DNA of 64,000 nucleotides from assembly GCA_017548605.1 (NCBI GenBank), contig JAFYZT010000026.1:43432-107431 (forward strand). The letters run 5' to 3'. The DNA is from Prevotella sp. (GTDB lineage Bacteria; Bacteroidota; Bacteroidia; Bacteroidales; Bacteroidaceae). A program made the position numbers and the translations under genes. A model generated the notes under the pieces. It did no database searches. It saw only the letters and a list, made by a program, of their open reading frames with translations, and was not told where the DNA came from. Shown one piece after another: positions 1 to 64,000 of the stretch (position 1 is the stretch's first letter; every line of letters begins with the position of its first letter).

Positions 1-253
1 TAGGTGCTATGGCCAGATGGATATGTCCCCGCCAGGTACGTTGCTGCGGTATTGTACGGGTGATGCCATAAAACGCCTTTTTGTTCGTCACCAGCTCCAC
101 GACAGCAGCATGAAAACTACCTACCCCATCGATGAGGAATATTTCATCGCCTGGTTGTAGTCGAAGTACACGAACAGCATGTTTTGCCTCCTCCTCAGGC
201 AGTTCGTTGGTGTTGGCTGCGTCGGGGACATAGAAGTATCGTTGTTCCTTCAT
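1..253 (-). CDS. rsmE: 16S rRNA m3U1498 methyltransferase, N-terminal part
   Basis: The 84 residues visible start MKEQRYFYVPD and contain HAVRVLRLQPGDEIFLIDG, the N-terminal PUA-like RNA-binding part of RsmE, which methylates N3 of U1498 in 16S rRNA. The SAM-binding SPOUT domain lies beyond the left edge, so the gene is cut by the window rather than truncated. The ATG (251-253) lies 3 bases after the stop of the bifunctional-nuclease gene, so it is the third gene of the operon that begins at 2124. Assignment rests on the N-terminal pattern only. Confidence 0.85.
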   Translation of the reverse strand, partial: MKEQRYFYVPDAANTNELPEEEAKHAVRVLRLQPGDEIFLIDGVGSFHAAVVELVTNKKAFYGITRTIPQQRTWRGHIHLAIAP

Positions 254-256
254 TTA

Positions 257-808
257 TTATGATGGTTGGGAGTCACGTTTTTTCAGTTCATCGCGCAGGT
301 GAGAAGCTTTTTCATAGTCTTCTCTGGCGATGGCTTTTTCCAGTTCCTTCCTCAGCAGTTCTGTGGGCAAAAGCGCCATGGGCATGACCACTCCCTTCCC
401 CGAGGTGTCAACGGGAGCCGCACACCGTTCCATGACCCTTTGTTCAGCAGCCATCGGCAGCTTTGCCAACGTGGCGAGGAGCACCGCATCGCTCGCCCTT
501 ATCGGCCATCGTTTGTCCAACTCCTCATCACAAAGAAAGACGATGTATTCCCCTTCGTGGAAATCAGCGAACAGTACAGACATTTTTTCTTTCTTCTCCC
601 CGCCCAAAGCCGTCCAGAGCACCTCTGGCAGCAGTTTATGCCTTATGGGAACGTCAGACAATCTCATACCAAATTGTCGTATCATCGTCCCCTCACATAC
701 CACAGCCAACTGCTTGAGCCCGTCGTCAGTGACGAGTTCAAGCAGTGCAAGGTCATCGTTTCCGATGAACTGAGATATCCCTTTCAGTTGGAGAGGCACC
801 ACGTTCAT
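257..808 (-). CDS. Bifunctional nuclease (DUF151/BFN) domain protein with UVR motif
   Basis: 183 residues. The first ~130 residues match the BFN/DUF151 fold (LLELVTDDGLKQLAVVCEG, then DAVLLATLAKLP), reported in plants and Thermotoga to have nuclease activity; its role in Bacteroidota is unknown. The last ~35 residues (LRKELEKAIAREDYEKASHLRDELK) form a UvrB/UvrC-type UVR helical hairpin, a protein-protein contact module. I choose the ATG at 806-808: it shares its A with the TGA stop of the transporter gene (TGATG), which suggests translational coupling. A TTG three bases earlier is less likely. Cytoplasmic, no signal peptide. Confidence 0.85.
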   Translation of the reverse strand: MNVVPLQLKGISQFIGNDDLALLELVTDDGLKQLAVVCEGTMIRQFGMRLSDVPIRHKLLPEVLWTALGGEKKEKMSVLFADFHEGEYIVFLCDEELDKRWPIRASDAVLLATLAKLPMAAEQRVMERCAAPVDTSGKGVVMPMALLPTELLRKELEKAIAREDYEKASHLRDELKKRDSQPS

Positions 809-2124
809 CAAGCCTCTTTCTTCTTAGCGTCGAACACCAGCCAGAAAGACACACCTACGACGAGAGCGAAAGCCGAGAAAATGAACCAACACGCTTTCCA
901 ATCACCGACGAGGAATCCATTCTGCCACGAGCAGAAGTGGTTGACTATCTCTCCAGCTGCCAAAGTACCGATGGTAGCTCCCAGACCGTTCGTCATGAGC
1001 ATGAACAGTCCCTGTGCAGACGCCTTTACTGACGGGTTACATTCCTGATCGACAAACATCGCTCCCGAAACATTGAAGAAGTCGAATGCCACACCATAGA
1101 CAATGCACGAGAGGATAAACAGCAGCACGCCAGGCATAGCCGGATTACCAACTCCGAAGAATCCGAAACGGAATACCCATGCGAACATCGACATGAGCAT
1201 CACCCCCTTGATGCCTACCTTACGAAGGAAGAATGGAATCATGAGGATGCACAAAGCCTCACTTATCTGTGATATGGAAGTGAGCAGTGTGGCATTATTT
1301 GCCGCGAACGACGTAGCCACTGCCGGGTCAGCACTTCCCTGGAAGCTCGTGATGAACGGTCCGGCGTATCCGTTAGTCACCTGTAAGCACATGCCCAGCA
1401 GTGCCGAGAAGATGAAGAACAGCGCCATGCGTTTCGTCTTAAACAGTTTGAACGCTGTGAGTCCGAGTGTTTCGGCCAACGACTGCGCCTTTTTCTTTAC
1501 CAGTTTACAAGAGGGCAGTGAGAAGGTATAGAGGAAGAGCACGAGGCTTAATATACCCGACACCGCGAACTGCATGTAAGTGTATTGGAATTTGTATGCG
1601 CTTTGTCCAAGTGTAAATGAGAACGAGCCATTGTCGAGCGTGGCACAGTTGACGAACCACATGGTAGCGATGAATCCCACCGTACCCAGCACACGGATTG
1701 GCGGGAAGTCTTTCACCGTATCATAGCCATTGTCTTTAAGGATGGTGAATGCCGTGGTGTTCGACAGAGCTAGCGTAGGCATATAGAACGCCACGCTGAG
1801 CGTATAGAGAGCGATGAACAAGCCCTTGTTCGGCAGTTCGTTGCCCACTCCAGCCGAGTAGCCCAGATAGAAGCATCCCAGCATAAATCCACCAGCTAAC
1901 AGGTGGCATATACCCAACAGGCGTTGTGGTTGGATATATTTATCTGCTATGATACCCATAAGTGTGGGCATAAAGATTGACACGATGCCCTGGATGGCAT
2001 AGAACCACGATATATTATCGCCCAGTCCGGCAGTTCCGAGGTAATTACCCATACAGGTGAGATAAGCCCCCCATACGGCGAACTCAAGGAAATTGAGTAT
2101 CGCCAAACGCACTTTTAGATTCAT
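808..2124 (-). CDS. MFS transporter, nucleoside:H+ symporter (NupG-like)
   Basis: 438 residues with twelve predicted membrane helices. The N-terminus (LAILNFLEFAVWGAYLTCMGNYL) and GIIADKY-type loop after helix 2 are typical of the NHS/NupG branch of the major facilitator superfamily, which takes up nucleosides with protons across the inner membrane. A basic cytoplasmic loop (KLVKKKAQSLAETLGLTAFKLFKTKR, about residues 209-232) separates the two six-helix halves. Substrate is inferred from family only. First gene of an operon with the BFN protein and rsmE, from a promoter at 2152-2159. Confidence 0.85.
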   Translation of the reverse strand: MNLKVRLAILNFLEFAVWGAYLTCMGNYLGTAGLGDNISWFYAIQGIVSIFMPTLMGIIADKYIQPQRLLGICHLLAGGFMLGCFYLGYSAGVGNELPNKGLFIALYTLSVAFYMPTLALSNTTAFTILKDNGYDTVKDFPPIRVLGTVGFIATMWFVNCATLDNGSFSFTLGQSAYKFQYTYMQFAVSGILSLVLFLYTFSLPSCKLVKKKAQSLAETLGLTAFKLFKTKRMALFFIFSALLGMCLQVTNGYAGPFITSFQGSADPAVATSFAANNATLLTSISQISEALCILMIPFFLRKVGIKGVMLMSMFAWVFRFGFFGVGNPAMPGVLLFILSCIVYGVAFDFFNVSGAMFVDQECNPSVKASAQGLFMLMTNGLGATIGTLAAGEIVNHFCSWQNGFLVGDWKACWFIFSAFALVVGVSFWLVFDAKKKEA

Positions 2125-2151
2125 AATAATGATTTTTGGTTTATATGCTTA

Positions 2152-2159
2152 CAAAGGTA
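2152..2159 (-). promoter_or_regulatory. Promoter -7 element of the transporter operon
   Basis: Minus-strand TACCTTTG fits the Bacteroidota -7 consensus TAnnTTTG. It lies 28 bases before the start codon at 2124. Confidence 0.6.
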
Positions 2160-2188
2160 CGACGAAAGGGATTAAAAACCAAAAAAAA

Positions 2189-2211
2189 CGGGCGGATTAT
2201 TCATCCGCCCG
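2189..2211 (-). terminator. Rho-independent terminator after the Ala-rich lipoprotein
   Basis: Perfect 9-bp stem (CGGGCGGAT / ATCCGCCCG) with a 5-base loop. On the minus strand it is followed by eight T (2188-2181), so it ends the lipoprotein message. There is also a T run on the plus side, so it could work both ways. Confidence 0.85.
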
Positions 2212-2245
2212 CTGTATTTTTTTGATTGTTGTTTACAATGTTATT

Positions 2246-2872
2246 TTAGAGTCCGAGAGCTTTCTTTGCGCCATCGACAGCCTTGTCGGCAGCTTCGCCC
2301 ACTTTCTCAGCAGCCTTGGCACCAGCTTCCTTGGCAGCATCAACAGCTTTGCCAGCAGCATCCTTGGCAGCGTCAACAGCACCCTCTACCTTCTCTGCGG
2401 CAGCAGCTGCGGCACCTTCAACAGCACCTTCGGCTGCATCCTTGGCACCTTCTACGGCGTCAGCGGCAGCACCAGTAGCAGCTTCGGGAAGAGCTATAGC
2501 CTCAGCGGGAATAGCATTTACCTTGTCGAGCAGACCGGAGATTACAGAGTTGCCACCCACGAAAGCAGTGATCTTCTCAGCATTCTCTTTCAAGAAAGCC
2601 TGAGCCTTGGCAATATACTCCTTAGCTTTGTTGAGAGCGTCGCCATCGAGGTTTTTGAGAGCATCAAATTTCTCAGTAACGGTGGTGATGATCTTCTGGA
2701 AAGCAGAAGAGTCGTTTGCCTCAAGAGCTTTCTGGAGGTCAGCTGCGGGATCTTCAACAACAGCCTCTACAGAATCAGCGGGAGCTGCGGCGGGTTCGTT
2801 GGTAGCCTTGTCTTTGCAACTTGCGAAGCAGAGACCTACTGCTGCAATAGCAACAAAAAATAGTTTTTTCAT
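2246..2872 (-). CDS. Alanine-rich lipoprotein with LEA/apolipoprotein-like repeats
   Basis: 208 residues. Signal peptide MKKLFFVAIAAVGLCFASC with the lipobox Cys at 19, so an exported lipoprotein. Residues ~45-110 are a helical domain without a family I recognise. From about residue 125 to the end the chain is almost only A, K, D, E, G and V in short 4- and 11-residue periods (AADAVEGAKDAAEGA, AAEKVEGAVDAAKDAAG, KAVDAAKEAGAKAAEKVG), which predicts a long amphipathic or coiled-coil helix like LEA or apolipoprotein repeats. Single-gene unit with its own promoter (2916-2923) and terminator. Function unknown: a stress protein, a wall-spanning spacer or a membrane-surface helix are all possible. 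Confidence 0.85.
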   Translation of the reverse strand: MKKLFFVAIAAVGLCFASCKDKATNEPAAAPADSVEAVVEDPAADLQKALEANDSSAFQKIITTVTEKFDALKNLDGDALNKAKEYIAKAQAFLKENAEKITAFVGGNSVISGLLDKVNAIPAEAIALPEAATGAAADAVEGAKDAAEGAVEGAAAAAAEKVEGAVDAAKDAAGKAVDAAKEAGAKAAEKVGEAADKAVDGAKKALGL

Positions 2873-2915
2873 AATGTAGATTGATTTAGTAAAACATAAA
2901 TTTTTTATAACGGGG

Positions 2916-2923
2916 CAAAGATA
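2916..2923 (-). promoter_or_regulatory. Promoter -7 element of the Ala-rich lipoprotein gene
   Basis: Minus-strand TATCTTTG (TAnnTTTG). It lies 43 bases upstream of the ATG. No clear -33 TTTG was seen. Confidence 0.5.
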
Positions 2924-2971
2924 GTTGTTTTTATAATAGGTTGGTGCTTTTATTTTATTTTTTTAACGAAA

Positions 2972-2999
2972 AATATCACGAACAATCGTCCGTGATATT
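2972..2999 (-). terminator. Terminator of the bamD-rpoZ-DUF4293 operon
   Basis: Perfect 9-bp stem (AATATCACG / CGTGATATT) with a 10-base loop, followed on the minus strand by TTTTCGTTAAAAAAAT. It lies 56 bases after the DUF4293 stop. Confidence 0.75.
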
Positions 3000-3055
3000 A
3001 TATAGTGGATAGTTTCTATAGCTTCTATAGGTAAAAATAGTTGCTGAGTTATAAG

Positions 3056-3514
3056 CTATCTTATTCTGTCGGCGGCTCGGACCAGTTTTTCATCAGCAAG
3101 GATACGTGACCGTGCCATAAATAGCAATATCAAGGCCACCAAGGGCAGCGCAGCCAATATAGCAGGATAGAACTTCGTGTTTTTCGGTTCGAAAATGTAT
3201 CCGAAAAAGACAAAGGCAATGTACCATGCCATGATGAGGAGAATAGCCACTACACACATCTTTGCCTGTTTTTTTCTATTTTTATATGCAAAGATGGTGA
3301 AGAATGTCACTGTGGTGGCCAACAGCAGCAAAGCAAACATAGGCCAATAGGAAAAGTCGTGTGTTCCGTCTTCCGGCATCACTGCCCACAAGTTATACAC
3401 TTCAATTCCCGGTTTCAACCCATCAGGAACGAATATGCCCACGGCGTTGCACAAACAGACAGCCATGCATACCACCGCGAGCAGTAGGAAGAGTGATTGT
3501 ATTCTTTGTATCAT
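3056..3514 (-). CDS. DUF4293 family inner-membrane protein
   Basis: 152 residues with four hydrophobic segments (about 7-27, 55-77, 86-108, 116-135) and a basic C-terminus. It starts MIQRIQSLFLLLA, the usual start of the Bacteroidota DUF4293 family, and sits directly after rpoZ and bamD, the family's usual place. Its ATG shares a base with the rpoZ stop codon, so the two are probably coupled in translation. Molecular function is not known for the family. Confidence 0.85.
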   Translation of the reverse strand: MIQRIQSLFLLLAVVCMAVCLCNAVGIFVPDGLKPGIEVYNLWAVMPEDGTHDFSYWPMFALLLLATTVTFFTIFAYKNRKKQAKMCVVAILLIMAWYIAFVFFGYIFEPKNTKFYPAILAALPLVALILLFMARSRILADEKLVRAADRIR

Positions 3515-3849
3515 CAGTACACTTGCTGGTTATCTTTTGAGGGGTCACGCCAATAGACATTACCTTCCACAAATTCCTGTGTTGCGAGGAGCGACGGTTT
3601 TGGCAGTTTCTCGTAATAGCGAGAAATCTCAATTTGCTCACGGTTTTCGAACACCTCTTCGAGGCTATCATTATAGGATGCAAACTCTTGAAGTTTCTTG
3701 CTGAGATCTTGTTTTATCTCTGCGGATATTTGATTTGCTCTTTTTGAGATAATTGCCACCGTTTCATAGATGTTTCCTGTTTCTTCACACAGGTCCATGA
3801 TGTTACGAGTTACAGTGTTAACAGGTGCTTTTGACTTTTTGTAATCCAT
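3514..3849 (-). CDS. rpoZ: RNA polymerase omega subunit, Bacteroidota type
   Basis: 111 residues, longer than the ~80-90 of proteobacterial omega. Residues ~10-55 (TVTRNIMDLCEETGNIYETVAIISKRANQIS) fit the omega/Rpb6 helix that clamps the beta-prime C-terminus, and the rest is the extended tail of the Bacteroidota form. Lies between bamD and a DUF4293 gene, an arrangement common in this phylum. The bamD-rpoZ gap (84 bases) carries 8-base repeats. Confidence 0.85.
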   Translation of the reverse strand: MDYKKSKAPVNTVTRNIMDLCEETGNIYETVAIISKRANQISAEIKQDLSKKLQEFASYNDSLEEVFENREQIEISRYYEKLPKPSLLATQEFVEGNVYWRDPSKDNQQVY

Positions 3850-3864
3850 TATTTTGTTTTTTAA

Positions 3865-3888
3865 GTTGACAAGTTGACGAGTTATTAA
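3865..3888. repeat. 8-base tandem repeat (GTTGACAA)x3
   Basis: GTTGACAA, GTTGACGA and GTTATTAA follow each other without a gap in the bamD-rpoZ spacer. The same unit recurs at 40766-40837. Confidence 0.6.
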
Positions 3889-3933
3889 TCTATTTGTGGG
3901 ATAATCTCGTAAACTCGAAAATTACTTAATAAT

Positions 3934-4767
3934 TTATGATTCTGATTCTGTATATTTTTTGCACACGGCGATGTATTTCTCAGCGAGTTTACGGAATTCC
4001 GAATCAGGATATTCATTGAGGAAACCGTAGCATTCGTCTTCTGCATCACGATATCTCTCCAGACGTTTCTCCTCGACGCTTCTTTCCGCCAGTTCAAATT
4101 TACTTTTCATGATAAGGACGGCGAAATCCTCTTTCTTCGGGCTGTAAGGATAGGTTTTGATGGCGTTCTGAGCAGTCACGATACAAGCCTCGTAATTGCT
4201 TCCACCACTACCTATGCAATTCAAGAAATACGACCCAAGGTTATAATACAATTTTGCCGAGAGCAGTTCTTTCTGTATCAGTTTGTCCTGTAATTCAAAC
4301 AGTCGGGAATGAGTCAATTCCTTGAGAGAAGCGTCAGGGAAGAGATCGAGATATTCCTGATAAGCATTTATAGCCGCCATGGTGGGGCTCTGGTCTAGTC
4401 GGGGTTCCGGCGTACTCTGGTACAGGCTCTCTCCTATGTAGAACGAAGCCATTTCCGCATACGTGCCCTTTGGATACGACTGGTAATACCGCTTAAAGTA
4501 TTGTGCCGCCGTTTCGTAGTCTTTTGCCTTGTACGTGGCCATGGCGAGCATATACAGGCATTCCTGTCCGTTGTCGGTACCCTTCAGGGTAGTGACACAC
4601 TGTTGCAGGAGCAGCGTTGCCCTTGTATATTTGCCGTGAACATATGCCTCTTTGGCATACTCATATTTATAGTAGATGTCATTGGATTTATAGACCTTGT
4701 TGTACTCGCTTGCACAGCTCATCAGCAAGGTCGCGAGACACCATGTGAACAGAATCGTTTTTTTCAT
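3934..4767 (-). CDS. bamD: Outer-membrane assembly lipoprotein BamD
   Basis: 277 residues from the chosen ATG (4765-4767). Signal MKKTILFTWCLATLLMSC with lipid-modified Cys18. Then TPR-like repeats: YYKYEYAKEAYVHGKYTRA, YMLAMATYKAKDYETAAQYFKRYYQSYPKGTYAE, AINAYQEYLDLFPDA. This is the BamD/YfiO fold that works with BamA in folding outer-membrane proteins from the periplasm. A TTG start 21 bases upstream would fall inside the promoter -7 element (4786-4793), which excludes it. First gene of the operon with rpoZ and DUF4293. Confidence 0.9.
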   Translation of the reverse strand: MKKTILFTWCLATLLMSCASEYNKVYKSNDIYYKYEYAKEAYVHGKYTRATLLLQQCVTTLKGTDNGQECLYMLAMATYKAKDYETAAQYFKRYYQSYPKGTYAEMASFYIGESLYQSTPEPRLDQSPTMAAINAYQEYLDLFPDASLKELTHSRLFELQDKLIQKELLSAKLYYNLGSYFLNCIGSGGSNYEACIVTAQNAIKTYPYSPKKEDFAVLIMKSKFELAERSVEEKRLERYRDAEDECYGFLNEYPDSEFRKLAEKYIAVCKKYTESES

Positions 4768-4785
4768 TTCACGCACTTTGACCTG

Positions 4786-4793
4786 CAAAATTA
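4786..4793 (-). promoter_or_regulatory. Promoter -7 element of bamD operon
   Basis: Minus-strand TAATTTTG (TAnnTTTG), 19 bases before the bamD ATG. Back-to-back with the uvrB promoter. Confidence 0.65.
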
Positions 4794-4848
4794 ATGATAT
4801 TTCGACAATTGACCAATTATTACGATTGTTTTTTGTATTTTTTATCTA

Positions 4849-4856
4849 ATTTTGCA
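4849..4856 (+). promoter_or_regulatory. Promoter -7 element of uvrB
   Basis: TAATTTTG preceded by a TTG about 18-19 bases upstream. It leaves an 80-base purine-rich leader before the uvrB ATG at 4943, ending in an AAGGGAAAAG Shine-Dalgarno-like stretch. Confidence 0.65.
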
Positions 4857-4942
4857 GGATGGTAAGAGGTAAGGGGTGAGAAGGAACCCGCTCAGGGAAG
4901 GAACATTGAGTGGCAAGGTCTTACTAGAAGATAAGGGAAAAG

Positions 4943-6991
4943 ATGGAATTTAAGTTGACATCCCAATATAAGCCGACGGGTGACCAGCCCGAAGCTATAC
5001 GAGAGTTGACTGACGGATTGTTACGCGGCGACCCGTCACAGGTGTTATTGGGTGTTACCGGCAGCGGCAAGACTTTTACGATGGCTAATGTGATAGCCAA
5101 CGTTCAGCGCCCCACCCTCATCCTGAGTCACAACAAGACGTTAGCCGCCCAGTTGTACGAGGAAATGCGCGGTTTTTTCCCTGAGAATGCCGTGGAATAT
5201 TATGTGTCGTACTACGACTACTACCAACCCGAGGCCTACCTCCCCCATACCGACACGTATATTGAGAAAGACCTCTCCATCAACGATGAGATTGACCGTT
5301 TGCGCCTGGCTGCGGTGAGCAGCCTTTTGAGTGGTCGTCGCGATGTCGTTGTCGTATCCTCCGTCTCCTGCATCTACGGCATGGGGGGTCCCGTAGCCAT
5401 GCAAAACAGTATTATCTCTATCCGTCGCGGTGAGACATTGAACAGGAACATGTTCCTGCGTCGATTAGTCGATGCCCTCTATGTTCGCAACGACCTTACA
5501 TTGGAGCGCGGTAATTTCCGTGTAAAGGGAGACACCGTTGACATCTTCATGGCCTATAGTGAGAACGTGTTACGTGTGACTTTCTGGGATGACGAAATAG
5601 ATGCCATTGAAGAGTTGGACGCCATTACCTTCCGTCGTATGGCGAGTTTCGAAGAATACCAGATATACCCCGCTAACCTCTTCGTCACCACCAAGGAACA
5701 GCAGGAGCGTGCTATCCGTCAGATACAAGACGACCTCGTGGAGCGTATCGCTTTCTTTGAAGAAGTTGGTGACCCCATCAAGGCCCACCGCATCAAGGAG
5801 CGTGTGGAATATGATATGGAGATGATCAAGGAGTTGGGTCATTGCAGTGGCATAGAGAATTATTCACGTTATTTCGATGGTCGCAGTGCCGGTCAACGTC
5901 CCTATTGTCTGTTGGACTTTTTTCCAGAAGATTTCCTTGTAATGATTGATGAGAGCCATGTCAGTGTGCCCCAGATTCAGGCTATGTATGGTGGCGACCG
6001 TGCCCGCAAGACCAACTTGGTGGAATACGGCTTCCGTTTACCTGCCGCCTTCGACAACCGCCCTTTGACCTTCGATGAATTTAACTCCATGGTCCATCAT
6101 GTGATTTATGTCAGTGCCACGCCTGCCGACTATGAACTATCGTTAAGTGAAGGTGTTTATGTTGAACAGGTTATTCGTCCGACGGGTCTGCTTGACCCAG
6201 AGATAGAAGTCCGTCCGAGCGAAAACCAGATTGACGACCTGACGGAAGAGATTCTTGTCAGGGCTGAGCGCGACGAGCGGGTATTGGTCACCACTCTTAC
6301 CAAGCGTATGGCCGAGGAAATGACCGAATATCTGTTGAACCACGGTATCCGCACCAATTATATCCACAGTGACGTAAGCACCTTGGACCGGGTTAATATA
6401 TTGGGAGACCTTCGTGCCGGACGAATCGACGTGCTGGTTGGAGTTAACCTGCTGCGCGAAGGTCTGGACCTTCCCGAAGTATCATTGGTGGCCATCCTTG
6501 ATGCCGACAAGGAGGGTTTTTTACGCAGTCACCGTTCGTTAACCCAGACCGTTGGCCGTGCCGCCCGTAATGTCAACGGCAAGGCCATCATGTACGCCGA
6601 CACCATTACCAAAAGCATGCAGCAGACCATCGACGACACCCATTATCGCCGTGAGAAACAGTTGCGTTACAACGAAGAGCATCATATCACCCCCACTCAG
6701 ATTCGCAAGGCTTTGCATACGTCGTTGTCTGCCCACGGTGCGGAGCAGGCAGCCGTCAGCGGTTATAGCTATGGCGATGCTTATATCGGGCCAGATGTTG
6801 GCTACAAAGTGGCCGATCCCATCTTGGAGCACATGAGCGAGGAGCAATTGGCCAAGAGTATCGCCAATACTGAGCGACTGATGAAAGAAGCCGCCCGCAA
6901 CATGGACTTCCTGCAAGCCGCGCAATATAGGGATGAGCTGATGAGATTGAAAGAAAGGAGCCTCTTCCAAACATCTCCAAAAGAGGGTTGA
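4943..6991 (+). CDS. uvrB: Excinuclease ABC subunit UvrB
   Basis: 682 residues, normal length. UvrB opens damaged DNA handed over by UvrA and recruits UvrC in nucleotide excision repair. Walker A GVTGSGKTF (about residues 37-45), the damage-probing beta-hairpin YVSYYDYYQPEAYLP (~90-104), DESH motif (~337-340), the helicase domain 2 stretch GVNLLREGLDLPEVSLVAILDADKEGFLRS, and a C-terminal UVR motif (AARNMDFLQAAQYRDELMRLKER) are all present. Monocistronic, divergent from bamD. A hairpin follows 47 bases after the stop. Confidence 0.97.
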   Translation: MEFKLTSQYKPTGDQPEAIRELTDGLLRGDPSQVLLGVTGSGKTFTMANVIANVQRPTLILSHNKTLAAQLYEEMRGFFPENAVEYYVSYYDYYQPEAYLPHTDTYIEKDLSINDEIDRLRLAAVSSLLSGRRDVVVVSSVSCIYGMGGPVAMQNSIISIRRGETLNRNMFLRRLVDALYVRNDLTLERGNFRVKGDTVDIFMAYSENVLRVTFWDDEIDAIEELDAITFRRMASFEEYQIYPANLFVTTKEQQERAIRQIQDDLVERIAFFEEVGDPIKAHRIKERVEYDMEMIKELGHCSGIENYSRYFDGRSAGQRPYCLLDFFPEDFLVMIDESHVSVPQIQAMYGGDRARKTNLVEYGFRLPAAFDNRPLTFDEFNSMVHHVIYVSATPADYELSLSEGVYVEQVIRPTGLLDPEIEVRPSENQIDDLTEEILVRAERDERVLVTTLTKRMAEEMTEYLLNHGIRTNYIHSDVSTLDRVNILGDLRAGRIDVLVGVNLLREGLDLPEVSLVAILDADKEGFLRSHRSLTQTVGRAARNVNGKAIMYADTITKSMQQTIDDTHYRREKQLRYNEEHHITPTQIRKALHTSLSAHGAEQAAVSGYSYGDAYIGPDVGYKVADPILEHMSEEQLAKSIANTERLMKEAARNMDFLQAAQYRDELMRLKERSLFQTSPKEG

Positions 6992-7037
6992 ACGTGGGAT
7001 GGAGAAAAGTAAAAGAGGGATAACAGAAATATAATTA

Positions 7038-7071
7038 GCGGGACCGGCATATTATCATGCAACGGTCCCGC
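7038..7071. terminator. Hairpin between convergent uvrB and M16 protease genes
   Basis: 9-bp perfect stem GCGGGACCG / CGGTCCCGC, with an inner GCAT/ATGC stem. There is no strong T run on either side, so it is a likely but not certain terminator shared by the two convergent genes. Confidence 0.55.
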
Positions 7072-7101
7072 CATTGTAAGGTTATTCGAAACTAAAGGTG
7101 A

Positions 7102-9921
7102 TTATTCAGCGCGTGGGATGGGGTTCATGACCACTTCGGCATGATGACCCGTGCTGAGGATGTTTTTGCGAACAAATTCGCTCACCATCTGCGGTGTGAT
7201 GGACTGTACAAACTCCTTGTAACCGTTGTGGCAGTCAACACCGAATTTATTCCAACGATACATCATGTTCATCCAATAGGCATTCTCTCGCAGATTGGTA
7301 TCCGCATTCTTAAGCAGAGCCTCTTTCACCTTAGCCAGTATATCCGGGTCAACAGTCTGTTCGAGCTGTTGCATACCCTCTTTGAGCAGTCGTTCAGCCA
7401 GTTCCGCCTTATCTGGGTCACAGGGGCAAACACCGCCAACAGTAAAGACGCAGCCAGGTCCGTCGGTATCCACGTCAGCCGATGCCTGTACGGTGTAAGA
7501 TGCGCTATATTCTTCACGAATCGTCTTAAGATAGACATTCATGAGCACATCCTGTACCACCTGAAGCAACGTGCGGTTCTGCATGGTATAATCGATGTTG
7601 TTGGTGCGCCACATCTCGGCGATCATTGTCTGAGCGTCCTGCATCTCCTGCTTAAAGCGATTTTCCACATGTCCATTCCAAAGGGAACGAATATCCTTCG
7701 CCTTTGTCACCTCTTTCTTTGTAGGTAGAGAAGCGATGTATTGCTCCACATATTCCTTGAGTTGTGCTTCATCGAAGTTACCCACGAAGACAAACTTGTA
7801 GTCACGTGCATTGGCCAGTCTCTCCTGTACGATTTTCACCATACGTTGGTAATCCATGCCATCGAACATCTGTGCATCTGGCAGTTTCGACAAAGGGTTA
7901 TGGCATGACGTAGTAGCCTGCAATGAGTCGGCAAAGACGAGTCTCGGGTTGAGACTGCTATTCAGGAACAGCTGTTTGTACATTCCCGCCATCTGGTCGT
8001 GAGAAGGCTGGTCTGGTGTGGCCGCTGTGAACTGGAGGTATATCAATTGCATGAGTGTTTCGAGGTCTTTCGGTGTTGAGCTACCTGAAAGAGTCTGATC
8101 CGTTGAAGAGATAGAGAAGTCGACATCGGCATTCTTACCTGCGAGCATCTTCTCCAGTTGGTTATTAGTGAATCCACCCTTTCCTGTAACACCCAGTTGC
8201 ATAGCTAAGCCCCTCAGGTTTTGCAGGTCGTTTTTCCCATAGAGCGAAAGACCGCCATTTCCCACGGCTTGGAAGCGCACCTCATCGTCTTTGAAATCTG
8301 TCTTCTTGGTGTACACCTTCACGCCATTGGACAATTCCCACTCTTTGAATCCCAATTTGTCGAAGTTCGACTCCTTGACGATTTTACCTTTCTGTGGCAA
8401 TGTGGCGATGAGCGGTTCATTACTCACCTCATCGACATACGGTTCAATTTTCTCTGTCCTCACCCCTTTGATGGCTGCGAGCACTTTCTCAGCAGTAGGT
8501 ATAGTCACCCCCTCTTTATCCTGGAGGAATCCCATCACCACCAAATTGGTGTCGCTGACAGTGATATACTCCGAAGCCATTTCATTGGCGAGGTCAACGG
8601 GTAACATGGGCACAAACTGGCTCATGATCTGGTATTCGTCTTCTACAGAAGGTATAGGTTCATTGTGCAAGAAATGCTCGATGTATCCGTTTGCATAGAC
8701 ATCAGTTTTCATCTTTGCACGGTTCGTATATTTCTTCTCCAATGCGGCAAGGTAATCTGCCCTGGCTCTTTCGTATTCAGAAACGGTAAATCCATATTGA
8801 CGAACACGCAGCAGTTCCCGCATCACCTGCTGTATGGCCTCGATATCTTTTCCCTCTTTGGGTAGGATAGTTGTCGAGAATGCATCCTTTGTCTTGGCAT
8901 AAAGGAACAATCCGTTGTCTGCTTGCGCGGCGGTAAACGCGCTTTCTGGAGTCTGAGCCACATCCTGCAGTCGGGTATTGATCATCGATGCCATTATTTC
9001 TTCACCATATTTCATGATAAGGTAAGGCATTTGGTCTTTCACCTCGTCGGGAGCCCCATCATGTTTCATCATGATCTGGTACTGGTTTTGCGACATTTCC
9101 TTATCCTTTTCCACCACGATGATGGCCTCATTGTTGTCGGGCACCTCCTCGGTTGGAATCTTTGCTGCATTGGGGTCAACGGTCACGCCCGCCCACAGTT
9201 TTTTGATGGTCTGCTCCACCTTATCTACATCTATGTCACCAACGATAATCAAACCTTGGTTGTCGGGTCTGTACCATTTCTCATAGTAAGCACGCAATGT
9301 AGCAGGTTTGAAGCTGTCGATGATACTCATCAGACCGATGGGCAAACGGTTTCCGTATTTGCTCCCTTTTAAGAGTTGGGGCCATGCCCTGTCCTGCATA
9401 CGCTGGCCCGGGCCGCTTCCCAGTCGCCATTCACCGTGTACGACACCCCTTTCCTTATCAATTTCTTGCGGCACGAGGAGCAATCCATTAGACCAGTCTT
9501 TGAGGATAAGCAGACAAGAGTCTACTGCCGTTTGCCGGTACGTGGGCACGTTGTCGATGTTATATACCGTCTGATCGATAGATGTATAAGCGTTGAGGTC
9601 ACGTCCAAATTCCACGCCCAATGAACGGGTGTATTCGATGATGCCATTTTCAGGGAAATGCTCCGAACCATTGAACGCCATGTGCTCGAGGAAGTGAGCC
9701 AATCCACGCTGGTTGTCATCCTCGTTGATGGAACCTACCTTCTGTGCGATATAGAAGTTGGCCACATGTTCCGGGTTGTTGTTGTGACGAATGTAATAGG
9801 TCAGCCCATTGTCGAGTTTACCTATCCTTACCTCCGGGTCGATGGGCAGTGTGGTTGACTGCGCCATGGCTGTTGTGCAAAGCAGCACCAAAACAGCGCT
9901 GAGAATTTTTCTTAGTTTCAT
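7102..9921 (-). CDS. M16 (insulinase-like) zinc metallopeptidase, secreted
   Basis: 939 residues, the size of a two-repeat (two M16 domains each) pitrilysin-like enzyme. Signal peptide MKLRKILSAVLVLLCTTAMA. The inverted zinc motif HFLEH is at residues 76-80, and the downstream conserved glutamate region is RGVVHGEWRL. A second, catalytically inactive M16 half begins near residue 510 (FKEWELSNGVKVYTKKTDF). Probably periplasmic, degrading small peptides. It lies 44 bases after the GntR gene and may be the last gene of the ABC operon, but could have its own promoter. Gap 9922-9965 contains the repeated word ATAAACTC. Confidence 0.9.
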   Translation of the reverse strand: MKLRKILSAVLVLLCTTAMAQSTTLPIDPEVRIGKLDNGLTYYIRHNNNPEHVANFYIAQKVGSINEDDNQRGLAHFLEHMAFNGSEHFPENGIIEYTRSLGVEFGRDLNAYTSIDQTVYNIDNVPTYRQTAVDSCLLILKDWSNGLLLVPQEIDKERGVVHGEWRLGSGPGQRMQDRAWPQLLKGSKYGNRLPIGLMSIIDSFKPATLRAYYEKWYRPDNQGLIIVGDIDVDKVEQTIKKLWAGVTVDPNAAKIPTEEVPDNNEAIIVVEKDKEMSQNQYQIMMKHDGAPDEVKDQMPYLIMKYGEEIMASMINTRLQDVAQTPESAFTAAQADNGLFLYAKTKDAFSTTILPKEGKDIEAIQQVMRELLRVRQYGFTVSEYERARADYLAALEKKYTNRAKMKTDVYANGYIEHFLHNEPIPSVEDEYQIMSQFVPMLPVDLANEMASEYITVSDTNLVVMGFLQDKEGVTIPTAEKVLAAIKGVRTEKIEPYVDEVSNEPLIATLPQKGKIVKESNFDKLGFKEWELSNGVKVYTKKTDFKDDEVRFQAVGNGGLSLYGKNDLQNLRGLAMQLGVTGKGGFTNNQLEKMLAGKNADVDFSISSTDQTLSGSSTPKDLETLMQLIYLQFTAATPDQPSHDQMAGMYKQLFLNSSLNPRLVFADSLQATTSCHNPLSKLPDAQMFDGMDYQRMVKIVQERLANARDYKFVFVGNFDEAQLKEYVEQYIASLPTKKEVTKAKDIRSLWNGHVENRFKQEMQDAQTMIAEMWRTNNIDYTMQNRTLLQVVQDVLMNVYLKTIREEYSASYTVQASADVDTDGPGCVFTVGGVCPCDPDKAELAERLLKEGMQQLEQTVDPDILAKVKEALLKNADTNLRENAYWMNMMYRWNKFGVDCHNGYKEFVQSITPQMVSEFVRKNILSTGHHAEVVMNPIPRAE

Positions 9922-9965
9922 GAGTTTATGAATTATTGAGTTTATGTTTTTTTTAGATTATAAGT

Positions 9966-10325
9966 TTATGAGTTGTGGGATTGGATGCTATCTATCAGTT
10001 CCTGTTCTGATATTCCCAACAGTTCCATCTGCCTGATGATTTGTGGGACAGAGACCTGTAAGAATTCCTCTTTTCGGGCTTTGAGAATAGCCTCTTTAGC
10101 GCCGGGGGTGACGAAATAACCCAATCCCCGTTTGTTGTAAACTATTCCATCGCGTGCCATTTGCTCATATGCCTTTACCGCAGTGTTAATATTCACTTGC
10201 AGCAACACAGCATATTCCCGTACAGAAGGAATCCTCTCATCGTCGGCATATTTGCCTGAAAGAATTTCGTCTTCCATTCGTTCGGCCATTTGCAAGTAGA
10301 TAGCTTTATCGTTTGTGAAGTTCAT
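9966..10325 (-). CDS. GntR-family repressor, YtrA subfamily
   Basis: 119 residues: a winged helix-turn-helix (AERMEDEILSGKYADDERIPSVREYAVLLQVNINTAVKAYEQMARDGIVYNKRGLGYFV, about residues 10-75) and a short C-terminal dimerisation tail, the layout of YtrA regulators that sit with ABC exporter genes. The start overlaps the permease stop (ATGA). Probable target: the inverted repeat GTGTAATA-N6-TAGTACAC at 12912-12933, which has the GTnTAnTA...TAnTAnAC form known for this subfamily. Confidence 0.9.
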   Translation of the reverse strand: MNFTNDKAIYLQMAERMEDEILSGKYADDERIPSVREYAVLLQVNINTAVKAYEQMARDGIVYNKRGLGYFVTPGAKEAILKARKEEFLQVSVPQIIRQMELLGISEQELIDSIQSHNS

Positions 10326-11203
10326 ACGTTAAGCAGTTTATTATTTATAACTTGTGTTTTCTTGAAAATATTGTATGCCAGGCATATAAATAACACGGAT
10401 AATACCGTCAAGAGTACAGCCAGTCCTCCCATACCTAACGGTACGAAGAAGTCGAAGACAATAAGTATGGCTGAGAATACCAGCGATGCCAAGAACGCAA
10501 ATATCCATGGAACGTTTCTGAACAATGCACCGCAGAGCAGGCAGTACGATATATTGAATGCCATTGATGACAGTCCGTAAGCCAGTGAACCCCATCCCGC
10601 CTCAGCAAATGATTGTACTCTGAGCGAATTTTCCGTTATACCCATCATCGACGATTGAAGAGCCTGAATGGAATCAGGCGACATTGTTTGGTTATTAGAC
10701 ATGTCGATGGCATTTACCACCGCAACAACAGCCTGTCGTGGTGTTTCAGTAGGCAATAACATCCGTTGTACATTGTCGGCCATAGCCGGAGTAGCCCAAT
10801 TACCCTCGTTTCCTGTGAATATATAGGAAATAAGTACCTGCAATGCATCGGCGAGCAGGAATCCCATTACCCATACCACGCCGCAGATGACGACGAGAAA
10901 GAACACACGCATCCAGAATTTGCCTGCATGTGATGCCGGCAACATCATAAACGCCACACTGCGTTGGCGCGACACCTTCGGAGCATTCAGTCGCGTTATC
11001 ACGTATAGCATGGTCAGTTCGAGTATCGACAAGTTGAACGACACTGCCATGAACTTCGACATACTTTCCGAATAAGCCTCTTCTGCATTTACGACAATCT
11101 GTTGTCCAGCAATAAGCAGCACCAAATTTATTAAGAACGAAGCCGCAAACCATTTAAACAGTTTGCCTTTATCCTCGTTTATTTGCCATTTTAGAATATT
11201 CAT
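10322..11203 (-). CDS. ABC-2 type permease-like membrane protein
   Basis: 293 residues, six predicted helices. Clear hydrophobic segments begin near residues 17, 47, 96, 213, 233 and 254. Starts MNILKWQINEDKGKLFKWF and ends KKTQVINNKLLNV. The neighbouring permease ends KRSQVINNTFVNI, so the two are diverged paralogues, probably the two halves of one ABC exporter. There is no recognisable substrate signature. Overlaps the GntR gene by 4 bases. Confidence 0.75.
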   Translation of the reverse strand: MNILKWQINEDKGKLFKWFAASFLINLVLLIAGQQIVVNAEEAYSESMSKFMAVSFNLSILELTMLYVITRLNAPKVSRQRSVAFMMLPASHAGKFWMRVFFLVVICGVVWVMGFLLADALQVLISYIFTGNEGNWATPAMADNVQRMLLPTETPRQAVVAVVNAIDMSNNQTMSPDSIQALQSSMMGITENSLRVQSFAEAGWGSLAYGLSSMAFNISYCLLCGALFRNVPWIFAFLASLVFSAILIVFDFFVPLGMGGLAVLLTVLSVLFICLAYNIFKKTQVINNKLLNV

Positions 11204-11207
11204 TTGG

Positions 11208-11235
11208 TTTGAAATTTGAGGTTTGAAATTTGAGG
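11208..11235. repeat. 14-base direct repeat x2
   Basis: Two perfect adjacent copies of TTTGAAATTTGAGG fill most of the gap between the two permease genes. Confidence 0.85.
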
Positions 11236-11247
11236 ATTATACTTTCC

Positions 11248-12051
11248 TCAGATATTGACGAATGTATTATTGATGACCTGTGAACGTTTGAAGAAACGAA
11301 AGGAAAGCCAGTAGTTAATTACCGTAAAAATGGCTAATGCCACGTGGACGAGTACCATATTGTTTTTCAATTTCAAAAGCCATTCAATATCAAAGCCCTC
11401 AACTTTTCCTTTCACCCAAAATCCAAGGACGAACAAAAAGATGAACAATATTACTGTAACAATGAGCCACTGGAACTTGCGGAAGAAAGTACCGCCCAAA
11501 GCATATAATGATTGAGCCCATAATAAGAACATCACGCCACCTGTCACGGTCATCGTCCAAAATTGCATATCAGAGGATGGTTCAAAAGCTTTAAAGAAGC
11601 CATCTGTAAACAGATGTACGGTAGCCCATTCAGCATGTCCTGGTAGAAAAATGAACGCAAAAAGGTATTGCAGAATGTCGAAAGCGAAGAAGCCGACGAA
11701 GAAAGCCAACAACCCTCCTATTACCACGAAAATCCACGAAGCAATGTATTTTTCGCTCAGCGAAGCGGGTAATGAGAAGAATTCCACCGCTTTATTTGTC
11801 TTGTCTAATTTACGCATGATGAAAGAAGGAGACATGAAGAGCAAAACCGTCATCATAAAGAATGCCATAGAAGCAGCCTGCACCACCACTAAATGGTATG
11901 AACGCTGCATCGATCCTCCCAACAGGTTCATCAATGATTCGAAGCCCAGCACACCCAACATGATGCCGGCGAGTGTTCCCAATCGACGGCTGTTGTTCAA
12001 CACCAACCATTTCAGCAGTTGTGTGAGGCGTGAAATTTTAAAATTTGCCAT
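11248..12051 (-). CDS. ABC-2 type permease-like membrane protein
   Basis: 267 residues, six predicted helices (segments near 22-38, 59-76, 107-131, 170-187, 193-210, 236-252). Cytoplasmic N-terminus MANFKISRLTQLLKWLVLNNSRRLG. Paralogue of the next gene, sharing the C-terminal pattern (R/K)(S/T)QVINN(T/K). Five bases separate it from the ATPase gene. The pair with one ATPase and a YtrA regulator suggests an exporter answering envelope or antimicrobial stress, which is inference from context. Confidence 0.75.
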   Translation of the reverse strand: MANFKISRLTQLLKWLVLNNSRRLGTLAGIMLGVLGFESLMNLLGGSMQRSYHLVVVQAASMAFFMMTVLLFMSPSFIMRKLDKTNKAVEFFSLPASLSEKYIASWIFVVIGGLLAFFVGFFAFDILQYLFAFIFLPGHAEWATVHLFTDGFFKAFEPSSDMQFWTMTVTGGVMFLLWAQSLYALGGTFFRKFQWLIVTVILFIFLFVLGFWVKGKVEGFDIEWLLKLKNNMVLVHVALAIFTVINYWLSFRFFKRSQVINNTFVNI

Positions 12052-12056
12052 GACTG

Positions 12057-12881
12057 TTAGGAATTAAGTTTACCTTGTGTTACCGCATTGAAGAGCAGTT
12101 CGAGATTCACCGCTGTTTCCTCTTCATCCTTTTGGCGACGAGCCACCACTGCTGTACCTTGTATAGACGGTTCGGCATAGAGCACATCGTCGGTCATTTC
12201 CGAGGGATGACGGAAGGAGAAAGCATATTTGTCGGTGATTTCTGCCACCGATGCATCGAGCAACAGTTGAGAACGATCAAGAATGACCACGTGGTCAAGC
12301 AATGCCTCCACATCATGTACCTGATGCGTAGAGATGATAATGGTACGATCTTCGGCCATACACTGTGCGATGACCTTTCTAAACTGTGTCTTCGACGGGA
12401 TGTCGAGTCCATTTGTAGGTTCGTCCATGAGCAACCATTTGGTGTTTGCGGCGAGCGCAAAGCTCATAAACACCTTCTTTTTCTGTCCCATGGAGAGAGC
12501 ATTGAGTTTGAGGTCGGAAGAAAGTTCAAACTCCTTGAGACACTGTTCGAGCAGTTCCTCGCTGAATCGGGGATAGAATACCTTATTCAGTTTGACATAT
12601 TTGCGCAGCGTCATGGCAGGAAGGTTGAACTCTTCCGGCACGATGAACATCTCTCGCAGCATGTCCGGATTACGATCAGCGGAAAGGAAGTTGTCAACAT
12701 GAGCCTCGCCTTTCGACGGATGTAGCAATCCTGTGATAAGATATAAGAGCGTAGACTTGCCCGTTCCATTCTTACCAAGCAGTCCGTAGATGCAATTTTC
12801 AGAAAGTGTGAGGTTAAAATCTGAAAAAACCTCTTGTTTCGAACCTCCATATTTGAAGGTTAAATTCTTGACTTCCAACAT
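12057..12881 (-). CDS. ABC transporter ATP-binding protein
   Basis: 274 residues. Walker A GLLGKNGTGKSTLL (residues ~34-47), a signature region reading LNALSMGQKKKVFMSFALA in place of LSGGQ, Walker B KWLLMDEPTNGLD and the H-loop IISTHQ. The shortened signature is usual for the Bacteroidota BcrA/YtrB-like drug or lipid exporter group. First gene of the operon ATPase-permease-permease-GntR. Driven by the promoter at 12936-12966 with a YtrA operator at its start site. Confidence 0.92.
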   Translation of the reverse strand: MLEVKNLTFKYGGSKQEVFSDFNLTLSENCIYGLLGKNGTGKSTLLYLITGLLHPSKGEAHVDNFLSADRNPDMLREMFIVPEEFNLPAMTLRKYVKLNKVFYPRFSEELLEQCLKEFELSSDLKLNALSMGQKKKVFMSFALAANTKWLLMDEPTNGLDIPSKTQFRKVIAQCMAEDRTIIISTHQVHDVEALLDHVVILDRSQLLLDASVAEITDKYAFSFRHPSEMTDDVLYAEPSIQGTAVVARRQKDEEETAVNLELLFNAVTQGKLNS

Positions 12882-12903
12882 AATACCTTTGTTTTTATCG
12901 TTT

Positions 12904-12933
12904 GTGTAATAGTGTAATACTTAAATAGTACAC
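12904..12933 (-). promoter_or_regulatory. Candidate GntR/YtrA operator
   Basis: GTGTAATA (12912-12919), 6 bases, TAGTACAC (12926-12933) form an inverted repeat with one mismatch. A further direct copy of the half-site GTGTAATA lies at 12904-12911. It sits at the predicted transcription start, so binding would block initiation. The pattern fits YtrA-type operators. The link to the GntR at 9966-10325 is inference. Confidence 0.65.
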
Positions 12934-12935
12934 TG

Positions 12936-12966
12936 CAAAGGTATATTGTTTTTTTTAATCTGCAAA
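12936..12966 (-). promoter_or_regulatory. Promoter of the ABC-GntR operon
   Basis: On the minus strand TTTG (12963-12966), 19-base spacer, TACCTTTG (12936-12943). This is a full match to the Bacteroidota sigma-ABfr promoter. Confidence 0.75.
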
Positions 12967-13019
12967 TTTTTTCGTGATTTTTTTATTTTTTTTTGATGAA
13001 AGGGGTAAAAATTAAAAAA

Positions 13020-13037
13020 TCCCAGGAGGATCTGGGA
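13020..13037 (-). terminator. Terminator of the trp operon
   Basis: TCCCAG / CTGGGA stem (6 bp) with 6-base loop. On the minus strand it is followed by TTTTTTAATTTTT. It lies 72 bases after the trpG stop and is built into the 10-base repeat array. Confidence 0.65.
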
Positions 13038-13090
13038 ATTTTAGGTTCACTTAGGATAACCTGGAAATCCCAGGAAATCCTAAGCTGACC
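13021..13090. repeat. 10-base phased repeat array downstream of trpG
   Basis: Seven degenerate units spaced exactly 10 bases (starts 13021, 13031, 13041, 13051, 13061, 13071, 13081), with a TAGG/CAGG/TGGG-like core such as TTAGGTTCAC, TTAGGATAAC, CTGGAAATCC and CAGGAAATCC. Same period and core as the array at 29617-29740. Confidence 0.65.
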
Positions 13091-13108
13091 AAAAATGGGT
13101 AAGAGATG

Positions 13109-13672
13109 TTAGAGAGCGAGCCAGTTGGAGATGATTTGAGCACCATCGGGTGTAAGAACACTCTCTGGATGAAATTGGATGCCACGAATATCGAATTGGC
13201 GATGACGAAGTGCCATGATTTGTCCTTCAGGACTACGTGCCGTCACTTCGAGGCAGTCAGGGAACGGGCTGTCATTCACTACCCAGCTGTGGTATCGTCC
13301 CACGGAGAAGGTGTCGGGCAATCCTTTGAAAATGTCGTCGTCCACCGTTTTTTGGCATGGTGTAGCCACCCCATGAAAGACCTCAGAGAGATTTCCCAAC
13401 GTTCCGCCAAAGACCTCGGCGATGGCCTGATGGCCGAGACAGACCCCCAGCATCGGTTTTTGACCCGCGTAATAACGAATCGTTTCCAATAGTTTTCCTG
13501 CTTCTGATGGTATCCCTGGACCTGGGGAAAGGATTATTTTATCAAAAGACTCTAACTGTGTCATTTCGAACTGGTCGTTCCTATATACAATCACCTGTGC
13601 ACCCAATTGTCTAACTAGATGTGCGAGGTTATAGGTGAAAGAATCGTAATTGTCGATGATACCTATTTTCAT
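13109..13672 (-). CDS. trpG: Anthranilate synthase component II (glutamine amidotransferase)
   Basis: 187 residues. Class I glutaminase fold: oxyanion strand LSPGPGIP, nucleophile Cys78 in GVCLGHQAIA and the C-terminal His-Glu pair in IQFHPESVLT. It releases ammonia from glutamine for TrpE. Last gene of the trp operon, 17 bases after trpE. PabA-like dual use is possible, since trpG and pabA are close relatives, but the position argues for trpG. Confidence 0.93.
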   Translation of the reverse strand: MKIGIIDNYDSFTYNLAHLVRQLGAQVIVYRNDQFEMTQLESFDKIILSPGPGIPSEAGKLLETIRYYAGQKPMLGVCLGHQAIAEVFGGTLGNLSEVFHGVATPCQKTVDDDIFKGLPDTFSVGRYHSWVVNDSPFPDCLEVTARSPEGQIMALRHRQFDIRGIQFHPESVLTPDGAQIISNWLAL

Positions 13673-13673
13673 A

Positions 13674-13705
13674 TTGTTTCAGCTTCTTTTATGTTGTTTC
13701 AGCTT
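13674..13705. repeat. 12-base direct repeat x2 across the trpE stop
   Basis: TTGTTTCAGCTT occurs at 13674-13685 (gap) and 13694-13705 (last codons of trpE), spaced 20 bases. Confidence 0.75.
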
Positions 13706-15113
13706 GTCGGATGGCCTTTACAAGTGCACCCAGTTTATGGTTACATTCCTCGAGTTCATATTGGTCATTGCTTTTGGCCACAATGCCACTCCCCGCCTGG
13801 AACCATAACTCTCCGTTGCGGGCTATGAAAGTACGTATGACGATGGCCTGATTGAGAGAGCCATCGAGTCCGATAGACCCGATACATCCACCATACGCAC
13901 CACGGTTATGCGGTTCCAGCTCGCTAATTATTTGCATGGCCCTCACCTTTGGTGCCCCGCTGAGTGTTCCAGCCGGGAAAGTATCGATGAATGTCTCAAT
14001 AGGATTGGCATTTTGCAGTAGTGTTCCACTCACGCGGCTTACGAGATGTATGACATGCGAGTAGAACTGCATGTCTTTGTAAAAGTCTACCTTTACGCCA
14101 TCACAGTTTCTGGACAAGTCGTTTCGAGCCAGGTCTACAAGCATGACATGTTCCGCATTTTCCTTCGCATCGTTGCGCAGGTATTCCGCGTTACATCTGT
14201 CTTTTTCAGGGTCTCCCGTTCTTGGTGTCGTTCCTGCTATGGGATCGATGTACGCCCTACCCTTTTCTATGCGGCAATGTGTTTCCGGCGATGAACCGAA
14301 GATACGGAATCCCCCGAAATCAAAATAGAAGAGATATGGCGATGGGTTGATGCTTCGCAGGGTGCGGTAAAGTTTGAAGTCATCACCCTCATATCGTTGT
14401 ATGAACCGTCGTGAAATGACTATCTGGAACACATCCCCCCTAAGGCAATGGTCAACGCATTTTCGGATGTTTTCTTTATGCTGTTCATCGGTAAGTGGCG
14501 ATGACACGCCCCCTATCGTCTTGAAATCATAGGTGTTAACATTGGTCTTGTTGATTAGTTTTTCCAACTCATCAAGTTGCAGACAACCCATATCGTCCTG
14601 ACCATTTGGCACGAGAGTCACTAATGTCATTACATTATTATAATGGTCGAAGACAATGATGTCGCGGAAGAAGATATAATAGATATCCGGCGCATCGTTG
14701 CTGGCCATTGTTTCATCTTTCACATCTATATCCTCGAAGTAACGCACCGCATTAAAAGTAGTGTATCCATTCAGGCCACAGTATTGCGCATGTTCTCCTT
14801 CCACTTTGAATTGTGAGAGGAAAAGGTTGAACGTCTCTATCAACTGTTGCTTTGTTTTTCCTTTCACAGAGGAGATAATGTCAGTTGAGCGTATTGTACC
14901 GTCGGGAAATAATTCCTTTACCGTCCCATGGTCAACAGCTATTGATGCAAGGGGATGGACGCCTATAAACGAACGTGAATTGTCGTTGGAATGATAATCC
15001 GAACATTCCATGAGTACACTTTGCGGATGGACATCACGCAGTCGCATGTAAATGCCCACCGGCGTGTGCAGGTCGGCGAGGATTGTCTTTGAAATTGCTT
15101 TATAATAGTACAT
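13689..15113 (-). CDS. trpE: Anthranilate synthase component I
   Basis: 474 residues. Chorismate-binding domain with the usual signatures: GDVFQIVISRRF, the loop PSPYLFYFDFG, GSSPETHCRIEKG, PIAGTTPRTGDPEKD, HVMLVDLARNDL, GTLSGAPKVRAM and the end GSGIVAKS. It makes anthranilate from chorismate with ammonia from TrpG. The N-terminus has SGL-like regions for feedback by Trp, but I cannot judge whether the classical LLES pocket is intact. 44 bases after trpB. Confidence 0.95.
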   Translation of the reverse strand: MYYYKAISKTILADLHTPVGIYMRLRDVHPQSVLMECSDYHSNDNSRSFIGVHPLASIAVDHGTVKELFPDGTIRSTDIISSVKGKTKQQLIETFNLFLSQFKVEGEHAQYCGLNGYTTFNAVRYFEDIDVKDETMASNDAPDIYYIFFRDIIVFDHYNNVMTLVTLVPNGQDDMGCLQLDELEKLINKTNVNTYDFKTIGGVSSPLTDEQHKENIRKCVDHCLRGDVFQIVISRRFIQRYEGDDFKLYRTLRSINPSPYLFYFDFGGFRIFGSSPETHCRIEKGRAYIDPIAGTTPRTGDPEKDRCNAEYLRNDAKENAEHVMLVDLARNDLSRNCDGVKVDFYKDMQFYSHVIHLVSRVSGTLLQNANPIETFIDTFPAGTLSGAPKVRAMQIISELEPHNRGAYGGCIGSIGLDGSLNQAIVIRTFIARNGELWFQAGSGIVAKSNDQYELEECNHKLGALVKAIRQAETT

Positions 15114-15157
15114 AATGGGAATAATAGTATAAATGTAAATGTTGGGAGTGATGGGAA

Positions 15158-16363
15158 TTATAGATTGTTGGCATATTCACCGGCCATTTGTTTATTGTCG
15201 AGGTAGGTGTTGATGTCTTTATCGCCACGTCCGCTGACTGTGAGGACAACAATCTCATCATTATGGAATTGTATTTTGGGGAGCGCCGCTATGATATGTG
15301 CACTTTCAATGGCCGGGATGATTCCTTCGAGTCGTGTCAGTTCATAACCCGCGCGTATAGCCTCATCGTCGTTGATGGCCAAAACGGTGGAACGTTTTTT
15401 CTCCGCCATGTTGGCATGCATGGGACCAATACCTGGATAGTCCAGTCCCGCCGAGATAGTAAATGCCTCTTCTATCTGCCCGTCTTCATTTTGCATGACC
15501 AGCGTCTTTGCCCCGTGAATGAATCCCAAGGTTCCCCGATGTATGGTAGCAGCCGTATAGTCAGTGTCGATACCCTTTCCTCCCGCTTCCGCCAGGATGA
15601 TTCGCACCCGATCATCGTTCATATAATGATAGATTGTACCCGCTGCATTGCTTCCGCCTCCGATACATGCCATGAGCGTGTCGGGGTAGTCGCGTCCCGT
15701 CTTTTCCAAGAGTTGTTCCTTTATCTCCTCCGATATGATGCTCTGCATACGCGCCACGATGTCTGGATACGGATGAGGTCCCATGGTTGACCCTACGATA
15801 TAAAACGTATCGTCGGGATGGCAGCACCAATCACGAATTGCTTGTGAGCACGCATCGCTCAGCGTCATATTTCCCGTTGTTACGGGATGAACCTGTGCTC
15901 CGAGCATGCGCATACGCTGTACGTTGGTATATTGCCGTTCCACGTCCGTTTTTCCCATGAACACCTCGCATTGCATGTCCATAAGCGCACATACCGTAGC
16001 CGTTGCCACGCCATGTTGCCCTGCCCCCGTTTCGGCGATGATTCTTTTCTTTCCCATCTTTTTAGCCAAGAGAATCTGTCCGACTGTATTGTTTATTTTA
16101 TGCGCCCCGGTATGGTTGAGGTCTTCGCGTTTGAGGAACAGCCGGCAGCCATATTTTTCGCTCATACGCCGAGCATAGTAGAGCGGTGATGGCCGTCCTA
16201 CGTAGTCACGGAGCAGCGCATGGTATTCGCGCTTGAACTCTTCGCTTTCCAATATGGGGATGTACGCCTCTTGCAAGTCGTGTACACACTTATAGAGTAT
16301 TTCCGGAATATAGGCTCCTCCGTACTGTCCGTAGAAGCCACGATTATCGATATTGTAATTCAT
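15158..16363 (-). CDS. trpB: Tryptophan synthase beta chain
   Basis: 401 residues, normal TrpB1 length. PLP lysine K89 in HTGAHKINN, GAGQHGVATA, the phosphate-binding GGGSNAAG and the C-terminal SGRGDKD. Condenses indole with serine, taking indole through the tunnel from TrpA. Follows trpA after a 23-base gap made of a 14-base tandem duplication. Confidence 0.97.
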   Translation of the reverse strand: MNYNIDNRGFYGQYGGAYIPEILYKCVHDLQEAYIPILESEEFKREYHALLRDYVGRPSPLYYARRMSEKYGCRLFLKREDLNHTGAHKINNTVGQILLAKKMGKKRIIAETGAGQHGVATATVCALMDMQCEVFMGKTDVERQYTNVQRMRMLGAQVHPVTTGNMTLSDACSQAIRDWCCHPDDTFYIVGSTMGPHPYPDIVARMQSIISEEIKEQLLEKTGRDYPDTLMACIGGGSNAAGTIYHYMNDDRVRIILAEAGGKGIDTDYTAATIHRGTLGFIHGAKTLVMQNEDGQIEEAFTISAGLDYPGIGPMHANMAEKKRSTVLAINDDEAIRAGYELTRLEGIIPAIESAHIIAALPKIQFHNDEIVVLTVSGRGDKDINTYLDNKQMAGEYANNL

Positions 16364-16391
16364 GTTGAGGGTTTAGTGTTGAGGGTTTAGT
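16364..16391. repeat. 14-base direct repeat x2 spanning the trpA stop
   Basis: Two perfect adjacent copies of GTTGAGGGTTTAGT. The right copy contains the trpA stop codon (16387-16389) and the left copy reaches the base next to the trpB ATG. Confidence 0.85.
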
Positions 16392-17163
16392 GTTCTAATG
16401 CTTCGTAGAGAGCGTCGAGCGCATCGGAGGGATTCTGGTGTTCGCTGAGCAGTGTAACGAATTTTGAGCCAATGATGGCCCCTGCAGCATTATCCTGGGC
16501 ACTTTGGAGTGTCTGTCGGTTGGATATACCGAATCCTATCATTCGTGGAGTTTTCAGGTTCATGCTGTTGATTCTTTGGAAATATGCTTGTTTCGTTTCG
16601 TTGAACTGTTGTTGTGCCCCCGTGATACTGGCGGATGACACCATATAGATGAACCCATCGGTATGTTGGTCGATAAGACGGATTCGCTCTTCCGACGTTT
16701 CCGGAGTAATCATCATGATGACACGCACATCGTATTTGTCGGCCAATGGCTTTACATCTGCTATATAGTCATCGAAGGGCAAATCAGGAATAATGGTTCC
16801 GCTGACCCCACATTCGACACACCGTTGGAAGAAATGTTCAAGACCATAGTGCATGATAGGATTGAGATAACTCATGATGACCAATGGGATTTTCACTTTA
16901 TCATTAATGTCGTGAAGCTGTGAGAGGAGGATATCTAGCGTCATACCATTTTTCAAGGCTGTCGTGGCAGCTGTTTGTATGACCGGGCCATCTGCCAGTG
17001 GGTCACTGAAGGGCATTCCCACCTCGACCATATCGATACCTTTATCTTGCATGGCAAGGATTACCTCACCGGTGCCATCAAGAGTAGGACATCCCGCACA
17101 AAAATAGAGCGACAACAGTTTTCTATTATCCCGTTGAGAGAAGAGTTGGTTGATTTTGTTCAT
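16387..17163 (-). CDS. trpA: Tryptophan synthase alpha chain
   Basis: 258 residues, TIM barrel. Catalytic Glu47 and Asp58 lie in VEVGMPFSDPLADGP. The phosphate-binding region is IGFGISNR and GAIIGSKFV. It splits indole-3-glycerol phosphate for TrpB. Located between trpC (26-base gap) and trpB, where Bacteroides would have trpF next to trpA. Confidence 0.95.
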   Translation of the reverse strand: MNKINQLFSQRDNRKLLSLYFCAGCPTLDGTGEVILAMQDKGIDMVEVGMPFSDPLADGPVIQTAATTALKNGMTLDILLSQLHDINDKVKIPLVIMSYLNPIMHYGLEHFFQRCVECGVSGTIIPDLPFDDYIADVKPLADKYDVRVIMMITPETSEERIRLIDQHTDGFIYMVSSASITGAQQQFNETKQAYFQRINSMNLKTPRMIGFGISNRQTLQSAQDNAAGAIIGSKFVTLLSEHQNPSDALDALYEALEH

Positions 17164-17189
17164 AACAGTTGTTTTAAGAGTTATTGGGG

Positions 17190-17984
17190 TTAGAGGAGTT
17201 GTTGTATGAACTGCTTGAGTGCAAGACCCGGGTCGGGCATTTTCATGAATTGTTCTCCGATGAGGAATCCCCGGTAGCCCACTTCACGCAGTTGTTTTAC
17301 CGTTAATGGGTTTGAAATGCCGCTTTCGCTAACCCAACATGCCCCTTTTGGCAATTTCTCTGCCAATCGAAACGAGTTTTGCACATCAGTGACGAAAGAG
17401 CCGAGATTTCTGTTATTGATTCCGAACATGTCAGGCTCCAATTCCGCGTAATGCAACTCCTCTTCACCATGCATCTCCAATAACACCTCCAGTTGTAATT
17501 GGTGAGCCTCATTGAGGAGTGTCCTGCATTCGTTTTTTGACAAATCGGCCGCTATGAGCAGAACCGCTGAAGCTCCGCAGAGACGCGCCTGCAACAGTTG
17601 ATACTCGTCGATAACGAAATTTTTGTAGAGCACAGGCGCAGAGACTCCTGATTCTCTTGCCACGGTGATGAAAGCATCGTCACCCCCGAAGAAATGGCTG
17701 TCGGTTAAAATGCTGATAGCAGTTGCCCCATTTTGTTGGTATTTCATTGGCACGACTTCAGCACTTGCATCTTTGTTGATCCACCCTTTAGATGGTGACT
17801 TTCTTTTAAATTCGGCGATGATACCTGTTGGAGAATCGAGCAATGCCTGTCGCATGGAGATTATTGGAGCGTTGTCAATCTTTCTTTCTACCAGCGTCAA
17901 CAGTTCTTTATAAGGAAGTCGCTGTTTTATTTCCATCAGTTCCTTCCGTTTATGTGCTACTATGTCATTAAGGATGTCTGTCAT
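17190..17984 (-). CDS. trpC: Indole-3-glycerol phosphate synthase
   Basis: 264 residues, a single IGPS domain with no fused phosphoribosylanthranilate isomerase. Active-site residues are visible: Glu58 and Lys60 in AEFKRKSPSKG, Lys121 in VLYKNFVID, Glu in LLEMHGEEEL, Asn in GINNRNL and Glu-Ser-Gly in VSESGIS. One base separates it from the trpD stop. Confidence 0.95.
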   Translation of the reverse strand: MTDILNDIVAHKRKELMEIKQRLPYKELLTLVERKIDNAPIISMRQALLDSPTGIIAEFKRKSPSKGWINKDASAEVVPMKYQQNGATAISILTDSHFFGGDDAFITVARESGVSAPVLYKNFVIDEYQLLQARLCGASAVLLIAADLSKNECRTLLNEAHQLQLEVLLEMHGEEELHYAELEPDMFGINNRNLGSFVTDVQNSFRLAEKLPKGACWVSESGISNPLTVKQLREVGYRGFLIGEQFMKMPDPGLALKQFIQQLL

Positions 17985-17985
17985 A

Positions 17986-18990
17986 TCACGAATTGATTTC
18001 TACGAATTTTTTGAATACTTTCAATGCCGCTCCACTCTCTATGGATGTACGGGCGATGTCAAGACATTCCTCAATGGTTTTTTCTCCCCTTTCGAGCACC
18101 TGTATACCAAACGCCGCGTTAGCCATAACGATTTCTTTCTGTGCCTGCAAGCATCGGTTTTCGAGTACGCTATCGAAGATATCTGCCGCCTCTTCTTCCG
18201 TTGCCCCTGCCACCAATTCGTGAGGTTGGGCAATGGATAGTCCCAGCTGTTGCGGTGAGAACACCCTTTCGTAGTTGTTAGTAGTCACTTTGAAGTCGCC
18301 AGTGAGTGATATCTCATCATACCCGTCGATGCTGTTGACGATGGCGTAGTCAATACCCATTTTCTGATATACATTATTATATAGGCGCATCTGGTCGAGA
18401 TTAGCCACCCCAAGAAGTTGGCATTTTGGCTGTGACGGATTGACGAGTGGACCGAGGAGGTTGAAGAATGTTGGAAACTGTAATGCTTTCCTGATATGTC
18501 CCACAAATTTCATGGCTTTCGCGAAGAGTTGAGCGTGAAGGTACACGATACCACATTCGTTGAGCGAGCGGTTGAGCAAGTCGCTGTCTGCCGTGAACTT
18601 CACGCCATGTTGTTGTATGACGTTAGAAGCTCCGCTTGTTGATGTAGCTGCGTAATTGCCATGTTTAGCCACTTTGTATCCCGCGCCGGCAATGACGAAA
18701 CACGCTGTTGTAGATATGTTAAACGTGTTTTTACGGTCTCCTCCCGTTCCCACCACGTCGATGTACCTGTCGGCTGATAAGATGGCGGGAACTCCCGTTT
18801 CAAGAATGCCATCGCGGAATCCTAACAGTTCATCGACGGTAATGCCACGCATCTGGATGGCTGTAAGCAGTGCCGCTATTTGTTCATCAGGAATTTCCCC
18901 TCTAGTAATGGCAAGAAGGATGTCATGTGTCTCATTACGCTGCAGTTTTTCCTGGTTGAGAATTCTGCCTAAAATTTCTTTCATTTCCAT
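17986..18990 (-). CDS. trpD: Anthranilate phosphoribosyltransferase
   Basis: 334 residues. PRPP-binding VGTGGDRKNTFNIST (~82-96), KHGNYAATSTSGASNVI, and the C-terminal half with NSIDGYDEISLTG. First structural gene after the attenuator. The leader between promoter and this ATG is about 185 bases. Confidence 0.95.
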   Translation of the reverse strand: MEMKEILGRILNQEKLQRNETHDILLAITRGEIPDEQIAALLTAIQMRGITVDELLGFRDGILETGVPAILSADRYIDVVGTGGDRKNTFNISTTACFVIAGAGYKVAKHGNYAATSTSGASNVIQQHGVKFTADSDLLNRSLNECGIVYLHAQLFAKAMKFVGHIRKALQFPTFFNLLGPLVNPSQPKCQLLGVANLDQMRLYNNVYQKMGIDYAIVNSIDGYDEISLTGDFKVTTNNYERVFSPQQLGLSIAQPHELVAGATEEEAADIFDSVLENRCLQAQKEIVMANAAFGIQVLERGEKTIEECLDIARTSIESGAALKVFKKFVEINS

Positions 18991-19036
18991 GATTGCTATG
19001 TTTTTTGATTTTAATTGATTTTTTTGAATAAAAAAG

Positions 19037-19059
19037 GGCCTGTCGTGGAACGACAGGCC
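19037..19059 (-). terminator. Attenuator terminator in the trp leader
   Basis: On the minus strand GGCCTGTCG / CGACAGGCC (9-10 bp, G+C rich, 3-5-base loop) is followed directly by CCTTTTTTATT. It lies 46 bases upstream of the trpD start codon and after the Trp-codon leader peptide, so it is placed to abort transcription before trpD. Confidence 0.9.
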
Positions 19060-19100
19060 TCAGTGTATCTTTTTTTCGATTACGCACACGGCTACGTTAC

Positions 19101-19163
19101 TCACGACTTTTTGAATCTTGAGTAGCGCCACCACCATGCGTTAAAGTTCGAAAATGTCATCAT
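19101..19163 (-). CDS. trpL: trp operon leader peptide (20 residues, Trp-Trp-Trp)
   Basis: Too short for normal gene calling. The minus strand reads MMTFSNFNAWWWRYSRFKKS then TGA, with three successive TGG codons (19128-19136). An AAGGA-like ribosome site lies 2-3 bases before the ATG pair. It starts about 12 bases after the predicted transcription start, downstream of a full promoter (19181-19211) and upstream of an intrinsic terminator (19037-19059). Between the two, alternative pairings can be drawn: TACTCA with TGAGTA next to the Trp codons, and GCC..GTGT with ACAC..GGC, which would take up part of the terminator's 5' arm. This is the layout of ribosome-mediated attenuation: a ribosome stalled for charged tRNA-Trp would favour the antiterminator. 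Confidence 0.85.
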   Translation of the reverse strand: MMTFSNFNAWWWRYSRFKKS

Positions 19164-19180
19164 ATCCTTGAATTTGGTTG

Positions 19181-19211
19181 CAAAGTTAATGATAAAAATT
19201 GATTCTGCAAA
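19181..19211 (-). promoter_or_regulatory. trp operon promoter
   Basis: Minus-strand TTTG (19208-19211), 19-base spacer, TAACTTTG (19181-19188). Exact Bacteroidota promoter. Transcription should start near 19175. Confidence 0.8.
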
Positions 19212-19272
19212 TAAAATGTAAGTTTTTTGCTAAAAAAAGATGAAATACTATGCTTTTCCAATAAAATCCAGG

Positions 19273-19683
19273 TTATGGTTGCTGAAGTGGCGTATCTTTG
19301 CGGTATGAGGTGCCCGTGAGGACACAGATGAGTTCACCCTTCTGGTTGGTTACTCGAACCTCAGCGTAGGGAATGCGGTGATGGTTGAATATTTCGCAGG
19401 CTTCAGCCGTCAAGCTATCGCCTTCTTTTGCTGATTTCAAGAATGAGATAGAGTTATTGATGCCGAAGGTGAGTTTACCGTGACTGTTCATGACCGCCGC
19501 TAATGCCAAGTCAGCCAGAGTGAAGAGTGCTCCTCCCTGACAAACGTTGCCACCATTGAGGTGTCGATGGCTGACAATCATGGTAGCTTTAGCATATCCT
19601 TCACTTATTTCAACAAGTTGGGCTCCGTTTTCTGCAGCGAAACGATCGTTTTTGTTGAGGAAATCCATGAGTTTCATATCCAT
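19273..19683 (-). CDS. PaaI-type hotdog-fold thioesterase
   Basis: 136 residues. The hotdog core RHLNGGNVCQGGALFTLADLALAAVMNS carries the HG..(Q)GG...LAD pattern of PaaI/acyl-CoA thioesterases, with the aspartate of LAD as expected catalytic residue. Substrate unknown. Own promoter at 19712-19719. Its stop lies about 60 bases upstream of the trp promoter, so read-through into the trp leader is possible as no terminator is visible. Confidence 0.85.
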   Translation of the reverse strand: MDMKLMDFLNKNDRFAAENGAQLVEISEGYAKATMIVSHRHLNGGNVCQGGALFTLADLALAAVMNSHGKLTFGINNSISFLKSAKEGDSLTAEACEIFNHHRIPYAEVRVTNQKGELICVLTGTSYRKDTPLQQP

Positions 19684-19711
19684 TGAATATAAAGAGTTGA
19701 GTTATGCTGTG

Positions 19712-19719
19712 CAAAGGTA
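19712..19719 (-). promoter_or_regulatory. Promoter -7 element of the thioesterase gene
   Basis: Minus-strand TACCTTTG, 28 bases before the ATG at 19683. Confidence 0.6.
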
Positions 19720-19818
19720 AGAAATAAATGAAAGGAATACGACAGTTTACGATAACGTTTTCAACATTAATGAGATTATTTTTCATGAAAAATTTGTTTA
19801 ATATTCAAAAAAAAATGC

Positions 19819-19826
19819 TATATTTG
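19819..19826 (+). promoter_or_regulatory. Promoter -7 element of the pectin locus
   Basis: TATATTTG with a TTTG 22 bases upstream, slightly long spacing. It leaves a ~170-base leader before the SusC ATG. The leader contains no hairpin I am sure of. No activator gene (HTCS, ECF sigma) lies in the window. Confidence 0.55.
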
Positions 19827-20005
19827 CAAAATCAAACAATTGGCAGTTGGTAATAAGTTGATATGCTGCTTTGTCCTTTTGTCACATTGTTTCTATGTGA
19901 ACCAAGCCCGCGAGGGTGTTACGAACTACTTAAAACAGGAACTTACCATCATTGACATTCAAGCGGTAATAAACCTAAGACAATTTTAACTAAACCTAAA
20001 TATTT

Positions 20006-23000
20006 ATGTCTGGAAAATTTAAAATCTTTCGGATTGCGCTCATGTTCATTCTGGCCATGGTGGCTGGAGGCATGTCCGCGCAAAACATCACAGGTAATGT
20101 GACCGATTCGAGCGGAGAACCCATTATCGGTGCCACGATTATGGAGACCGGCACCAGCAATGGCACCGTGACCGACATTGACGGAAACTTTACCTTGAGC
20201 AATGTGAAAGGCAATCAGATTACCGTCTCGTACATCGGTATGAAGACACAACAGGTGAATATTGCCGGCAAGTCAACCGTGAACATCACCCTCGAAGACG
20301 AGTCGACCACGTTGAACGATGTGGTGGTGATTGGTTACGGTACAGTGAGAAAGAAAGACTTGACAGGTGCCGTCAGCACCGTCAAGGGTCAAGATTTGGT
20401 CAAGGTACCTGTGACCAATGTCGCCGAAGCCTTGACCGGTAAGTTGGCCGGTGTTCAGATTACCACCTCCGACGGTTCTCCCGATGCCGAGATGTTGATT
20501 CGCGTGCGTGGTGGCGGTTCTATTACCGGTGACAACTCACCTCTATATATTGTTGACGGCTTCCCCGTATCGAGCATCAGCGACATTGCCTCGAGTGACA
20601 TTGAGGACATCACAGTGTTGAAGGACGCTGCCTCCACTGCCATCTACGGTAGTCAGGGTGCCAACGGTGTGATCCTCATCACAACGAAGAGTGCCAAGGA
20701 AGGTAAGACCCAAGTGAGTTACAATATGTATATCCAGGGTAAGACCATCCGCAAGAAGTTAGACACGATGACCCCCAGACAATATGTACGTTACTTGTAT
20801 GAGCGCCAAGCCTTACAGGGCAACAGTGGCATCAGTGCGTACGAGAAGCGTTTTGGTGCTTGGGATGACATCGACCTGTACGACTATCAGGCCGGTCACG
20901 ACTGGCAAGATGAGATGTTCGGCAACCACGACATCTCCCAGAACCACAACCTGAGCATCAGTGGTGGTACAGAGAAGACCAAGTTCACGTTAAGTGGCAG
21001 CTATGCCAACGACAACAGTCTGATGGAGGGTAACGGTTACCGTCGTTACAACCTCAGTGCCAAGTTGCAACATGAGTTGTACAAGAACCTAACTTTAGAC
21101 TTCGGTTTCCGTCTGGCTGACACTGAAGTGAAGGGTATGGGTACCGGTGGCGGCAGTTACAAGATTCGTTCTTATGATGCCATTATGACCGGCCCCGTGT
21201 TCGGTCTTTACGACCAAATTCAAGTAGATCCGGGCATGATGTCGGAAGAAGAGTACGAGGAATATATTAGTGGTACGCGTACCTTGAAAGACAGGGTGAA
21301 TGACTATTGGCGCAGGAAGGATGACAAGCGTTACAATTTCAACGCAGCCTTGACCTGGAAAATTACCAAGCACTTCACCTATCGTGCCGAAGGCGGTTAT
21401 GAGTATCTGTTTACCCAACAGAAAGACTGGTATGGAGCCCGTTCGAACAAAGCCGTTCAGGATGGTGGCAGTCTGCCAATGGGTGAGTGGTACAAGCGTG
21501 ATACGTGGAAGATGCGCGGCACCCATACATTGACGTGGAAGCAGAAGTTCAACGACATCCACGATTTCAACGTTATGGTAGGTCAGGAATATGTAGCCAC
21601 CAACTATGAGCAGTTGGGTACGTTGACCTTCAAATATTTCCAGAAGGACATCACACCTGAGAAGATGTTTGCCTCGATACAGAACAACAGCCATGCCACT
21701 GGTGCCCAGACTTTGGCCTCTACTTTGGGCCAAGAAGACCGCACCATCTCGTTCCTTAGTCGTATCATGTACACCTTGATGGACCGTTACTTGTTTACCG
21801 TGACGTTGCGTGAGGACGGTTCTTCGAAGTTCAGCCGTGGCAACCGTTGGGGTTTCTTCCCTGCCTTCGCTTTCGGTTGGCGCATTGCCGAGGAGCCTTG
21901 GATGGAGAGCACCCGCAACTGGTTGAGCAACCTGAAGCTTCGTGCCTCCTATGGTACCGCCGGTAACAACCGTATTGGTTCTGCCATGTTTGAAACTACC
22001 TATAAAGCCTACTCCAGTTCGAAGTATTACGGAGCCGGCAACCAGCAGAACCCCCATTATACTTTGAACAACTCCCAATTGGCCAATCCCGACTTGAAAT
22101 GGGAGACCACCATTACCCGCAACATCGGTTTGGACTTCGGTTTCTTCCATGAGCGCCTGACCGGTAGTTTGGATTTCTATTGGAACACGGTGAAAGACCT
22201 GTTGGTGGAAGTGCCCATTACCTCCATCGGTTACACCTCGATGCAGCGCAATGTGGGCCAGACCTCGAACAAAGGTATTGAGTTGACGTTAAATGCCGTA
22301 GCTTTACAGCATAAGGATTATTCATTGAATTTCAATTTCAACATTGGTTACAACAAGAACAATGTGGACAAGTTGACCGACGGTGTTACCTCGATGCAGT
22401 TCAATTCGGGCGGTTTCTCCACCGACATGCGTGGTGCTGATGACTACCGAGTAATCGTTGACCAACCTCTTGGTTTGGTTTGGGGCTTTGAATATGACGG
22501 CATCTACGGTGTCGATGATTTCGAGACCTATGTTGATGAGAACGGCAAGACTCAGTTCCAGTTTGACAAGTCTGGCAACTATATCCTGAAAGAAGGTGTA
22601 GTTGACAATACTTTCCTGACAGCCGGCAGCCGTGGTGGTTTGCGTCCTGGTGCCATGAAATTCAAGGACCAGAATGGTGATGGCAAGATTGATGCCGACA
22701 ATGACCGTACCATCATCGGCAAGACCCAGCCCAAGTTCACCGGTGGTTTCGGTTTGAACGCCACCTACAAATGGTTTGACCTGAGTGCCAACTTCAACTT
22801 CGTGGTAGGCAACGACGTATATAACATGGACAGGATGGTTGCTTCACAGAGTTACCGTAACCAATGGGCCGCCCTCCGTCAGGAGATGACACCTGTTACT
22901 CTTGGTGGTGAGTCGTGGACCTATCTCGACCAGAATACCGGCGAGATTGTGACTGACTACGAAACATTGAAAGCCATGAACGCCAATGCCACCCGTTGGT

Positions 23001-23314
23001 CAGGTCTGACCATGTCGGACAACAACCCCACCCCGAACTCCGCTTTTATTGAGGATGGATCGTTCCTCCGCTTGCAAAACATCACCTTAGGTTTCACACT
23101 CCCAAGGGAATGGATACAGCGTTTTGCCTGTCAGCAGTTCCGTATCTACTGCACCTTGAACAATGTGTTCTGTCTGACCAACTACAGCGGTTACGACCCC
23201 GAGGTGAACTCTGCTATCCGCAACTCAAAGACCAGCGGTCTGACCCCCGGTGCCGATTTCTCGGCCTATCCGAAGTCATTCTCATGGACTGTAGGTGCCA
23301 ACATCACATTCTAA
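20006..23314 (+). CDS. SusC-like TonB-dependent outer-membrane receptor
   Basis: 1102 residues. Signal peptide up to GMSAQ. CarboxypepD_reg-like domain (NITGNVTDSSGEPIIGATIM... to ~residue 100), then the DVVVIGYGTVRKKDLTGAVS motif that opens the plug of SusC proteins, plug (~115-220, with VDGFPV and YGSQGANGVILITTK) and a 22-strand barrel ending AYPKSFSWTVGANITF. Imports oligosaccharides with the SusD lid using TonB energy. Next to SusD and a PL1 pectate lyase, so the ligand is most likely pectin-derived oligogalacturonate. Confidence 0.95.
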   Translation: MSGKFKIFRIALMFILAMVAGGMSAQNITGNVTDSSGEPIIGATIMETGTSNGTVTDIDGNFTLSNVKGNQITVSYIGMKTQQVNIAGKSTVNITLEDESTTLNDVVVIGYGTVRKKDLTGAVSTVKGQDLVKVPVTNVAEALTGKLAGVQITTSDGSPDAEMLIRVRGGGSITGDNSPLYIVDGFPVSSISDIASSDIEDITVLKDAASTAIYGSQGANGVILITTKSAKEGKTQVSYNMYIQGKTIRKKLDTMTPRQYVRYLYERQALQGNSGISAYEKRFGAWDDIDLYDYQAGHDWQDEMFGNHDISQNHNLSISGGTEKTKFTLSGSYANDNSLMEGNGYRRYNLSAKLQHELYKNLTLDFGFRLADTEVKGMGTGGGSYKIRSYDAIMTGPVFGLYDQIQVDPGMMSEEEYEEYISGTRTLKDRVNDYWRRKDDKRYNFNAALTWKITKHFTYRAEGGYEYLFTQQKDWYGARSNKAVQDGGSLPMGEWYKRDTWKMRGTHTLTWKQKFNDIHDFNVMVGQEYVATNYEQLGTLTFKYFQKDITPEKMFASIQNNSHATGAQTLASTLGQEDRTISFLSRIMYTLMDRYLFTVTLREDGSSKFSRGNRWGFFPAFAFGWRIAEEPWMESTRNWLSNLKLRASYGTAGNNRIGSAMFETTYKAYSSSKYYGAGNQQNPHYTLNNSQLANPDLKWETTITRNIGLDFGFFHERLTGSLDFYWNTVKDLLVEVPITSIGYTSMQRNVGQTSNKGIELTLNAVALQHKDYSLNFNFNIGYNKNNVDKLTDGVTSMQFNSGGFSTDMRGADDYRVIVDQPLGLVWGFEYDGIYGVDDFETYVDENGKTQFQFDKSGNYILKEGVVDNTFLTAGSRGGLRPGAMKFKDQNGDGKIDADNDRTIIGKTQPKFTGGFGLNATYKWFDLSANFNFVVGNDVYNMDRMVASQSYRNQWAALRQEMTPVTLGGESWTYLDQNTGEIVTDYETLKAMNANATRWSGLTMSDNNPTPNSAFIEDGSFLRLQNITLGFTLPREWIQRFACQQFRIYCTLNNVFCLTNYSGYDPEVNSAIRNSKTSGLTPGADFSAYPKSFSWTVGANITF

Positions 23315-23333
23315 ACCATATATTTACAAAGAC

Positions 23334-25403
23334 ATGAAAAAATTATATTTATATATTGCAGCGTTGGCCATGACGATGGGCATCTGTTCGTGTGAGGACA
23401 TGCTCGACACCGAATCGCTGTCGACCGACAACCTGGAGTATGTTACTTCAAACGCCACCGACGCCCGCAAGATGATTGACCATGTGTATTCATATTTCTG
23501 TGAAGACACCTACACCTCGCGTATGAGCACCAACTGGATGCAAAATACAGATATCGAGGTTGGTTTTCTGACCAAGGCCAACACCGAAGAAGCCACCCGT
23601 CGTGGTATCTGGGCTTTGAATGCCCACCATTTCAGTGACATCAAGAATGCCTGGGATAATGGTTTTAAAGCCATTGACTTCTCGAATCAGATTATCGTGG
23701 GTATTGAGAGCAGCGACGCCTACAAGAATGGTGACCGCGATATGAAACATTTATTGGGTGAAACTTACTGTCTGCGTGCTTATTGGTACTGGCTGATGTG
23801 TAATTTCTGGGCCGATGTACCCTTCGCCACCACGCCGACCTCCAATACCGACCTGCACAATGACCCGCGTACCGACAAGAACATCATCTACAGCCACCTG
23901 ATTCAAGACCTGATTGACCATGAGGCAGAGATGAAGTGGAGCAGCGAGGTAACCGTTGAGCGCATGAGCCGCGACTTTGCCCTGGGTTTCATCGCGAAGC
24001 TTGCTATGTTCCGTGCCGGTTATTCCATGCAGGCCGACGGTACGATGCGCCGTAGCACCGAGACTGGAGAGGAATACACCGTTCATTATGTTGACGAGAA
24101 CGGCAATGCCGCTACCGCCAGCAGCGCCGATGACTACTACAAGGTAGCCAAGGCCTACGCCCTTAAGCTTATCAACCTGAAGCCCCATACCCTTCTGGCT
24201 AAATACAAGGAAATATTCGACAACGAGATTAACGGCTGCAATCCTGCCGACGGTGATGTGTTGTTCGAGATGGGCTTTGTTCCTAACAGTGGCGGTGATA
24301 TCGGTTGGTGTCATGGTCTGAGTGTCGTTGCCAGCACCAAGGGAGCCGGTACCACTTATACCAACCTCATGCCGAGCTACGCCTGCTCGTTCGACCCTGA
24401 TGACCAGCGTCTGCCCGTGACGTGTGTGAACTACCGTTACCTGTACGACGACAAGCAGGCCGCCACCGATGCTTTGGGCATCCAACCTGCCAAGTGGTGC
24501 CGCATGGACCTCTCTGTGACGAGTGTCGCCTCCAAGGGCACCGGTATCAACTGGCCCGTTCTGCGCTATGCCGACGTGTTATTGCTGTTGGCAGAGGCCG
24601 ACAACGAGATTAACGGTGGTCCTACTGATTTGGCCCGTCAGATGCTGAAGCTAGTTCGCGACCGAGCCTTCAACAGTTCAAAGAACAAGAGTCAGAAGGT
24701 GGACGTTTATATAGCCGGATTGAGTGACTACAAATCATTCAAAGAAGCTATCATTAATGAGCGCGCATGGGAGTTTGGCGGCGAGAACATCCGCAAGTTC
24801 GACCTGGTTCGTTGGAATAACTATTCCGAGAAGGTAGTAGATGCCATCGAGTGGATTCGCAACGTAGCCATGAACTACAGCCAAACGAGCATTGTTAACG
24901 GCGAGTTCCTGTATGACAAGAACCAAGAGATTGTGCCTATGGATGCTGCCAATCGTTTGTATTATAACTACAAGAAGGGACAGGTAGTGTTTGAAAATGA
25001 CTACTTTACCTACCGTGACCGCACAGAGAGTCCATACAATACCGCCGAGCGTCTGGCTGATGACGACATCAAGGCCAGTGGAGCCACCTACAGCGGTTTG
25101 AAGTATGTGAACTTCCTGGAGGCATTGATGAGCGTGAGCGATACTGATCCCGAGACAAAGCAGAAGTATGGTTCTTACGAAGACGAGAACGGCAAGGAAG
25201 TCGTTATCAAGAAAGGTATCTTGAATGAGCGTATCCGTTACTCCTGGATTGGTTTGACCGGTGGTGTGTTGGACACTGGTGTTGAAGACCTGACACCAAT
25301 TCGTTCGAAGGTTGCTCCTTATGTCATGCCTATTCCGTCAGACCGTATCATGTCGTCGGGCGGTGTGTTGAACAACAATGGCTACGGAATACTTAATCCG
25401 TAA
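23334..25403 (+). CDS. SusD/RagB-like glycan-binding lipoprotein
   Basis: 689 residues from the ATG at 23334, 19 bases after the SusC stop. Lipoprotein signal MKKLYLYIAALAMTMGICSC with Cys20 and acidic ED behind it, as in surface-exposed Bacteroidota lipoproteins. Tetratricopeptide-like scaffold and the conserved C-terminal region (YADVLLLLAEADNEI, INERAWEFGGENIRKFDLVRWN). Larger than the usual 500-600 residues, so a long surface-exposed insert is likely. Forms the lid of the SusC pore. Confidence 0.95.
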   Translation: MKKLYLYIAALAMTMGICSCEDMLDTESLSTDNLEYVTSNATDARKMIDHVYSYFCEDTYTSRMSTNWMQNTDIEVGFLTKANTEEATRRGIWALNAHHFSDIKNAWDNGFKAIDFSNQIIVGIESSDAYKNGDRDMKHLLGETYCLRAYWYWLMCNFWADVPFATTPTSNTDLHNDPRTDKNIIYSHLIQDLIDHEAEMKWSSEVTVERMSRDFALGFIAKLAMFRAGYSMQADGTMRRSTETGEEYTVHYVDENGNAATASSADDYYKVAKAYALKLINLKPHTLLAKYKEIFDNEINGCNPADGDVLFEMGFVPNSGGDIGWCHGLSVVASTKGAGTTYTNLMPSYACSFDPDDQRLPVTCVNYRYLYDDKQAATDALGIQPAKWCRMDLSVTSVASKGTGINWPVLRYADVLLLLAEADNEINGGPTDLARQMLKLVRDRAFNSSKNKSQKVDVYIAGLSDYKSFKEAIINERAWEFGGENIRKFDLVRWNNYSEKVVDAIEWIRNVAMNYSQTSIVNGEFLYDKNQEIVPMDAANRLYYNYKKGQVVFENDYFTYRDRTESPYNTAERLADDDIKASGATYSGLKYVNFLEALMSVSDTDPETKQKYGSYEDENGKEVVIKKGILNERIRYSWIGLTGGVLDTGVEDLTPIRSKVAPYVMPIPSDRIMSSGGVLNNNGYGILNP

Positions 25404-25512
25404 TAGGATGTAGGATGAGCGATGAAGACCGAACAATAGCGGTTGAAGGATTGCCATCCAACCAATCAACAAGAAATAGCATTCAGAGATAAGAAACAAA
25501 TAATAAATAGTT

Positions 25513-27363
25513 ATGAAACCATTGAAATATTTCGTTATATCGCTGCTCGGCCTGTTAACCGTTGGTTTTGTGAGCAGTTGCGATGATGACCTCAAGGACG
25601 GCGATGCCCCGCGCCTGTTCCGTCCTGTGGCCTCATTGGAGACGAACAACAACTCAATTATCGCCTCTTGGGACAACATTGCCGGTGCTACGAGTTACAC
25701 ATTGGAGTTATACAAGGTGACTGGTACCGATGATGCGGGTAACAACACCTACGAGTTGTACAGGACTGTTACTTGTGAGTCATCACCCTACACCTTCAGT
25801 GATTTGGAGTGGGATGAGAAATACAAGGTTGCTATCACCTGCAACGGTCCCACCAAGTCGTCAGGTAAATATGAAACCAACGATGCGAGCATTCCATATC
25901 CCACCACGTTGAAAAGCGTGAAAACCATAGAGAACGCTGCTCGTATTACATGGGACAATGGCAAGAAAGAAGAAGCTTCTGAATCCTCAGAAGAGGAAGA
26001 GACAGAGGAAACGGATGACAGTTCCGACGACAGTAGCGATGCGTCGACCGTTACCATTATCAAGGCTATTGTTGCCGTTCCCGTGAACGGTGGTGAACGA
26101 GTGGTGAAGATTATCGACCAGAAGACTTTTGATGCCGGTTATACCGATATTATGGGCTTGGATCCCCAGACCCAATATTATTTCATCGCCTACACTACTG
26201 ACGACGAGAGTGAGTTCAACAACTCCACCTATGCCGGTCGTTTGTCGGCCACCACAGGTAAAGCCATTGACTTTGACGAGAAATATGGTGCCGGTATGTG
26301 GGTGGATATCCGCGGTTATGACGAGAAGCAAGCCAAAGACACGTTGAAGAGTGAAACCTTCTGGAACGAAGTGATTACGCAAGACGGCATGACCATTATC
26401 CTCCGTGGTGACTTTGACTACAAGGTGAACAACAGTATTGCTTTGGACAAGAGCGTTCGTTTTGTTACCGCTTCAACCCTTGGCAGCAATGCCCGTTTCA
26501 TCAGCAGTGGAGGTATCACCATGGCTAAGGATGCCCAGATTGATTGGGTGGAGTTTGAGAATGTAGATTTCATCAGCGACAAGGCCTTGAATGGCGACAA
26601 TGACGTGAACACGAATACTGACCCGACTTGGGGTGGTCGTCAGGTGTTTAACATCAACGGCACTAATGCCACTTTGAAGAAACTGTCGTTCAAAGGCTGT
26701 ACAGTGACCGGTTATCGTGCTTTCGTTCGCGCCCAGAAAGATGGTGACAATATCAATGAGATTGTCGTTGACAACTGTACATTGAACTGCATCGGCGACC
26801 AGGGAGTGTTCACCACAACGAACAAACTCGGTGACTGGAAACAGATTACGCTGAAAAACAGTACCGTGACTAATATCGTCATGCTGTGCGATTTTCGTGC
26901 CACCGCCAACCCATTGACGTTTAACATCGAGAACTGTACTTTCTGCTATGCCCCGAAAGAGACTACAGCCAATGCCAACACTCCGTTGTTGCGTCTGAAC
27001 GGTAACAAGAACACCATTTCGGTGAACATCAGCAATACTTTGTTCGGTCCTTCGATGGCTACGGAGAAATCAGAAGGCGATGCCATTCACACTTACACCG
27101 CTGGCACGGCTGGCAGCATCTTCCTGAACGGTAATACCGGTGCCGAAGACACCCCGCTTCCTGTACCACTGGTGAGCGTGTCGAAGAGTTTCAAGACTAA
27201 CTTTGGCTGGTGGGTCAACGACAAGGGTGTATCCTATCCTATAGATGCCTTGCAAGAATTGGGCATGGATGAGAAGACCCTGTGGAGTGCTCCTGAGAAG
27301 GGTGAGTTCCGTATCATGGCCAACTTGCCTGAGAGCGGGCTTGGTGCTCCGATGTGGCAATAA
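25513..27363 (+). CDS. DUF5123/DUF4957-like surface lipoprotein of the pectin locus
   Basis: 616 residues. Signal with Cys23 followed by DDDL, an export-to-surface type start. Residues ~37-110 and ~130-245 look like two fibronectin III-like domains (SIIASWDNIAGATSYTLELYK; AARITWDNGK). The second is interrupted by an acidic Ser/Glu/Asp stretch near 155-180. From ~250 on there are repeated short strands with Asn/Thr ladders (FKGCTVTGYRAFVRA, VDNCTLNCIGDQGVF, IENCTFCYAP), the pattern of a right-handed beta-helix. Such proteins accompany pectin loci and are thought to bind pectin at the cell surface. I see no catalytic signature. Follows SusD after a 109-base gap. Confidence 0.8.
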   Translation: MKPLKYFVISLLGLLTVGFVSSCDDDLKDGDAPRLFRPVASLETNNNSIIASWDNIAGATSYTLELYKVTGTDDAGNNTYELYRTVTCESSPYTFSDLEWDEKYKVAITCNGPTKSSGKYETNDASIPYPTTLKSVKTIENAARITWDNGKKEEASESSEEEETEETDDSSDDSSDASTVTIIKAIVAVPVNGGERVVKIIDQKTFDAGYTDIMGLDPQTQYYFIAYTTDDESEFNNSTYAGRLSATTGKAIDFDEKYGAGMWVDIRGYDEKQAKDTLKSETFWNEVITQDGMTIILRGDFDYKVNNSIALDKSVRFVTASTLGSNARFISSGGITMAKDAQIDWVEFENVDFISDKALNGDNDVNTNTDPTWGGRQVFNINGTNATLKKLSFKGCTVTGYRAFVRAQKDGDNINEIVVDNCTLNCIGDQGVFTTTNKLGDWKQITLKNSTVTNIVMLCDFRATANPLTFNIENCTFCYAPKETTANANTPLLRLNGNKNTISVNISNTLFGPSMATEKSEGDAIHTYTAGTAGSIFLNGNTGAEDTPLPVPLVSVSKSFKTNFGWWVNDKGVSYPIDALQELGMDEKTLWSAPEKGEFRIMANLPESGLGAPMWQ

Positions 27364-27423
27364 GCTATTCATTCATTCCAGAAGCACAGAGCAGTGGAGG
27401 CTGCTCTGTGCTTCTTGGTTCAT

Positions 27424-27513
27424 AATAGAAGCGATAGAGGCTATAGACGCTATAGACGCTATAGGAGTTATAGAGGCTATAGACACTATAGAAACTATAG
27501 AGGCTTTAGAGTA
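27424..27513. repeat. 9-base phased TATAG array (10 units)
   Basis: TATAG (or AATAG, GATAG, TTTAG) occurs every 9 bases at 27424, 27433, 27442, 27451, 27460, 27469, 27478, 27487, 27496 and 27505, with variable 4-base spacers such as AGGC and ACGC. It occupies the gap between the DUF5123-like gene and the pectate lyase gene, ending 11 bases before the ATG. Confidence 0.9.
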
Positions 27514-27524
27514 ATTATTTTGAG

Positions 27525-29609
27525 ATGAAGAAATTATACGCGATACTATTTCTTTTCTGCGGACTGCTGATGACGGGAGGCATGGCAATGGCACAGGAGA
27601 AAACTCCCGCGTTTCCCGGAGCAGAAGGTTTCGGCCGGTATGTTACTGGTGGTCGTGGTGGTAAGGTGATACATGTGACTAACCTGAACAACAGTGGCAT
27701 GGGTTCGTTGCGTTGGGCATTGAACCAAACAGGTACACGCACCATTGTGTTCGACGTGAGTGGTACCATCCACCTCACATCGGCCTTGAGCGTGAGCAAC
27801 GGCAATGTGACGATAGCCGGTCAGACCGCCCCTGGCGATGGTATCTGCGTGGCCGACTATCCCTTCAGCATCGCTGCCAACAATGTTATTGTGAGGTATA
27901 TGCGCTTCCGTTTGGGCAACAACAATGTGACATTGGACGGTGCCGACGGATGGGACGGACTGGGAGCCATGGACCAGAAGAATATCATCATTGACCACTG
28001 TTCCGTCAGTTGGAGTATCGACGAGTGTCTTAGCGTTTATGGTTGTGAGAATACCACCGTTCAGTGGTGTCTGGTGACACAGAGCCTGAAAAATGCCGGT
28101 CATTCCAAAGGAGCCCATGGTTATGGCGGCAACTGGGGCGGCAGTGGCGCCTCGTTCCACCATAACCTGATGGCTCACCACGAAAGCCGCGAGCCCCGTC
28201 TAGGTCCGCGCTATACCACCCAGTTAGACGAACGCATGGACATGCGCAACAACGTGTTTTACAATTGGGGGGGCAACGGCTGTTATGGTGGCGAAGCTAT
28301 GCATGTGAACATCGTGAACAACTACTACAAGCCTGGTCCACGCACCATGCAACTCAGCACGACGAAACGCAAACGCATCGCCTCCATCGGCATCCGTACC
28401 AACAGTTACATCGCCAGCTATCCCGACTACGCCCCTACCCTTCACATGTGGGGCACCTATTTCGTTGACGGTAATGTAAACGAGAAGTACAGCGACGTGA
28501 CCAATGACAACTGGACTTACGGCATGTATAACCAGATAGATGCCAGCGGCAATGATGGTCTTTACACCGAAGACGTGAAAGAACAGATTCGTTTGTCAGC
28601 ACCCATCGATTTCATCTACACGACCACCCACAGTGCTGAAAAAGCCTACGAGAAAGTATTGCAGTATGTTGGTGCCTGTCTGCATCGAGACAGTTATGAC
28701 GCATTGATGCTGAATGATGTGGAGAATGGCGTAGCCACCTACGGCACAAAAGGCATTATCGACAGCCAAAACGACAACAAGCCTGCTGATGCCGGTGATG
28801 ACTGGAGTGCCTGGCCCACGTTAGAGAGTGAGGCTGCTCCTGCCGACAGTGATGGCGACGGTATGCCAGACACATGGGAGAACGCCAACGGGCTGGATGC
28901 CAACGATGCCAATGACGGAGCCATTGTCTGTGCTGACGGTTACACCAATTTGGAGAACTACCTCAATTCATTGGTCGCTTCCATCACCGAAAATGAATAT
29001 GCCGGCGGCGAGGTGATGGGTTCCATTATCGAAGAAGGAGGTGAGGTAGCGAAGAGCAGTTACGAGATTTCCCCTGCTACTCATGAGACAGGCTGGACTT
29101 TTGAAAACGGCTTCAGCATCAGCTGCAATAAAGAGTACGCCGAGGGTAATTCTTGCGGCATGAAAGGCATCAAATATTCGCGGAACTCAAAATACACCAT
29201 CAACATACCCGATGGCATCAGCATCGTGAAAGTCGATTTCACCGGTTTCAGCAATGTGAACGAAGAGAGCGCCTTCTTAGGCGAGTTAGGTGGAACATCG
29301 TTTGGTGAAACTGACTATGTGTTTCCTTCGCGTAGCGGTGGTGAGTATGTGACGCATAGCATAGAGTTGCCATCTCCCGTTGCCGGCGCATTGACGTTTA
29401 CACCGAAAGGCCAGCAAGTGGTGTGGAACATCACACTATACACGCCCGCCTCGACAGGTATAGCCGAGGTGAATACGTCTGTTACCCGTCGCTGCGACCT
29501 GTATACCATTGACGGCAGATTGGTGAAAAGCGGAGCCCGTGAAGATGATTTGGAAGGGCTACCTAAGGGGATATATATCTTAGGAGGGAAGAAAGTAGTT
29601 AAGAGGTAG
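27525..29609 (+). CDS. Secreted pectate lyase, PL1 family
   Basis: 694 residues. Signal peptide ending GGMAMAQ, then FPGAEGFGRYVTGGRGG, the classical start of PL1 enzymes. Parallel beta-helix with IIIDHCSVSWSIDECLSVYG and the catalytic-site region HHNLMAHHESREPRLGPRY. It cleaves alpha-1,4-polygalacturonate by beta-elimination with calcium. A DSDGDGMPDTWE calcium-binding segment (~residues 443-455) is followed by a beta-sandwich-like tail. The last ~45 residues (LYTIDGRLVKSG...LPKGIYILGGKKVVK) resemble a type IX secretion C-terminal signal. Last gene of the pectin locus. Confidence 0.93.
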   Translation: MKKLYAILFLFCGLLMTGGMAMAQEKTPAFPGAEGFGRYVTGGRGGKVIHVTNLNNSGMGSLRWALNQTGTRTIVFDVSGTIHLTSALSVSNGNVTIAGQTAPGDGICVADYPFSIAANNVIVRYMRFRLGNNNVTLDGADGWDGLGAMDQKNIIIDHCSVSWSIDECLSVYGCENTTVQWCLVTQSLKNAGHSKGAHGYGGNWGGSGASFHHNLMAHHESREPRLGPRYTTQLDERMDMRNNVFYNWGGNGCYGGEAMHVNIVNNYYKPGPRTMQLSTTKRKRIASIGIRTNSYIASYPDYAPTLHMWGTYFVDGNVNEKYSDVTNDNWTYGMYNQIDASGNDGLYTEDVKEQIRLSAPIDFIYTTTHSAEKAYEKVLQYVGACLHRDSYDALMLNDVENGVATYGTKGIIDSQNDNKPADAGDDWSAWPTLESEAAPADSDGDGMPDTWENANGLDANDANDGAIVCADGYTNLENYLNSLVASITENEYAGGEVMGSIIEEGGEVAKSSYEISPATHETGWTFENGFSISCNKEYAEGNSCGMKGIKYSRNSKYTINIPDGISIVKVDFTGFSNVNEESAFLGELGGTSFGETDYVFPSRSGGEYVTHSIELPSPVAGALTFTPKGQQVVWNITLYTPASTGIAEVNTSVTRRCDLYTIDGRLVKSGAREDDLEGLPKGIYILGGKKVVKR

Positions 29610-29616
29610 AGGGGGA

Positions 29617-29740
29617 TAGGCTGGCCTAGGTGTTTTTAGGGAATTCTAGGAAAACTTAGGTTATTCTAGGCTATTCTAAGAAAACCTAGGCAATTCTATG
29701 GGATTTTTGGGAATTCTAGGATATTTCAGGGAAATTCAGG
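29617..29740. repeat. 10-base phased TAGG array (13 units)
   Basis: TAGG or a one-base variant occurs every 10 bases from 29617 to 29737 (29617, 27, 37, 47, 57, 67, 77, 87, 97, 29707, 17, 27, 37), with the unit close to ATTCTAGGNN. It begins 7 bases after the pectate lyase stop. Confidence 0.9.
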
Positions 29741-29752
29741 TTGCTATGGATG

Positions 29753-29787
29753 AATAAAGGAAGACTCGTGTTGAGTCTTCCTTTATT
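29753..29787. terminator. Bidirectional terminator, pectin locus / glycogen operon
   Basis: Perfect 15-bp stem AATAAAGGAAGACTC / GAGTCTTCCTTTATT with a 5-base loop, between two convergent operons. The A/T-rich stem ends provide T runs on both strands. Confidence 0.9.
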
Positions 29788-29797
29788 ATTGGAGAAT

Positions 29798-29835
29798 AGA
29801 GATATTATTCTGCTTAAAGAGATATTATTCTGCTT
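29798..29835. repeat. 18-base direct repeat x2 across the GH57 stop
   Basis: AGAGATATTATTCTGCTT at 29798-29815 and again at 29818-29835, spaced 20 bases. The right copy contains the stop and last codons of the GH57 gene. Confidence 0.9.
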
Positions 29836-31243
29836 TAGGGGCTTCTTCCTTGGCTTTTTTGGCAGGTGCTTTCTTTGCTGCGGGTTTCTTTGCAGCTTTT
29901 TTGTCAGCGACCTTGTCGAGTTTTGCCTTCAGTTTGTCTTCCTCGGTCTGCATCTTCGCCACCTTAGCCTGGAGTCGCGTGATTTCCTTGTCTTTCATGG
30001 AAATCTCATCGCCTTGGTTCTTGATGGTGGTGAGCAGAGTCTCCAACTCATCATTCTCAATCTCTGGCGGATAGAGAGAATTGACACGGTTGATGAAATC
30101 GCCAAGTATGTTCATGTAATTCGTGAACGCATCAAAAGGCGACTGGTAAATACCCCGGTCGAGGCCCACATTCGACGGTTTCGTCGTCATGAAGCGGAAA
30201 TTGTTCGATGCCTGGAGATAGTCCCAGTCCTGGTTGATACGCGGGTCATTACATATACGCACTCTGTCAGCCACCGAATAGAGCTTGTTGAATGCCTCTC
30301 GCTGCATGGGATTACCGAGCCAACAGCTCACGTCGCGTTCCTCGTCAACCCAAGACAGCGTGTCGGGCACATCCAGATTACCCACACTCTTCATCTTCAT
30401 GCAAATCTCTGTAGGTGTAGAGAAGGTGATACCCTTTTCCTTGGCACATGCCGGCAGAGCCTTGATGAACTCGAGGATATTAGTAGATAGCGATTGAGCG
30501 ATACCCAGAGCCGACAATTCCATGAAGATATTGATGATTTGTTCCTCTTCGGGCAGTTCGGCGATGCGTTGGATGTAACTGTCGGCGAAGAGGGGATAAC
30601 CCTCCCACTCCGTGTTACCAAAGCGCAAGGAGATGTCATCGGAGAGCGTCACGTCGCGGAGCAGGAGTTTGAGGTTAGGTGCTATGGCACAGTTGTAGAC
30701 ATAGTGCGGTGATTTCCATCCCAGTACATGCTTAGCCCCTTCGGTAAGCATTCCCTTGAATCCCATGGCTGCTGCCTGTCCTCCGATATCATCGGAATAA
30801 ATAAGTGACGAGTTACGCAGCACCTTTGGCTTTTGGTTAAAATATTCTTCGATTTTCTGTGCCTGTTTCTTCACTTCAGCTGCAAACGACTCCTCATTAA
30901 TGAGCGAAGCCAGTCCGTGAGAATAGGGTTCGGCGAGGAACTCCACGCATCCTGTTCCGTTCAGTTCCTGCAGTTTCTCCAGCACTTGCGGCGCATGCAT
31001 TTCCAATTGTTCGATACCCACACCCGAAAGTGAGAAAGCCACTTTGAATGCCTTTCCGTTGGCATTGATCATGTCGAGCAGGGTGTTGAGTGCCGGCATG
31101 TAGGAACGTTCAGCGATGTCGGTGATGGAACGTTCGTTCTCATAATCATCGTAATAATAATGGTCGGTACCGATGTCGAAGAAACGATAACGTTTGAGAT
31201 GGATTATCTGATGTATCTCAAAATATAGACAGATTGTTTTCAT
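29825..31243 (-). CDS. GH57 family glycosidase (alpha-amylase-like)
   Basis: 472 residues. It begins MKTICLYFEIHQ, the GH57 first conserved region, and has GCVEFLAEPYSHGL and a (beta/alpha)7 barrel to ~residue 300. Third gene of the glycogen operon, so probably an alpha-1,4-glucan hydrolase or transferase acting on cytoplasmic glycogen (no signal peptide). After ~residue 390 follow a coiled coil (LETLLTTIKNQGDEISMKDKEITRLQAKVAKMQ) and an Ala/Lys/Pro tail (AAKKPAAKKAPAKKAK), an unusual histone H1-like end for a glycosidase. Confidence 0.88.
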   Translation of the reverse strand: MKTICLYFEIHQIIHLKRYRFFDIGTDHYYYDDYENERSITDIAERSYMPALNTLLDMINANGKAFKVAFSLSGVGIEQLEMHAPQVLEKLQELNGTGCVEFLAEPYSHGLASLINEESFAAEVKKQAQKIEEYFNQKPKVLRNSSLIYSDDIGGQAAAMGFKGMLTEGAKHVLGWKSPHYVYNCAIAPNLKLLLRDVTLSDDISLRFGNTEWEGYPLFADSYIQRIAELPEEEQIINIFMELSALGIAQSLSTNILEFIKALPACAKEKGITFSTPTEICMKMKSVGNLDVPDTLSWVDEERDVSCWLGNPMQREAFNKLYSVADRVRICNDPRINQDWDYLQASNNFRFMTTKPSNVGLDRGIYQSPFDAFTNYMNILGDFINRVNSLYPPEIENDELETLLTTIKNQGDEISMKDKEITRLQAKVAKMQTEEDKLKAKLDKVADKKAAKKPAAKKAPAKKAKEEAPKAE

Positions 31244-31293
31244 GAATAAAAAATTTAAAAATTATAAGATTATAAAATTTAAAAATATAATAA

Positions 31294-32562
31294 TTATTCC
31301 CATCCAAGGGTTCTGCGGTAGAGGGTGAGAATCCATGCTCCCACTTTTTCCCATGTTATCTGGTCGACCTCGCGTTTTCCCTCCTCCTGGAGATATTTGA
31401 ATAGCGAGTCGTTGTGACAGATGGAATAGATAGCATCAGCGAGGGCGTGAATATCCCAGTAGTCAACTTTGATGCAGTTGTCGAGGATTTCTGCGCATCC
31501 ACTCTGTTTGGAGATGATAGACGGTGTACCGCACTGCATGGCTTCAAGCGGCGATATGCCGAACGGTTCGCTCACAGATGGCATAACATACACATCCGAG
31601 TCTTTCAAGCACTCATACACCTGTTTACCGCGCATGAATCCCGGGAAATGGAACCTGTCGGCAATGCCTCTTTCCGCTGCGAGATAAATCATGGCATCCA
31701 TCATGTCGCCAGAACCAGCCATACAGAATCTCACGTTTCGCGTGCGGTGGAGCACCATTGTAGCTGCCTCAACGAAGTATTCCGGTCCTTTCTGCATGGT
31801 GATACGTCCTAAGAACGTAACCACCTTGTCTTTTCCCGTATGGTCTGGACGTGGGATGTCTTGCAGTTCCTGTTTCAGAGGGTACACCGCATTATGAACG
31901 GTGAACACCTTTCGCGGGTCTTGGAAATAGTGGTTAATAACCGTCTGTCTTGTCAGTTCCGACACACACATGATACAGTCGGCGTTGTCCATACCATCTT
32001 TCTCTATGGAATAGACTGTGGGGTTCACCTTTCCACGCGAACGGTCAAAATCAGTAGCATGAACGTGTATGCACAGAGGTTTACCACTCACGCTCTTGGC
32101 GTGTATTCCCGCCGGGTATGTTAACCAGTCGTGTGCGTGGATAATGTCGAACTCTTCTGTCCGTGCCACCACTCCTGCAATGATGGAGTAGTTATTGATT
32201 TCCTCGTGCAGGTTCTTGGGATATCCACCCGCAAATTCCATGGCACCGAGGTCGTTAACGTGCATATAGTTGAAGTCAGCGTATATATGGTCGCGGAGTT
32301 TGAAATAGTAGTCGGGATCCATAATGTTCCCTACCCTGTTTTTCACATACTCTTTGTCAACATCGCGCCATGCGATGGGTACTGCATTCATGGCAACGAT
32401 ACGAGCCGCAGATTGATCTTCATCGCCGAAAGGATGCGGCAGGCATAATGTGATATCCATATTACCCTGAGCATGCAATCCTTCGGAAATACCGTAATTA
32501 GCTGTTGCGAGTCCACCAAATACATGAGGAGGATACTCCCATCCAAACATCAATACTTTCAT
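31294..32562 (-). CDS. GT4 glycosyltransferase (glycogen synthase-like)
   Basis: 422 residues. GT-B fold: N-terminal MKVLMFGWEYPPHVFGGLA, C-terminal nucleotide-sugar site with VTFLGRITMQKGPEYFVEAA, FHFPGFMRGK and SVSEPFGISPLEAMQCGTPSI with its EX7E pattern. The N-terminal motif and the operon partners point to glycogen synthesis from a nucleotide-glucose donor. 12 bases after the debranching gene; 50 A/T-rich bases with repeats separate it from the GH57 gene. Confidence 0.88.
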   Translation of the reverse strand: MKVLMFGWEYPPHVFGGLATANYGISEGLHAQGNMDITLCLPHPFGDEDQSAARIVAMNAVPIAWRDVDKEYVKNRVGNIMDPDYYFKLRDHIYADFNYMHVNDLGAMEFAGGYPKNLHEEINNYSIIAGVVARTEEFDIIHAHDWLTYPAGIHAKSVSGKPLCIHVHATDFDRSRGKVNPTVYSIEKDGMDNADCIMCVSELTRQTVINHYFQDPRKVFTVHNAVYPLKQELQDIPRPDHTGKDKVVTFLGRITMQKGPEYFVEAATMVLHRTRNVRFCMAGSGDMMDAMIYLAAERGIADRFHFPGFMRGKQVYECLKDSDVYVMPSVSEPFGISPLEAMQCGTPSIISKQSGCAEILDNCIKVDYWDIHALADAIYSICHNDSLFKYLQEEGKREVDQITWEKVGAWILTLYRRTLGWE

Positions 32563-32574
32563 ACTCTCCTCCTA

Positions 32575-34524
32575 TTACTTTTGATAACTATATGATTCCA
32601 ACAGATTGAGCGTGCGCAGTATTTCCGCTACGTTCATGGCGAAAGACATGGCACCACGTCCATGGAACGGTGGGTTTCCATCGAACAGCTCACTGATAGT
32701 GCCGAGGCAATGGTAGTCCATCTCCTCCTCGTATCCCACCATCTGCCGTTCGATAAAGCTCAGACGTGTGCGTTTATAGAGTTTGAGGCATGCCTCCATG
32801 TAGAAGCCCCCGAGCCACGGCCATGCCGTTCCCTGGTGGTATGCATAGTCGCGTTGGGTTTGCGGTCCGACATACATGGGGTTATATCCCCCGCTTTTCG
32901 GTGACAACGACCGCAGTCCCTTCGGTGTAAGCAGTTCGCGTGTACACACATCGAGTACCCCTTTCTTCTGTTGTGCGTTCAGGGGTGAGAAGTCGAGTGC
33001 CACTGCGAAAATCATGTTCGGTCTGACGCTCCAGTCAATCATGTTTCCATCGACATAGTCGTAGAGGTATCCATATTCGTTAAGGAATGTATCGACGAAT
33101 GCCATTTTGCATTGCTCGGCTATCTCCTCCAGTTTTTCAGCCCTTTCCGTCTTTCCGTTTTCTGCGGCGAGAGACGCATTGAATTTCAGTGCATTGTACC
33201 ACAACGCATTAAATTCCACGATGTAACCAGAACGCGGCACTACAGGTCTTCCGTTTGCCGTTGAGTTCATCCATGTCACCGCTTTGTCACGTCCGTCAGT
33301 GCGCAGCAAGCCATTTTCTTCGAGCCAGAGGTTGGGATGTCCGTCATCAATGATGTAATCAATGATATCATCAACCAGTTTTCCGTACATCTGGTATCCC
33401 TTTTTCCTGCCGCACTCCTTGCAATACTGCTGTATGGCCCATATTGCCCAGAGAGGCACGTCGGGTTGTTCCATCTCGTAAATCTTTACCGACAGCGGTT
33501 TACCCTGCATGAACTCACGCAGTCCTTTTTCCGCCGTTTTCATGACCAGTTCAAAATAGTCCTGTTCCTCGATGGCGAGTGTCAATCCCGGCAAAGAAAT
33601 GAACATGTCGCGAGCCCTGCACTTGAACCAAGGATATCCGGCGAGCAGGTATCGGTCATCGTTCTTCTCTCTCTTATGGAACTGATGAGCGGCATTGACG
33701 AGGCAGTGGAAGAAATTGTCACGCGGAGCTCTTTCTTCAATTTCCTTTTCAATGAGTTTTTTGAGCGTGCTGCTCTTTATTTCAGAAGTGGATGCTGAGA
33801 AGACGATGCTCTCACCTTTCTTTATGTCCATTTCGAAATATCCTGGTACGTAAAGGTCTTCGTTGGAAGCATATCCTCTTTCCTGTTCTTTCGGATATTC
33901 CACTCCCCTGTACCAATCCGGTTGGAAGATAAATTCATTTTTCTTTGAGAACTGCATGTACAGATCGGGATATCCTGCATACATACATGTCTTTATACCA
34001 TTGTCAACGGGATGGTATTCACGCGATGCCGTATAGTTTTCATGAGTGAACTGCCTCACGCTCCTGAAGGCCAAGAAAGGTCTGAATCGCAAGGTTGTTG
34101 CTGAGTGTGCATCATCAAGCGTGTAGCGTATGAGTATGCGGTCTTCATAATGTTGGAAGACCACCTCTTTTTTGAGAATTACGCCACCGACGCGATAGAC
34201 AGTAGTTGGCACTTTGTCACAGTCAAACATACGAATGTACTTGTGACCTTTAGGGCTGAAGTTGTTTCCCTGATACTTATGTAGTCCAAGGTTAAATTCG
34301 GCTCCATGTTGTACCACGGTAACATCGAGTGACGATAACAGCACATGGTTTTCATCGTCAAGTTCCGGTATGGGTACGACGAGCAGTCCATGATACTTTC
34401 TCGTGTTGCAGTCGACGATCGTCGAGCAGGAATATGCACCTGACCTGTTGGTTCTCAACAGTTCTCTTGGCAATGATTCCTGCAAGTTGGTCATCAATGC
34501 TTTTTCTAGTCGAAGATAGCTCAT
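32575..34524 (-). CDS. Glycogen debranching enzyme (amylo-alpha-1,6-glucosidase, GH133)
   Basis: 649 residues. N-terminal domain (LRTNRSGAYSCSTIVDCNTRKYHGLLV) and C-terminal (alpha/alpha)6 barrel with YLLAGYPWFKCRARDMFISLPGL, TWMNSTANGRPVVPRSGYIVEFNALWYNAL and YHQGTAWPWLGG. Removes alpha-1,6 branches of glycogen. First gene of the glycogen operon, promoter at 34607-34614. Confidence 0.93.
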   Translation of the reverse strand: MSYLRLEKALMTNLQESLPRELLRTNRSGAYSCSTIVDCNTRKYHGLLVVPIPELDDENHVLLSSLDVTVVQHGAEFNLGLHKYQGNNFSPKGHKYIRMFDCDKVPTTVYRVGGVILKKEVVFQHYEDRILIRYTLDDAHSATTLRFRPFLAFRSVRQFTHENYTASREYHPVDNGIKTCMYAGYPDLYMQFSKKNEFIFQPDWYRGVEYPKEQERGYASNEDLYVPGYFEMDIKKGESIVFSASTSEIKSSTLKKLIEKEIEERAPRDNFFHCLVNAAHQFHKREKNDDRYLLAGYPWFKCRARDMFISLPGLTLAIEEQDYFELVMKTAEKGLREFMQGKPLSVKIYEMEQPDVPLWAIWAIQQYCKECGRKKGYQMYGKLVDDIIDYIIDDGHPNLWLEENGLLRTDGRDKAVTWMNSTANGRPVVPRSGYIVEFNALWYNALKFNASLAAENGKTERAEKLEEIAEQCKMAFVDTFLNEYGYLYDYVDGNMIDWSVRPNMIFAVALDFSPLNAQQKKGVLDVCTRELLTPKGLRSLSPKSGGYNPMYVGPQTQRDYAYHQGTAWPWLGGFYMEACLKLYKRTRLSFIERQMVGYEEEMDYHCLGTISELFDGNPPFHGRGAMSFAMNVAEILRTLNLLESYSYQK

Positions 34525-34606
34525 TGTTTGGTTTTTATTAAGGTTTAAAAATATCTGATTTAGTTATGATTATTGATGTATTCTTATCTTTTGTCAAAAG
34601 AATGTT

Positions 34607-34614
34607 CAAAGTTA
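34607..34614 (-). promoter_or_regulatory. Promoter -7 element of the glycogen operon
   Basis: Minus-strand TAACTTTG with a TTG about 20 bases upstream (34635-34637). Leader of ~75 bases. Confidence 0.6.
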
Positions 34615-34729
34615 GTATTTTTTTCCTATGAAGACAAGTATTGTAACAGTTTTTTCGACAAAAAAGACTTTTTTTATGTTATGTAGCAGGAAATAAGGGG
34701 AAAAAGAGAGTTATATGAATGTTTTTCCG

Positions 34730-34737
34730 TATATTTG
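34730..34737 (+). promoter_or_regulatory. Promoter -7 element of the Crp-like gene
   Basis: TATATTTG. It lies inside the longest possible reading frame of the gene (from 34719), which decides for a downstream start codon. Confidence 0.6.
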
Positions 34738-34811
34738 CCATCGACTATTACTTCCAAGAAGTAAACAAGCCAACTGTTTCTAGTCCCTATTATACCAACA
34801 TACTTAATACC

Positions 34812-35546
34812 ATGACGAAAATGCTCCCCTATTCAGACCATGTTGCAGACTTATTCTGCTCCTGTTTACAAATATCCAACCCCACTCACAGGAACCTGGT
34901 CATTAATCATCTCTCCATCCGCTGTTACAAGCCAAAGGAGACCATCTACCATGAAGGAGATCTTCCCCTCAACTTATTCTTTATGATTGAGGGCAAAGCC
35001 AAAATATTCCGTGAGAACGCCAAACACGACCGTATTCTCAGGATGTTGGCTCCCTTAGAATTTTTCGGTTACCCCCCCTATTTTACCTCATCACGTTTTT
35101 ATGTAAGTGTCATCTGTGTGGAATCGTCCATTGTGGCCGCCATCCCCCTATCAGTCATGAAGGAATTGATTGAGAAAGAGCCACAAGTTTCTCAATATTT
35201 CTTGCGTCAGTTTGCCATTCTGTTAAGCATTTCCGACCAGCGTGGAGAGGTGATTGCCCGCATGAACCTCCGTGCCCGTCTGTCTATGGGGCTGTTGTAT
35301 CTCAGTTACAAATTCGGCATGGAAGAAGACGGTCAGACTTTGAATGTGAGGTTGACGCGGGAAGAACTTGGCGATTTGACGAACATGAATACGAGCAACG
35401 CCATCCGCACCCTGTCACAATTTGCCTCTGAAGGACTTATAAAGACACAGGGCAGGCGTATCCTACTGATTGACAAGGACCGACTAATGAATGAAATTGA
35501 AGATCCTGGTTTGTTATTAGAAAGTGTTCAAATAGGAAAGTATTGA
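34812..35546 (+). CDS. Crp/Fnr-family transcription regulator
   Basis: 244 residues from the ATG at 34812, chosen because an earlier ATG at 34719 lies upstream of the promoter. Cyclic-nucleotide-binding-like beta-barrel (KPKETIYHEGDLPLNLFFMIEGKAKIF...), dimer helix, and a C-terminal winged helix (LNVRLTREELGDLTNMNTSNAIRTLSQFASEGLIKTQGRRILLID). The usual cAMP phosphate-site pattern is not evident, so the ligand is unknown. Divergent from the glycogen operon, so it could regulate it, which is inference. Confidence 0.9.
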   Translation: MTKMLPYSDHVADLFCSCLQISNPTHRNLVINHLSIRCYKPKETIYHEGDLPLNLFFMIEGKAKIFRENAKHDRILRMLAPLEFFGYPPYFTSSRFYVSVICVESSIVAAIPLSVMKELIEKEPQVSQYFLRQFAILLSISDQRGEVIARMNLRARLSMGLLYLSYKFGMEEDGQTLNVRLTREELGDLTNMNTSNAIRTLSQFASEGLIKTQGRRILLIDKDRLMNEIEDPGLLLESVQIGKY

Positions 35547-35572
35547 ATCTGCTATCATGATGTCTCTGGTTC

Positions 35573-36499
35573 TTATGGTATGATGAAGGAGATTACCTCC
35601 TGTTCCACCTCTACGGAGAATGGTCCCACGGGTGTGTTCATGAGTCGTCCGTCAATACCTATCGGTGCTCTTTCCGCCTTTTCCACTTCAACTGCCTTGG
35701 TACGATATGGATGCACATCCCTATGATTGAGTATTTTCCCGCTGTATAGCAGATAGAATCCTTCAAAGAGTTGTGTCACCTCGGGGTGGTACACCACTGA
35801 CACGTCGAGCATTCCATTGTAAGGAACAGCATTGGGTGTGAATCCATATCCTTGAGCATTTCCAATAGACACAGACATCACCTTACGTTTGATAGTGTCG
35901 TCATTGATTTTGAGGTGCATTTTGTATTCGAGTCTTTGGAATACCATTTTCAGTGAAGACGGAATGATAGACACCGTGTTCACGCCCATCCATCCCGTAG
36001 TTTTCCTACGCATGTTCATGACCGATGCCACCAGTCCGATATTGAGACTGTTGTGGAAATAACGGTGACATTTTTCCCCTTTACTGTTCGTATATCGAAT
36101 ACATCCCAAATCGATTTTCCTGGTACGTCCTTTTTTCAGCATTTTGACCACTCCTTCGACATCATTTTCCTTGATATCCCAGAAATGGGCAAAATCGTTC
36201 ATCTTACCATTGGGTATAACACCCAGTTTTATCTCGTCGCGCGTTTTTTTATCCGCCGACATAAGGCAATTGACGGCATCGTTGAGCGCCGAGTCACCTC
36301 CTACTACAATAATCGTTTTGTAACCATTATTGATAAGCATGGTAACAAGCCGGTCAACCGACGACGACTGTTCACTTTGCACGAAGTCGTAGTCTATATT
36401 ATAGAGATTGAGTATTTTTTCAATTCTCTCCCATCTCTTCTGTGGTCTGAAGCTTCCGCTTTTCGGGCAGTAAACGATGCCCCATTTATTTGCGTCCAT
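35573..36499 (-). CDS. Diacylglycerol/lipid kinase family protein
   Basis: 308 residues. DAGK catalytic domain: GIVYCPKSGSFR at the start, the ATP-site VVGGDSALNDAVNCLM (GGDGT variant GGDSA), LGVIPNGKMNDFAHFWDI in place of the usual GTGNDFA, and the C-terminal half with MSVSIGNAQGYGFTPNAVPYNGMLDVSVV. It phosphorylates a lipid head group, but the altered GGDGT and GTxNDF motifs make substrate and even activity uncertain. Second gene after miaA. The 156-base gap holds the 9-base array. Confidence 0.85.
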   Translation of the reverse strand: MDANKWGIVYCPKSGSFRPQKRWERIEKILNLYNIDYDFVQSEQSSSVDRLVTMLINNGYKTIIVVGGDSALNDAVNCLMSADKKTRDEIKLGVIPNGKMNDFAHFWDIKENDVEGVVKMLKKGRTRKIDLGCIRYTNSKGEKCHRYFHNSLNIGLVASVMNMRRKTTGWMGVNTVSIIPSSLKMVFQRLEYKMHLKINDDTIKRKVMSVSIGNAQGYGFTPNAVPYNGMLDVSVVYHPEVTQLFEGFYLLYSGKILNHRDVHPYRTKAVEVEKAERAPIGIDGRLMNTPVGPFSVEVEQEVISFIIP

Positions 36500-36512
36500 A
36501 AATTGGTAATTT

Positions 36513-36674
36513 TATAGTTGCTATAGGATTGATAGGTGTTATAGTATCGATAGTTGCTATAGTTTTTATAGATGCTATAGAGTTGATTGGTGATATAGGG
36601 TTGATAGGTGATATAGGGTTGATAGCTATTATAGTTATTATAGTTGTTATAGTTGTTATAGGAAGGATAGTATT
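36513..36674. repeat. 9-base phased TATAG array (18 units)
   Basis: TATAG or GATAG (once GATTG) every 9 bases without a slip from 36513 to 36666, spacers such as TTGC, GTGT and GGTT. It fills the whole miaA-lipid kinase gap and runs 19 bases into miaA, supplying the miaA stop and last codons. Same unit and phase as 27424-27513. Confidence 0.95.
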
Positions 36675-37576
36675 TGGTTTATATTTTGGGAGAGGGGTTG
36701 TGAAGCATCCATCCAATGGATGTGTAACCCTCGTCGTTCCATGCCTCGGAACCATGTCATTTGACGTTTTGCGAACTGGTGTATAGCAATTTCCAGGTCA
36801 TGCACCATCTGTTCGTAGGATAATTGCCCAATGACATAGAGGGTAACAAACTTATATTCCAGGCCATAATACATGAGGTCATCGGGTGTCACCCCACTGG
36901 CGAGAATCTGCCTTATCTCATCGACCATACCATTGTCCAAACGTTGTCGGAGTCGTTGTGATATACGTTGTCGTCGTGTTTCCCGATTGATGTCAAGACC
37001 GAAAATGATGGACGGTATGGCAGGGAACTGACGTCGTTGGGTAGGATGTTGCAGATTATATGTTTCTATCTCTATAGCCCTGATAGCCCTTTGCGGCGAA
37101 TCCACATCCGTGGTATTATGCATGGTAGTTCCCGTCTGTTTTTTCAGCTGCTCAAGCATCTGAGTCAGTTCCTCAAGCGAACGTCCTTCCAGACTGTCAC
37201 GCAGCTGTTGGTTTTGCGGCACTGGCGAGAGTTGGTATCCACGAATTACCGATTCAATGTATAATCCCGTCCCCCCGCATAGGACAGGTTGTTTTCCTCT
37301 TTGTACGATGTCGTTATAGGCATTGAGGCAATCCTGTTGGTATTCGAAGAGGTTATATTTTGTTCCCGGTTCGCAAATATCGATGAGGTGGTAAGAAATG
37401 TCATGTCCGTCTATATGGTAGTCGTCGATATCTTTTCCTGTTCCTATGTCCATCCTTCGGTACACCTGTCTGCTGTCTGCACTGATAATCTCACCATCGC
37501 ACTGTAATGCGAGGTGAGTCGCCAGCGTCGTCTTTCCGCATGCTGTTGGCCCGAGTATGGTAATGAGTTTTTGCAT
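36656..37576 (-). CDS. miaA: tRNA dimethylallyltransferase
   Basis: 306 residues from the ATG at 37574-37576. A frame extending to 37609 would start upstream of the promoter. P-loop LITILGPTACGKTTLATHLA, DSRQVYRRMDIGTGK, LIDICEPGTKYNLFEYQ, LCGGTGLYIESVIRGY, RQRISQRLRQRLDNGMVDEIRQIL and the tRNA-contact FAKRQMTWFRG. Adds isopentenyl to A37 of tRNAs reading UNN codons. The C-terminal last residues and stop fall in the repeat array. Confidence 0.95.
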   Translation of the reverse strand: MQKLITILGPTACGKTTLATHLALQCDGEIISADSRQVYRRMDIGTGKDIDDYHIDGHDISYHLIDICEPGTKYNLFEYQQDCLNAYNDIVQRGKQPVLCGGTGLYIESVIRGYQLSPVPQNQQLRDSLEGRSLEELTQMLEQLKKQTGTTMHNTTDVDSPQRAIRAIEIETYNLQHPTQRRQFPAIPSIIFGLDINRETRRQRISQRLRQRLDNGMVDEIRQILASGVTPDDLMYYGLEYKFVTLYVIGQLSYEQMVHDLEIAIHQFAKRQMTWFRGMERRGLHIHWMDASQPLSQNINQILSFL

Positions 37577-37583
37577 TTGTTGG

Positions 37584-37591
37584 CAAAAATA
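37584..37591 (-). promoter_or_regulatory. Promoter -7 element of miaA
   Basis: Minus-strand TATTTTTG, ending 7 bases before the ATG, so the message would be nearly leaderless. Overlaps the T tail of the gapA terminator. Confidence 0.5.
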
Positions 37592-37601
37592 CGAAAAAAA
37601 A

Positions 37602-37625
37602 GCCGCCAACCCAAAGGTTGACGAC
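37602..37625 (-). terminator. gapA terminator
   Basis: GTCGTCAACC / GGTTGGCGGC stem with G-U pairs, followed on the minus strand by TTTTTTTTCGT. Confidence 0.8.
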
Positions 37626-37650
37626 TTTTTTATGTAAAATAAGAATCTTC

Positions 37651-38679
37651 TTATTTGAGTTCAGCGAGGTATTTGATGGTGCGAACCATCTGTGAGGTAT
37701 AGGAGTTCTCGTTGTCGTACCAGCTGACCACCTGTACCTGATAGGTGTCGTCGTCGATTTTGCTAACCATGGTCTGAGTAGCATCGAAGAGCGAACCATA
37801 CTTCATGCCGATGATGTCGGAAGAAACGATTTGATCCTCGGTATAGCCAAATGACTCGCTACCGGCAGCTTTCATAGCAGCGTTGATACCTTCAACGGTC
37901 ACGTCCTTAGCCTTCACCACAGCGATGAGGATAGTGGTTGAACCGGTGGGTGTGGGAACGCGCTGAGCGGAGCCGATGAGTTTTCCGTTGAGTTCGGGAA
38001 TCACGAGACCGATGGCTTTAGCAGCACCCGTCGAGTTGGGAACGATGTTGCAAGCACCGGCACGGCTACGGCGGAGGTCACCTTTGCGCTGCGGACCGTC
38101 GAGAATCATCTGGTCGCCAGTATAGGCGTGGATGGTCGACATGATACCGCTGGCGATGGGAGCGTACTTGTTCAGTGCGTCGGCCATGGGAGCCAAGCAG
38201 TTGGTGGTGCAGGAAGCGGCTGAGATCACGGTATCTTCGGGAGTCAGCGTTTTGTGGTTTACATTGTAAACGATGGTGGGCAGGTCTTTGCCAGCGGGAG
38301 CAGAGATAACCACTTTCTTGGCACCAGCCTGGATATGAGCAGAAGCTTTCTCTTTAGAGGTATAGAAGCCTGTGCACTCAAGAACCACGTCAACACCGAG
38401 TTCGCCCCAAGGCAGTTCAGCAGCGTTCGGTTTGGCATAGATGGTAATCTCTTTGTCATCAACGATGATGGAGTTTTCAGTAGCTTCTACGGTGTGTTTT
38501 CCCTCACCGAATTTGCCAGCGAATCCACCCTGAGCAGTATCATACTTCAACAGGTGAGCAAGCATTTTGGGGCTTGTCAAGTCGTTGATAGCTACCACTT
38601 CATAACCATCTGCCTCGAACATCTGACGGAATGCGAGACGACCGATACGGCCAAAGCCGTTAATTGCAATTTTGATCAT
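37651..38679 (-). CDS. gapA: Glyceraldehyde-3-phosphate dehydrogenase, type I
   Basis: 342 residues. NAD-binding [20 protein letters not shown], Asp in INDLTS (NAD preference), catalytic Cys157 in [12 protein letters not shown] and the C-terminal [13 protein letters not shown]. Glycolysis/gluconeogenesis. Single-gene unit with a ~110-base leader and its own terminator. Confidence 0.97.
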
Positions 38680-38797
38680 TGTTAAATTATTAATTAAAGG
38701 GTTAAATATAAACTACATTCATTTGCCATGGGCTGCTTTCCCAATGCTAAAACATAAAAAAGTAAGCCGAAGAGGCATTTTTTCTTTAATTCGGGTG

Positions 38798-38825
38798 CAA
38801 AGTTACAAATTATTTATTATATTTG
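38798..38825. promoter_or_regulatory. Divergent promoters of gapA (minus) and mscL (plus)
   Basis: Minus-strand TAACTTTG at 38798-38805 for gapA and plus-strand TATATTTG at 38818-38825 for mscL are 12 bases apart. The gapA -33 region (around 38828) lies just downstream of the mscL -7 box, so polymerase may not occupy both at once. Confidence 0.65.
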
Positions 38826-38898
38826 CAATCGAAATTCATCGAAAAAAAGGGATAAAGAGTATTAATTCACTTTTAAATATTATAAAAATTTAAAAATT

Positions 38899-39291
38899 AT
38901 GGGATTTATCAAAGAGTTTAAAGAGTTTGCCATGAAAGGCAACGTAATGGACATGGCCGTTGGTGTAATCATCGGCGGTGCCTTTGGCAAGATTGTCAGT
39001 TCGTTGGTAGACGATGTGTTGATGCCTCTGATTGGTAAGATCACCGGTGGTGTAGACTTCACCAGTCTGGCTGTCACTTTAGGTGAAGGTGAGAATGCCG
39101 CCAAGTTGAACTACGGCACATTCATCCAAAACATCATTGACTTCCTGATTATTGCTTTCTGTATTTTCCTGATGATTAAGGGAATGAATAAGTTGAGCAA
39201 GAAGAAGGAAGAAGAGCCCGCTCCCGAACCAGAACCCTCCAACGAGGAGAAGTTACTTGGTGAGATTCGTGACTTGCTGAAGAACAAATAA
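38899..39291 (+). CDS. mscL: Large-conductance mechanosensitive channel
   Basis: 130 residues, normal MscL length. N-terminal amphipathic helix [48 protein letters not shown]1, periplasmic loop, TM2 ([21 protein letters not shown]), then the acidic/basic C-terminal bundle [27 protein letters not shown]. Opens at high membrane tension on osmotic downshock. Terminator at 39369-39405. Confidence 0.97.
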
Positions 39292-39368
39292 CATTAAGGT
39301 CATAAGGTTTTGAGGCTGCTTCACCTCCTGGTTTGGGAAGGTAGTCTGTCATAAACCTCCATTCTATG

Positions 39369-39405
39369 TGCTTCCAGCTGCGAAGAGTGGTTGGAAGCAT
39401 TTTTT
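39369..39405 (+). terminator. mscL terminator
   Basis: TGCTTCCA / TGGAAGCA stem (8 bp) with a 15-base loop, then TTTTTT. Confidence 0.8.
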
Positions 39406-39459
39406 AACCCACCCCGCCCCCTCCCAAGGAGGAGAAAAAAAGAGTAAAATGGATTGCTT

Positions 39460-39840
39460 ATGGAACGTTATGTGAAGATAGCTGTGTGGCTGATACCTGT
39501 AGTAGTTATCGTCGTATTGTTTTTGTTGTTGGCCGATATGTCAACGAACGTATGCGCCCGCATCGGTTTGGTATTTGTCCTGCTTAGCTACGGGCTGATT
39601 GTTTTAGGCAGTTATTCCGACAAGGAGCGTGCAGGTGTGATGAACCTGACGACGGTCATGGTCGCTGTAATTAACTTTGTTCTGGAGTTGGTAGTAGCTA
39701 TCGTGTTCAGTTGTTTCATGCCCGAGAAGACGACGACAGCTTTCGTGGTTCATTTCATTTTGTTGATGCCCACTTTACTGGTGATGGGGCTCAGTTACTT
39801 AGCCAACAAGAATACCAGGAAGAAACTGGGAGATGAATGA
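39460..39840 (+). CDS. Small four-helix membrane protein, function unknown
   Basis: 126 residues from the ATG at 39460 (MERYVKIAVWLIPVV). Four hydrophobic segments, about residues 8-25, 32-49, 64-85 and 93-112, with a basic C-terminus NKNTRKKLGDE. A GGAGG-like stretch lies ~28 bases upstream. I do not recognise a family. It is followed at once by a 15-bp hairpin terminator. Confidence 0.75.
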   Translation: MERYVKIAVWLIPVVVIVVLFLLLADMSTNVCARIGLVFVLLSYGLIVLGSYSDKERAGVMNLTTVMVAVINFVLELVVAIVFSCFMPEKTTTAFVVHFILLMPTLLVMGLSYLANKNTRKKLGDE

Positions 39841-39858
39841 ATTCGAAGGATATAATAC

Positions 39859-39896
39859 AACAAGCCCCATTGACGTTATGCTCAATGGGGCTTGTT
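39859..39896. terminator. Strong hairpin between convergent genes
   Basis: Perfect 15-bp stem AACAAGCCCCATTGA / TCAATGGGGCTTGTT with an 8-base loop, then ATTTTGTG on the plus strand. Confidence 0.85.
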
Positions 39897-39916
39897 ATTT
39901 TGTGTTTAGAATTTCA

Positions 39917-39935
39917 GCGGAGGCCAAGCCTCCGC
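39917..39935. repeat. Short GC palindrome GCGGAGGC-CAA-GCCTCCGC
   Basis: Perfect 8-bp arms, 3-base loop, in the gap before the zinc-ribbon gene end. There is no T run. It may be a REP-like intergenic palindrome or a second terminator for the minus-strand gene. Confidence 0.55.
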
Positions 39936-39972
39936 CTACGGAAAATGAGGTGAGAAGTGAACAATCGAGTGG

Positions 39973-40755
39973 TTACTCGAAGTGGAGGTACATATTGTAT
40001 GTGACGGTGCCGTTGGAGGAGGTACCTGCATAGCTATCACCATCAGCAGAAGCATTGAAGCTCCAATTCCTTGGTAGGCCTGTGCTGGTAAAATCGAATC
40101 TATCCGAGGTGATATACCCCTCAACGTTCCACGTAACACCCACCTTATGGTTTTGGAAGGAACCTACATAATAATCACCTCCTTGCGGATACAAGGTAAA
40201 GGTGACATTATCGCCATTCAGTTTACCCTTGAGAACTACGGTACCTGACCGTTGAGTACTTTTACTCATCGTCTGTACAGGAGCCACTGTCTGTTGCTGC
40301 TCAGGTTGAGAAGAAGTTTGTTGTTCTTCTTGCGAATCTGAAGACGATTGTTCATCCTTTCGCTTTTGTTCCGCCTTGTCGGTTGCGGTCTGACCCTGCA
40401 CCACCTGTTCGTCCTTAGGAGGTTGTTGGACACCGCCTTTGTCGTTGAGCGTATCGACGAGCAGCCATATTCCAAGCCCGATGAGAGCAGCTGCCAGCAC
40501 ACCTACCACCACCCACAGTCCCGTATTGTTCTTCTTCGGAGCAGGAGCATAGTAGGGTTGTGAAGCCGGTTGTCCATAATTGGGTTGTGAAGGCCGCGGT
40601 TGTTGGTAATTAGGCTGTTGTTGATAGTTGGGCCTCGACGGTTGGGCGATGCGCGTAGCATCGTCGCTCATGGGGTTGTTTGACAACTGGTTGCCGCATA
40701 GCGGGCAAAATGTTGACCCGTCGGGGATTTGGTTATGACATCTGTTGCAAAGCAT
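39973..40755 (-). CDS. Zinc-ribbon, single-TM protein with beta-rich C-terminal domain
   Basis: 260 residues. N-terminal zinc ribbon MLCNRCHNQIPDGSTFCPLCGNQ (two CxxC knuckles, residues 3-20), a Gln/Pro/Tyr-rich linker with NYQQQPNYQQP repeats, one membrane helix (~80-102, WVVVGVLAAALIGLGIWLLV), a long polar Gln/Ser/Glu stretch (~110-165) and a beta-rich domain (VVLKGKLNGDNVTFTLYPQGGDYYVGSF...). Likely ribbon in the cytoplasm, beta domain outside. Paralogue of the next gene upstream, and probably co-transcribed with it. Confidence 0.75.
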   Translation of the reverse strand: MLCNRCHNQIPDGSTFCPLCGNQLSNNPMSDDATRIAQPSRPNYQQQPNYQQPRPSQPNYGQPASQPYYAPAPKKNNTGLWVVVGVLAAALIGLGIWLLVDTLNDKGGVQQPPKDEQVVQGQTATDKAEQKRKDEQSSSDSQEEQQTSSQPEQQQTVAPVQTMSKSTQRSGTVVLKGKLNGDNVTFTLYPQGGDYYVGSFQNHKVGVTWNVEGYITSDRFDFTSTGLPRNWSFNASADGDSYAGTSSNGTVTYNMYLHFE

Positions 40756-40765
40756 AATTATTTAA

Positions 40766-40837
40766 GTTTACAAGTTGTCGAGTTGACAAGTTATTGTGGA
40801 GTTATTGCGTTAATGGTTTGTGAGTCGTTGAGTTATA
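40766..40837. repeat. 8-base repeat array (GTTnnCAA-like)
   Basis: GTTTACAA, GTTGTCGA, GTTGACAA and GTTATTGT in exact 8-base phase (40766-40797), then looser copies GTTATTGC, GTTAATGG, GTCGTTGA and GTTATATT. The last contains the stop codon of the upstream zinc-ribbon gene. Shares its unit with 3865-3888. Confidence 0.7.
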
Positions 40838-41495
40838 TTTCCGTCAACCGGAACGAGAGGTTCGACTGTTTTTGGTAATTAGTGAACTGTCCCGAATATG
40901 AATAACCATTGAAGTCACCATGGAAATAACCCGTGTTCAACCCACTCGGGGCATATTCCTCGAGCACCATGTAAGTACCGTTAATATATCCATCGACAGT
41001 CATTCGGTTGGAACTTCCTTGTGAGTGGTAGTAGTATGTGCCACTCACCTGTGTCCCTGACACGTAAATCTCCATCGTGATGGGATATTGGGATATTGAC
41101 CCACGCATGCGGTGCTGTCCCTGGATAGTATATGTGCGCTGTGGTGCAGGAGCAGGTGCGGCCACCGGTTGTGCTGTTTTCTGCTGTGCCTGTGAAGAAG
41201 TTGTTGCGGTCTGTTGTGTGGTCTGAGCCACCTGAGCCTGTGGTGGTTGTTCATCACCCGTGCTTCTTACGAACATCCATATACCCAGGCCTATAACTGC
41301 TGCCACGAGAAATCCCACGATGCCATAGAGTGCTCCGTTAGAACTGCTTTGTTGCGGTTCCGGCGTATATACTACCCTTACATTATCGTTGTAATCTGTT
41401 GTATGATGAGGTTGTGGCTCCCTCACACTTACGCCGCACTTAGGACAGAATAATGCCCCGTCAGACAGTTCAGTATTACATGAAGGACATTTCAT
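40833..41495 (-). CDS. Zinc-ribbon, single-TM protein (paralogue)
   Basis: 220 residues from the ATG at 41493-41495 (MKCPSCNTELSDGALFCPKCG); an alternative ATG at 41501 adds two residues. A frame start at 41519 lies inside the promoter -7 box (41517-41524). Same plan as its neighbour: zinc ribbon, linker, membrane helix (LYGIVGFLVAAVIGLGIWMFV), Gln/Thr/Ala/Pro stretch and a beta-rich end (MEIYVSGTQVSGTYYYHSQGSSNRMTVDGYINGTYMVL). The shared GxIxGTY-like strands suggest tandem duplication. Function unknown. Confidence 0.75.
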   Translation of the reverse strand: MKCPSCNTELSDGALFCPKCGVSVREPQPHHTTDYNDNVRVVYTPEPQQSSSNGALYGIVGFLVAAVIGLGIWMFVRSTGDEQPPQAQVAQTTQQTATTSSQAQQKTAQPVAAPAPAPQRTYTIQGQHRMRGSISQYPITMEIYVSGTQVSGTYYYHSQGSSNRMTVDGYINGTYMVLEEYAPSGLNTGYFHGDFNGYSYSGQFTNYQKQSNLSFRLTEI

Positions 41496-41516
41496 AGTCA
41501 TGTTGTTAAAACGTTG

Positions 41517-41524
41517 CAAATTTA
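41517..41524 (-). promoter_or_regulatory. Promoter -7 element of the zinc-ribbon pair
   Basis: Minus-strand TAAATTTG, 21 bases before the chosen ATG. Confidence 0.6.
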
Positions 41525-41586
41525 CATAAAAAAACCGAAAGTCAAGTGATAAGGAGAATTTATTTGTCTTTTTCGAGGAAAACGTT

Positions 41587-41594
41587 TATTTTTG
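41587..41594 (+). promoter_or_regulatory. Promoter -7 element of the NRPS gene
   Basis: TATTTTTG with TTTG about 20 bases upstream. The ATG at 41596 is too close to be transcribed with a leader, which favours the ATG at 41617. Confidence 0.6.
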
Positions 41595-41616
41595 CATGAT
41601 AAAGCACAACCGATTC

Positions 41617-44600
41617 ATGTCCAACGCGAAAGTACTTCACCGCACCTATCCTTTGCTGCCCTCACAGGAAGGCATCTACTTCGCCTGGATGTCACGTCCT
41701 GAGGCCACCTGCTGGAATCTTCCCGTATGCATGGCATACGACAACGAGATAAACAGCAAGCGTTTGTTGGGTGCAGTGCGCGCCATTGTTTCACATCGTG
41801 ACACGTTGCATTTGCGTTTGACCATAGATGACGACGGCCATCCCCGTCAGTACATCGACCCCGACATGTCTATCGATGTCATCTTCCGTGAGACAAGTGA
41901 GGCCGACGCCCTTGACTACCGTGACCACCATTTCGTTCGGCCTTTCGTTCCTATTGGCGATGAGCCTTTGTGTCGTTTTGAGATACTCCGTACCCCTGAG
42001 CACCACTACCTGCTGTTTGACATCCATCATCTGATTAGTGACGGTGTGACCATCTCGCATGTTTTTCTTGGACAAGATCTTCCCCGTGCCTATGCAGGGC
42101 TATCCCTTAACCGTCAAGACTATGGTATGCTCGATGAAGCATTGTCGCAAGAGTCATTTTTCAGCAGTGAGCGATACAAGACCGACCGACGGTACTATCA
42201 CGACCGTTTTCAGAACCACCCCTTCACCCCCTTGTGCAGCATACCCTCCAACCCGTGGGGACAATATTTGCGGTCCAGTACATTTGTGGCAAGAGAAGCT
42301 ATTGACCGATGGTGCGAGAAGAACGCAGTAGGTCCTAACATTCTTTTCTCCGCCGCTTTCAGTCTTGTACTCTCCCGTATGAGTGGAGAGCGCGAAGTAG
42401 CTTTTCTCACGTTGTTTCACGGTCGCAAGGACCGTCGTTTGCGCACAGCCTGGGGCATGTTTGTCAGCACCCTGCCCCAACTGTTGAGTCATGAGCCGAC
42501 CGACACGATTGGCATGCTGTTGAGTAAACACCGACAAGAGCAATTCCAAGCACTGCGGCACAGCGTTTACCCCCTTACCCATTTCTGCAACGACCTGCAC
42601 CGCGCCCCGATGACCACTTTCGGTTTTCAGAGCGGCCATATCCCCGAAAGCATCGCCTTAGACGGCCATCTTTATCCCGGCAAGCAGTTGACTCCCACCG
42701 AGAGCCGCAACGAGCTGAGTTGTATGATTTACGTGCATGAACGTGAATACGAGGTTCGTGTCGATGCCAGTTCGGCCTGGCATGACACCGCCTATCTGGA
42801 ACGTTTCGCCCAGGCCGTCGGCACCATCGTCAAGCAGTTGACTACACAGACGATGGACACCCGCCTCGACCAACTGTCGCTTATCGACGAAGTAGAACGG
42901 AAACAACTGACAAACCTTGGCATGGGAGAGCCGTTAGCATGGCCCGAAAAAGAGACCTTGGCTAGTCTCATACTACACCAATGCGAACGCACCCCATCGA
43001 GTATAGCCGTTTCTGATGAGCGTAGCAGCATGACCTACCTCCAGTTAAGTCAGGCGAGTGATCATCTGGCATGTTCCCTACGCCATCTTGGCATTGGCCA
43101 TGGTGACATTGTTGCCATCGCCCTCCCCCACGACCATCGTTTCCTCGTGACCACCCTCGGAGTGATGCGAAGTGGAGCGGCCTACCTACCCATTGACACC
43201 AGTCATCCCTCACTCCGCCGACAGCAGTTGTTGGAAGACAGTGGAGCACGACTATTGATAGATGACGTTTTTTACTCTTCTTTGGAAAGCGAATCCGGCA
43301 CTGTTGACAAGGCTCTGGAAGCCATTGACCTTTCCCGTCCCGACGACATGGCCTACCTCCTATACACCTCCGGTACAACCGGCACGCCCAAAGGAGTGAT
43401 GGTAAGCCATCGTGCCTTGTGCCATTTCGTTTTCGTCACTGCCCACCTGTGGCATCTTGACACGTCAAGCAGGATTAGCTGCCATGCATCGTTTGCTTTC
43501 GACGCCTCCGTAGAAGACCTCTACCCCGCCCTTACCTGCGGCGGCACCGTATATCTGCCTGACGAAGCAACCCGTCATGACCTGGAAGCCCTACGCCGTT
43601 TTATTGCCGACCACCATATCACCGGCGGCTGCTACACCCCCCAGCATGCCATGCTGCTCACCGAAGGGCATCCTTTGGATGTAGATTACCTATGCGTCGG
43701 GGGCGACAGGATGACACAAATACCATCGACCAGCGGTCGTTTATTGAACACATACGGCCCTACTGAGTTTACCGTCAATGCCACTTATCATGATGTGGAC
43801 AAGACCAGCGATGGCATCATACCTATCGGCCGTCCCCTACCCAACCTCTGGGCTTTCGTGATGGACTATGCCGGTCATTTGCTCCCCAAGGGTATGGTTG
43901 GTGAGTTATGCCTTGGCGGTCCCCAGAAAGCTATGGGCTATTGGAAGCGTCCAGAAGAAACCGCCCGACGGTTTACCTACGTGCCCTCTGTCAATATGAC
44001 CTTATACCATACCGGTGACTATGTTCGATGGAATGACAAGGGGTTGTTGGAGTTTATCGGTCGTCGTGACGAACAGTTGGAGTTGAACGGACAGCGCATT
44101 GAGCCGAGTGAGGTGGAGTCGATACTTTGTCGTCATGCTTCTATCAGTGATGCCTGTGTGAGCATTCAGACCTCGGGAGATCAAGGCATCCTCTGCGCAC
44201 ATTATATCTGCTCAGAGAAGTGGGCGGATATAGCACCATCGGAGGACATGGAACTATTGGAGAACGAATTAAAACACTATCTCCGTCAGCTTCTGCCTCC
44301 CTATATGATTCCACAGTTTTGGCAACGCGTGGAGCATCTGCCTTTGAATGCCAACGGCAAGATAGATAGGAAGCACCTAGCCCCTATCGTAAACAAAGCC
44401 CGTCATACCATTACAGCTCCTGCCAATGACATGGAAGAGCGGTTACTGTCGCTATTCCATCAGGTGCTGGAACGGGACGACGTTGGTGTCACCGAAAATT
44501 TCTTCGATGTTGGCGGCACCTCTCTAAGCGCGATGGAATTGGTATCGAAGGCCCGGGAAGACCATCTTGGTGTGGACTACGCCATGTTGTATCGCTGGGG

Positions 44601-45678
44601 AGATGTACGTTCGTTGTCGGCACACCTCGTCGAGTCTTCTGACAGCAAGCATGGGCTATGGCATATTCCACAAGGTTTCACCCCCATTCCCATTCCGTCC
44701 ATGGGGCAAAGCGGTAAACACCCCATCGGCGACCTGCTTCTCACCGGCAGCACAGGCTTTTTAGGCTGTCATGTATTGGCAAGATATCTTTGTCAAGAGC
44801 AAGGAACGGTCTATTGTCTTGTCAGGGACAGCGACGAGAATGCTGCCCGAGAACGATTGTTGCACATGGTTGAGACTATCCTTGGTGAAGAAGAAGCAGA
44901 ACGCCTTGCCCATCGTATTACAGTCATTATCAGCGACTTGTGCCGTGATGACGCATTTGAACCTTTTGAAGACATTCATGTGGACACGGTCATTCATTGC
45001 GCCGCCAACGTCAACCATTATGCACCTCAGGAAGCGTTGTGGGCTGTAAACGCAGAAGGCACCCGTCGTGTTCTCCGATATTGCCTGCGACATGGAATCC
45101 ATCTGCTGCATTTATCCACCTTGAGTGTCGGCGGCATCGACAAAGAAGGCCGTTTCATATCATTGACGGAACAAGAGTATTACAGGGGACAATCGTTTAT
45201 CGAGCCATACGATTACAGCAAGTTTATGTCTGAGCACATTGTGTTGGAAGCCATCGCTCATGACCACCTTTCCGCCACTATTGTCCGTCCAGGTTTTATC
45301 GTGCCGTCTGCCAGCCATCCCCATCTTGTTCCCAACCGTAACGACCTATTGATGTCGTTAGACCACATGGCTGACGATTTGGGCTTCCTACCCTGTCATT
45401 TAGCGTCCATACCCATAGCATACAGTTCTGTTGAAGAAGCAGCAGACGAAGTGCTTGCGATGTCAAAGCACCGGGATGGAAGCGTCATTCGCCATCTTCA
45501 CAATCTTCGCCACGAAACATTCGGCGAGATGATGCTTACGCGTCATCCCGCCTTACGATGGGTAGAAGAAGATGAATTCATGAGGCTATGCGGACCAGAG
45601 AAGATGCGGTCCTACAGTATCGGGGAATTGTCCCTTATTTCTTCCTTCGGAAGAGCAAGAACAGCAGCAGAAGGATAA
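41617..45678 (+). CDS. Single-module nonribosomal peptide synthetase, C-A-T-R
   Basis: 1353 residues. Condensation domain (1-~440) starts YPLLPSQEGIYFAWM and has the catalytic HHLISDG at ~136-142. Adenylation domain (~440-920): YTSGTTGTPKGV (~582), NTYGPTEFT (~711), GELCLGGPQKAMGYW, YHTGDYVRW and the lysine motif NANGKIDRK. Thiolation domain with phosphopantetheine Ser in DVGGTSLSAMEL (~966). Thioester reductase domain (~1035-1353) with Rossmann LLTGSTGFLGCHVL, HCAANVNHY, LSTLSVGG and YDYSK (YxxxK). It should couple an acyl or aminoacyl donor to one amino acid and release an aldehyde or alcohol with NAD(P)H. No second module, PPTase, transporter or tailoring gene lies next to it. Its end overlaps the convergent gene by 44 bases. 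Confidence 0.93.
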   Translation: MSNAKVLHRTYPLLPSQEGIYFAWMSRPEATCWNLPVCMAYDNEINSKRLLGAVRAIVSHRDTLHLRLTIDDDGHPRQYIDPDMSIDVIFRETSEADALDYRDHHFVRPFVPIGDEPLCRFEILRTPEHHYLLFDIHHLISDGVTISHVFLGQDLPRAYAGLSLNRQDYGMLDEALSQESFFSSERYKTDRRYYHDRFQNHPFTPLCSIPSNPWGQYLRSSTFVAREAIDRWCEKNAVGPNILFSAAFSLVLSRMSGEREVAFLTLFHGRKDRRLRTAWGMFVSTLPQLLSHEPTDTIGMLLSKHRQEQFQALRHSVYPLTHFCNDLHRAPMTTFGFQSGHIPESIALDGHLYPGKQLTPTESRNELSCMIYVHEREYEVRVDASSAWHDTAYLERFAQAVGTIVKQLTTQTMDTRLDQLSLIDEVERKQLTNLGMGEPLAWPEKETLASLILHQCERTPSSIAVSDERSSMTYLQLSQASDHLACSLRHLGIGHGDIVAIALPHDHRFLVTTLGVMRSGAAYLPIDTSHPSLRRQQLLEDSGARLLIDDVFYSSLESESGTVDKALEAIDLSRPDDMAYLLYTSGTTGTPKGVMVSHRALCHFVFVTAHLWHLDTSSRISCHASFAFDASVEDLYPALTCGGTVYLPDEATRHDLEALRRFIADHHITGGCYTPQHAMLLTEGHPLDVDYLCVGGDRMTQIPSTSGRLLNTYGPTEFTVNATYHDVDKTSDGIIPIGRPLPNLWAFVMDYAGHLLPKGMVGELCLGGPQKAMGYWKRPEETARRFTYVPSVNMTLYHTGDYVRWNDKGLLEFIGRRDEQLELNGQRIEPSEVESILCRHASISDACVSIQTSGDQGILCAHYICSEKWADIAPSEDMELLENELKHYLRQLLPPYMIPQFWQRVEHLPLNANGKIDRKHLAPIVNKARHTITAPANDMEERLLSLFHQVLERDDVGVTENFFDVGGTSLSAMELVSKAREDHLGVDYAMLYRWGDVRSLSAHLVESSDSKHGLWHIPQGFTPIPIPSMGQSGKHPIGDLLLTGSTGFLGCHVLARYLCQEQGTVYCLVRDSDENAARERLLHMVETILGEEEAERLAHRITVIISDLCRDDAFEPFEDIHVDTVIHCAANVNHYAPQEALWAVNAEGTRRVLRYCLRHGIHLLHLSTLSVGGIDKEGRFISLTEQEYYRGQSFIEPYDYSKFMSEHIVLEAIAHDHLSATIVRPGFIVPSASHPHLVPNRNDLLMSLDHMADDLGFLPCHLASIPIAYSSVEEAADEVLAMSKHRDGSVIRHLHNLRHETFGEMMLTRHPALRWVEEDEFMRLCGPEKMRSYSIGELSLISSFGRARTAAEG

Positions 45679-47104
45679 TAAATGCCGCCGCTGCGATGGC
45701 CCACGGCTCTTTCCATATAGGCTTATCGGCTGTGGCCGTTGCGTTTTCATCCACCGTCAGCGAGTCCAAAGCATCAGGTTGAGCAACTGCCTTGATGGAA
45801 TCGTTCATGTTCGGTTCGGGTGTTTCGTATTCCACCTTATATATATTGACGGCGTTGCCGCCACCGTTTTTCCGTCCTTGCGAAGTAACGATTACCCATT
45901 GTCCATCGCGTGAGATATCCAAGCCTACGGGATAAGAGTCACAGGGTATGCTGGCAATGGTCTGCATGGTTCGCGTATCGACCACGCACACTTCTGAAGC
46001 CGCGTTACAAGCCGCGAAGACAAAGTTGCCCGACGGTGATATTTCTATGGTACGTGCTCCGCCGCCCACCTTACACTCCTGCCAACCGGACACAGTGCCC
46101 AGTTTGCCGTTGATATTACGTGCCGCTTCGAGGAATTTCTCCAGTGGTATGCGCTGCACATATCCCGCATTGTTAATGCTGAGGTACAAGTATCCGTTTT
46201 TGATGACCAGGTGTCGAACGTTCGCCCTCATGCCCTGCAAGCGACCGAGGTATTCCATTTTCTCCATGTCAAAGACGGCGATGCCACCTGCTCCGCCCAT
46301 GCAGCACACAAGGAGGTATTTATCATCGGGTGTAAACACTGTTCCCCGAAGACAATAGCCACTGTTAATATCGCGGTTGATGGCTACCGACTTGCTGAAG
46401 TTGAGTGGAAGGACATAGTCGACCACCAATAATCTCTCATGGTGCCAGTCACGCGGGTTATTACTGTCGATGCGTATCAGTCCCACTGTATTATTTCCCC
46501 AGTGTGTGACAGCCACGTATTTGCCGTCGTGTGAAGCTGCAATCATCTTGGGTAGCGGTCCCGTTTCCATCAATAGAATAATCTCATCTGTCTCAGTGTC
46601 AACCACCGCCAATGCCGACGGGTCTTGGGCATTAATGTCGAAAGTACGACGGTAGTACGGTGCCCAGAAATAGCGTCCGTTATGCGTGAAACATCCCTCC
46701 ACGGGTTTTCCACCGAAGGTGTTGAGGTTGTTGGTATAATGAGTGAACGGATATAAGTCGGACGGTTTACTCCACAGCGAGTCTTTCGAAGGGTCACACT
46801 CATGGTGGATGGTTTTCAGTTTTTTGTTCGTCCCCATCTCAAAAACCACCGTAGCACATCCTTCGAGCGAGTTGACATAGTATTTCTTGCCGTTGGGATG
46901 GATGTTCACCGACTTCGGCGAATTGATGTCCGGTTCATGCGTCACCGCATCACCCATAAAGTTTTGCCGTTTATCAACATTGGTAATGGTGAGTGCTCCG
47001 TTGGAGGCTTTTACCTCTGTACCGAGTTTGGAATGGCGAAACACCTGCGCAGAGGCGGCCATGGCGAAGCAACACGCGATGGCTACGAGAAAGTATTTTT
47101 TCAT
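45635..47104 (-). CDS. YncE-like beta-propeller protein with signal peptide and C-terminal membrane anchor
   Basis: 489 residues. Signal peptide MKKYFLVAIACCFAMAASAQ, then propeller blades of the YncE/lactonase type (SVNIHPNGKKYYVNSLEGCATVVFEMGTNKKL; ALAVVDTETDEIILLMETGPLPKMIAASHDGKYVAVTHWGNNTVGLIRI; NFVFAACNAASEVCVVDTRTMQTIASIPCDSYPVGLDISRDGQWVIVTSQG). A polar stalk, then the helix WAIAAAAFIILLLLFLLFRRKK anchors the end. Periplasmic-facing, ligand unknown. Promoter at 47133-47140. Its 3' end overlaps the NRPS gene convergently. Confidence 0.85.
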   Translation of the reverse strand: MKKYFLVAIACCFAMAASAQVFRHSKLGTEVKASNGALTITNVDKRQNFMGDAVTHEPDINSPKSVNIHPNGKKYYVNSLEGCATVVFEMGTNKKLKTIHHECDPSKDSLWSKPSDLYPFTHYTNNLNTFGGKPVEGCFTHNGRYFWAPYYRRTFDINAQDPSALAVVDTETDEIILLMETGPLPKMIAASHDGKYVAVTHWGNNTVGLIRIDSNNPRDWHHERLLVVDYVLPLNFSKSVAINRDINSGYCLRGTVFTPDDKYLLVCCMGGAGGIAVFDMEKMEYLGRLQGMRANVRHLVIKNGYLYLSINNAGYVQRIPLEKFLEAARNINGKLGTVSGWQECKVGGGARTIEISPSGNFVFAACNAASEVCVVDTRTMQTIASIPCDSYPVGLDISRDGQWVIVTSQGRKNGGGNAVNIYKVEYETPEPNMNDSIKAVAQPDALDSLTVDENATATADKPIWKEPWAIAAAAFIILLLLFLLFRRKK

Positions 47105-47132
47105 GAAAAATGGTTATTTAGATTTATGGTTG

Positions 47133-47140
47133 CAAAGGTA
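47133..47140 (-). promoter_or_regulatory. Promoter -7 element of the beta-propeller gene
   Basis: Minus-strand TACCTTTG, 28 bases before the ATG. Confidence 0.6.
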
Positions 47141-47146
47141 AGGAAA

Positions 47147-47200
47147 ATTATAAAATTAAAAGATTATAAAATTAAAAGATTATAAAATTAAAAGATTATA
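47147..47200. repeat. 16-base tandem repeat, 3.3 copies
   Basis: ATTATAAAATTAAAAG at 47147, 47163 and 47179, all perfect, then a partial copy at 47195. A similar A/T word fills the gap 31244-31290. Confidence 0.9.
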
Positions 47201-47243
47201 GACAAAAGGACAATTTTTTTAGACATAGGGACAAAGTTTTTTT

Positions 47244-47407
47244 AGACACATGAACAAAGGGACATAAGTAACTGACATAGGGAAAAAAGGGGATTTTTAG
47301 ACACATGAACAATGGGATATATGTATATGATATAGAACAAAGGGGCATTTTTAGACGCATGAACAAAGGGATATATGTATATGATATAGGGAAAAAGGGG
47401 CATATAT
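47244..47407. repeat. 54/55-base minisatellite, 3 copies
   Basis: Units start AGACACATGAACAA (or AGACGCATGAACAA) at 47244, 47299 and 47353, each running through a GGGATATATGTATATGATAT-like core to a T5-6 end. Copies 2 and 3 are closest. Diverged pieces (GACATAGGGACAAAG then T7) extend left to ~47201. No gene is seen in 47105-47577: it holds only this, the 16-base repeat and the promoters. Confidence 0.85.
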
Positions 47408-47461
47408 TTTGACATTTACCAATTTTAATTGCATGATACACTCTTTTTGCATAAAAATGAG

Positions 47462-47469
47462 TAACTTTG
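47462..47469 (+). promoter_or_regulatory. Promoter -7 element of the exonuclease gene
   Basis: TAACTTTG, leaving a ~100-base leader to the ATG at 47578. No good -33 box was seen. Confidence 0.45.
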
Positions 47470-47577
47470 TTCCATTATCAAAAGAGTATTTACCTTTATG
47501 GTATGGAACTGTAAATTTACGGACAAGGAGATAAGAAGAAGCGTAGATTGTATGTGGGAAATAAAAATTAGAAAGAG

Positions 47578-48069
47578 ATGATGGATTTTGCTGCGATAGA
47601 TTTTGAGACGGCAAATAGTGAGCGGTCTTCTGTTTGCTCTGTAGGAGTGGTCATCGTGCGTGATGGTAAGATGGAAGATTCTTTTTACTCGCTCATCAAA
47701 CCAGAGCCGAACTATTATAGCTACTGGTGTTCGCAGATACATGGGTTGACTCGCGAAGATACAGAGGAGGCTCCTGTTTTTCCCATGGTGTGGGAGCAGA
47801 TTGAACCGTTAATAGAAGGGCTGCCGCTGGTAGCACATAACAAGGTTTTCGACGAAGGTTGTCTGAAGGCCGTATTTCATGTTTATCAGATGGACTATCC
47901 CGATTATGAATTCTACGACACGCTATATGCATCGCGGAAGGTTCTTCCATATTTGGAAAACCATCAGTTACAGACTGTGGCTGCTGCCTGTGGCTATTGT
48001 CTTAAGAATCATCACAACGCGTTGGCTGATGCTGAGGCATGTGCGAGGATAGCAAGGGAGTTGCTCTGA
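47578..48069 (+). CDS. DnaQ-like 3'-5' exonuclease
   Basis: 163 residues, a stand-alone DEDDh domain: ExoI FAAIDFETANSERSS (catalytic Asp-x-Glu), ExoII LVAHNKVFDEGCL and ExoIII HHNALADAEACARI with the catalytic His/Asp. Resembles the epsilon proofreading domain without the polymerase-binding tail, so a repair or RNA/DNA-trimming exonuclease. Starts ATGATG; the second ATG is equally possible. The downstream sequence changes to GC-rich remnant DNA right after the stop. Confidence 0.9.
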   Translation: MMDFAAIDFETANSERSSVCSVGVVIVRDGKMEDSFYSLIKPEPNYYSYWCSQIHGLTREDTEEAPVFPMVWEQIEPLIEGLPLVAHNKVFDEGCLKAVFHVYQMDYPDYEFYDTLYASRKVLPYLENHQLQTVAAACGYCLKNHHNALADAEACARIARELL

Positions 48070-48154
48070 TTGCCGTTTGACAAAATCGCCCAAAGATAGC
48101 ACCGCCGAGGGAACCGAGAAGAAGCAGGAGCAGCTGGAGAAGAGGAAGTCCTAG
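48068..48154 (+). pseudogene. GC-rich C-terminal gene remnant
   Basis: A frame without start ends in DSTAEGTEKKQEQLEKRKS then TAG. The base composition is clearly richer in G+C than its neighbours and the lysine/glutamate tail looks like the end of a mobilisation or plasmid protein, but I cannot name it. A 12-codon frame (MAKAPPMARIFM) follows. The rest of 48070-48392 holds the terminator at 48200 and the hicAB control region. Confidence 0.35.
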
Positions 48155-48199
48155 ATGGCCAAGGCACCGCCCATGGCGCGCATATTCATGTGACACATA

Positions 48200-48221
48200 C
48201 CCGTATCGCACACAATACGGG
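48200..48221 (+). terminator. Terminator after the remnant
   Basis: CCCGTAT / ATACGGG stem with an 8-base loop, then CTTTTTC. Confidence 0.75.
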
Positions 48222-48294
48222 CTTTTTCTGCGCAAAAATTGCCGCTTTCCATGCGTTTACCTCTCTTTTCGGCTTCAAACGTTAAATATTTAAA

Positions 48295-48367
48295 CGTAAC
48301 AAAATAGTTACGAAATTCTTTGTATAATAGTAACTTTATTGTTATCTTTGCAGTGTCAGAAATGACA
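48295..48367 (+). promoter_or_regulatory. hicAB promoter with two candidate operators
   Basis: TTTG at 48319-48322, 20-base spacer, TATCTTTG at 48343-48350. Inverted repeats CGTAAC-AAAATA-GTTACG (48295-48312) just upstream and TGTCA-GAAA-TGACA (48354-48367) at the start site flank it, likely places for the HTH of HicB to bind. Confidence 0.65.
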
Positions 48368-48392
48368 AAGTGATCTTTAGACAACTGTCACA

Positions 48393-48575
48393 ATGAAGTA
48401 CAACGAGTTGTACAAGAAGTTGAGGAAACAAGGTTGTTTTCTCCTTCGACATGGGAAACGTCACGACATTTGGACGAACCCCCGGAACGGGAATTTGATC
48501 GAACTGCCGCGACAAGGAGCTCAAGAAGTGCCGAAAGGCACTTTGGAAAACATCTTCAAGGAACTCGGGCTTTAG
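48393..48575 (+). CDS. hicA: HicA-family mRNA interferase toxin
   Basis: 60 residues, the usual HicA length. Double-stranded RNA-binding-like fold: MKYNELYKKLRKQGCFLLRHGKRHDIWTNP, with the catalytic His (20 or 24) in RHGKRH, and TLENIFKELGL at the end. Cleaves mRNA when free of HicB. It precedes the antitoxin gene by 63 bases. Confidence 0.93.
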   Translation: MKYNELYKKLRKQGCFLLRHGKRHDIWTNPRNGNLIELPRQGAQEVPKGTLENIFKELGL

Positions 48576-48638
48576 CCCGGCTTTCTTTCCCGTGTTTTTG
48601 TGGTATCTTGTTTCAGGTCACTTTTTTATTTGATTATT

Positions 48639-49067
48639 ATGGAAAAAAGAAAAATAACAGTAGTGGTTGAGACCGGCAAGGATTTGTTCTCTTGCTTCAT
48701 GTCCGGGGCTGACGACCTTGGCTTCGGACTAATCGGCGACGGCACGACCGTCAGGAAGGCGATGGATGATTTCATGGCAGCCCATGACGAGATGCGGGAC
48801 TATTACGCGTCGACAGGCAAGCCGTTCCCAGAATTGGAATTCGAGTTCGTCCTGGACGTGGGGGCTTTCCTCAACTATTATCCCATCAACGTGACCGCGT
48901 TCGCCGAATACATAGGCATAAACGCGTCGCAACTGAGGAGATACGCCAGCGGACTTTGCCAGCCGTCAGCGAAGACAATCGCGAAAATCCGCCAAGGTCT
49001 CGACAAAGTAGGACATGATATTGTCGGAGGCCGTCTTGTCGACCGGCCTGTACTTCAATATGTGTAG
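48639..49067 (+). CDS. hicB: HicB-family antitoxin with C-terminal HTH
   Basis: 142 residues from the ATG at 48639. N-terminal partial RNase H-like domain (KITVVVETGKDLFSCFMSGADDLGFGLIGDGTTVRKAMDDFMAAHDEM), then a helix-turn-helix (VTAFAEYIGINASQLRRYASGLCQPSAKTIAKIRQGL) that should bind the hicAB operator. Neutralises HicA and represses the pair. Terminator at 49083-49110. Confidence 0.9.
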   Translation: MEKRKITVVVETGKDLFSCFMSGADDLGFGLIGDGTTVRKAMDDFMAAHDEMRDYYASTGKPFPELEFEFVLDVGAFLNYYPINVTAFAEYIGINASQLRRYASGLCQPSAKTIAKIRQGLDKVGHDIVGGRLVDRPVLQYV

Positions 49068-49082
49068 AAAGATCACTTTTCA

Positions 49083-49110
49083 AAGCCCCTGACCGTGAGG
49101 CTCGGGGCTT
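49083..49110 (+). terminator. Hairpin after hicB
   Basis: AAGCCCC / GGGGCTT, 7-bp arms with a 14-base loop. No T run of note. Confidence 0.55.
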
Positions 49111-49135
49111 ATCTCGGAACTAAAGACAAAAAGAT

Positions 49136-49324
49136 ATGTACTGCAAATGTAAAGAAACACCTCCGTATCCTCATTCGCATGACTTCTATATTGGGGAAGT
49201 CAATATATGCTATTGGTATGACAACGGCCACACCCAAGTGTGTATATCCCGAGCCGCTCAATGGAATACGACAGTCATCATAGACCGGGACGACTTCCTC
49301 CGCTGCTTCGACTACTGGGAGTGA
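49136..49324 (+). CDS. Small orphan protein (62 residues)
   Basis: MYCKCKETPPYPHSHDFYIGEVNICYWYDNGHTQVCISRAAQWNTTVIIDRDDFLRCFDYWE. It reads like a compact folded domain (even mix of charged, aromatic and hydrophobic residues, CxC at the start) and is followed by a textbook terminator, so I take it as real. An overlapping frame 49095-49283 is Lys/Thr/Ile-rich and less protein-like. Family not recognised. Its place between hicAB and a restriction enzyme suggests accessory or mobile origin. Confidence 0.55.
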   Translation: MYCKCKETPPYPHSHDFYIGEVNICYWYDNGHTQVCISRAAQWNTTVIIDRDDFLRCFDYWE

Positions 49325-49355
49325 AAATCTTTCATAACATTTACATACGCCATTA

Positions 49356-49387
49356 AAGACCGGTTTTCTCGTTTGGGAACCGGTCTT
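49356..49387 (+). terminator. Terminator after the orphan gene
   Basis: 10-bp stem AAGACCGGTT / AACCGGTCTT, 12-base loop, then TTTTT. The rest of 49388-49647 shows no feature I can support. Confidence 0.9.
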
Positions 49388-49647
49388 TTTTGTGCGCTTT
49401 TTCCGAACCTTTTTCCCATCTTTCGGTAAACAAAGGAGAACAGTTTGCGTGAAATATGGGAAAATAGAGAAGACTCCTCAAAACATTACAATGCACATTC
49501 AAAATTCTTTCAACGAGGGAAAATGGGAAAGGGAATCAACCATTAAGGAATACTTATTTGTTCAACATTTTTATGGCAAAAGATGTGAAATACGATTTGT
49601 TTTTACACTTAATGGATAAATCATGCTCTATACCAAAGAAAAAAAAG

Positions 49648-49655
49648 TAAATTTG
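49648..49655 (+). promoter_or_regulatory. Promoter -7 element of the MmeI-like gene
   Basis: TAAATTTG, 32 bases before the ATG. The -33 box is weak. AGGAGC 9-14 bases before the ATG may be the ribosome site. Confidence 0.45.
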
Positions 49656-49687
49656 TAGCGATAAATAGAAAACCAGGAGCAATCTAT

Positions 49688-52633
49688 ATGAAGACAGATA
49701 AACAAATGGCTGCGGCTGCTGCGGAATTTGCAGAGCGTTGGAAGGGCAGAGGATATGAGAGAGGCGAATCACAGCCTTTCTGGATTGACTTGCTTACAAA
49801 TGTCTTTGGCATTGAAACCCCGTCTGACGGCTTTATTACTTTTGAAGACCATCGTATGGTGGATGCTTCCAACTTCATTGACGGACGCATCCCATCGACA
49901 CGGGTATTGATTGAGCAGAAGTCTTTAGGCAAGGACTTGCGCAAGGGTATAGTTCAGGCTGATAAGTCTGTCCTTAATCCTTTTCAGCAGGCTCGCCGCT
50001 ATGTAGTCAGTCTTCCTGTATCAGAACATCCTCGTTGGATTGTGACATGTAACTTCTCTGAGTTTCTTGTCTATGACATGGAACAGCCCAATGGTGAGCC
50101 AGAGCAGATTTTACTTGAAAACTTAGGAAAAGAGTATTACCGCCTTATGTTCCTCGTGGATGCCAAGAACGAGCATCTGAGCAAGGAAATGGAAGTCTCG
50201 ATGCAAGCTGGCGAGATTGTAGGAAAGATTTACGAGGCATTGTTGAAGCAATACGATGATAATTCACCAGAAGCGCTGCGGTGGCTGAACATCCTTTGCG
50301 TTCGCATTGTGTTCTGTCTTTATGCCGAGGATGCAGGTGTGTTCACTCACGACCAGTTCCACGACTACCTTGTTCGCTATGATGCCGAGGATTTGCGCAG
50401 TGCGTTGATTCGTCTGTTCGAAGTATTGGATACACCCATTGAAAAGCGCAGCAAATATTTGAAAGACGACCTGAAGGCTTTCCCTTATACTAATGGCGGG
50501 CTATTCGAAGAGGAGATTGAAATCCCCCAGTTCACGGAAGAGCTGAAACAGACGCTGCTGCAGAATGCAAGCCTTGACTTTGACTGGAGCGAGATTTCGC
50601 CAACCATCTTCGGTGCTGTATTTGAAAGCACACTTAATCCTGAAACCCGTCGCAGTGGTGGCATGCACTACACTTCGATAGAAAACATTCATAAGGTCAT
50701 CGACCCGTTATTCCTCAATGACTTGCGCCGTGAACTTGACGAGATTTTGGAGGAGAAGGTAGAACGCCAACGTCAGAAGAAACTCGATACCTATCAAGAC
50801 CGTTTGGCATCACTGACATTTCTTGACCCTGCTTGTGGCTCTGGCAACTTCCTCACAGAAACTTATCTTTCTTTGCGCCGTCTGGAGAATGAAGTAATTC
50901 GTGAACGCTATCACGGACAGGCATTTCTTGGGTTTGAAGAAGTGAATCCCATCAAGGTGAGCATACAGCAGTTCTACGGCATTGAAATTAACGACTTTGC
51001 TGTGACCGTAGCCACAACTGCATTGTGGATTAGTGAAGCACAGATGTTAGCAGAAACAGAGAAGATTATCCGTCGCGACATTGATTTCCTACCGCTGAAA
51101 TCATATACCAATATCCGCGAGGGAAATGCACTGAGGATGGATTGGGACGTGATAGAAATACCTTCAAACATTCCTACTATATATGCCAATAATGTTCATC
51201 TGATTATTGAACCAAAAACAATGATGGCTAGTGATCCTATTGAGTATGACGAACTGAATGTAGTAGCCAATCGTTTTGATGGCGATGCAAAACCCAACGT
51301 GCAACGCTACCAAGTGCAATATGATTATATTATTGGTAATCCACCATTTGTTGGGTATGCTTATCAGACAAAAGAGCAAAAAGAGGATCTAAATGCTTTG
51401 ATGAAAGGGTTCGGTAATAACATCGACTATGTTTCAGGCTGGTATTATAAAGCAGCCCAGTTGATGAAATATAGTAAAAACACTCGTGCTGCTCTTGTAT
51501 CTACCAATAGTATAACCCAAGGAGAACAAGTAACTGCTATATGGAAACCAATGTTTGAAAGGTATGGCATACACTTTGATTTTGCACACCGCACATTCCG
51601 TTGGGATAGTGAAGCAAGTCTAAAAGCTCACGTTCATTGCGTCATTATTGGATTCAGCTCATGTGACAACCAAAAGGAAAAGGTTATTTATCTAAATGAC
51701 AATCAAAGTATTAGTGCAGAAAATATCAATGGCTATCTTTTGAATGCGCCCACTGCCTTTATTGAGAAAAGATCCAAGCCTTTATGTAATGTGCCACCAA
51801 TGATTAGAGGTAGTTCGCCAATTGATGATGGAAATCTTCTGTTGACTATAGAAGAAAAAACAAATTATCTCGAAAAGGAACCACAAGGAGATAAATTCTT
51901 GAGGCCTTTTATGATGGGTAAGGATTTAATCGATAGAAAACCTCGTTGGTGCTTTTGGCTTTTAGGTGCAAATCCTTCTGAACTCAAAATGTGTCCATTA
52001 TTGTTGAAACGTATTGAGGCTGTACGTAAATTCCGAATGGCAAGCAAAAAGTCGGCAACGGCACAAAGTGCAGCAACACCAACCCTCTTTGGCGAAATGC
52101 GCCCATGCGATAGCGATTATGTGGCAATACCGAAAGTTTCCTCGGAAAACAGACGCTATATCCCAATCGATTATCTAAAGGCAAACATCATTGCTGGAGA
52201 TAAACTATTCCAAATGCCCTATGCTACACTCTATCACTTTGGAGTTATCACCTCAAATGTTCAAATGGCATGGATGAGAGCTGTCTGTGGTAGGCTTAAG
52301 AGTGATTACAGCTATTCAAACACAATCGTCTACAACAATTTTCCTTGGCCTAATCCAACAGAAGAACAGAAGATAAAGATAGAACATACCGCCCAAGCCA
52401 TTCTTGATGCCCGTGCCCTCTATCCCGACTCGTCACTGGCCGACCTATACGACGAGCTGACGATGCCTGCAGAACTACGTCGTGCCCATCAGGACAACGA
52501 CCGCGCTGTTATGCAAGCATACGGTTTCCCTGTCAAAACTATGACCGAAAGCCAATGCGTAGCTGAGCTTTTCAAACTCTATCAAGAAATGTCAAACGTT
52601 GTGCAAGATTCACAACAAGGCAAAAGAAAATAG
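49688..52633 (+). CDS. MmeI-like type IIL restriction-modification enzyme
   Basis: 981 residues. N-terminal endonuclease with the D-x10-ExK pattern FIDGRIPSTRVLIEQKS (Asp ~64, Glu-Gln-Lys ~75-77), helical spacer (~150-330), gamma-class N6-adenine methyltransferase with motif I LDPACGSGNFL (~379) and motif IV GNPPFVGY (~549), then the target-recognition region and C-terminal helices (~640-981). The order matches the MmeI family, where one chain both methylates and cuts at a fixed distance from one recognition sequence, so no separate modification or specificity gene is needed. All visible active-site motifs are intact. The middle of the gene (~51,160-52,330) looks richer in A+T than its ends, consistent with exchange of the recognition part. 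BREX PglX-like enzymes lack the nuclease part and fit less well. Confidence 0.88.
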   Translation: MKTDKQMAAAAAEFAERWKGRGYERGESQPFWIDLLTNVFGIETPSDGFITFEDHRMVDASNFIDGRIPSTRVLIEQKSLGKDLRKGIVQADKSVLNPFQQARRYVVSLPVSEHPRWIVTCNFSEFLVYDMEQPNGEPEQILLENLGKEYYRLMFLVDAKNEHLSKEMEVSMQAGEIVGKIYEALLKQYDDNSPEALRWLNILCVRIVFCLYAEDAGVFTHDQFHDYLVRYDAEDLRSALIRLFEVLDTPIEKRSKYLKDDLKAFPYTNGGLFEEEIEIPQFTEELKQTLLQNASLDFDWSEISPTIFGAVFESTLNPETRRSGGMHYTSIENIHKVIDPLFLNDLRRELDEILEEKVERQRQKKLDTYQDRLASLTFLDPACGSGNFLTETYLSLRRLENEVIRERYHGQAFLGFEEVNPIKVSIQQFYGIEINDFAVTVATTALWISEAQMLAETEKIIRRDIDFLPLKSYTNIREGNALRMDWDVIEIPSNIPTIYANNVHLIIEPKTMMASDPIEYDELNVVANRFDGDAKPNVQRYQVQYDYIIGNPPFVGYAYQTKEQKEDLNALMKGFGNNIDYVSGWYYKAAQLMKYSKNTRAALVSTNSITQGEQVTAIWKPMFERYGIHFDFAHRTFRWDSEASLKAHVHCVIIGFSSCDNQKEKVIYLNDNQSISAENINGYLLNAPTAFIEKRSKPLCNVPPMIRGSSPIDDGNLLLTIEEKTNYLEKEPQGDKFLRPFMMGKDLIDRKPRWCFWLLGANPSELKMCPLLLKRIEAVRKFRMASKKSATAQSAATPTLFGEMRPCDSDYVAIPKVSSENRRYIPIDYLKANIIAGDKLFQMPYATLYHFGVITSNVQMAWMRAVCGRLKSDYSYSNTIVYNNFPWPNPTEEQKIKIEHTAQAILDARALYPDSSLADLYDELTMPAELRRAHQDNDRAVMQAYGFPVKTMTESQCVAELFKLYQEMSNVVQDSQQGKRK

Positions 52634-52660
52634 ATAAGATTTTGGTCGGAGTTTAAAATG

Positions 52661-52966
52661 CTAATAATACTCAATTATTAATTCCTCGCTGACATTGAAG
52701 TCATCATGGAAGCCGTCGTCGTACTTATATATAATTCGCAGGCCTCGATAGGTGGAGGGAACTTTCAGGGAATCTAACAGATGCCATTTGGGACGGCCAA
52801 AATCGTAGGACTCCCTGTCAAGGATAATGCGATTTGAAATGAAGTCGAAGAAATAATAACCACCACCGATGCACTGGTCACCCGGCTTCAGCAAGTCTTT
52901 ATGCTGGTTGACCATGCCAAGACGGAAATAGCCGTCGATGGTGATGATAAACTTTGGTAGATTCAT
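52661..52966 (-). CDS. Hypothetical protein, 101 residues
   Basis: MNLPKFIITIDGYFRLGMVNQHKDLLKPGDQCIGGGYYFFDFISNRIILDRES... ends FNVSEELIIEYY. Soluble, beta-rich looking, no motif I can name. Last of four closely spaced minus-strand genes, 32 bases after the preceding one. Confidence 0.6.
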   Translation of the reverse strand: MNLPKFIITIDGYFRLGMVNQHKDLLKPGDQCIGGGYYFFDFISNRIILDRESYDFGRPKWHLLDSLKVPSTYRGLRIIYKYDDGFHDDFNVSEELIIEYY

Positions 52967-52998
52967 ACGTAATTATTCATCTTGTATTTCAGAATCAT

Positions 52999-53181
52999 TT
53001 AATACTTCTTGAAGTTGTACTTCTCCCTTAACTCTGTCTTTTGTTCGTCACTCAAGCTGGTGAAATAGCCTTTCCATCCAGGACAGAAGTTAATGTGCCA
53101 ACGCCAAAACCGTCCCAAGAATGACTTGGGGTTCTTGTCGTAATGCGCTCTGAGCTTGCAATTTTCACATTTCTGTTCCAT
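52999..53181 (-). CDS. Small CxxC protein, 60 residues
   Basis: MEQKCENCKLRAHYDKNPKSFLGRFWRWHINFCPGWKGYFTSLSDEQKTELREKYNFKKY. One CxxC pair (5 and 8) and a later Cys could bind a metal. The HxNFCPGWKGYF stretch is strongly patterned, so this is probably a conserved domain of unknown role. Six bases after the MmcQ/YjbR gene, so co-transcribed. Confidence 0.65.
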   Translation of the reverse strand: MEQKCENCKLRAHYDKNPKSFLGRFWRWHINFCPGWKGYFTSLSDEQKTELREKYNFKKY

Positions 53182-53187
53182 AATAGT

Positions 53188-53532
53188 TTATTTCTTTTTA
53201 TACTTGTTCTTTACAATCTCGTATGAGTTTCGTGTCAATTCCCGAAGAAGGTCGTCTGAAGCCGTGTCTGGATTGATTCCTATCCAATATTTGGGTGACA
53301 TGTTGGACGGTTTGCCGATGCAATCGTACTTCTCTTTCAGTTCTTCGATACGGTCAGGATGGCATTTCAGCGTGATGACACTGAAGCTGTCGCAATCAAA
53401 GAACGAAAACATGTGACCATGCACATAGAACACCAATACGCCACTGGCATGATGGAAAGCCGTAAAAGGCAGTTTCTCTTCCACGTCTGCGCCCAAGGAA
53501 AGGCAAAACTCACGATAATCCTCTATATTCAT
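53188..53532 (-). CDS. MmcQ/YjbR-family protein
   Basis: 114 residues: MNIEDYREFCLSLGADVEEKLPF, then FYVHGHMFSFFDCDSFSVITLKCHPDRIEELKEKY, and PKYWIGINPDTASDDLLRELTRNSYEIV. This is the CyaY-like fold of the MmcQ/YjbR family, annotated as DNA-binding, although its role is poorly known. In a run of small genes with a flavodoxin-fold reductase. Confidence 0.88.
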   Translation of the reverse strand: MNIEDYREFCLSLGADVEEKLPFTAFHHASGVLVFYVHGHMFSFFDCDSFSVITLKCHPDRIEELKEKYDCIGKPSNMSPKYWIGINPDTASDDLLRELTRNSYEIVKNKYKKK

Positions 53533-53584
53533 TCTTCAAGTTTTATAGTTATTCCAGCCCTATGCGCCTATATCATTTGGCATT

Positions 53585-54124
53585 TCATTCCACGCTCTTC
53601 CCCAGTTCAAAGGCCTCCTGCAACTTTGCATTGCCCTCTATGGCATGCGGTTTATTCACGCCTCCGCAAAAGAGAGTGCCAGCCAGACGGCTCTTGGGAT
53701 AACAGGCAATCCAACCACCCAGTCCCGTCTCAGCACGTTTCGGAGTGTCCGGGTCATCGTCAGCTGCAGTAGTCAGCAGGTAGATATCACGGAACTTGTA
53801 ATCCCTACCGTACATAGCATTCATACGGTCGATGAGGGTCTTCATCTGTCCACTCATCTCGTAATAATAGATGGGTGTCGCCCATGCCACGACATCGGCC
53901 TCCAATACCTTAGACATAATGTCGTTCACATCATCCTTGATGACGCAACGGCCTAGTTTATGACATCCCAGACAACCTTTGCAGAACTGGATGTTCTTAC
54001 CTGTTAGTGAAATCTTATCCACATCGTTTCCAGCAGCCTTGGCACCTTCCACAAATTTGTCAGCGAGCATGTCGCTGTTTGAACCGTGACGAAGACTCGT
54101 CGAAATAACAATTACTTTTTTCAT
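53585..54124 (-). CDS. Flavodoxin-fold NAD(P)H-dependent reductase
   Basis: 179 residues from the ATG at 54122-54124 (an upstream ATG would add MERRVYN). MKKVIVISTSLRHGSNSDMLADKFVEGA is the FMN phosphate loop; FCKGCLGCHKLGRCVIKDDVNDIM is the CxxC-type insert of the Isf/WrbA-like iron-sulfur flavoprotein group; ATPIYYYEMSGQMKTLIDRM binds the flavin ring. Probably a quinone or azo/nitro reductase or an electron-transfer flavoprotein. The Cys pair is intact, but a 4Fe-4S cluster is uncertain. Confidence 0.88.
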   Translation of the reverse strand: MKKVIVISTSLRHGSNSDMLADKFVEGAKAAGNDVDKISLTGKNIQFCKGCLGCHKLGRCVIKDDVNDIMSKVLEADVVAWATPIYYYEMSGQMKTLIDRMNAMYGRDYKFRDIYLLTTAADDDPDTPKRAETGLGGWIACYPKSRLAGTLFCGGVNKPHAIEGNAKLQEAFELGKSVE

Positions 54125-54189
54125 ATTATAAACTCTCCTTTCCATGTTAAGATTATAGTGGTAGGACTTATTGTCTTATCACAATTCCA

Positions 54190-56004
54190 TTATTTCCCTT
54201 TGTACCACTCATGTAACACATACCATGCTTTCTTACGTTCGCCCTTGTCGCTGACGAGTCCCTTCCTGTTATAGAAGTCCTGAATGCCGGTGAGCACGCG
54301 ACGGGGTGAACGAAAATCTTTCAAAATCCAGGGCGTGGTACCCGAGAGACCGTCAATCTTGTCGAGCATGGCAATGTTCTCCCGATAAAGGTTTTCTTGG
54401 AACTCTTCCGTCCAGCGCTGATTCTTCTCACCATGCAGGCCGTACTTGGCACCACCTCCGAACTCGCTGACAATGACAGGCTTTTCGTAAGGAATCTCCC
54501 AACGCATCTTCGGTGCATCGTTCACATCGCGATACCAGCCGATGTATTGGTTGAACGACACCACGTCGACATACTTGTTCATGTTGTCCTGCAGGCGGTT
54601 CACGTAGTTCGAGGCACCTGTCACCTCCATTGCCATCGAGATAAGGCGGGTGCTGTCTTGGGTGCGCGCATAGGTAGCGAGTTTACCGAGGAAGGCATCG
54701 CGCTCAGCAGAATGTGGTGTCTCGTTGGCTATTGACCAGATGATGATGTTGGCGCGGTTTTTGTCGCGAGAGATCATATCGGTAAGCTGTTGCTGGGCGT
54801 TCTGGTATGTTTCTTCATTCTTCCAGTCGATAGTCCAGTAGCAGGGTATTTCGCTCCACACCATGATGCCCATCCGCTCGGCCTCGCGCACCATATACTC
54901 ATTATGAGGATAATGAGCCAATCGCACAAAGTTGCAACCCAATTCTTTCGCCCACGTCAGCAACGTGCGGGCATCCTCAGGTGAGTTGGCTCGTCCGCCA
55001 CCGTTGGGTTTCTCCTCATGCATACTTACGCCTTTCAGGAAGACGGGGTTGCCATTGAGCAGAATCTGTTTACCGCGTGTCTCAATGGTACGGAAGCCTA
55101 TCTCATCACTGATGGTCTCGTCGTTCAGCATGAGCTCGACGTGATAAAGCTTAGGATTTTCAGGCGACCACAACTGGGGCTTGGCAATGAAATGCAGGGA
55201 GGCCTTTCCCTCTTCGTTTGTAGTCAGGGTTTCGTTGATTTTCAGTTCGGGTATGCTTAGCCTCACTTGCAATCCGGCCTCTGGCTTATTCAGTTTGACA
55301 TCAAATAGTAATTGTTGTTTTGTTTGAAGTTTGTCGCCCTTTCTCATAAAGGGTTTCTCGATTTGCAGCGTATAGTTCTCTATGTATGTCGGGGCAACAC
55401 TCAGTAGCAGCACGTCGCGGGTGATGCCACCATAGTTCCACCAATCGAAAATCTGTGTAGGAACAGCCGAAGCGCTACGTTTGTTATCAACCTTCACTAT
55501 GACAAAATTACGACCCTCGTGCAGCAAGTCGGTCACGTCAAAGTTAAACGAGGTGAAGCCTCCCACATGATGCCCTGCCTTCTTTCCGTTCACATACACA
55601 TAACAATCATAGTTCACGGCACCGAAGTAAAGCAGCGTACGACGATTACCCTGAGGCTGGTAGTCGAAGTAACGTTGCAGCCACACCGTTCCTTCGTAGA
55701 AGAACAGCCGTTCGTCCTGTGTATTCCAATCGCCAGGAATCTTCATCGTCGGAGCCGCATCGAAGTCATACTCTATCAAGTCTTCGGGCCGTTGTGGTTT
55801 GGCATTGAGCATAAAACCCCAGTTGATAGGGTTCATGCGATAGTCATAGAATCCCTCCTCCTGAACATCTACGATGTAGTGCCAATCACCATTGAGCGAC
55901 ACCGTCTGACGGTTCATCACGTTCATCACTTGCGGTATCTCCTGTGCCCATGCCCCCATCACTCCCACGACGGCAAGCATCATCGTTAAAAGTATCTTTT
56001 TCAT
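54190..56004 (-). CDS. GH2 beta-glucuronidase-type enzyme, secreted
   Basis: 604 residues. Signal peptide MKKILLTMMLAVVGVMGAWAQ, so periplasmic or outside. Sugar-binding domain (~30-200, with DWWNYGGITRDVLL), Ig-like domain (~205-308) and a TIM barrel with acid/base Glu428 in IANETPHS and nucleophile Glu514 in VSEFGGG. The Asn-x-Lys motif (N579-R-K581 in FYNRKGLVS) that contacts the uronic acid carboxylate in beta-glucuronidases is present, which supports a glucuronidase over a galactosidase. Starts directly after a degraded alcohol dehydrogenase gene. Confidence 0.88.
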   Translation of the reverse strand: MKKILLTMMLAVVGVMGAWAQEIPQVMNVMNRQTVSLNGDWHYIVDVQEEGFYDYRMNPINWGFMLNAKPQRPEDLIEYDFDAAPTMKIPGDWNTQDERLFFYEGTVWLQRYFDYQPQGNRRTLLYFGAVNYDCYVYVNGKKAGHHVGGFTSFNFDVTDLLHEGRNFVIVKVDNKRSASAVPTQIFDWWNYGGITRDVLLLSVAPTYIENYTLQIEKPFMRKGDKLQTKQQLLFDVKLNKPEAGLQVRLSIPELKINETLTTNEEGKASLHFIAKPQLWSPENPKLYHVELMLNDETISDEIGFRTIETRGKQILLNGNPVFLKGVSMHEEKPNGGGRANSPEDARTLLTWAKELGCNFVRLAHYPHNEYMVREAERMGIMVWSEIPCYWTIDWKNEETYQNAQQQLTDMISRDKNRANIIIWSIANETPHSAERDAFLGKLATYARTQDSTRLISMAMEVTGASNYVNRLQDNMNKYVDVVSFNQYIGWYRDVNDAPKMRWEIPYEKPVIVSEFGGGAKYGLHGEKNQRWTEEFQENLYRENIAMLDKIDGLSGTTPWILKDFRSPRRVLTGIQDFYNRKGLVSDKGERKKAWYVLHEWYKGK

Positions 56005-56192
56005 TTACATGCTCAACTTTAATATTTCTGTGATATCCTCGGGTTTCAAGTTAAGATTTCGTTTCATATTGCCACTGCCATAGTTCAGCAGTACGAGGTC
56101 CCAAAATGGGTTGATTCATCCTTGAGATAGTTCAAAGACTCATCACCAAAATAAAGTTTGGTGAGATTATGGAACGAAAAGTTTCCCTGCAT
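56005..56192 (-). pseudogene. Iron-containing alcohol dehydrogenase remnant (N- and C-terminal ends only)
   Basis: From the ATG at 56190-56192: MQGNFSFHNLTKLYFGDESLNYLKDE resembles the start of YqhD-type iron alcohol dehydrogenases (NFxFxNPTKLxFG). A frame change then leads to DLVLLNYGSGNMKRN, the VLLxYGxGSIKRN strand, followed at once by LKPEDITEILKLSM and stop, which looks like the C-terminal end of the same family. The ~300 middle residues are missing. It ends next to the GH2 start codon. Confidence 0.6.
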
Positions 56193-56233
56193 AGTTCATT
56201 TTGTTCTTTGTTTGGCTACAAATTTAAGAAAAA

Positions 56234-56260
56234 TCCTCCATATCACCGTGATACGGAGGA
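56234..56260 (-). terminator. Terminator of the redox/AraC operon
   Basis: TCCTCC-A-TATCAC / GTGATA-C-GGAGGA stem (12 bp, one mismatch), followed on the minus strand by TTTTTCTTAAATT. Confidence 0.8.
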
Positions 56261-56297
56261 ATCTTTTGTGAAAAAAACTGGAGAATGGTTTCGTTTA

Positions 56298-56382
56298 TTA
56301 TAATCCTTTTACCCAAGTCTCCAATTGACCTATGGTCTTCTTCTCTCGCGCCTCGGCAAAGTTGGATTAAATTCCACTTTGC
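56298..56382 (-). other. Palindrome at the flavodoxin stop with in-frame downstream codons
   Basis: GCAAAGTTGGA (56356-56366) and TCCACTTTGC (56373-56382) form an inverted repeat (one bulged base) centred on the TAA stop of the flavodoxin gene. After that stop the same frame stays open for 22 codons (SNFAEAREKKTIGQLETWVKGL) to a second TAA at 56298-56300. The WVKGL end resembles usual flavodoxin C-termini, so the palindrome may be an inserted REP-like element that shortened the gene. Confidence 0.5.
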
Positions 56383-56921
56383 GCTCGCAGCTCGTTCAGT
56401 TCCTGTTTACTGACGCGGTTTAAAAGTTTGCCTTCCTTCCAATTCACTTCAGGATATGCAGCTTTCAAGTCCTCACAGGCTTTTTTGATGCTGCTGCCGC
56501 CAGAGGTGGCAAAGGGAATGACAGTCTTGCCCTTGAAGTCGTAGGACTCCATAAAGGTGTTGATAATCGTCGGAGCCGTGTACCACCAGATGGGGAAACC
56601 GACATAGACCACATCATAGTCCTGCATGTTCGTCAGTTTGTCTGCGATGGCAGGACGAGAGTTCTTATCGTTCATCTCCACCGAGGAACGGCTTTGTTTG
56701 TCCGTCCAGTCAAGGTCGGCATCCGTGTAGGGTTGTGCGGGCTTGATTTCGTGCAGGTCGGCACCTGCCACTACTGCCAGTTGCTCTGCGGCACCCTTCG
56801 TTACGCCGGATGCCGAGAAATAAGCTACCAAAACTTTCATTTGTTTCTTTTCTTGTTTTTGCGCACAAGCACAAATGCTGAATGCCATCAACGCTGTGCA
56901 AATGATAGTTGTAATCTTCAT
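56367..56921 (-). CDS. Exported flavodoxin (possibly C-terminally shortened)
   Basis: 184 residues. N-terminus [21 protein letters not shown] is a signal peptide, probably of a lipoprotein (Cys17 or 19), unusual for a flavodoxin. Then [21 protein letters not shown] (FMN phosphate loop), [43 protein letters not shown]. Electron carrier or reductase outside the cytoplasm. 12 bases after the AraC gene. The stop codon sits in a palindrome and is followed by 22 open codons. Confidence 0.85.
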
Positions 56922-56933
56922 TATTGTAACTTG

Positions 56934-57830
56934 TTAATTCCTATACTCTGATGGTGTCATGCCGACCTCCTTTTTAAATAGCCTTGTAAAGTGTTGAGGA
57001 TACTGGAAACCGAGCTTATAGGCCACCTGATTGAGGGTCAGTTCCTTGTCCATGACATACTGCTTCGAGAGGTCGATGACCTTGTTCTGAATGTAGCGCT
57101 GTGCCGTCATGCCCGTTTCTTTTTTGATGAGGTCACCGAAGTAGCCGGGCGAGAGGAACACCTTCTCTGCGAAATAGGCGACGGAGGGCAAGCCCTTGCG
57201 CTCTGCCTCGCCACTGCGGAAGTAGGCCTCCAGGTCGTGCTGGAAGCGGGTCATGATGTCGCTGTTCACCTTGTGGCGCGTGATGAACTGGCGGTCGTAG
57301 TAGCGCATGCAGTAGTCAAGCAACAGGCCGATGGCATCGGTGATAAGCGTCTGCGAGTGCTTATCGACGGGGTGCTGCAACTCTTCCTCGATGTTGTCGA
57401 GCAGGTCGCTGACGATGCGTTGCTCACGCTCCGAGAGGTGCAGGGCCTCGCGCTGGTCGTAGTCGAAGAACGTATAGTCGTGGATGCGCTTGGCCAACGG
57501 TGTGCCGTAAATCAGGTCGGGATGGAACAGCAGTCCGCGTGAGGGTGGCATGGGCTTCGATTCGTCCCATTCCACCTCAACCACCTGTCCTGGCTTGAAA
57601 CTCACGACGGTTCCATCCTGGTAGTCGTACTTCTCGCGTCCGTAGCGTATCGAGCAGCCCTCGCCCTGCTTCAGGAACAGCGCATAGAGGCCGTAGTTCA
57701 GCCGCGTGTGGTTCATATCAACCAACGGTTCAGGGTGGTTCACCACCGTTACCAGCGGGTGCAGCGTCTCCCATCCGTACAGTTTGTTATATGCATCGAC
57801 GCTATCTATTTGGATAATCCTATCTGCCAT
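56934..57830 (-). CDS. AraC-family transcription regulator
   Basis: 298 residues. N-terminal cupin-like sensor (~1-150, GYDYQDGTVVSFKPGQVVEVEWD) and C-terminal double helix-turn-helix (SPGYFGDLIKKETGMTAQRYIQNKVIDLSKQYVMDKELTLNQVAYKLGFQYPQHFTRLFKKEVGMTPSEYRN). It lies inside the operon it probably controls, 3 bases after the hydrolase gene and before the flavodoxin. Effector unknown. Confidence 0.93.
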   Translation of the reverse strand: MADRIIQIDSVDAYNKLYGWETLHPLVTVVNHPEPLVDMNHTRLNYGLYALFLKQGEGCSIRYGREKYDYQDGTVVSFKPGQVVEVEWDESKPMPPSRGLLFHPDLIYGTPLAKRIHDYTFFDYDQREALHLSEREQRIVSDLLDNIEEELQHPVDKHSQTLITDAIGLLLDYCMRYYDRQFITRHKVNSDIMTRFQHDLEAYFRSGEAERKGLPSVAYFAEKVFLSPGYFGDLIKKETGMTAQRYIQNKVIDLSKQYVMDKELTLNQVAYKLGFQYPQHFTRLFKKEVGMTPSEYRN

Positions 57831-57833
57831 TGA

Positions 57834-58967
57834 CTATTTAAGATTGATCTTAAAGAATTCTTCCAGTTTGTCCCACGGAATCATGTTCTTTTGCTGTCCC
57901 TTACCTGCCTTTTCCTTATAGCCGCCATCGTATAAATCGCAATGTGAGGCGTCGGAAATAATAAGCAACTCTTTGTTCTCTGGATTGGGGTTGGGGGCGC
58001 CAACAAACTTATAGCCATCAGCCTTTCCCTCCATCATATACTTATAGGCTGCCTCGCCGAAATATCGTGAATGGGCTTTTTCTCCGTGCATTATCATCAC
58101 AGCAGAACGAATCTCGTTGATGTAGTAGAGGAAGCGGGCGTTGGAGTAGCCTATAGTGCCGACGACGCGCCAGCCATCGTTAGAGTTGCCTGAGCGAGCG
58201 TGATAGCCACGTGGAGTTTTGTAGTAGTCGTAGTAATCCTTCACGAACTGGGGTGCATCATCCGGTAGCGGGTCGATGACACCACCAGCCATTGCCTTGG
58301 GGTCTGCCAGACGCTGCTTGGCAAGAGCCTCACGGGCAGCATGGCGCGACTCCTCCTTATCCTCGCTGTCGTAATAGCCGTTACCAGCGACGCGGGTCAT
58401 GTCGTACATGGTACTGGCTACCGTAGCCTTGATACGGGTGTCGGCAGCGGCAGCATTCAGGGCGATGCCTCCCCATCCGCAGATGCCGATGATGCCAATC
58501 TTCTCTGCATCGACGTTCTCCAACTGCGAGAGGTAATCGACGGCAGCCATGAAGTCCTCGGTATTGATGTCGGGCGAAGCCGTACGACGGGGCTCACCGC
58601 TGCTCTCACCAGTGTACGACGGGTCGAAGGCCAGCGTCACAAAACCACGCTCCGCCATCCGCATGGCGTAGAGTCCACTCGACTGCTCCTTGGTGGCTCC
58701 GAACGGGCCGCTGACAGCAATGGCGGGCAGCTTCCCTTCGGCATCTTTCGGAGTATAGAGGTCTGCCGCCAGCGTTAAGCCGTACTGTGTCTCAAACGTC
58801 ACTTTCTTATGGTTCACCTTTTCGCTCAGTGGGAATACCTTGTCCCACTCCTGCGTCAATTCCAATTTCTGTTTCATATCCTTGTCTGTACTTTGTTTCT
58901 TGTCCGTGCAGGCTGTCAGCACTCCCGCAGCGAGCACGGCTAATAATACTTTCTTCATATCCTTCAT
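57834..58967 (-). CDS. Alpha/beta-hydrolase (dienelactone hydrolase-like) lipoprotein
   Basis: 377 residues. Lipoprotein signal MKDMKKVLLAVLAAGVLTAC (Cys20). Alpha/beta-hydrolase core with LPAIAVSGPFG, FDPSYTGESSGEPR, the nucleophile elbow IGIIGICGWGG where Cys replaces the usual Ser, MIMHGEKAHSRYFGEA and a C-terminal His in SDASHCDLY. Cys nucleophiles are known in dienelactone hydrolases. Its first ATG overlaps the stop of the upstream gene (ATGA); a second ATG at 58956-58958 is an alternative. Substrate unknown. Confidence 0.88.
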   Translation of the reverse strand: MKDMKKVLLAVLAAGVLTACTDKKQSTDKDMKQKLELTQEWDKVFPLSEKVNHKKVTFETQYGLTLAADLYTPKDAEGKLPAIAVSGPFGATKEQSSGLYAMRMAERGFVTLAFDPSYTGESSGEPRRTASPDINTEDFMAAVDYLSQLENVDAEKIGIIGICGWGGIALNAAAADTRIKATVASTMYDMTRVAGNGYYDSEDKEESRHAAREALAKQRLADPKAMAGGVIDPLPDDAPQFVKDYYDYYKTPRGYHARSGNSNDGWRVVGTIGYSNARFLYYINEIRSAVMIMHGEKAHSRYFGEAAYKYMMEGKADGYKFVGAPNPNPENKELLIISDASHCDLYDGGYKEKAGKGQQKNMIPWDKLEEFFKINLK

Positions 58968-59512
58968 TTAACTATTTTTCGTCCGTCTTTAATATATATG
59001 CCTCGAATTGGATTCTTTGCCCCCACACCATTGAGACCGATGAATTCGTCAGAGACCCTTTTTACAGTTGAGATGCCATGGATTGCTGTTGTGCCATTGT
59101 TGATAGATAGCATCACGCTAATGTTGCTCTCGCCAGCATGGAGAAATGTCCTCAGTTCGCTCTCCGACAGCCCGTCGATATGCCCCAACCGGGTGTAGCT
59201 CCATGAGTTTGTGCCATAGAACATACATAAGTTGCTGCCGTTGTAAAGCATGATGTCGCCAGGCTGAGCGTTAACCTGCTCGTTACTTGTTGTCAGCGAG
59301 AAACCTAATGCACCCCAGATTTCAAAACCACCACTGGAGTTCAGCGTCACCGTGATAGGGGCAGACTGTAGTCTCAATACCAACTCCTGAGTTGCAGAAT
59401 TATTGACCAGCGTCACCGACTTCGTCACACCGCCGATAGTGAGGTACATTTTCTGTTGAGCATTTACTCCCAGTGTCATTGCCGTTAATGCCATAATAAT
59501 CAGTCTTTTCAT
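58964..59512 (-). CDS. Secreted cyclophilin-like domain protein with C-terminal sorting-type tail
   Basis: 182 residues. Signal peptide MKRLIIMALTAMTLGVNAQ. Residues ~22-130 (MYLTIGGVTKSVTLVNNSATQELVLRLQSAPITVTLN...PGDIMLYNGSNLCMFYGTNSWSYTRLGHIDG) match the bacterial cyclophilin-like fold found with flavodoxin and AraC genes. The tail GISTVKRVSDEFIGLNGVGAKNPIRGIYIKDGRKIVK resembles the end of type IX secretion cargo and that of the pectate lyase in this window. First gene of the operon; promoter at 59611-59618 and a 15-codon upstream frame in the leader. Confidence 0.82.
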   Translation of the reverse strand: MKRLIIMALTAMTLGVNAQQKMYLTIGGVTKSVTLVNNSATQELVLRLQSAPITVTLNSSGGFEIWGALGFSLTTSNEQVNAQPGDIMLYNGSNLCMFYGTNSWSYTRLGHIDGLSESELRTFLHAGESNISVMLSINNGTTAIHGISTVKRVSDEFIGLNGVGAKNPIRGIYIKDGRKIVK

Positions 59513-59545
59513 ACCTGTTGTTATTTGAACTTTGTTCGATACCGC

Positions 59546-59593
59546 TCATGATTGGAATAGCTCGAATGGTATTCGGCTCTTCACTCGCTCCAT
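59546..59593 (-). other. Upstream open frame (15 codons) in the operon leader
   Basis: Minus strand MERVKSRIPFELFQS then TGA, beginning 18 bases after the -7 box (59611-59618) and ending 33 bases before the ATG of the cyclophilin-like gene. It could be a translated leader. No proof beyond position and clean frame. Confidence 0.35.
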
Positions 59594-59610
59594 CGCAGCT
59601 TTCTCGGAGG

Positions 59611-59618
59611 CAAAAGTA
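59611..59618 (-). promoter_or_regulatory. Promoter -7 element of the redox/AraC operon
   Basis: Minus-strand TACTTTTG. Leader of ~93 bases. Confidence 0.55.
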
Positions 59619-59694
59619 CGGACATTATTTTATATACACGTTATACAGATTTTGGAAAGAATTACCATTTTTGCGGATTGTTACTTCGTCCCCA

Positions 59695-59727
59695 TTTGAA
59701 CTTCGTTTGAACTTCGTTCGAACTCCA
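59695..59727. repeat. 11-base direct repeat x3
   Basis: TTTGAACTTCG at 59695 and 59706, then TTCGAACTCCA at 59717. The related word TTTGAACTTTG occurs at 59524-59534. Confidence 0.75.
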
Positions 59728-59736
59728 TAGCGACTC

Positions 59737-59765
59737 AGCAATGTCCAAGCAAGCTAGACATTGCT
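59737..59765. repeat. Inverted repeat across the PNPOx-like gene stop
   Basis: AGCAATGTC / GACATTGCT, 9-bp arms. The right arm is the last three codons of the gene, the left arm lies in the gap. No T run, so it is a weak terminator at best. Confidence 0.6.
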
Positions 59766-60278
59766 CTTACCGCTCCGTCCTTTCATCTCTTCGCCATCCT
59801 TGTCATATTGTTTACGTTTTCCTGTAGGAGGCTCTGTCAAGGTAATCTTCACAACAGCTGTACGCTCAAGGCTACGTGCTATGGCATCTTCAAAGGCATC
59901 CATGTGTTTGGGAAGGAAACGCTGGCAGATGGCTCTTAGTGCCTCAATCTTTTCGTTTCTATCTGTCACCATCTCAGCCTTTCCAACCGCCATTGCCGAT
60001 TTATACTGGAGCGTGAAACTTCCATCCTTAGGGCCAACAGTCGGAACACACTTGGTGACTGCCGACAAAGCCACTGTCGGATTAGCCGCTATGCAATCCA
60101 ACTTATCACCCTCCAAAGCACAATGAAAGTAAAACGTCTTATCGTCAATACGAGCCAGCGACAAGGGTACACCGTAAGGCGTACAATCTGGCCGCGTAAA
60201 ACAGACGGTGACATACGGTGCCTTATCCAATACCTCTAAAGAGAAGGTGGCATCCATTTCTCTACTTGCTTTTCTCAT
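59754..60278 (-). CDS. Pyridoxamine 5'-phosphate oxidase-like flavoprotein (Nim-related)
   Basis: 174 residues. Split-barrel FMN-binding fold: MRKASREMDATFSLEVLDKAPYVTVCFTRPDCTPYGVPLSLARIDDKTFYFHCALEGDKLDCIAANPTVALSAV. This type includes NimA-like proteins tied to nitroimidazole resistance, but most members reduce unknown substrates and resistance should not be assumed. Eight bases after the PLD-like gene, last of its operon. Stop codon lies in an inverted repeat. Confidence 0.85.
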   Translation of the reverse strand: MRKASREMDATFSLEVLDKAPYVTVCFTRPDCTPYGVPLSLARIDDKTFYFHCALEGDKLDCIAANPTVALSAVTKCVPTVGPKDGSFTLQYKSAMAVGKAEMVTDRNEKIEALRAICQRFLPKHMDAFEDAIARSLERTAVVKITLTEPPTGKRKQYDKDGEEMKGRSGKSNV

Positions 60279-60286
60279 AGATTCTT

Positions 60287-60793
60287 CTATTTAATGGGGT
60301 CTGAACAATACTCTCTACGTCCGCATTCCTTGCAGAACTTGCCAATCCACACGTTATCGAACTGTTCAATGGCGGCCTCAAGCATTTCCGGGTCATCGGT
60401 CAGGATGCCAGCCTCGAAGTTTCTCTTTTTAGGCGATTTCATGCCCATGCCAGCACCTGTCAGGTTAGCAGAGCCGATGTAAGCAACGGAACTGTCGATA
60501 ATGATGAGTTTGAAATGAACTCTCGGACAAAGCACGCGCTCCAATCCGTCGTAGAGGATGGGATGCTTCTCGTGATCCTCCCGCCATGCCGTTCCAGGTT
60601 CTTTGGCATGAATCAGCCTGACCTCCAGCCCTTTTTTAAGTAAGGATGCTATCTGTGCAAGGAATGGCTTGTCATCGACATACAGGTCTTTGATGTCTGC
60701 CGTTCCAATCCACACCGTCTGTTTGGCCTTACCAACCAAAGACAGGACTTCTTTGTAGTGGCTCTCGTCTGCTATGTACTTAATGAAGCTCAT
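60287..60793 (-). CDS. Phospholipase D-like protein with one HKD motif
   Basis: 168 residues. One HKD motif HFKLIIID with His93, Lys95, Asp100 and GSAN (107-110), so active as a dimer if at all, like the Nuc-type nucleases. No signal peptide. C-terminal CKECGRREYC may bind a metal. Six bases after the MBL-GNAT gene. Could act on nucleic acid or lipid; small single-HKD proteins are more often nucleases. Confidence 0.85.
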   Translation of the reverse strand: MSFIKYIADESHYKEVLSLVGKAKQTVWIGTADIKDLYVDDKPFLAQIASLLKKGLEVRLIHAKEPGTAWREDHEKHPILYDGLERVLCPRVHFKLIIIDSSVAYIGSANLTGAGMGMKSPKKRNFEAGILTDDPEMLEAAIEQFDNVWIGKFCKECGRREYCSDPIK

Positions 60794-60799
60794 TTCTTC

Positions 60800-62119
60800 T
60801 TAAGTTATAGATAACATTCTTTTTTCAAATTTGAAGAGTCCATCTTCTTGGTCAAACTGGTCAGGCATATTGGGGTCAGGATGATGCTCGTTGAAAAATT
60901 CAACAGCATGGAAACCACAGCGGTTGATATAGAAGTGTATGTTACGTCGGTCGAAGTACGGTGTACAAGTTTCCCACACCATAACCTCTGGATGCAGGGA
61001 TTCAATTTCTCTCCATATAGCCTGTCCGATACCCTTGCTCTGGGCTCCCACTTTCACGTAGAGAAATGCTAGTTCACCGAAAGTGCCATTAGTGGTAATA
61101 ATAGCACCACCGACTCGCTGGCCGTCAGCATCAATCGCTTCGTAAGCCTCAGCACCTTCTGCTTCCAACGACTGGTAGAAATCCCTGTCGGGCAAGACCT
61201 GCCATTGGTTACTCTCTTCACCATCTTCTTTATTATATGCCTCAAAACCATATTGAAAAGCTTCCTGCATTTCTTCCTTGAAGGCAATGACCGCATCCGA
61301 TCTTAGGCGCAATAGAAAAATCCCTCCTTTGCGATTACCACATTTGAAGGATAGGATCTGGTCACCCATCTCCTTCTGCATTACCTCAAACACACTATCA
61401 CCAGTGCAATGACTGGTATAAAACCGTGTATCAGGGTAACGGTCTTTCAGTATTTTTGCCAAATCAATTAATTCCGGCTCCGACTCATACCCATCGAGGA
61501 GGTGGAATCCACCAACAACGGTCTTAACCGGATAGGGACATGCTGCTAAAATATTCTCCAAGCCGCTATGAGCACAACCCGTAAAAAGAAAGCCATCTGT
61601 ATATAACGCCAGTTCGTGACGGAAATCATCGAGCACATAACTGCCGTCTTTATTCTGAACAAACAGATGTTGGTTCCCTTTCGGCATCGGGTGTGTCTGG
61701 GGAATATGGGCTATGACATAAAGGTCTTCGGCTATTCTGCATGAATCATCAACAAGTATCAGCCTCTCCTTTACATCCTCTGGCCACGGTGCCGTGATGC
61801 TATGCAGATATGTCCTTTTTGAATAGAATTTGCCATTGACAGCATGAGATGACACGATGATTTTAGCCTTATCATTTATGCTCAAGAAGTAACGTAGTCC
61901 ACCTGCATGGTCGCTATGTCCGTGAGAGATAAACACAAAATCGACCGTACTAAGGTCAATGCCCATCCTCTCAGCATTACGGATGAACACATCAGTGGCT
62001 CCTGTGTCAAGCAGAATCCGATGCTTCTCTGTCTCTAACAATATTGACAGGCCATGCTCAGTTTCGAGCCGGCTATCAGTAGTGCGATTGTCTGATAATA
62101 CAGTCCACTTCATATTCAT
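60800..62119 (-). CDS. Metallo-beta-lactamase fold - GNAT acetyltransferase fusion
   Basis: 439 residues. Residues ~1-255 are an MBL-fold hydrolase: LSILLETEKHRILLDTGATDVFIRNA, FISHGHSDHAGGLRYF (the HxHxDH metal motif), LFTGCAHSGLENIL and VVGGFHLLDG, closest to the dihydropterin-type group. Residues ~262-439 are a GNAT acetyltransferase (ELAFLYVKVGAQSKGIGQAIWREIE with the acetyl-CoA loop, FYINRCGFHAVEFFN). The frame is continuous across the join. Substrates unknown. Confidence 0.9.
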   Translation of the reverse strand: MNMKWTVLSDNRTTDSRLETEHGLSILLETEKHRILLDTGATDVFIRNAERMGIDLSTVDFVFISHGHSDHAGGLRYFLSINDKAKIIVSSHAVNGKFYSKRTYLHSITAPWPEDVKERLILVDDSCRIAEDLYVIAHIPQTHPMPKGNQHLFVQNKDGSYVLDDFRHELALYTDGFLFTGCAHSGLENILAACPYPVKTVVGGFHLLDGYESEPELIDLAKILKDRYPDTRFYTSHCTGDSVFEVMQKEMGDQILSFKCGNRKGGIFLLRLRSDAVIAFKEEMQEAFQYGFEAYNKEDGEESNQWQVLPDRDFYQSLEAEGAEAYEAIDADGQRVGGAIITTNGTFGELAFLYVKVGAQSKGIGQAIWREIESLHPEVMVWETCTPYFDRRNIHFYINRCGFHAVEFFNEHHPDPNMPDQFDQEDGLFKFEKRMLSIT

Positions 62120-62179
62120 ATTGTTATCTCTATCAGAATTTTCTCAGGCCCAACAATACAACTCTCGTAATAGCCGGTC

Positions 62180-63349
62180 CTATGATTTGAACCATTTCTT
62201 TTTCAGCCATTCACGTACGGGCAAGTCGTAGAGTTTGTACGCACCGTATGCCACGAGTATAGCAAGCAAGAATATGCAGACGGCTACGAAGATGTGTGTG
62301 CCGAGAGGAGCATCCTTGTGACTATCCACCCACGACATCTGCATGTAGATAAGTGGATAGTGGGTGATATAGATGGGATAAGATATCTCACCGAGGAAAC
62401 GGTTGATGGTCTCCGACTTGCTGCCCTTAACACTGCTGCCAGCACCCATCGCAACAATGAAGGGGAAACAGACGAGTATGCAGAAAGCCTCGTAGAGGCC
62501 GTTTGTCCAACGGCTATCGCCCTCGGTACCGAGTCCCATCCAAGGCATACAGAAAAGGACAACGATTGCCAACGAGCACCACCAGAAACCACCCTTCACC
62601 TTAATCAGTTTACCCATGCGTGAGATGAGTAATCCGCAGAAGAAGGGATATAGCAGACGGGTAAGACCCACTTGAAGCTGGTCGGACGTGGTGCTCCATC
62701 CGCCTACGACGGTATATGATGCCCAATTGCGCTCTTCAAGGAATCCTGTCACGTCGATGTTCAAGCAGAGGATGATGGTGAGAACGGCAAAAATAGCCAC
62801 ACAGATGCCTAATGCCACCTTCGATAACCTGCGGAAAACGAGTGCATAGAGAATGTTGGCGATATACTCCCATTGCAATGACCATGCTGGGCCGTTCAAC
62901 GGGTTGGTCTCTGCCCAGCCTCGGATATCCATTGTACTGGGCAGAGGTATCATTGTAAAGCACCAAAACATCACCAACATCACCATCCACCACGGTGTGT
63001 CGTTTATTAGCGGAAACTCGCCACAACTGCCGAAATAGAACATGATAGCGCCAAAGAAAGTACCGAAAATGACCATCGGGTGCAGCCGGATGAGTCGGCG
63101 CTTAAAGAACGACCATGTTGACATCCTATCCCAGCGGTCATCATAAGCATAGCCAATGACGAAACCAGACAATACGAAGAAGAAATCCACCGCCAGATAG
63201 CCATGATTGATTGGCTGGTCAGGGGCACCATGATAATAGGTTTCAAACAGATGATAGGCCACTACCAGCATGGCAGCCACACCGCGCAGTCCGTCAAGAA
63301 TCTCATAGCGGGGCTTCGATGCCAGATAAACATTATCTTTGTTAGCCAT
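62180..63349 (-). CDS. Acyltransferase 3 family membrane protein
   Basis: 389 residues from the ATG at 63347-63349. An earlier ATG at 63379 lies upstream of the promoter -7 box (63369-63376). RYEILDGLRGVAAMLVVAYHLFE carries the catalytic-type His, followed by about ten membrane helices (FFFVLSGFVIGYAYDDRW, HPMVIFGTFFGAIMFYFG, SLQWEYIANILYALVFRRL). O-acylates an extracytoplasmic glycan or lipid. First gene of the operon with MBL-GNAT (60-base gap). Confidence 0.9.
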   Translation of the reverse strand: MANKDNVYLASKPRYEILDGLRGVAAMLVVAYHLFETYYHGAPDQPINHGYLAVDFFFVLSGFVIGYAYDDRWDRMSTWSFFKRRLIRLHPMVIFGTFFGAIMFYFGSCGEFPLINDTPWWMVMLVMFWCFTMIPLPSTMDIRGWAETNPLNGPAWSLQWEYIANILYALVFRRLSKVALGICVAIFAVLTIILCLNIDVTGFLEERNWASYTVVGGWSTTSDQLQVGLTRLLYPFFCGLLISRMGKLIKVKGGFWWCSLAIVVLFCMPWMGLGTEGDSRWTNGLYEAFCILVCFPFIVAMGAGSSVKGSKSETINRFLGEISYPIYITHYPLIYMQMSWVDSHKDAPLGTHIFVAVCIFLLAILVAYGAYKLYDLPVREWLKKKWFKS

Positions 63350-63368
63350 ATTATTATCTTTTACTTCG

Positions 63369-63376
63369 CAAAGATA
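63369..63376 (-). promoter_or_regulatory. Promoter -7 element of the acyltransferase operon
   Basis: Minus-strand TATCTTTG, 19 bases before the chosen ATG. Confidence 0.65.
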
Positions 63377-63535
63377 CAAATAATATCCGACCTTTCCGAA
63401 TTTCCACCGCCCTATCTGCCTTTTCCGGCTTCATTTGTACCCACATTTATCACAAAACCAAGCAAAATATCCCAGATTTTTGGCTATTTCTGCAACTATC
63501 CGTACCATTTGCAATGTCAAATAGTAAAAAAGAAG

Positions 63536-63808
63536 ATGAAGCGTCTTTATTATCTTGATTATCTGAAGGTAGTGCTGACGGTATTGGTGGTGTTTCACCA
63601 TGCTGCTTTACCCTATTCGCCTGGTAGCGAATGGGCTTATGCCACAAGTCATCAAGAGGAGATGATGCCTTGGATATGGCATTTCCTCTCTACGAATGCG
63701 GCATTTTTCATGGGGTTGTTCTTCCTAATAGCCATCGTTGCGAGCATCCTGTCGTTCCTTATCACTTGGTTGATTCGAATGATTCCAGGCGTAAGGCGAG
63801 TGATATAA
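63536..63808 (+). pseudogene. Acyltransferase remnant: N-terminus fused to last helix
   Basis: 90 residues. MKRLYYLDYLKVVLTVLVVFHHAALPYSPGSEWAY...WHFLSTNAAFFMGLFFLI is the start of a second acyltransferase 3 gene (the catalytic His in VFHHAALPY). It passes without a break into AIVASILSFLITWLIRMIPGVRRVI, which looks like the final membrane helix and C-terminus of the same family. Some 250 residues are missing, so the product can hardly be an active enzyme, although the frame is intact. Confidence 0.7.
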
Positions 63809-63813
63809 AAATA

Positions 63814-64000
63814 TCATTCCCTGTTGTCGTCAAGCAGATACGGGAACGTGTATCCTTGGATACCGTAGGCGCGGTACTCGCCATTGATGAACATGACACG
63901 CCAAGGATGGTATGCCTTCATCGCCTCTGCCATCTCGGCAGCCAGTTGCGGGTTGTCGTCTGGTCGGATTACCCTGACCTCACAATCAATCAAATGTCCC
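63814..64000 (-). CDS. C-terminal part of an unidentified gene
   Basis: The frame enters from the right edge and ends ...RPDDNPQLAAEMAEAMKAYHPWRVMFINGEYRAYGIQGYTFPYLLDDNRE then TGA at 63814-63816. Clean coding character, about 61 residues visible. Family not recognised. Confidence 0.6.
   Translation of the reverse strand, partial: GHLIDCEVRVIRPDDNPQLAAEMAEAMKAYHPWRVMFINGEYRAYGIQGYTFPYLLDDNRE

Follow-up and report, generated by a model that had tools for sequence, protein, structure and literature searches.

The gene at 41617-45678 of the window (the whole 64,000-nucleotide stretch of Prevotella DNA that was analysed) raises the question of what a nonribosomal peptide synthetase (NRPS) of a single module makes, and from which amino acid and which partner. 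The features needed for an answer are listed here; NRPS residue numbers refer to the longest ORF (41596-45678, + strand, 1360 aa in the window ORF listing), and all five Pfam domain matches are above their respective curated cut-offs.

41563..41594, + strand: Bacteroidetes-type promoter, TTTG-N20-TATTTTTG (sequence; matching elements in G363 and G142)
41617..45678, + strand: stand-alone C-A-T-R NRPS, 1353 aa, P0001 (ORF, Pfam domains, promoter-based start, translation)
41641..42912, + strand: condensation (C) domain (Pfam PF00668, 180.2 bits)
42025-42045, + strand: HHLISDG motif of the C domain, residues 144-150 (motif position)
42976..44361, + strand: adenylation (A) domain (core 42976-43944, PF00501, 228.6 bits; C-terminal subdomain 44110-44361, PF13193, 34.8 bits)
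44437..44628, + strand: carrier (T/PCP) domain (Pfam PF00550, 37 bits)
44734..45630, + strand: thioester reductase (R) domain, right edge approximate (Pfam PF07993, 126.6 bits, residues 1049-1250)
45635..47104, - strand: convergent beta-propeller (YncE/lactonase-like) neighbour, its 3' end overlapping that of the NRPS gene by 44 bases

The ATG at 41617 is a better-fitting start than the first ATG at 41596, because the promoter ends two bases before the latter. The pattern applied to this upstream element is one that we take to be characteristic of Bacteroidetes promoters; the single match to a sigma-70 consensus promoter lay on the opposite strand, with 0.6 expected, and that assignment was rejected. 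An element of the same type is found at nearly equal distance upstream of the NRPS gene in the orthologue G363, and farther upstream in G142 (TTTG-N20-TATCTTTG). Within 200 bases upstream, TTG-N19-21-TAnnTTTG occurs at 10 of 42 family loci, including the window, G363 and G142, versus 0.21 expected from mononucleotide shuffling (L076 and G243, being one and the same locus, are counted once here and among the 43 family members).

Judged from its amino acid sequence, the protein is an NRPS with reductive release, in which C, A, carrier and thioester reductase domains with intact motifs follow one another in a single chain (Condensation, residues 16-439; AMP-binding, 461-783; AMP-binding_C, 839-922; PP-binding, 948-1011; NAD_binding_4, 1049-1250). 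The A domain retains its core motifs and K922, and the R domain retains GSTGFLG, Thr1175, Tyr1205 and Lys1209; the T-R part has its best solved relative in the AusA reductase 4f6l (160 bits). In an alignment of 43 distinct stand-alone C-A-T-R proteins, mostly from Prevotellaceae/Bacteroidaceae metagenome-assembled genomes, catalytic residues are invariant or nearly so: the second His and the Asp of the C-domain motif, the phosphopantetheine-bearing Ser976 (codon 44521-44523) and the R-domain Tyr and Lys are present in 43/43 members, and the R-domain Thr in 42/43. The complete module with intact core motifs and its own promoter that an earlier note had read from the DNA is thereby borne out, and the orthologues that it proposed to look for exist.

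The gene is under purifying selection while changing faster than every measured neighbour. Compared with the closest orthologue, G363, its dN/dS is approximately 0.18 overall and 0.14-0.21 in all four domains, and both dN and dN/dS are higher than for every neighbour measured. The elevated values are what a decaying or non-functional remnant without a product might display, but the open frame, the low dN/dS of each domain and the conservation of catalytic residues across the family make that reading very improbable, and a pseudogene was rejected on the dN/dS values. Chance as the source of the gene is excluded by the AMP-binding (228.6 bits) and Condensation (180.2 bits) scores together with the dN/dS of 0.18.

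The flanks contain genes for two zinc-ribbon proteins, one ORF that matched no family and, identified by inspection, MscL-like and GAPDH-like genes. The earlier description of the gene as having no biosynthetic neighbours agrees with these flanks, among which no acyl ligase, transporter or PPTase was found. Upstream neighbours of the NRPS gene are common to five genomes. The beta-propeller gene near the orthologue is 93% identical in G363 and 91% identical in G142, and was not found at the G243 and L077 loci; it serves as a synteny marker and is not claimed as part of a pathway. Across the family the commonest shared neighbour occurs at just 6 of 40 loci (ORFs of at least 100 aa, up to approximately 8 kb per side where the locus allowed), and with no recurrent neighbour a clustered pathway was rejected.

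The A-domain code, read by alignment as D636 A637 E640 C679 C700 G702 T719 V727 N728 K922 (DAECCGTVN+K), resembles those of lysine-activating domains: 7/10 positions are the same as in MxcG (DAEDIGTVVK), Pls-A (DAESIGTVVK) and the pyoverdine lysine domains (reference codes from PMC12195549 Table 5). Glutamate at code position 3 is present in 43/43 family members and alanine at position 2 in 41/43. For PosA, PMC10522769 states that the equivalent glutamate binds the side-chain amine and that replacing methionine with alanine at position 2 raised activity with lysine. The predicted substrate of the A domain is a basic amino acid, with lysine the likeliest. In other clades, too, there are A domains with as many as 6/9 matches to one or another lysine code; therefore lysine is a prediction, and ornithine or arginine could be loaded instead. 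That a different amino acid (one of these two, or an unexpected one) enters an otherwise identical scheme is a possibility, though the less probable one. It is favoured by position 9, which is Asn in the window NRPS and Asp in 38/43 family members: Asn at this position, and so its combination with Cys/Cys at positions 4/5, occurs in 0/26 listed lysine codes (PMC12195549 Table 5). The PosA ornithine code, DMEHNGTVSK, likewise shares Asp, Glu, Gly, Thr, Val and Lys with the window code, but alanine at position 2 favours lysine by the PosA rule (both from PMC10522769). The string DAECCGTV was not found in the literature searched, and of six code strings the bacitracin lysine code was the sole one that was, in a single paper; a search of this kind overlooks codes that are printed with spaces.

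In a tree with tips that included no characterised starter (L103 was counted twice), the window C domain sits in a clade of 54 tips, all N-terminal C domains, with support of 0.928. The N-terminal C domain of a dimodular NRPS in the same genome falls outside this clade; therefore N-terminal place alone does not define it. Of four large NRPSs examined that have their first C domain in the clade, three (L126, L135, L127) have AMP-binding ligase genes within a few kb upstream, the fourth (L108) having just ~0.65 kb of upstream sequence. When a profile of 24 family C domains was compared with solved structures, TycC (164.7 bits) and LgrA (124.9 bits) scored above RzmA (87.2), SrfA-C (69.8), TycB (63) and CdaPS1 (38.4). 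The best-scoring solved C domains, those of TycC and LgrA, are of the elongation type and come ahead of the lipid starters RzmA and CdaPS1, though RzmA in turn exceeds SrfA-C and TycB.

The earlier note had allowed for an aminoacyl donor and a cyclic imine or pyrazinone, and had suggested looking for a donor A-T protein. The assembly, 92% complete, gave 15 AMP-binding and 8 carrier matches, and no fused A-T protein was seen in this set. The second NRPS of the genome (C-A-T-C-A-T-R) has carriers that could in principle act as donors, but it terminates in its own R domain, and on contig 32 a separate ligase adjoins a small carrier protein within an apparent aryl-polyene cluster. An AusA-like split system, in which the C domain would take an aminoacyl or peptidyl group from the carrier of another protein to give a dipeptide aldehyde and then an imine or pyrazinone, can draw on the contig 32 pair, on the elongation-type profile scores and on AusA as the best NCBIfam match over the C-A-T-R half (600 bits). 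It is weakened by the missing fused A-T protein and by the all-N-terminal clade, and we regard it as rather unlikely. Because the C domain belongs to a chain-starting clade and no fused donor was found, an acyl partner is likelier than an aminoacyl one.

The PPTase that the earlier note had made decisive is present, encoded away from the NRPS gene: the genome has two PF01648 matches above cut-off, one of them AusB-like (86 bits, below the AusB model cut-off of 225) and adjoining the gene for the dimodular reductive NRPS. No MbtH was found in the search.

The reading to which we give about an even chance is a one-gene, single-module synthesis of an N-acylated basic amino aldehyde or alcohol (N-acyl-lysinal or lysinol). 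Ser976 would be converted to its holo form by a PPTase from another part of the genome, probably the AusB-like enzyme; the A domain would place a basic amino acid, by its code most likely L-lysine, on the carrier; and the chain-starting C domain would acylate the alpha-amine, most likely with a fatty acyl group carried by CoA or ACP, a step suggested by C-domain position, phylogeny and the lack of any fused donor module. The R domain, with its catalytic residues in place, would use NAD(P)H to free the thioester as N-acyl-lysinal, which may go on by reduction to N-acyl-lysinol. Speculatively, an aldehyde of this kind would be fit to inhibit proteases with cleavage after Lys or Arg, covalently and reversibly. 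The small N-acyl-amino-aldehyde or alcohol first proposed is in keeping with the intact C-A-T-R chain and is sharpened by the A-domain code to a derivative of a basic amino acid such as lysine; as a product it is a prediction.

If both lysine amines were acylated before reductive release, as MxcG does according to PMC8400222, the product would be a neutral, lipid-like diacyl-lysinol and no protease inhibitor. The architecture is the same as that of MxcG and the lysine code is similar, but no 2,3-dihydroxybenzoate (DHB) supply adjoins the NRPS gene, and 0/8 scanned AMP-binding ORFs (of 11 non-NRPS ones in the 92% complete assembly) reach the DHB-AMP ligase cut-off of TIGR02275, the sole score above it in the lists for these eight belonging to a FadD-type model. 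The catechol donor that myxochelin needs was therefore missing among these ORFs; a siderophore (myxochelin) synthetase is not supported, and double acylation is improbable.

The kind of enzyme is already known; what is new is a scattered stand-alone C-A-T-R family with a lysine-type code, an N-terminal C clade, a shared upstream context and faster change. If the N-acyl-lysinal reading is true, one gene and a PPTase are enough for common bacteria of the rumen and gut to produce a reactive acyl-amino aldehyde, a capacity that could bear on rumen protein breakdown. That Prevotella-type one-gene pathways make N-acyl-lysinals as inhibitors of trypsin-like or lysine-specific proteases, with the fixed place in one lineage and the faster-changing enzyme reflecting a proteolysis arms race, is a doubtful extension that we offer tentatively. 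The aligned family is large and its lysine-type code nearly uniform, and genes of ~4 kb can escape cluster-size filters; one rumen survey network took just NRPS clusters of at least 10 kb (PMC8241843). A literature search found no paper that links aldehydes to nonribosomal peptide gene clusters of rumen Prevotella, and the word lysinal is absent from the 12 papers listed among 866 matches of another search.

Four known systems invite comparison. Lys2/alpha-aminoadipate reductase shares the A-T-R core, but the window NRPS has a C domain and a lysine-type code and scores 171.8 bits against the TIGR03443 cut-off of 1030, and this identity was rejected. The myxochelin synthetase MxcG, which releases an aldehyde and then reduces it to the alcohol (PMC8400222), resembles the window NRPS in its lysine-type code and in a single chain from C to R (residues 17-1254 on positions 4-1291 of 1442 in NF038078); it scores 426 bits where the model cut-off is 2300, and siderophore genes are lacking around the window gene. 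The aureusimine synthetase model NF047350 matches residues 16-1332 on positions 993-2314 of 2373 (600 bits, cut-off 2500), AusA has the nearest solved R domain, and the genome has an AusB-like PPTase. AusA has the architecture A-T-C-A-T-R, whereas the window NRPS lacks the first A-T module and its gene stands apart from that of the PPTase. Ruminopeptin-type reductive NRPSs of the gut are dimodular and the window NRPS has one module; the second NRPS of the genome is their closer analogue. Gut bacteria as hosts and the logic of an acylated amino aldehyde, as given in PMC8518294, are what ruminopeptin and its relatives have in common with the window NRPS.

Two features bear on the synthetase gene (41617-45678, + strand):

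41596-45678, + strand, open frame of 1360 codons
41563-41594, Bacteroidetes-type promoter TTTG-N20-TATTTTTG, by pattern match

The earlier note's description of a complete C-A-T-R module with its core motifs is borne out: four Pfam domains occur in the order C, A, carrier and reductase, every match above its curated cut-off, and the core residues are present (HHLISDG in C; the A motifs and K922; Ser976 in the carrier; GSTGFLG, Thr1175, Tyr1205 and Lys1209 in the R domain, numbered on the 1360-aa maximal orf). The window NRPS is genuine and intact, and enzymes of its kind are known. The earlier note had also given it its own promoter and a start at ATG 41617, and both agree with the element listed, which we take from its pattern to be of Bacteroidetes type and because of whose position ATG 41617 is the likely start. 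Similar elements lie 5′ of the orthologue in genome G363 and, at a greater distance, in G142. Within 200 bases upstream, the pattern is found at 10 of 42 loci of the family of related stand-alone C-A-T-R proteins, versus 0.21 expected by mononucleotide shuffling, and has no match at the other 32, that of genome G243 among them.

A search for orthologues, as the earlier note had proposed, found matches in 21 of 398 genomes of the genus sample (E≤1e-240) and 7 of 301 genomes of the family sample (E≤1e-200; 4 of 30 genera), own genome included in each, and in the own genome only among 295 of the order sample. In named genomes, at least 79 loci have a match, 48 of these 79 being titled Prevotella or Prevotellaceae. 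Selection for length and for the presence of just one A motif kept 51 proteins; removal of seven without the R motif and one repeat (L076, the same locus as G243) left 43 including the window NRPS, four of which reach a locus edge (L072, L074, L078 and L107). All 43 share the carrier Ser, three glycines, Tyr and Lys of the R domain and, in the C motif, the Asp and second His; Thr1175 and the C motif's first His are each kept in 42.

Flanking the window NRPS on its 5′ side are two genes for zinc-ribbon proteins, an orf that matches no family, and genes that inspection assigns as MscL-like and GAPDH-like; on the 3′ side, a convergent beta-propeller gene overlaps it by 44 bases and is followed by an exonuclease-like gene. 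None of these flanking genes is biosynthetic, as the earlier note had stated, and the commonest shared neighbour occurs at only 6 of the 40 family loci compared. Standing alone is the rule for the family gene, not an accident of this genome. The orthologues of G363, G142 and G243 (67%, 55% and 38% identical) and of locus L077 have the same upstream genes as the window (MscL-like, orf without match and zinc-ribbon protein, with two further genes more distant); among these five, the downstream propeller is common only to the window, G363 and G142. The window propeller (45635-47104) has a 78% identical paralogue at G000:C16:145729-147006 in the same genome. At the G142 locus, a CBM/dockerin-containing protein (L051:3994-7587) is encoded between NRPS and propeller, and the NRPS has a repetitive insertion between its C and A domains (residues ~445-520) that is absent from the window NRPS. 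An MmeI-like combined restriction-methyltransferase with five MmeI Pfam domains (49688-52633) is encoded ~4 kb from the window NRPS; it has no match in locus L193, which extends 5 kb beyond its propeller; L051 ends short of the corresponding distance.

Compared with its G363 orthologue, the window NRPS has a dN of 0.241, a dS of 1.32 and a ratio of 0.18 (C 0.175, A 0.164, T 0.143, R 0.214), ratios that are rough because dS is near saturation; the G243 comparison is saturated. Nine comparisons of neighbour genes with G363 gave dN of 0.003-0.174, the fastest being zinc-ribbon and miaA-like genes, and dN/dS of at most 0.09 where dS was computable. Therefore, the enzyme is under constraint but changing faster than every neighbour measured, by a margin of just 1.4-fold over the fastest.

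The A-domain specificity code of the window NRPS, read by alignment, is DAECCGTVN plus K922, a form found in 5 of the 43 family proteins, with DAECCGTVDK in 30 and DAEGTGVDDK in 3; position 3 is Glu in all. The code agrees at 7 of 10 positions with six of the 26 lysine codes in the accessible part of PMC12195549, including mxcG (myxochelin synthetase) of Stigmatella. In PosA, according to the portion available of PMC10522769, the equivalent Glu binds the side-chain amine and Ala at position 2 accompanies lysine. The pyoverdine module code DGEDHGTV is assigned to lysine by the authors of PMC3207962, in whose excerpt a second predictor disagreed. Because A-domain codes from other clades match one or another lysine code at 6 of 9 positions as well, the number of matches does not by itself make the resemblance specific, and ornithine or arginine may possibly be the substrate. 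A literature search of limited depth found no description of stand-alone lysine-type C-A-T-R synthetases as a family; bulk rumen NRPS clusters are already known (PMC8241843, in part).

The assembly that holds the window totals 3.25 Mb and is 91.95% complete; the window is part of its contig 19. Whether a PPTase or a donor A-T protein is encoded elsewhere was a question of the earlier note: there are two PPTase matches above cut-off, one being AusB-like (86 bits, below that model's cut-off of 225), and, among 15 matches to AMP-binding and 8 to carrier domains in this assembly, no fused A-T protein. Carriers outside NRPSs are frames of 80-92 aa, one of which (C32:153262) adjoins a separate ligase; the cluster at G000:C32:151-168 kb (L197), with ligase, small carrier proteins, MMPL exporter and ketosynthase, looks like an aryl-polyene type. 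MbtH was not found in the genome. The three Condensation matches are confined to the window NRPS and a dimodular NRPS on contig 20, part of a complete reductive cluster (G000:C20:93-104 kb, L059) of a 2455-aa C-A-T-C-A-T-R synthetase, MATE transporter and AusB-like PPTase, near which is an HATPase_c_2 protein.

In a FastTree phylogeny of 122 C domains (one present twice), the window C domain falls within a 54-tip clade of exclusively N-terminal C domains (support 0.928; weak at inner nodes around its tip). Six more domains labelled N-terminal, some from contig edges and one being the first C domain of the genome's own dimodular NRPS, lie outside. The clade also holds first modules of ~4000-aa NRPSs; an AMP-binding ligase gene lies no more than a few kb upstream in three of the four inspected, directly so in one, and the fourth has next to no upstream DNA. 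This placement and these ligases favour an acyl starter. Counting against it is a profile built from 24 C domains of the family, which gives TycC (164.7 bits) and LgrA (124.9) higher scores than the lipid starters RzmA (87.2) and CdaPS1 (38.4), 7C1H and 4JN5 respectively in the accessible text of PMC7804268; RzmA outscores SrfA-C (69.8). On balance, we lean towards an acyl donor for the window NRPS. Directly upstream of ~4000-aa NRPSs, L126:4165-5979 and L135:2425-4188 encode a MATE transporter fused to an HATPase_c_2 domain.

The R domain of the window NRPS is closest to that of the aureusimine synthetase AusA and keeps the residues that have catalytic roles in such domains, and therefore reductive release is expected. 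The predicted product would be an aldehyde (two-electron release) or an alcohol (four-electron release, as described for MxcG in the available part of PMC8400222). By score, the window NRPS is a member of neither the MxcG nor the AusA family; it shares its architecture with MxcG and resembles it in substrate code, and in sequence the window NRPS is closest to the second half of AusA.
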